Origin: Deltaproteobacteria bacterium | Lineage (GTDB): Bacteria > Bdellovibrionota_F > JAHFAK01 | Reading direction: 5' to 3' | DNA: 7,386 nt | NCBI GenBank assembly: GCA_023250585.1 | Contig: JAHFAK010000112.1 | Span: forward strand, 1-7,386 | Part shown: positions 1 to 7,386 of the stretch, in pieces | How the letters are laid out: the number at the start of each line of letters is the position of its first letter | How positions within the stretch are numbered: position 1 is the first letter of the stretch | Position numbers and translations under genes: made by a program | Notes under the pieces: generated by a model | The model's input: only the letters and a program-made list of their open reading frames with translations | Databases searched by the model: none | Told to the model about the DNA's origin: nothing

Positions 1-9
1 CCATTTAAA

Positions 10-38
10 ATTATAGCAGTAAATTCAGGTTAATGCAA
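10..38 (-). promoter_or_regulatory. Candidate leftward (divergent) promoter
   Basis: Read on the - strand, a perfect TATAAT lies at 15-10. It is preceded by TGC at 18-16, which makes an extended -10. A TTGCAT that matches half of the -35 consensus lies at 38-33, with a 17-bp spacer. It would drive a gene to the left of the window, divergent from rpmH. No leftward reading frame is visible before the edge, so the target is unknown. AT-rich DNA can produce such matches by chance, so this is a candidate only. Confidence 0.4.
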
Positions 39-88
39 TGGCCGTGCTCTCCTCACCTTACCGCAGTTTTAAAGAGGAAGTCTCAGGT

Positions 89-119
89 CGTCATCCCGCG
101 GCTTGACCGCGGGATCCAG
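89..119 (+). repeat. Palindromic repeat, left copy of a facing pair
   Basis: This 31-nt sequence has a perfect 9-bp stem (ATCCCGCGG at 93-101 with CCGCGGGAT at 107-115) and a 5-nt loop. It begins with the GTCAT end and finishes with GGATCCAG. Its exact reverse complement lies at 317-347. It is much richer in GC than its surroundings. The same end motifs recur at 6490-6560, so this belongs to a dispersed repeat family in this genome. Confidence 0.85.
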
Positions 120-123
120 GGGG

Positions 124-298
124 TTCAATAGTGGGATGCTCTTCAAAGTACACCAGTTTATTACTATCGTATTTTGAAGTGAAGGAATCAGCTGCTTTAT
201 TCTTGTGTTCCCAGATTCTTTTGGGAAGATCCACCACCAACATATAAGGGACCCTTTCTCTTGCTCGCGAGAATATACATAAAAAGGTTCTTCTCCAT
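124..298 (-). pseudogene. GIY-YIG endonuclease relic, frameshifted and truncated
   Basis: Read on the - strand, the first part starts with ATG at 298-296 and gives MEKNLFMYILASKRKGPLYVG. This matches the N-terminus of small single-domain GIY-YIG (URI-type) proteins, usually about 80-100 residues with a YVYIL...LYIGVT pattern. At about 235-240 the similarity moves to another frame and continues as DLPKRIWEHKN, then SFTSKYDSNKLVYFEEHPTIE, ending at 124. The shift is a net +1, consistent with loss of about five bases compared with the usual GVT(N/S)DL spacing. The C-terminal third, normally an E-x-x-LK-x-W segment, is missing: similarity stops within five bases of the repeat at 89-119. A 5' extension of the second frame up to position 333 only reads through the other repeat copy and has no family similarity. 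The relic is almost certainly non-functional. Confidence 0.8.
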
Positions 299-316
299 AA
301 CTTATTACTATGATTA

Positions 317-347
317 CTGGATCCCGCGGTCAAGCCGCGGGATGACG
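317..347 (-). repeat. Palindromic repeat, right copy of the facing pair
   Basis: This is the exact reverse complement of 89-119, 31 of 31 bases. It contains the same 9-bp stem (321-329 with 335-343) and a TCAAG loop. Perfect identity between the arms, around a core that has decayed, suggests that the arms are recent or kept identical by conversion or hairpin-mediated repair. The second explanation is inference. Confidence 0.85.
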
Positions 348-397
348 ATCAAGAAGATTATAATCTAAACTGCGGTAAGGTGAGCAGGCCAAACCGC

Positions 398-427
398 TTG
401 ACAAAACACTCTATTCCTCGGTAGTTT
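398..427 (+). promoter_or_regulatory. Candidate promoter of the rpmH operon
   Basis: A perfect TTGACA -35 box lies at 398-403. The best -10 at normal spacing is TAGTTT at 422-427 (18-bp spacer), which matches only three of six consensus bases. The start codon of rpmH is 28 nt further on, a normal leader length. It begins only 14 nt right of the inverted-repeat element, so the element lies directly upstream of the promoter. The -35 is convincing; the -10 is weak. Confidence 0.5.
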
Positions 428-454
428 GCATGCTTTACAGAAAACGGAGATTTT

Positions 455-604
455 ATGAAACGGACGTATCAACCAAGTAGAATTAAACGATTACGAAAAC
501 ATGGTTTCCTCAAACGAATGAGCACTAAAGACGGGCAAACTGTGTTGAAAAGACGACGTAAAAAAGGACGAAAGAGACTTACGGTAAGTGTTCCGAAGAA
601 ATAA
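455..604 (+). CDS. rpmH: 50S ribosomal protein L34
   Basis: The 49-codon frame begins [18 protein letters not shown] and continues with a [11 protein letters not shown] tract, which is the signature of bL34. This very small basic protein binds 23S rRNA in the large ribosomal subunit. The usual length is 44-50 residues; here a short VSVPKK tail follows the conserved RKRLT. The start is fixed by the invariant MKRT(Y/F)QPS and by a GGAG ribosome binding site at 446-449, five bases upstream. The stop codon overlaps the rnpA start (TAATG), so the two are probably translationally coupled. It is the first gene of the + strand operon, behind the TTGACA promoter candidate. Identification is secure. 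Confidence 0.97.
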
Positions 605-963
605 TGAATGCGTCCTCTCGCTTTACTTCAGTGGAGCGGATAAAAAAGACGAGTGAATTTAGTACTGTTTATAATAAAGGCAAACGATATTTTACAAAAA
701 ATCTCATTGTTTTTGTCCTTGATAATAAAGGTGGTTTTAATCGACTCGGGCTTTCGATTAGTAAAAAAGTTGGAAAGGCATATATTCGCAATAACTGGAG
801 AAGACGACTTCGAGAATTTTTTAGGCTTTACAAAGAAAAGTTTGGTATGGGAAAGGATATTGTCATTGTGGTAAAAAAGGAAGCTGGATTATTACGCAAA
901 GATGCCATTTGGCAATCACTAGAAAATGAAATGCCAACAATATTTAAAAAAATTGTTCATTAA
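604..963 (+). CDS. rnpA: Ribonuclease P protein component
   Basis: This 119-residue basic protein is the protein subunit of RNase P, which with its catalytic RNA removes 5' leaders from pre-tRNAs. Family features seen are the N-terminal R-F-x-x-V-x-R-I-K-K-x-x-E-F pattern (6-19), the RLGLSISKKVGKA strand (47-59), the RNR-type helix at 62-71 (RNNWRRRLRE) and the D-I-V-I-V-V-K strand (85-91). The usual helix consensus is RNRxKRxxRE, so the third position is Asn instead of Arg and the Lys is Arg. Its length is normal. The ATG overlaps the rpmH stop by one base; upstream GAAGAA is a weak ribosome binding site, so coupling to rpmH is likely. Its 3' end overlaps yidD by 38 nt. Position after rpmH and before yidD is the standard bacterial order. 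Confidence 0.96.
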   Translation: MNASSRFTSVERIKKTSEFSTVYNKGKRYFTKNLIVFVLDNKGGFNRLGLSISKKVGKAYIRNNWRRRLREFFRLYKEKFGMGKDIVIVVKKEAGLLRKDAIWQSLENEMPTIFKKIVH

Positions 964-1150
964 ATCATTAGAGTTCTACCAAAGAATAATTTCACCTTTA
1001 TTAGGAAACCGCTGTCGATTTTATCCTAGTTGTTCTGAATATTCAAAAATGTCTTTTTCGAAATATGGGATTGCTAAAGCTCTCGTACGTACGATATCTC
1101 GATTGCTCCGATGCCATCCTTTATGTGAAGGCGGGATAGATTTTCCGTAA
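926..1150 (+). CDS. yidD: Membrane protein insertion efficiency factor YidD
   Basis: This 74-residue protein carries the YidD signature RCRFYPSCSEYS (29-40) followed by RLLRCHPLCEGG (59-70), with conserved cysteines at 30, 36, 63 and 67. YidD is a small protein at the inner face of the membrane that assists insertion of membrane proteins next to YidC. Family members usually have about 70-85 residues. This one stops right after GGIDFP, where others have GGxDPVP, so the tail is minimal. The ATG at 926 lies inside rnpA and gives a 38-nt overlap, which is common for this gene pair; no strong ribosome binding site is seen. A TTG at 953 is an alternative start but would shorten the amphipathic N-terminal helix. 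yidC follows after 21 nt. Confidence 0.95.
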   Translation: MKCQQYLKKLFIKSLEFYQRIISPLLGNRCRFYPSCSEYSKMSFSKYGIAKALVRTISRLLRCHPLCEGGIDFP

Positions 1151-1171
1151 AAAAGGATTTTAGGAAGTATT

Positions 1172-2782
1172 ATGGAAGGATCAGAAAAAAGACTAATTCT
1201 CGCAATTGCACTATGTATTGTTATTTGGATGATATTTGCTCCTAAGGAATCATCTCCACAAAAAGCAGAGCAATCAACGGCAGAAAAAACAGCAGAGATT
1301 AGTAAAGCGGATACAAATCTATCGACTAATTTCGCGCCTGTTGCTCATTCTGCTCAAGTATCTACGAATGATGTAGAAAAACGTGTAACTCTTGAAAATA
1401 AAGATGTTAGTTATGAAGTTTCTAATAATGCCGGCCAATTTACTCATATTATTTTAAAGCGCTATAAAAAAGAGTTACATACCAATGAAAAAGTTGATTT
1501 GATTTTAAAAGATAATTTCCATGATTTCTTCCCGAAAGTAGAGCTTGAGGTTAATAAACAAAAAGTCGACAGTGACTTCATTAATGGTCCTTATTCTTTA
1601 ACCCAACCTACTCCGCATGAAATTGTACTGACGAAAACTTTTAATAAGCTTTTTGTGATTGAAAAGAGATTGAATCTTCCGGCATCTGGATTTCTGATTG
1701 ATAATGCGTATGTTATTAAAAATATTTCTCCTTCATCCCTTTTAGTAAACCTGCGATTAGTTATCCCTTCTGAAATTCATGAAGAAAAGAAAAGTAGTTT
1801 TTTTCAACCCAGAAGTGATGAATCGTATGGAGCTACCATTTATACTAATGATACTTATTCTCACACGGTTTTTAAGAATCTTAAACCCTCTGAGGAGAAA
1901 TCATTTGCGGGAAATATTTCCTGGATTGGTATCGATAGTAAATATTTCCTTACCGCTTTTGTTCCCCGTGTTTCAAAGTTTGAATCTCTTTTTATACGTC
2001 GTAATGAGGATAAAGAAGTACAAACCGTTATTCGCTATGTAGATACAGTAGTTGAAAAAAATACGCAGGGAAATTATTCGTTTAGTCTTTATACAGGACC
2101 TAAAGAAATCAATCTGTTGAAAAATGTAGCACCTAATCTTGAAAAATCAATTGATTTAGGTTCCTGGCTAGGACCTCTTGCACGTCCGTTGCTCTTGTTG
2201 CTTAAGCTCATTTATACGTATGTTCGTAATTATGGAATTGCAATTATTATTTTAACCCTTTTGGCGCGTTTACTTTTATATCCTATAAGTTTGAAACAAT
2301 TTAAATCAATGAAGGCAATGCAGAGGCTTGGCCCTGAACTTGCAGCTCTCAAAAAGAAATATAAAGACGATAAACAACGAATCAATATAGAAACAATGAA
2401 TTTATTTAAACGCAATAAAGTAAATCCTATGGGAGGTTGTTTGCCGATGCTTTTACAAATGCCCATCTTTTTTGCTTTATATCGTGTTTTGTACAATTCG
2501 ATTGAACTTCGGCATGCGCCATTTTTTTTATGGATTCAAGATTTATCAGCGCCTGACCCTTATTATATTTCACCAGTTCTGATGGCTATTGCAATGTTTT
2601 TTCAGCAAAAATTTACTCCATCTGCAACTACTGATCCAGCACAAGCAAAGATAATGAAGATTATGCCCATTATTTTTTCATTGTTTATGATTGCATTGCC
2701 ATCAGGATTGGTATTGTATATTTTGGTAAGCTCACTTGCATCAATGCCACAGCAAATCTACATGATGCGATCGAATAAATAG
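1172..2782 (+). CDS. yidC: Membrane protein insertase YidC
   Basis: This 536-residue protein inserts proteins into the cytoplasmic membrane, alone or with SecYEG. The order is a first membrane segment at about 7-24, a Ser/Thr/Ala-rich linker (25-70), a periplasmic beta domain (about 72-325, including WIGIDSKYFL at 251-260) and the conserved insertase core (about 335-530). The core has Arg366 in LLARLLLYP, the place of the groove arginine known in E. coli YidC. It also has NPMGGCLPMLLQMPIFFALY (418-437) and further hydrophobic segments near 465-477 and 495-525. The large periplasmic domain is typical of Gram-negative bacteria and absent in Gram-positive YidC/SpoIIIJ. Length is usual. The start has an AGGAAG site at 1162-1167. 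It lies between yidD and jag, as in many genomes. Confidence 0.97.
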   Translation: MEGSEKRLILAIALCIVIWMIFAPKESSPQKAEQSTAEKTAEISKADTNLSTNFAPVAHSAQVSTNDVEKRVTLENKDVSYEVSNNAGQFTHIILKRYKKELHTNEKVDLILKDNFHDFFPKVELEVNKQKVDSDFINGPYSLTQPTPHEIVLTKTFNKLFVIEKRLNLPASGFLIDNAYVIKNISPSSLLVNLRLVIPSEIHEEKKSSFFQPRSDESYGATIYTNDTYSHTVFKNLKPSEEKSFAGNISWIGIDSKYFLTAFVPRVSKFESLFIRRNEDKEVQTVIRYVDTVVEKNTQGNYSFSLYTGPKEINLLKNVAPNLEKSIDLGSWLGPLARPLLLLLKLIYTYVRNYGIAIIILTLLARLLLYPISLKQFKSMKAMQRLGPELAALKKKYKDDKQRINIETMNLFKRNKVNPMGGCLPMLLQMPIFFALYRVLYNSIELRHAPFFLWIQDLSAPDPYYISPVLMAIAMFFQQKFTPSATTDPAQAKIMKIMPIIFSLFMIALPSGLVLYILVSSLASMPQQIYMMRSNK

Positions 2783-2794
2783 CAGGAGGAATAT

Positions 2795-3463
2795 ATGGAA
2801 TGGAAAGAATTTAGCGCAAAAACTGTAGAAGAAGCAAAAAAGATCGCATCTCAAGAACTAGGAATAGGAGAGGATGATTTAGAAGTAGAAGTTCTTGAAA
2901 GTGAATCAAAATCATTTCTAGGGATGAAAAAGAATAATGCAAAAATTAAAGTAAAAACAAATTCTTTTTCTCAATCCCATGTTCTTGCAGATAAAGCACG
3001 AGAGGCACTCAGCTATATTTTGAAATTTATTATCGGTGAGGGAAATATCGAAATTCAAGAACGAGAACATGAAATCTATCTCAATGTTATTTGTGAGGAC
3101 AGTGGACTGCTTATTGGGAAAGATGGAAATACTCTCACTGCCCTTCAATTTCTTGTAAATAGAATGGTACATAAAGGTGAACAAGCCGGAAAAATTATTT
3201 CGATTGATGTTGGGGGCTATCGAGAAAAACGTAAGAAAAACTTAGAAGATATCGTTGATACGCTTACGCAAAGGGCATTAAAAATTCAAAAGCCGGTGAG
3301 AGTTCATACTGCAAATATATTTGACCGCTGGCTTATTCATAACATGTTGAATGGACATAATAAGGTATACACCAAAAGCATGGGCGAAGGTAAAAACAGA
3401 AAGCTCTTCATTATCCCTTCTGATTTGAAAGATCGCGAAGAAGAGTTACTCAAAGAAAATTAA
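2795..3463 (+). CDS. jag: Jag/KhpB family RNA-binding protein
   Basis: The 222-residue protein has three parts. A Jag-N domain at about 1-55 contains the K(S/N)FLG(M/L) motif at 39-44 (KSFLGM). A KH domain at about 70-145 has the RNA-binding loop GLLIGKDG (104-111). A C-terminal R3H domain at about 150-210 has the R-x3-H motif RWLIH (178-182), followed by a KSMGEGKNRKL segment. Proteins of this family (Jag, SpoIIIJ-associated, KhpB) bind RNA in the cytoplasm and in some bacteria act with KhpA on cell elongation and division; the targets here are unknown. R3H proteins often read ERRxIH, while this one reads FDRWLIH. The start has a strong AGGAGG site at 2784-2789, the best in the window. The gap after yidC is 12 nt, so it is in the same operon. 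Confidence 0.93.
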   Translation: MEWKEFSAKTVEEAKKIASQELGIGEDDLEVEVLESESKSFLGMKKNNAKIKVKTNSFSQSHVLADKAREALSYILKFIIGEGNIEIQEREHEIYLNVICEDSGLLIGKDGNTLTALQFLVNRMVHKGEQAGKIISIDVGGYREKRKKNLEDIVDTLTQRALKIQKPVRVHTANIFDRWLIHNMLNGHNKVYTKSMGEGKNRKLFIIPSDLKDREEELLKEN

Positions 3464-3488
3464 ATAGTAATGAAAAGTTTTTCTTATC

Positions 3489-3515
3489 TGTCATCCCGTC
3501 TTCGCGGGAATGACA
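3489..3515. repeat. Single palindromic repeat just upstream of mnmE
   Basis: TGTCATCCCG (3489-3498) pairs with CGGGAATGACA (3505-3515), leaving one unpaired base and a six-base loop TCTTCG. It has the GTCAT...ATGAC ends of the other repeats in this window but is a single, shorter copy. The mnmE ribosome binding site AGGGG begins two bases after it (3517-3521), so the hairpin could affect mnmE translation or transcript processing. No run of T follows it, so it is not a classical intrinsic terminator. Confidence 0.8.
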
Positions 3516-3528
3516 CAGGGGTAATCTC

Positions 3529-4881
3529 ATGCGTCTTTATCCAGAAGATACTATCTGTGCGATAACAACTCCTCTTGGAACATCATCAATTGGCGGTATT
3601 CGCGTAAGTGGAAAAGATTCTCTCTCAATAGTTAAAAAATTGTTTCAGCCTTTTACTGAACATGTTCATATTAAATCACATACATTATATTATGGAACGC
3701 TCTTTTTTCATGGGAAATCTATAGACGATTGTACGGCAGTTTATATGCAAGATCCTCATTCATATACGAAAGAAAATTCTGTTGAGTTATTTTTACATGG
3801 CAACCCTTTAATTCTTCAAGAAGCGCTGGGTGCATTAATCAAAAGTGGATCACGTTTTGCTGAACCGGGAGAATTTACCAAACGAGCTTTTTTAAATGGC
3901 AGATTTGATCTTGTGCAAGCTGAATCAGTTGCGGAAATTATCAATGCGCGAAGTACTGCATATCTCGATGTTGTGAGAGAAAATGAAAAAGGAATGCTTT
4001 CGTCATATATTGAAACGGTAATTCAACAAATTTTAAATACGCTTGCTCTTATTGAAGCAAATATTGAATTTCCTGAAGATGAGATAGATCAGGTTTATAA
4101 AGACAAAAGTACTAAAGACATTGTATCAATTATTCATGGTTTAGAAAAGCTTATACAAAACTTTGAATCAACACGACTTTTGAAAGAAGGAGTAATCGTT
4201 GCTCTTATTGGAAAAGTCAATGTTGGCAAGTCTACACTCATGAATACACTTCTCCAAAAAAATAGATCAATTATTACAAATATTCCAGGAACAACCAGAG
4301 ATGTAATTGCTGACAGTATTACAATTCATGGAATCAACTTTATGTTACATGATACCGCGGGCCTTCGCGTTGCGGACAATGAAGTGGAGCAAATTGGCTT
4401 ACAGAAAACACAAGAATGTATTGATTCCTCGGATATTATTCTTTTTATAGTTGATGCTACTACTCATTTTGATGAAGAACATAACAGCCTTTTTAATCAA
4501 ATAAAACAGAAAAAAAATTATATTGGAGTTTTGAATAAAATTGATACGATGCCGACAAAAGAATATTTTGATTTTATACCAATATCGGCTAAAGAACAGA
4601 CAGGCATTGAGCAGCTCAAAAGTAAACTCTCGGAAGTTGCTGAAAAACTTATTCCCCGAGATACGTATAAACTTGTAATTAATCTTAGGCAAAAGATGCT
4701 CATTGAAGAAGCAAAACGCAGTATGCTCAATGTTGAATCTCTGTTACAAATGAATAAAGAACTTGAGCTTGTTTCATTTGAATTAAAAGAAGCGTTGACA
4801 AAACTTGAAGAAATAATTGGAAAAAAATATTCAGAAGATTTGTTAACTACGATTTTTTCAAAATTTTGTGTTGGTAAATAG
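3529..4881 (+). CDS. mnmE: tRNA modification GTPase MnmE
   Basis: With MnmG, MnmE makes the (carboxymethyl)aminomethyl group on U34 of certain tRNAs. The 450-residue length is normal. The N-terminal folate-binding domain begins DTICAITTPLG (7-17), with the family stretch PGEFTKRAFLNGRFDLVQAE (113-132). The inserted Ras-like G domain has G1 GKVNVGKS (228-235), G2 GTTRD (254-258), G3 DTAG (275-278), G4 NKID (336-339) and G5 SAK (353-355). The C-terminus ends in FCVGK, matching the catalytic FC(I/V)GK with its Cys447. In G1 the usual Pro before Asn is Val. The start has an AGGGG site at 3517-3521. It is separated from jag by 65 nt holding a palindromic repeat. MnmG is not in the window, although it often follows mnmE elsewhere. 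Confidence 0.97.
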   Translation: MRLYPEDTICAITTPLGTSSIGGIRVSGKDSLSIVKKLFQPFTEHVHIKSHTLYYGTLFFHGKSIDDCTAVYMQDPHSYTKENSVELFLHGNPLILQEALGALIKSGSRFAEPGEFTKRAFLNGRFDLVQAESVAEIINARSTAYLDVVRENEKGMLSSYIETVIQQILNTLALIEANIEFPEDEIDQVYKDKSTKDIVSIIHGLEKLIQNFESTRLLKEGVIVALIGKVNVGKSTLMNTLLQKNRSIITNIPGTTRDVIADSITIHGINFMLHDTAGLRVADNEVEQIGLQKTQECIDSSDIILFIVDATTHFDEEHNSLFNQIKQKKNYIGVLNKIDTMPTKEYFDFIPISAKEQTGIEQLKSKLSEVAEKLIPRDTYKLVINLRQKMLIEEAKRSMLNVESLLQMNKELELVSFELKEALTKLEEIIGKKYSEDLLTTIFSKFCVGK

Positions 4882-4888
4882 ACAAATG

Positions 4889-5007
4889 TGGGGAGTAGTA
4901 GATATGTTCTTTTTTAATTGTATATCGAGCGCGCTTTCCTGTTCTTAAAATTATTATGGAAGCGACGTCGATGTACAATTAAAAAAGAACATATCTACTA
5001 CTCCCCA
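4889..5007. repeat. 119-nt near-perfect palindrome between mnmE and maf
   Basis: Positions 4889-4922 are exactly complementary to 4974-5007 (34 bp). Pairing continues through one U-G position (4923 with 4973) and five more pairs to 4928/4968. After a symmetrical 3x3 internal loop, an inner helix (CGCTTTCC 4932-4939 with GGAAGCG 4958-4964, one bulge) closes an 18-nt loop. The arm reads TGGGGAGTAGTAGATATG and then a T-rich part. It begins 8 nt after the mnmE stop and ends 12 nt before the maf start. No T run follows the right arm, so it is not a textbook terminator. It shares no sequence with the GTCAT repeats. It may be a small MITE-like insertion or an RNA processing or attenuation structure; the sequence does not decide. 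Confidence 0.85.
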
Positions 5008-5019
5008 TAGGCATACAGT

Positions 5020-5604
5020 ATGAAAAAGATTATTCTTGCATCACAATCACCACGACGATTTGATTTATTGAAAAGCCTTGGGCTCGATGTTGTTGTTATT
5101 CCTTCACATATCGAAGAAGTAAATATTCACAATTTATCTCCAGAAAAATATACACAAAAACTTGCCCAAGAAAAATTAGAGAGTGTTAAAAATTTGTTGA
5201 AAAAAGATTTACAGGGATTTCCTCTTATTGCTGCGGATACTATTGTAGTTTTAGATAAAGAGATTATTGAAAAACCGAATGATCGTAAGCATGCAACACA
5301 GATGCTTCAAAGCTTAAGCGGCAAAACACATCGTGTAATTACCAGTTATGTGTGTTTCTTTAAAAATAAAATGTGTCAGCAAACAGTTGAGACTAAGGTG
5401 AAATTCAAAAAATTAGATGTGCAGGAAATCGATTGGTATCTTTCACATGAGGAGCCTTATGATAAGGCAGGAGCTTATGCAATGCAAGGCCGTGGAGCAT
5501 TTATGATTGAATTTATACATGGCTCGCACACAAATGTTATTGGTTTGCCGCTTTCACATGTAATTGCTGATTTATCAGCCTTGGGATTTGAAGTATGTGT
5601 TTGA
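5020..5604 (+). CDS. maf: Maf family nucleoside triphosphate pyrophosphatase (YhdE type)
   Basis: Maf proteins hydrolyse non-canonical or excess nucleotides (dTTP, UTP and modified bases) to the monophosphate and pyrophosphate, cleaning the nucleotide pool. Motifs are ASQSPRR (7-13) at the N-terminus, AADTIVV (71-77) with catalytic Asp73, EKPNDRKHA (84-92), LSGKTHRVITSY (99-110), EEPYDKAGAYAMQG (144-157) and a GSHTNVIGLPL segment (168-178). The YDKAGAY and ADTIV forms match the dTTP/UTP-acting YhdE subgroup rather than the YceF (m7GTP) subgroup; this is inference from motifs. The 194-residue length is normal. The start is supported by the conserved KIILASxSPRR beginning at residue 3, but only a weak TAGG (5008-5011) lies upstream, directly against the 119-nt palindrome. 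yggS overlaps its end by 10 nt. Confidence 0.95.
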   Translation: MKKIILASQSPRRFDLLKSLGLDVVVIPSHIEEVNIHNLSPEKYTQKLAQEKLESVKNLLKKDLQGFPLIAADTIVVLDKEIIEKPNDRKHATQMLQSLSGKTHRVITSYVCFFKNKMCQQTVETKVKFKKLDVQEIDWYLSHEEPYDKAGAYAMQGRGAFMIEFIHGSHTNVIGLPLSHVIADLSALGFEVCV

Positions 5605-6269
5605 AAGATACGATTAAAAAAAAATTAGAACGAATACAAAATCAAATTGAGAAGGCACAGAGAAAAGTTGAACTCGTGGCAGTGTCAAAAAAAATAAGCA
5701 CACAGGCCATTAATACTGCTTATGAATGTGGACAGAAAAGTTTTGGTGAAAGTTATATACAAGAGGCGCTAGAGAAAATCGAAGCTTGCCCCTCGGATAT
5801 TTCTTGGCATTTAATTGGACGGCTTCAAAGAAATAAAATCAAATATCTTCCCGGAAAATTTAAATTAATTCATTCCGTTGATAGCCTTGAACTGGCGGAA
5901 GAAATTGATAAGAAATTTAGAGAAAAAAACATTGTTGCGCATATTCTTTTTCAATTGAATCTTGCACAAGAAAAAACAAAAGCAGGAGTAAGAGAATCAG
6001 AAATTTTTTCTTTAGTACGAGGAACTTTATTGTTACCCAATATCCATGTGCAGGGCTTAATGACTGTTCCTCCTTACTTCGAAAATCCTGAAGACGTAAG
6101 GCCTTATTTTAAAAAGAGTCGAGAAATTTTAAGTGAGCTCAAAAAAGAATTTCAAGATAAAATTGGAAGTGAATTATCCATGGGAATGAGTCATGATTTT
6201 AAGATTGCGATTGAAGAAGGCGCTACGATTGTTCGTATTGGAACAGCGATATTTGGTGAACGACAATGA
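5595..6269 (+). CDS. yggS: YggS/PLPBP family pyridoxal-phosphate homeostasis protein
   Basis: This family binds pyridoxal 5'-phosphate on a fold like the N-terminal domain of alanine racemase and keeps vitamin B6 and amino-acid pools balanced; no enzymatic reaction is established. Features are LVAVSK (27-32), with the PLP-binding Lys32, FGESYIQEA (50-58), WHLIGRLQRNK (71-81), GLMTVPP (154-160), SMGMSHDF (195-202) and RIGTAIFG (214-221). The 224-residue length is normal. The usual FGEN is FGES. The start overlaps maf by 10 nt, and yggU begins at the last four bases (ATGA), so the three are likely translationally coupled. proC nearby is a frequent neighbour of yggS in many bacteria, in line with a link to amino-acid metabolism. 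Confidence 0.95.
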   Translation: MCLKDTIKKKLERIQNQIEKAQRKVELVAVSKKISTQAINTAYECGQKSFGESYIQEALEKIEACPSDISWHLIGRLQRNKIKYLPGKFKLIHSVDSLELAEEIDKKFREKNIVAHILFQLNLAQEKTKAGVRESEIFSLVRGTLLLPNIHVQGLMTVPPYFENPEDVRPYFKKSREILSELKKEFQDKIGSELSMGMSHDFKIAIEEGATIVRIGTAIFGERQ

Positions 6270-6529
6270 AGCTGAAAATAAAAGTTAAAGCACATGCAAA
6301 ACAGAATAAAATTGAAACGAAAGAAGGAAATGAATGGACAATACGAATTAAAGCTCCAGCAATTGAAAATAAAGCAAATGAAGAATTAATTTCATTTTTA
6401 GCTGAAGAGCTAAATATTCGTGCGGCACAAATTAAAATTGTGAGTGGCCATACATCAAAAATAAAAATTATTGAGATTATTGAAATAATGTCATTCCCGC
6501 GAAGGCGGGAATCTAGAAACAAAGTTTAA
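6266..6529 (+). CDS. yggU: YggU/DUF167 family protein with a repeat-derived tail
   Basis: The 87-residue product belongs to the small DUF167 family of unknown function, known from structures of YggU-like proteins. Family features are K(V/I)KAHAKQNKIE (6-17), the I-R-I-K-A-P-A-I-E-N-K-A-N-E-E-L-I core (26-42, usually APPxxGKANxxLI), FLAEELNI (44-51) and QIKIVSGHTSKIK (56-68). The family normally ends a few residues after this point. Here the last 12-13 residues, M-S-F-P-R-R-R-E-S-R-N-K-V, are read from the palindromic repeat starting at 6490 and the bases after it. The repeat probably entered at the 3' end and replaced the original stop. The preceding IIEIIEI looks like a small duplication. 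The start overlaps yggS by 4 nt (ATGA). The role is unknown. Confidence 0.88.
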   Translation: MKLKIKVKAHAKQNKIETKEGNEWTIRIKAPAIENKANEELISFLAEELNIRAAQIKIVSGHTSKIKIIEIIEIMSFPRRRESRNKV

Positions 6530-6560
6530 AAGACTGGATCCCCACTTTCGCGGTGATGAC
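6490..6560. repeat. Facing pair of palindromic repeats (REPIN-like doublet)
   Basis: Two 27-nt copies face each other: 6490-6516 and 6534-6560. The first is identical to the reverse complement of the second at 21 of 27 positions, with 17 AT-rich bases between them. The first has a perfect 8-bp stem (ATTCCCGC 6493-6500 with GCGGGAAT 6505-6512); the second has an eroded stem. The outer ends are GTCAT and ATGAC, and the inner ends CTAG/CTGG, the same layout as the 89-347 pair. It overlaps the end of yggU and lies 24 nt before proC. Facing doublets of short palindromes are known as REPINs; no RAYT transposase is present here, so the name is by layout only. Confidence 0.75.
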
Positions 6561-6584
6561 AATGAGGATACAGAAAGGATCAAC

Positions 6585-7385
6585 ATGAAAATTGGAATTA
6601 TTGGTTGTGGTGTTATGGGTGAAATTATTGCAGGAGCTTTAGTAAAAAAGGCGATTGTCGAAAAATCCCAACTTATTGTTTCTAATCGAAGCAAAGAAAA
6701 ATGCGATCGTATTGCCCACTCGCTTGGTATTCAGGTAACAGAGAATAATAATGAAGTAGTAGATTTCGTTGATCTTTTAATTATATGCATAAAACCTCAA
6801 AATGCGCCTGAGTTATTAAGCGAACTTAGGGGAAAACTTAATGAACATCAATTTGTGATTTCAATTATGGCAGGAATTCGTATAGAAACTCTCCAAAAAG
6901 AATTGATGCACACAAAAATTATCCGTTCTATGCCTAATCTTACCGCTCGTATTACTGAAGGTATGACGGTTTGGATGGCATCACCAGAAATTGAAAATTT
7001 TCAAAAAATGATTGCAAAAATGATTTTTCAATCCTTTGGAAAGGAAATCGAAGTTCATACGGAAGATTTGTTAAATAGCGCAACCGCAATTTCAGGAACC
7101 GGTCCAGCCTACATTTATTATTTTGCTGAGCATTTAATGAAAGCCGCGCTTGATCTGGGATTTAATAATAAAGATGTCCATAAGCTTGTTCAACAGACAT
7201 TCAAAGGCGCCATGGACCTTTGGAATGAAAGCAATGAAGAGCCTGAAACGCTTCGATTAAAAGTTACTTCAAAAGGCGGTACTACAGAAGCCGCCACCAA
7301 ATTTTTAAATGAACAAAATGTTGGGAAGCTCTTTCAAGAAGGGGTTAAAGCTGCTTACAAGCGATCAAAAGAATTGGGGAAGTAA
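6585..7385 (+). CDS. proC: Pyrroline-5-carboxylate reductase
   Basis: ProC catalyses the last step of proline synthesis, reducing 1-pyrroline-5-carboxylate with NAD(P)H in the cytoplasm. The 266-residue protein is complete, ending two bases before the window edge, and has normal length. The N-terminal Rossmann domain begins KIGIIGCGVMG (2-12), with the dinucleotide-binding glycines at 7, 9 and 12. CIKPQ (68-72) and IRSMPN (113-118) follow. The C-terminal helical domain has the family signature ISGTGPAYIYYF (169-180) and VTSKGGTTEAA (227-237), which form the substrate site. After MPN the usual Thr-Pro is replaced by Leu-Thr. The start is fixed by the KIGIIG motif and an AAGGA site at 6575-6579. 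It follows yggU after 55 nt that hold part of a repeat doublet. Confidence 0.97.
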   Translation: MKIGIIGCGVMGEIIAGALVKKAIVEKSQLIVSNRSKEKCDRIAHSLGIQVTENNNEVVDFVDLLIICIKPQNAPELLSELRGKLNEHQFVISIMAGIRIETLQKELMHTKIIRSMPNLTARITEGMTVWMASPEIENFQKMIAKMIFQSFGKEIEVHTEDLLNSATAISGTGPAYIYYFAEHLMKAALDLGFNNKDVHKLVQQTFKGAMDLWNESNEEPETLRLKVTSKGGTTEAATKFLNEQNVGKLFQEGVKAAYKRSKELGK

Positions 7386-7386
7386 A

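Follow-up and report, generated by a model that had tools for sequence, protein, structure and literature searches.

REPtrons consist of a gene for a RAYT, an HUH Y1 transposase, located between GTAG REPs. Another kind of palindromic repeat, the CGTC-tagged REP, is present in at least five phyla and is defined by a CGTC or TGTC head, a stem of 8 to 9 bp that starts with AT, a loop of 4 to 5 nt, and a CCA-like tail (PMC3733652). In 2013, CGTC REPs were described as having no dedicated transposase, and their movement by other transposases was left undecided (PMC3733652). Bacterial MITEs, in turn, are small elements with terminal inverted repeats (TIRs) and target duplications that have no transposase gene and occur in several copies (reviewed in PMC10969869).

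The locus examined here resembles each of these systems in part. It lies in the window, by which we mean the whole analyzed stretch of 7,386 nucleotides, and comprises a MITE, a pair of REPs nested within it, and the remnant of a GIY-YIG nuclease gene between the REPs. The REPs share with the published CGTC-tagged REPs the CGTC head, the 9-bp stem starting with AT, the 5-nt loop, the CCA tail, and dispersal across the genome. GIY-YIG nucleases are unmentioned in that description (PMC3733652), whereas here a GIY-YIG gene sits between two REPs, which also ride in two MITE families. The MITE, which we name MITE1, has the five listed properties of bacterial MITEs and differs from those reviewed (PMC10969869) in that its ends could not be assigned to a known insertion sequence and in that it holds a REP-framed GIY-YIG remnant.

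Nested repeats delimit a nonautonomous MITE upstream of rpmH

The window corresponds to one entire contig (C35) of a 2.24-Mb source genome assembled into 164 contigs. Its relevant features are as follows.

52..384, no strand assigned: MITE1, 333 bp, with ends CTCACCTTACCGCAG, recurring elsewhere in the genome
52..69, plus strand: left TIR CTCACCTTACCGCAGTTT, a perfect inverse of 367-384, present in every copy
88..119, plus strand: left CGTC REP, with head CGTC (89-92), stem ATCCCGCGG (93-101), loop CTTGA (102-106), stem (107-115), and tail CCA (116-118); head outward
120..280, minus strand: remnant of the GIY-YIG nuclease gene, with start codon ATG at 280-278 and a frameshift after ...PLYVG
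317..348, minus strand: right CGTC REP, the inverse of the left arm; head outward
367..384, minus strand: right TIR, the inverse of 52-69
385..394, plus strand: right flank CAGGCCAAAC, matching the left flank of the C52 copy (GAGGCTAAAC) at 8 of 10 positions
455..604, plus strand: rpmH, read from the sequence as the start of an rpmH-rnpA-yidD-yidC-jag-mnmE cluster downstream of MITE1

The outer inverted pair (52-69/367-384) measures 18 bp and the inner pair (88-119/317-348) 32 bp, both with no mismatches. As claimed in the preliminary description, the two perfect pairs are nested around a common center, at 218.0, and are separated by two spacers of equal length (18 nt) and dissimilar sequence; the inner arm, given there as 31 bp, is indeed perfect and is 32 bp long. 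Among 200 random first-order Markov sequences of the window's length, the longest perfect inverted pair with arms at most 400 bp apart was 19 bp, and pairs of at least 16 bp occurred in 1 of the 200. The inner pair is therefore far above chance. Judged on the window alone, the outer pair is borderline against chance, and its reality is settled by the recurrence of the 18-mer across the genome: with up to 3 mismatches, it is found in 13 places, 12 of them in element copies and the remaining one an isolated chance match on contig C43 (reversed control, 0). The outer and inner repeats are two distinct kinds of end and mark two nested layers.

The arms of the inner layer read CGTC-ATCCCGCGG-CTTGA-CCGCGGGAT-CCA, in agreement with the published definition of CGTC REPs, and such REPs are dispersed over about 40 places in the genome, mostly within a second MITE family. 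The outer layer also recurs. Besides the window, there are full copies of MITE1 at C42:24412-24744 (93%) and C21:2544-2880 (89%), an internally deleted copy of 105 bp at C133:10249-10353, and four partial copies (C15, C52, C99, and C106). The C42, C21, and C133 copies, of which both flanks lie within contigs, are bordered directly at their ends by exact target duplications of 9, 10, and 10 bp (GATAATATG, ATAGGTTTAA, and GCAACAAAAG). With TIRs at both ends, several copies with common ends, and target duplications at three copies outside the window, the 333-bp outer element is a nonautonomous MITE. The earlier proposal of a small element mobilized as a unit is borne out by these copies and their duplications, and the suggested genome search for other copies with the outer 18-bp arms succeeded, which speaks against a local one-off event. 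The arms were described as intact, which is true of the window copy alone: in the C21 copy, each outer arm carries 3 mismatches.

No exact target duplication is visible at the window copy itself. The likeness of positions 385-394 to the C52 flank possibly represents an aged target duplication, but it is no more than suggestive, because the window is an entire contig and its left 51 bp are nearly identical to the flank of the C15 copy, which is joined to contig C6. Because of these two flank similarities, the window copy's left junction is unsafe. At its other side, MITE1 ends 14 bp ahead of a TTGACA box upstream of rpmH (window 385-455), and it could affect the expression of the rpmH-rnpA cluster.

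The TIR-bounded form and the duplication length of 9 to 10 bp are compatible with a DDE transposase acting in trans, and a transposase of this class most likely moved MITE1. No autonomous partner with MITE1 ends was found in the assembly, whose 164 contigs break within copies, and the only TIR outside element copies in it is the chance match on C43. A search of the genome_contigs collection with the TIR returned two exact matches, which is at or below the number expected by chance, and a search of viral_contigs gave no match to MITE1. No related element was found in plasmids, phages, viral contigs, or 59 relatives, and the sole class-level relative among the genomes searched is without MITE1. 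Elements with a PF01609 transposase on contigs C103 and C116 have different ends and were ruled out as the autonomous partner.

The GIY-YIG remnant is a passenger of MITE1

The enclosed gene reads MYILASKRKGPLYVG from position 280 on the minus strand, shifts frame, and continues as ...DLPKRIWEHKNKAADSFTSKYDSNKLVYFEEHPTIE until it stops at the left REP, with its C-terminal part, including the region of the catalytic Glu, missing. In the window, its profile match to PF01541 (E = 0.0073; 17 bits) falls below the curated cutoff of 22.6 bits. The C21 copy, which has one TGA stop, scores 32.3 bits and exceeds the cutoff; the window remnant is therefore a decayed member of PF01541. The decayed GIY-YIG gene recognized earlier within the arms is thus a real remnant, weak in the window alone and clear in the C21 copy.

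At the point where the window copy shifts, the C21 copy keeps its frame (YIGGTSDLPKRI), although a stop of its own and a loss of 6 bp lie close by. One 5-bp loss is common to the window, C42, C15, and C52 copies and is not found in C21, so that an already frameshifted gene was copied. Because a broken gene was multiplied, the remnant nuclease cannot be the mover of MITE1, with which it travelled as a passenger. The idea that the GIY-YIG nuclease had mobilized the outer element is accordingly not supported: the amplified copy is frameshifted, and the ends and 9- to 10-bp duplications are DDE-like, whereas free GIY-YIG units are duplication-free.

Stand-alone GIY-YIG genes are often framed by head-outward REPs

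An intact GIY-YIG gene is located on contig C96 of the source genome, between genes read as purH and purM, and is framed by a different palindrome with GTCAT outward. The only solved relative found for its 95-amino-acid protein is a UPF0213-like stand-alone GIY-YIG protein (PDB 1zg2; E = 2e-4), which is likewise a single domain of about 95 amino acids. The similarity is distant, and the present family, unlike the UPF0213-like protein, ends in N-P-x-W-x-D-L-Y.

To characterize the surroundings of such genes, we surveyed the 46 listed matches to the C96 protein, from 33 genomes, with 21 ParE loci, drawn from the same set of genomes, as a small control. REPs were scanned as hairpins with a GTC head and a C tail. 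Stand-alone GIY-YIG genes lie between head-outward REPs in 24 of the 46 cases, compared to 0 of 21 for ParE; the clean two-sided layout is missing at the other 22. A gapped inverted-repeat score of at least 14 across the gene was obtained for 26/46 GIY-YIG genes, 0/21 ParE genes, and 4/165 shifted positions. The nearest REP has its head outward at 28 of 31 genes upstream and 32 of 34 downstream, and 24 of the 27 two-sided cases have one and the same arrangement. The resulting units are compact (median, 374 bp), with the gene usually 10 to 40 nt from each REP, and their proteins have conserved GIY, YxG, R, and E positions in addition to the conserved C-terminal motif. No target duplication of at least 5 bp was found at any of 26 free units.

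The REPs are also associated with the gene at the level of genomes. At least five REPs of the common type GTCATTCC..GGAATC, the one type counted genome-wide, are present in 22 of the 33 genomes with the gene and in 17 of 159 without it (Fisher's exact test, P = 7e-11, across genomes of about 170 families unweighted by phylogeny). The 17 genomes that have these REPs and no GIY-YIG match count against a dedicated pairing. In one genome (G025), the dominant dispersed REP variant, CCTGCGAAAGCAGG, is the variant found at its GIY-YIG gene.

Named records with the layout include Azospirillum lipoferum 4B (protein WP_014249537.1, encoded in the sufB/sufC gap), Rhizobium sp. CIAT894, Neorhizobium sp. 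EC2-8, Shinella sp. WSC3-e, and Aeromonas caviae, while the same scan found no REP framing at the copies of S. meliloti Ak57, R. tumorigenes, and Photobacterium GJ3. This recurrence agrees with the preliminary description, in which small GIY-YIG genes flanked by similar palindromes were said to occur in many bacteria. The sufB-sufC gap is without a unit in A. ramasamyi, A. oryzae, A. sp. B510, and A. thermophilum, and so is the Shinella site in three Shinella relatives; at these empty sites of both genera, intergenic divergence is too great for a base-exact junction. On plasmid pNL2 of Novosphingobium aromaticivorans (L177), a GIY-YIG gene is framed by another inverted palindrome, GTCGCCCCGTGCTTGACACGGGGCTTGG, and the layout may therefore reach beyond GTCAT-headed REPs.

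Like REPtrons, these units have inverted REPs on both sides of a short gene of nuclease type, and the REPs are dispersed in the same genomes. They differ in both components: the enclosed gene encodes a GIY-YIG protein and not a RAYT, the HUH tyrosine transposase of REPtrons, and the repeats are CGTC REPs and not GTAG REPs. No published link between GIY-YIG nucleases and REPs was found in a search of open-access literature.

Other palindromes and a second MITE family in the source genome

The second MITE family has members about 160 bp in length at about 35 genomic sites (e.g., L065, L066, L081, and C15:430-600). It has ends GTAACAGCTCAGT(T/A)AATGGG and carries a facing pair of CGTC REPs. Exact 8-bp target duplications flank 7 of its 11 assessable copies. 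We take its GTAA ends and 8-bp duplications to be reminiscent of IS66; a search of the genome for the IS66 transposase (PF03050), which bears on this second family only, found none. The elements on C80 (L037) and C106 (L038) are chimeras of both MITE families joined at the common REP, a structure suggestive of recombination or template switching at this palindrome.

Three further palindromic sequences were observed in the window. Between jag and mnmE (3492-3516), a palindrome with GTCAT heads at both ends, GTCATCCCG-TCTT-CGCGGGAATGAC, resembles the hybrid palindrome of the 105-bp C133 copy. Between mnmE and maf (4889-5007), an inverted repeat with 48-nt arms (92% complementary) and a gap of 23 nt is perhaps a third small element. 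In the reading frame at 6266-6529, after a yggS-like gene, the 3' end (6489-6529) is encoded by a REP (...MSFPRRRESRNKV) that has turned coding.

Origin of the composite element

We consider it probable that a REP-framed GIY-YIG unit, widespread on its own, was trapped and is decaying in a MITE mobilized in trans, and that the nuclease of such units acts on REPs. In this scenario, a GIY-YIG gene framed by two CGTC REPs of its own, heads out and tails toward the gene, would have entered a small DDE-type nonautonomous transposon with 18-bp ends; we infer that capture took place in this order. The composite would then have been mobilized in trans, generating target duplications of 9 to 10 bp. Within it, truncation at the REP would have removed the C-terminal part of the gene, a loss of 5 bp would have followed, and the gene would have gone on being copied in this broken form. 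The nuclease, by analogy with REPtrons and with another enzyme in place of the RAYT, would act on REP DNA and thereby spread its own gene, and REPs in trans. The fixed orientation, the compactness, the absence of duplications, and the association across genomes suggest that it is the nuclease that acts on REPs, as RAYTs act on GTAG REPs. More tentatively, and at odds of somewhat less than even, the stand-alone GIY-YIG protein may be a dedicated mobilizer of CGTC REPs: the gene with two head-outward REPs would then be a GIY-YIG REPtron with duplication-free spread, the REPs its nonautonomous offspring, and the window a fossil of it in a MITE.

A homing-type nuclease is an unlikely alternative, although the least unlikely one. 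Under it, the gene invades preexisting REPs that are not themselves mobilized. In its favor, the units are duplication-free, the gene sits tightly between REPs, and the 105-bp C133 copy contains one REP in place of the REP-gene-REP of other copies. Insertion into one REP should, however, yield a split REP or directly repeated copies rather than a pair of complete REPs with both heads outward. The C133 palindrome, furthermore, is not a normal REP with a head and a tail and has heads at both ends, as after a deletion between two REPs, which makes it less likely to be a preinsertion site.

Somewhat less probable still is that an ordinary MITE captured intergenic filler by chance and that REPs and GIY-YIG genes are associated through a common intergenic habitat. 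REPs of the same type do occur in the second MITE family described above, and hitchhiking therefore requires no nuclease; the C80 and C106 elements, in which the two families meet at the REP, fit this explanation as well. Against it, ParE genes, which are likewise small, mobile, and intergenic, have REP pairs at 0 of 21 loci, and shifted positions score at 4 of 165. Nor does a common intergenic location predict the fixed REP orientation (28:3 and 32:2). A local one-off inversion or duplication, or an assembly artifact at a contig end, might be suspected from a window that is a whole contig, with a left end nearly identical to the C15 flank and no target duplication of its own. It is very improbable: exact duplications of 9 to 10 bp flank two further full copies and the deleted copy, all within other contigs, and the explanation is refuted for the element as such.

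The passage of REPs as passengers in ordinary MITEs is another route of REP spread. For CGTC REPs, published without a dedicated transposase (PMC3733652), the GIY-YIG nuclease is a testable candidate partner. If the proposed action on REPs is true, the question of how CGTC REPs move would gain a named enzyme and a defined substrate, and a second class of enzymes, beside the RAYTs, would be making palindromic repeats in bacteria.
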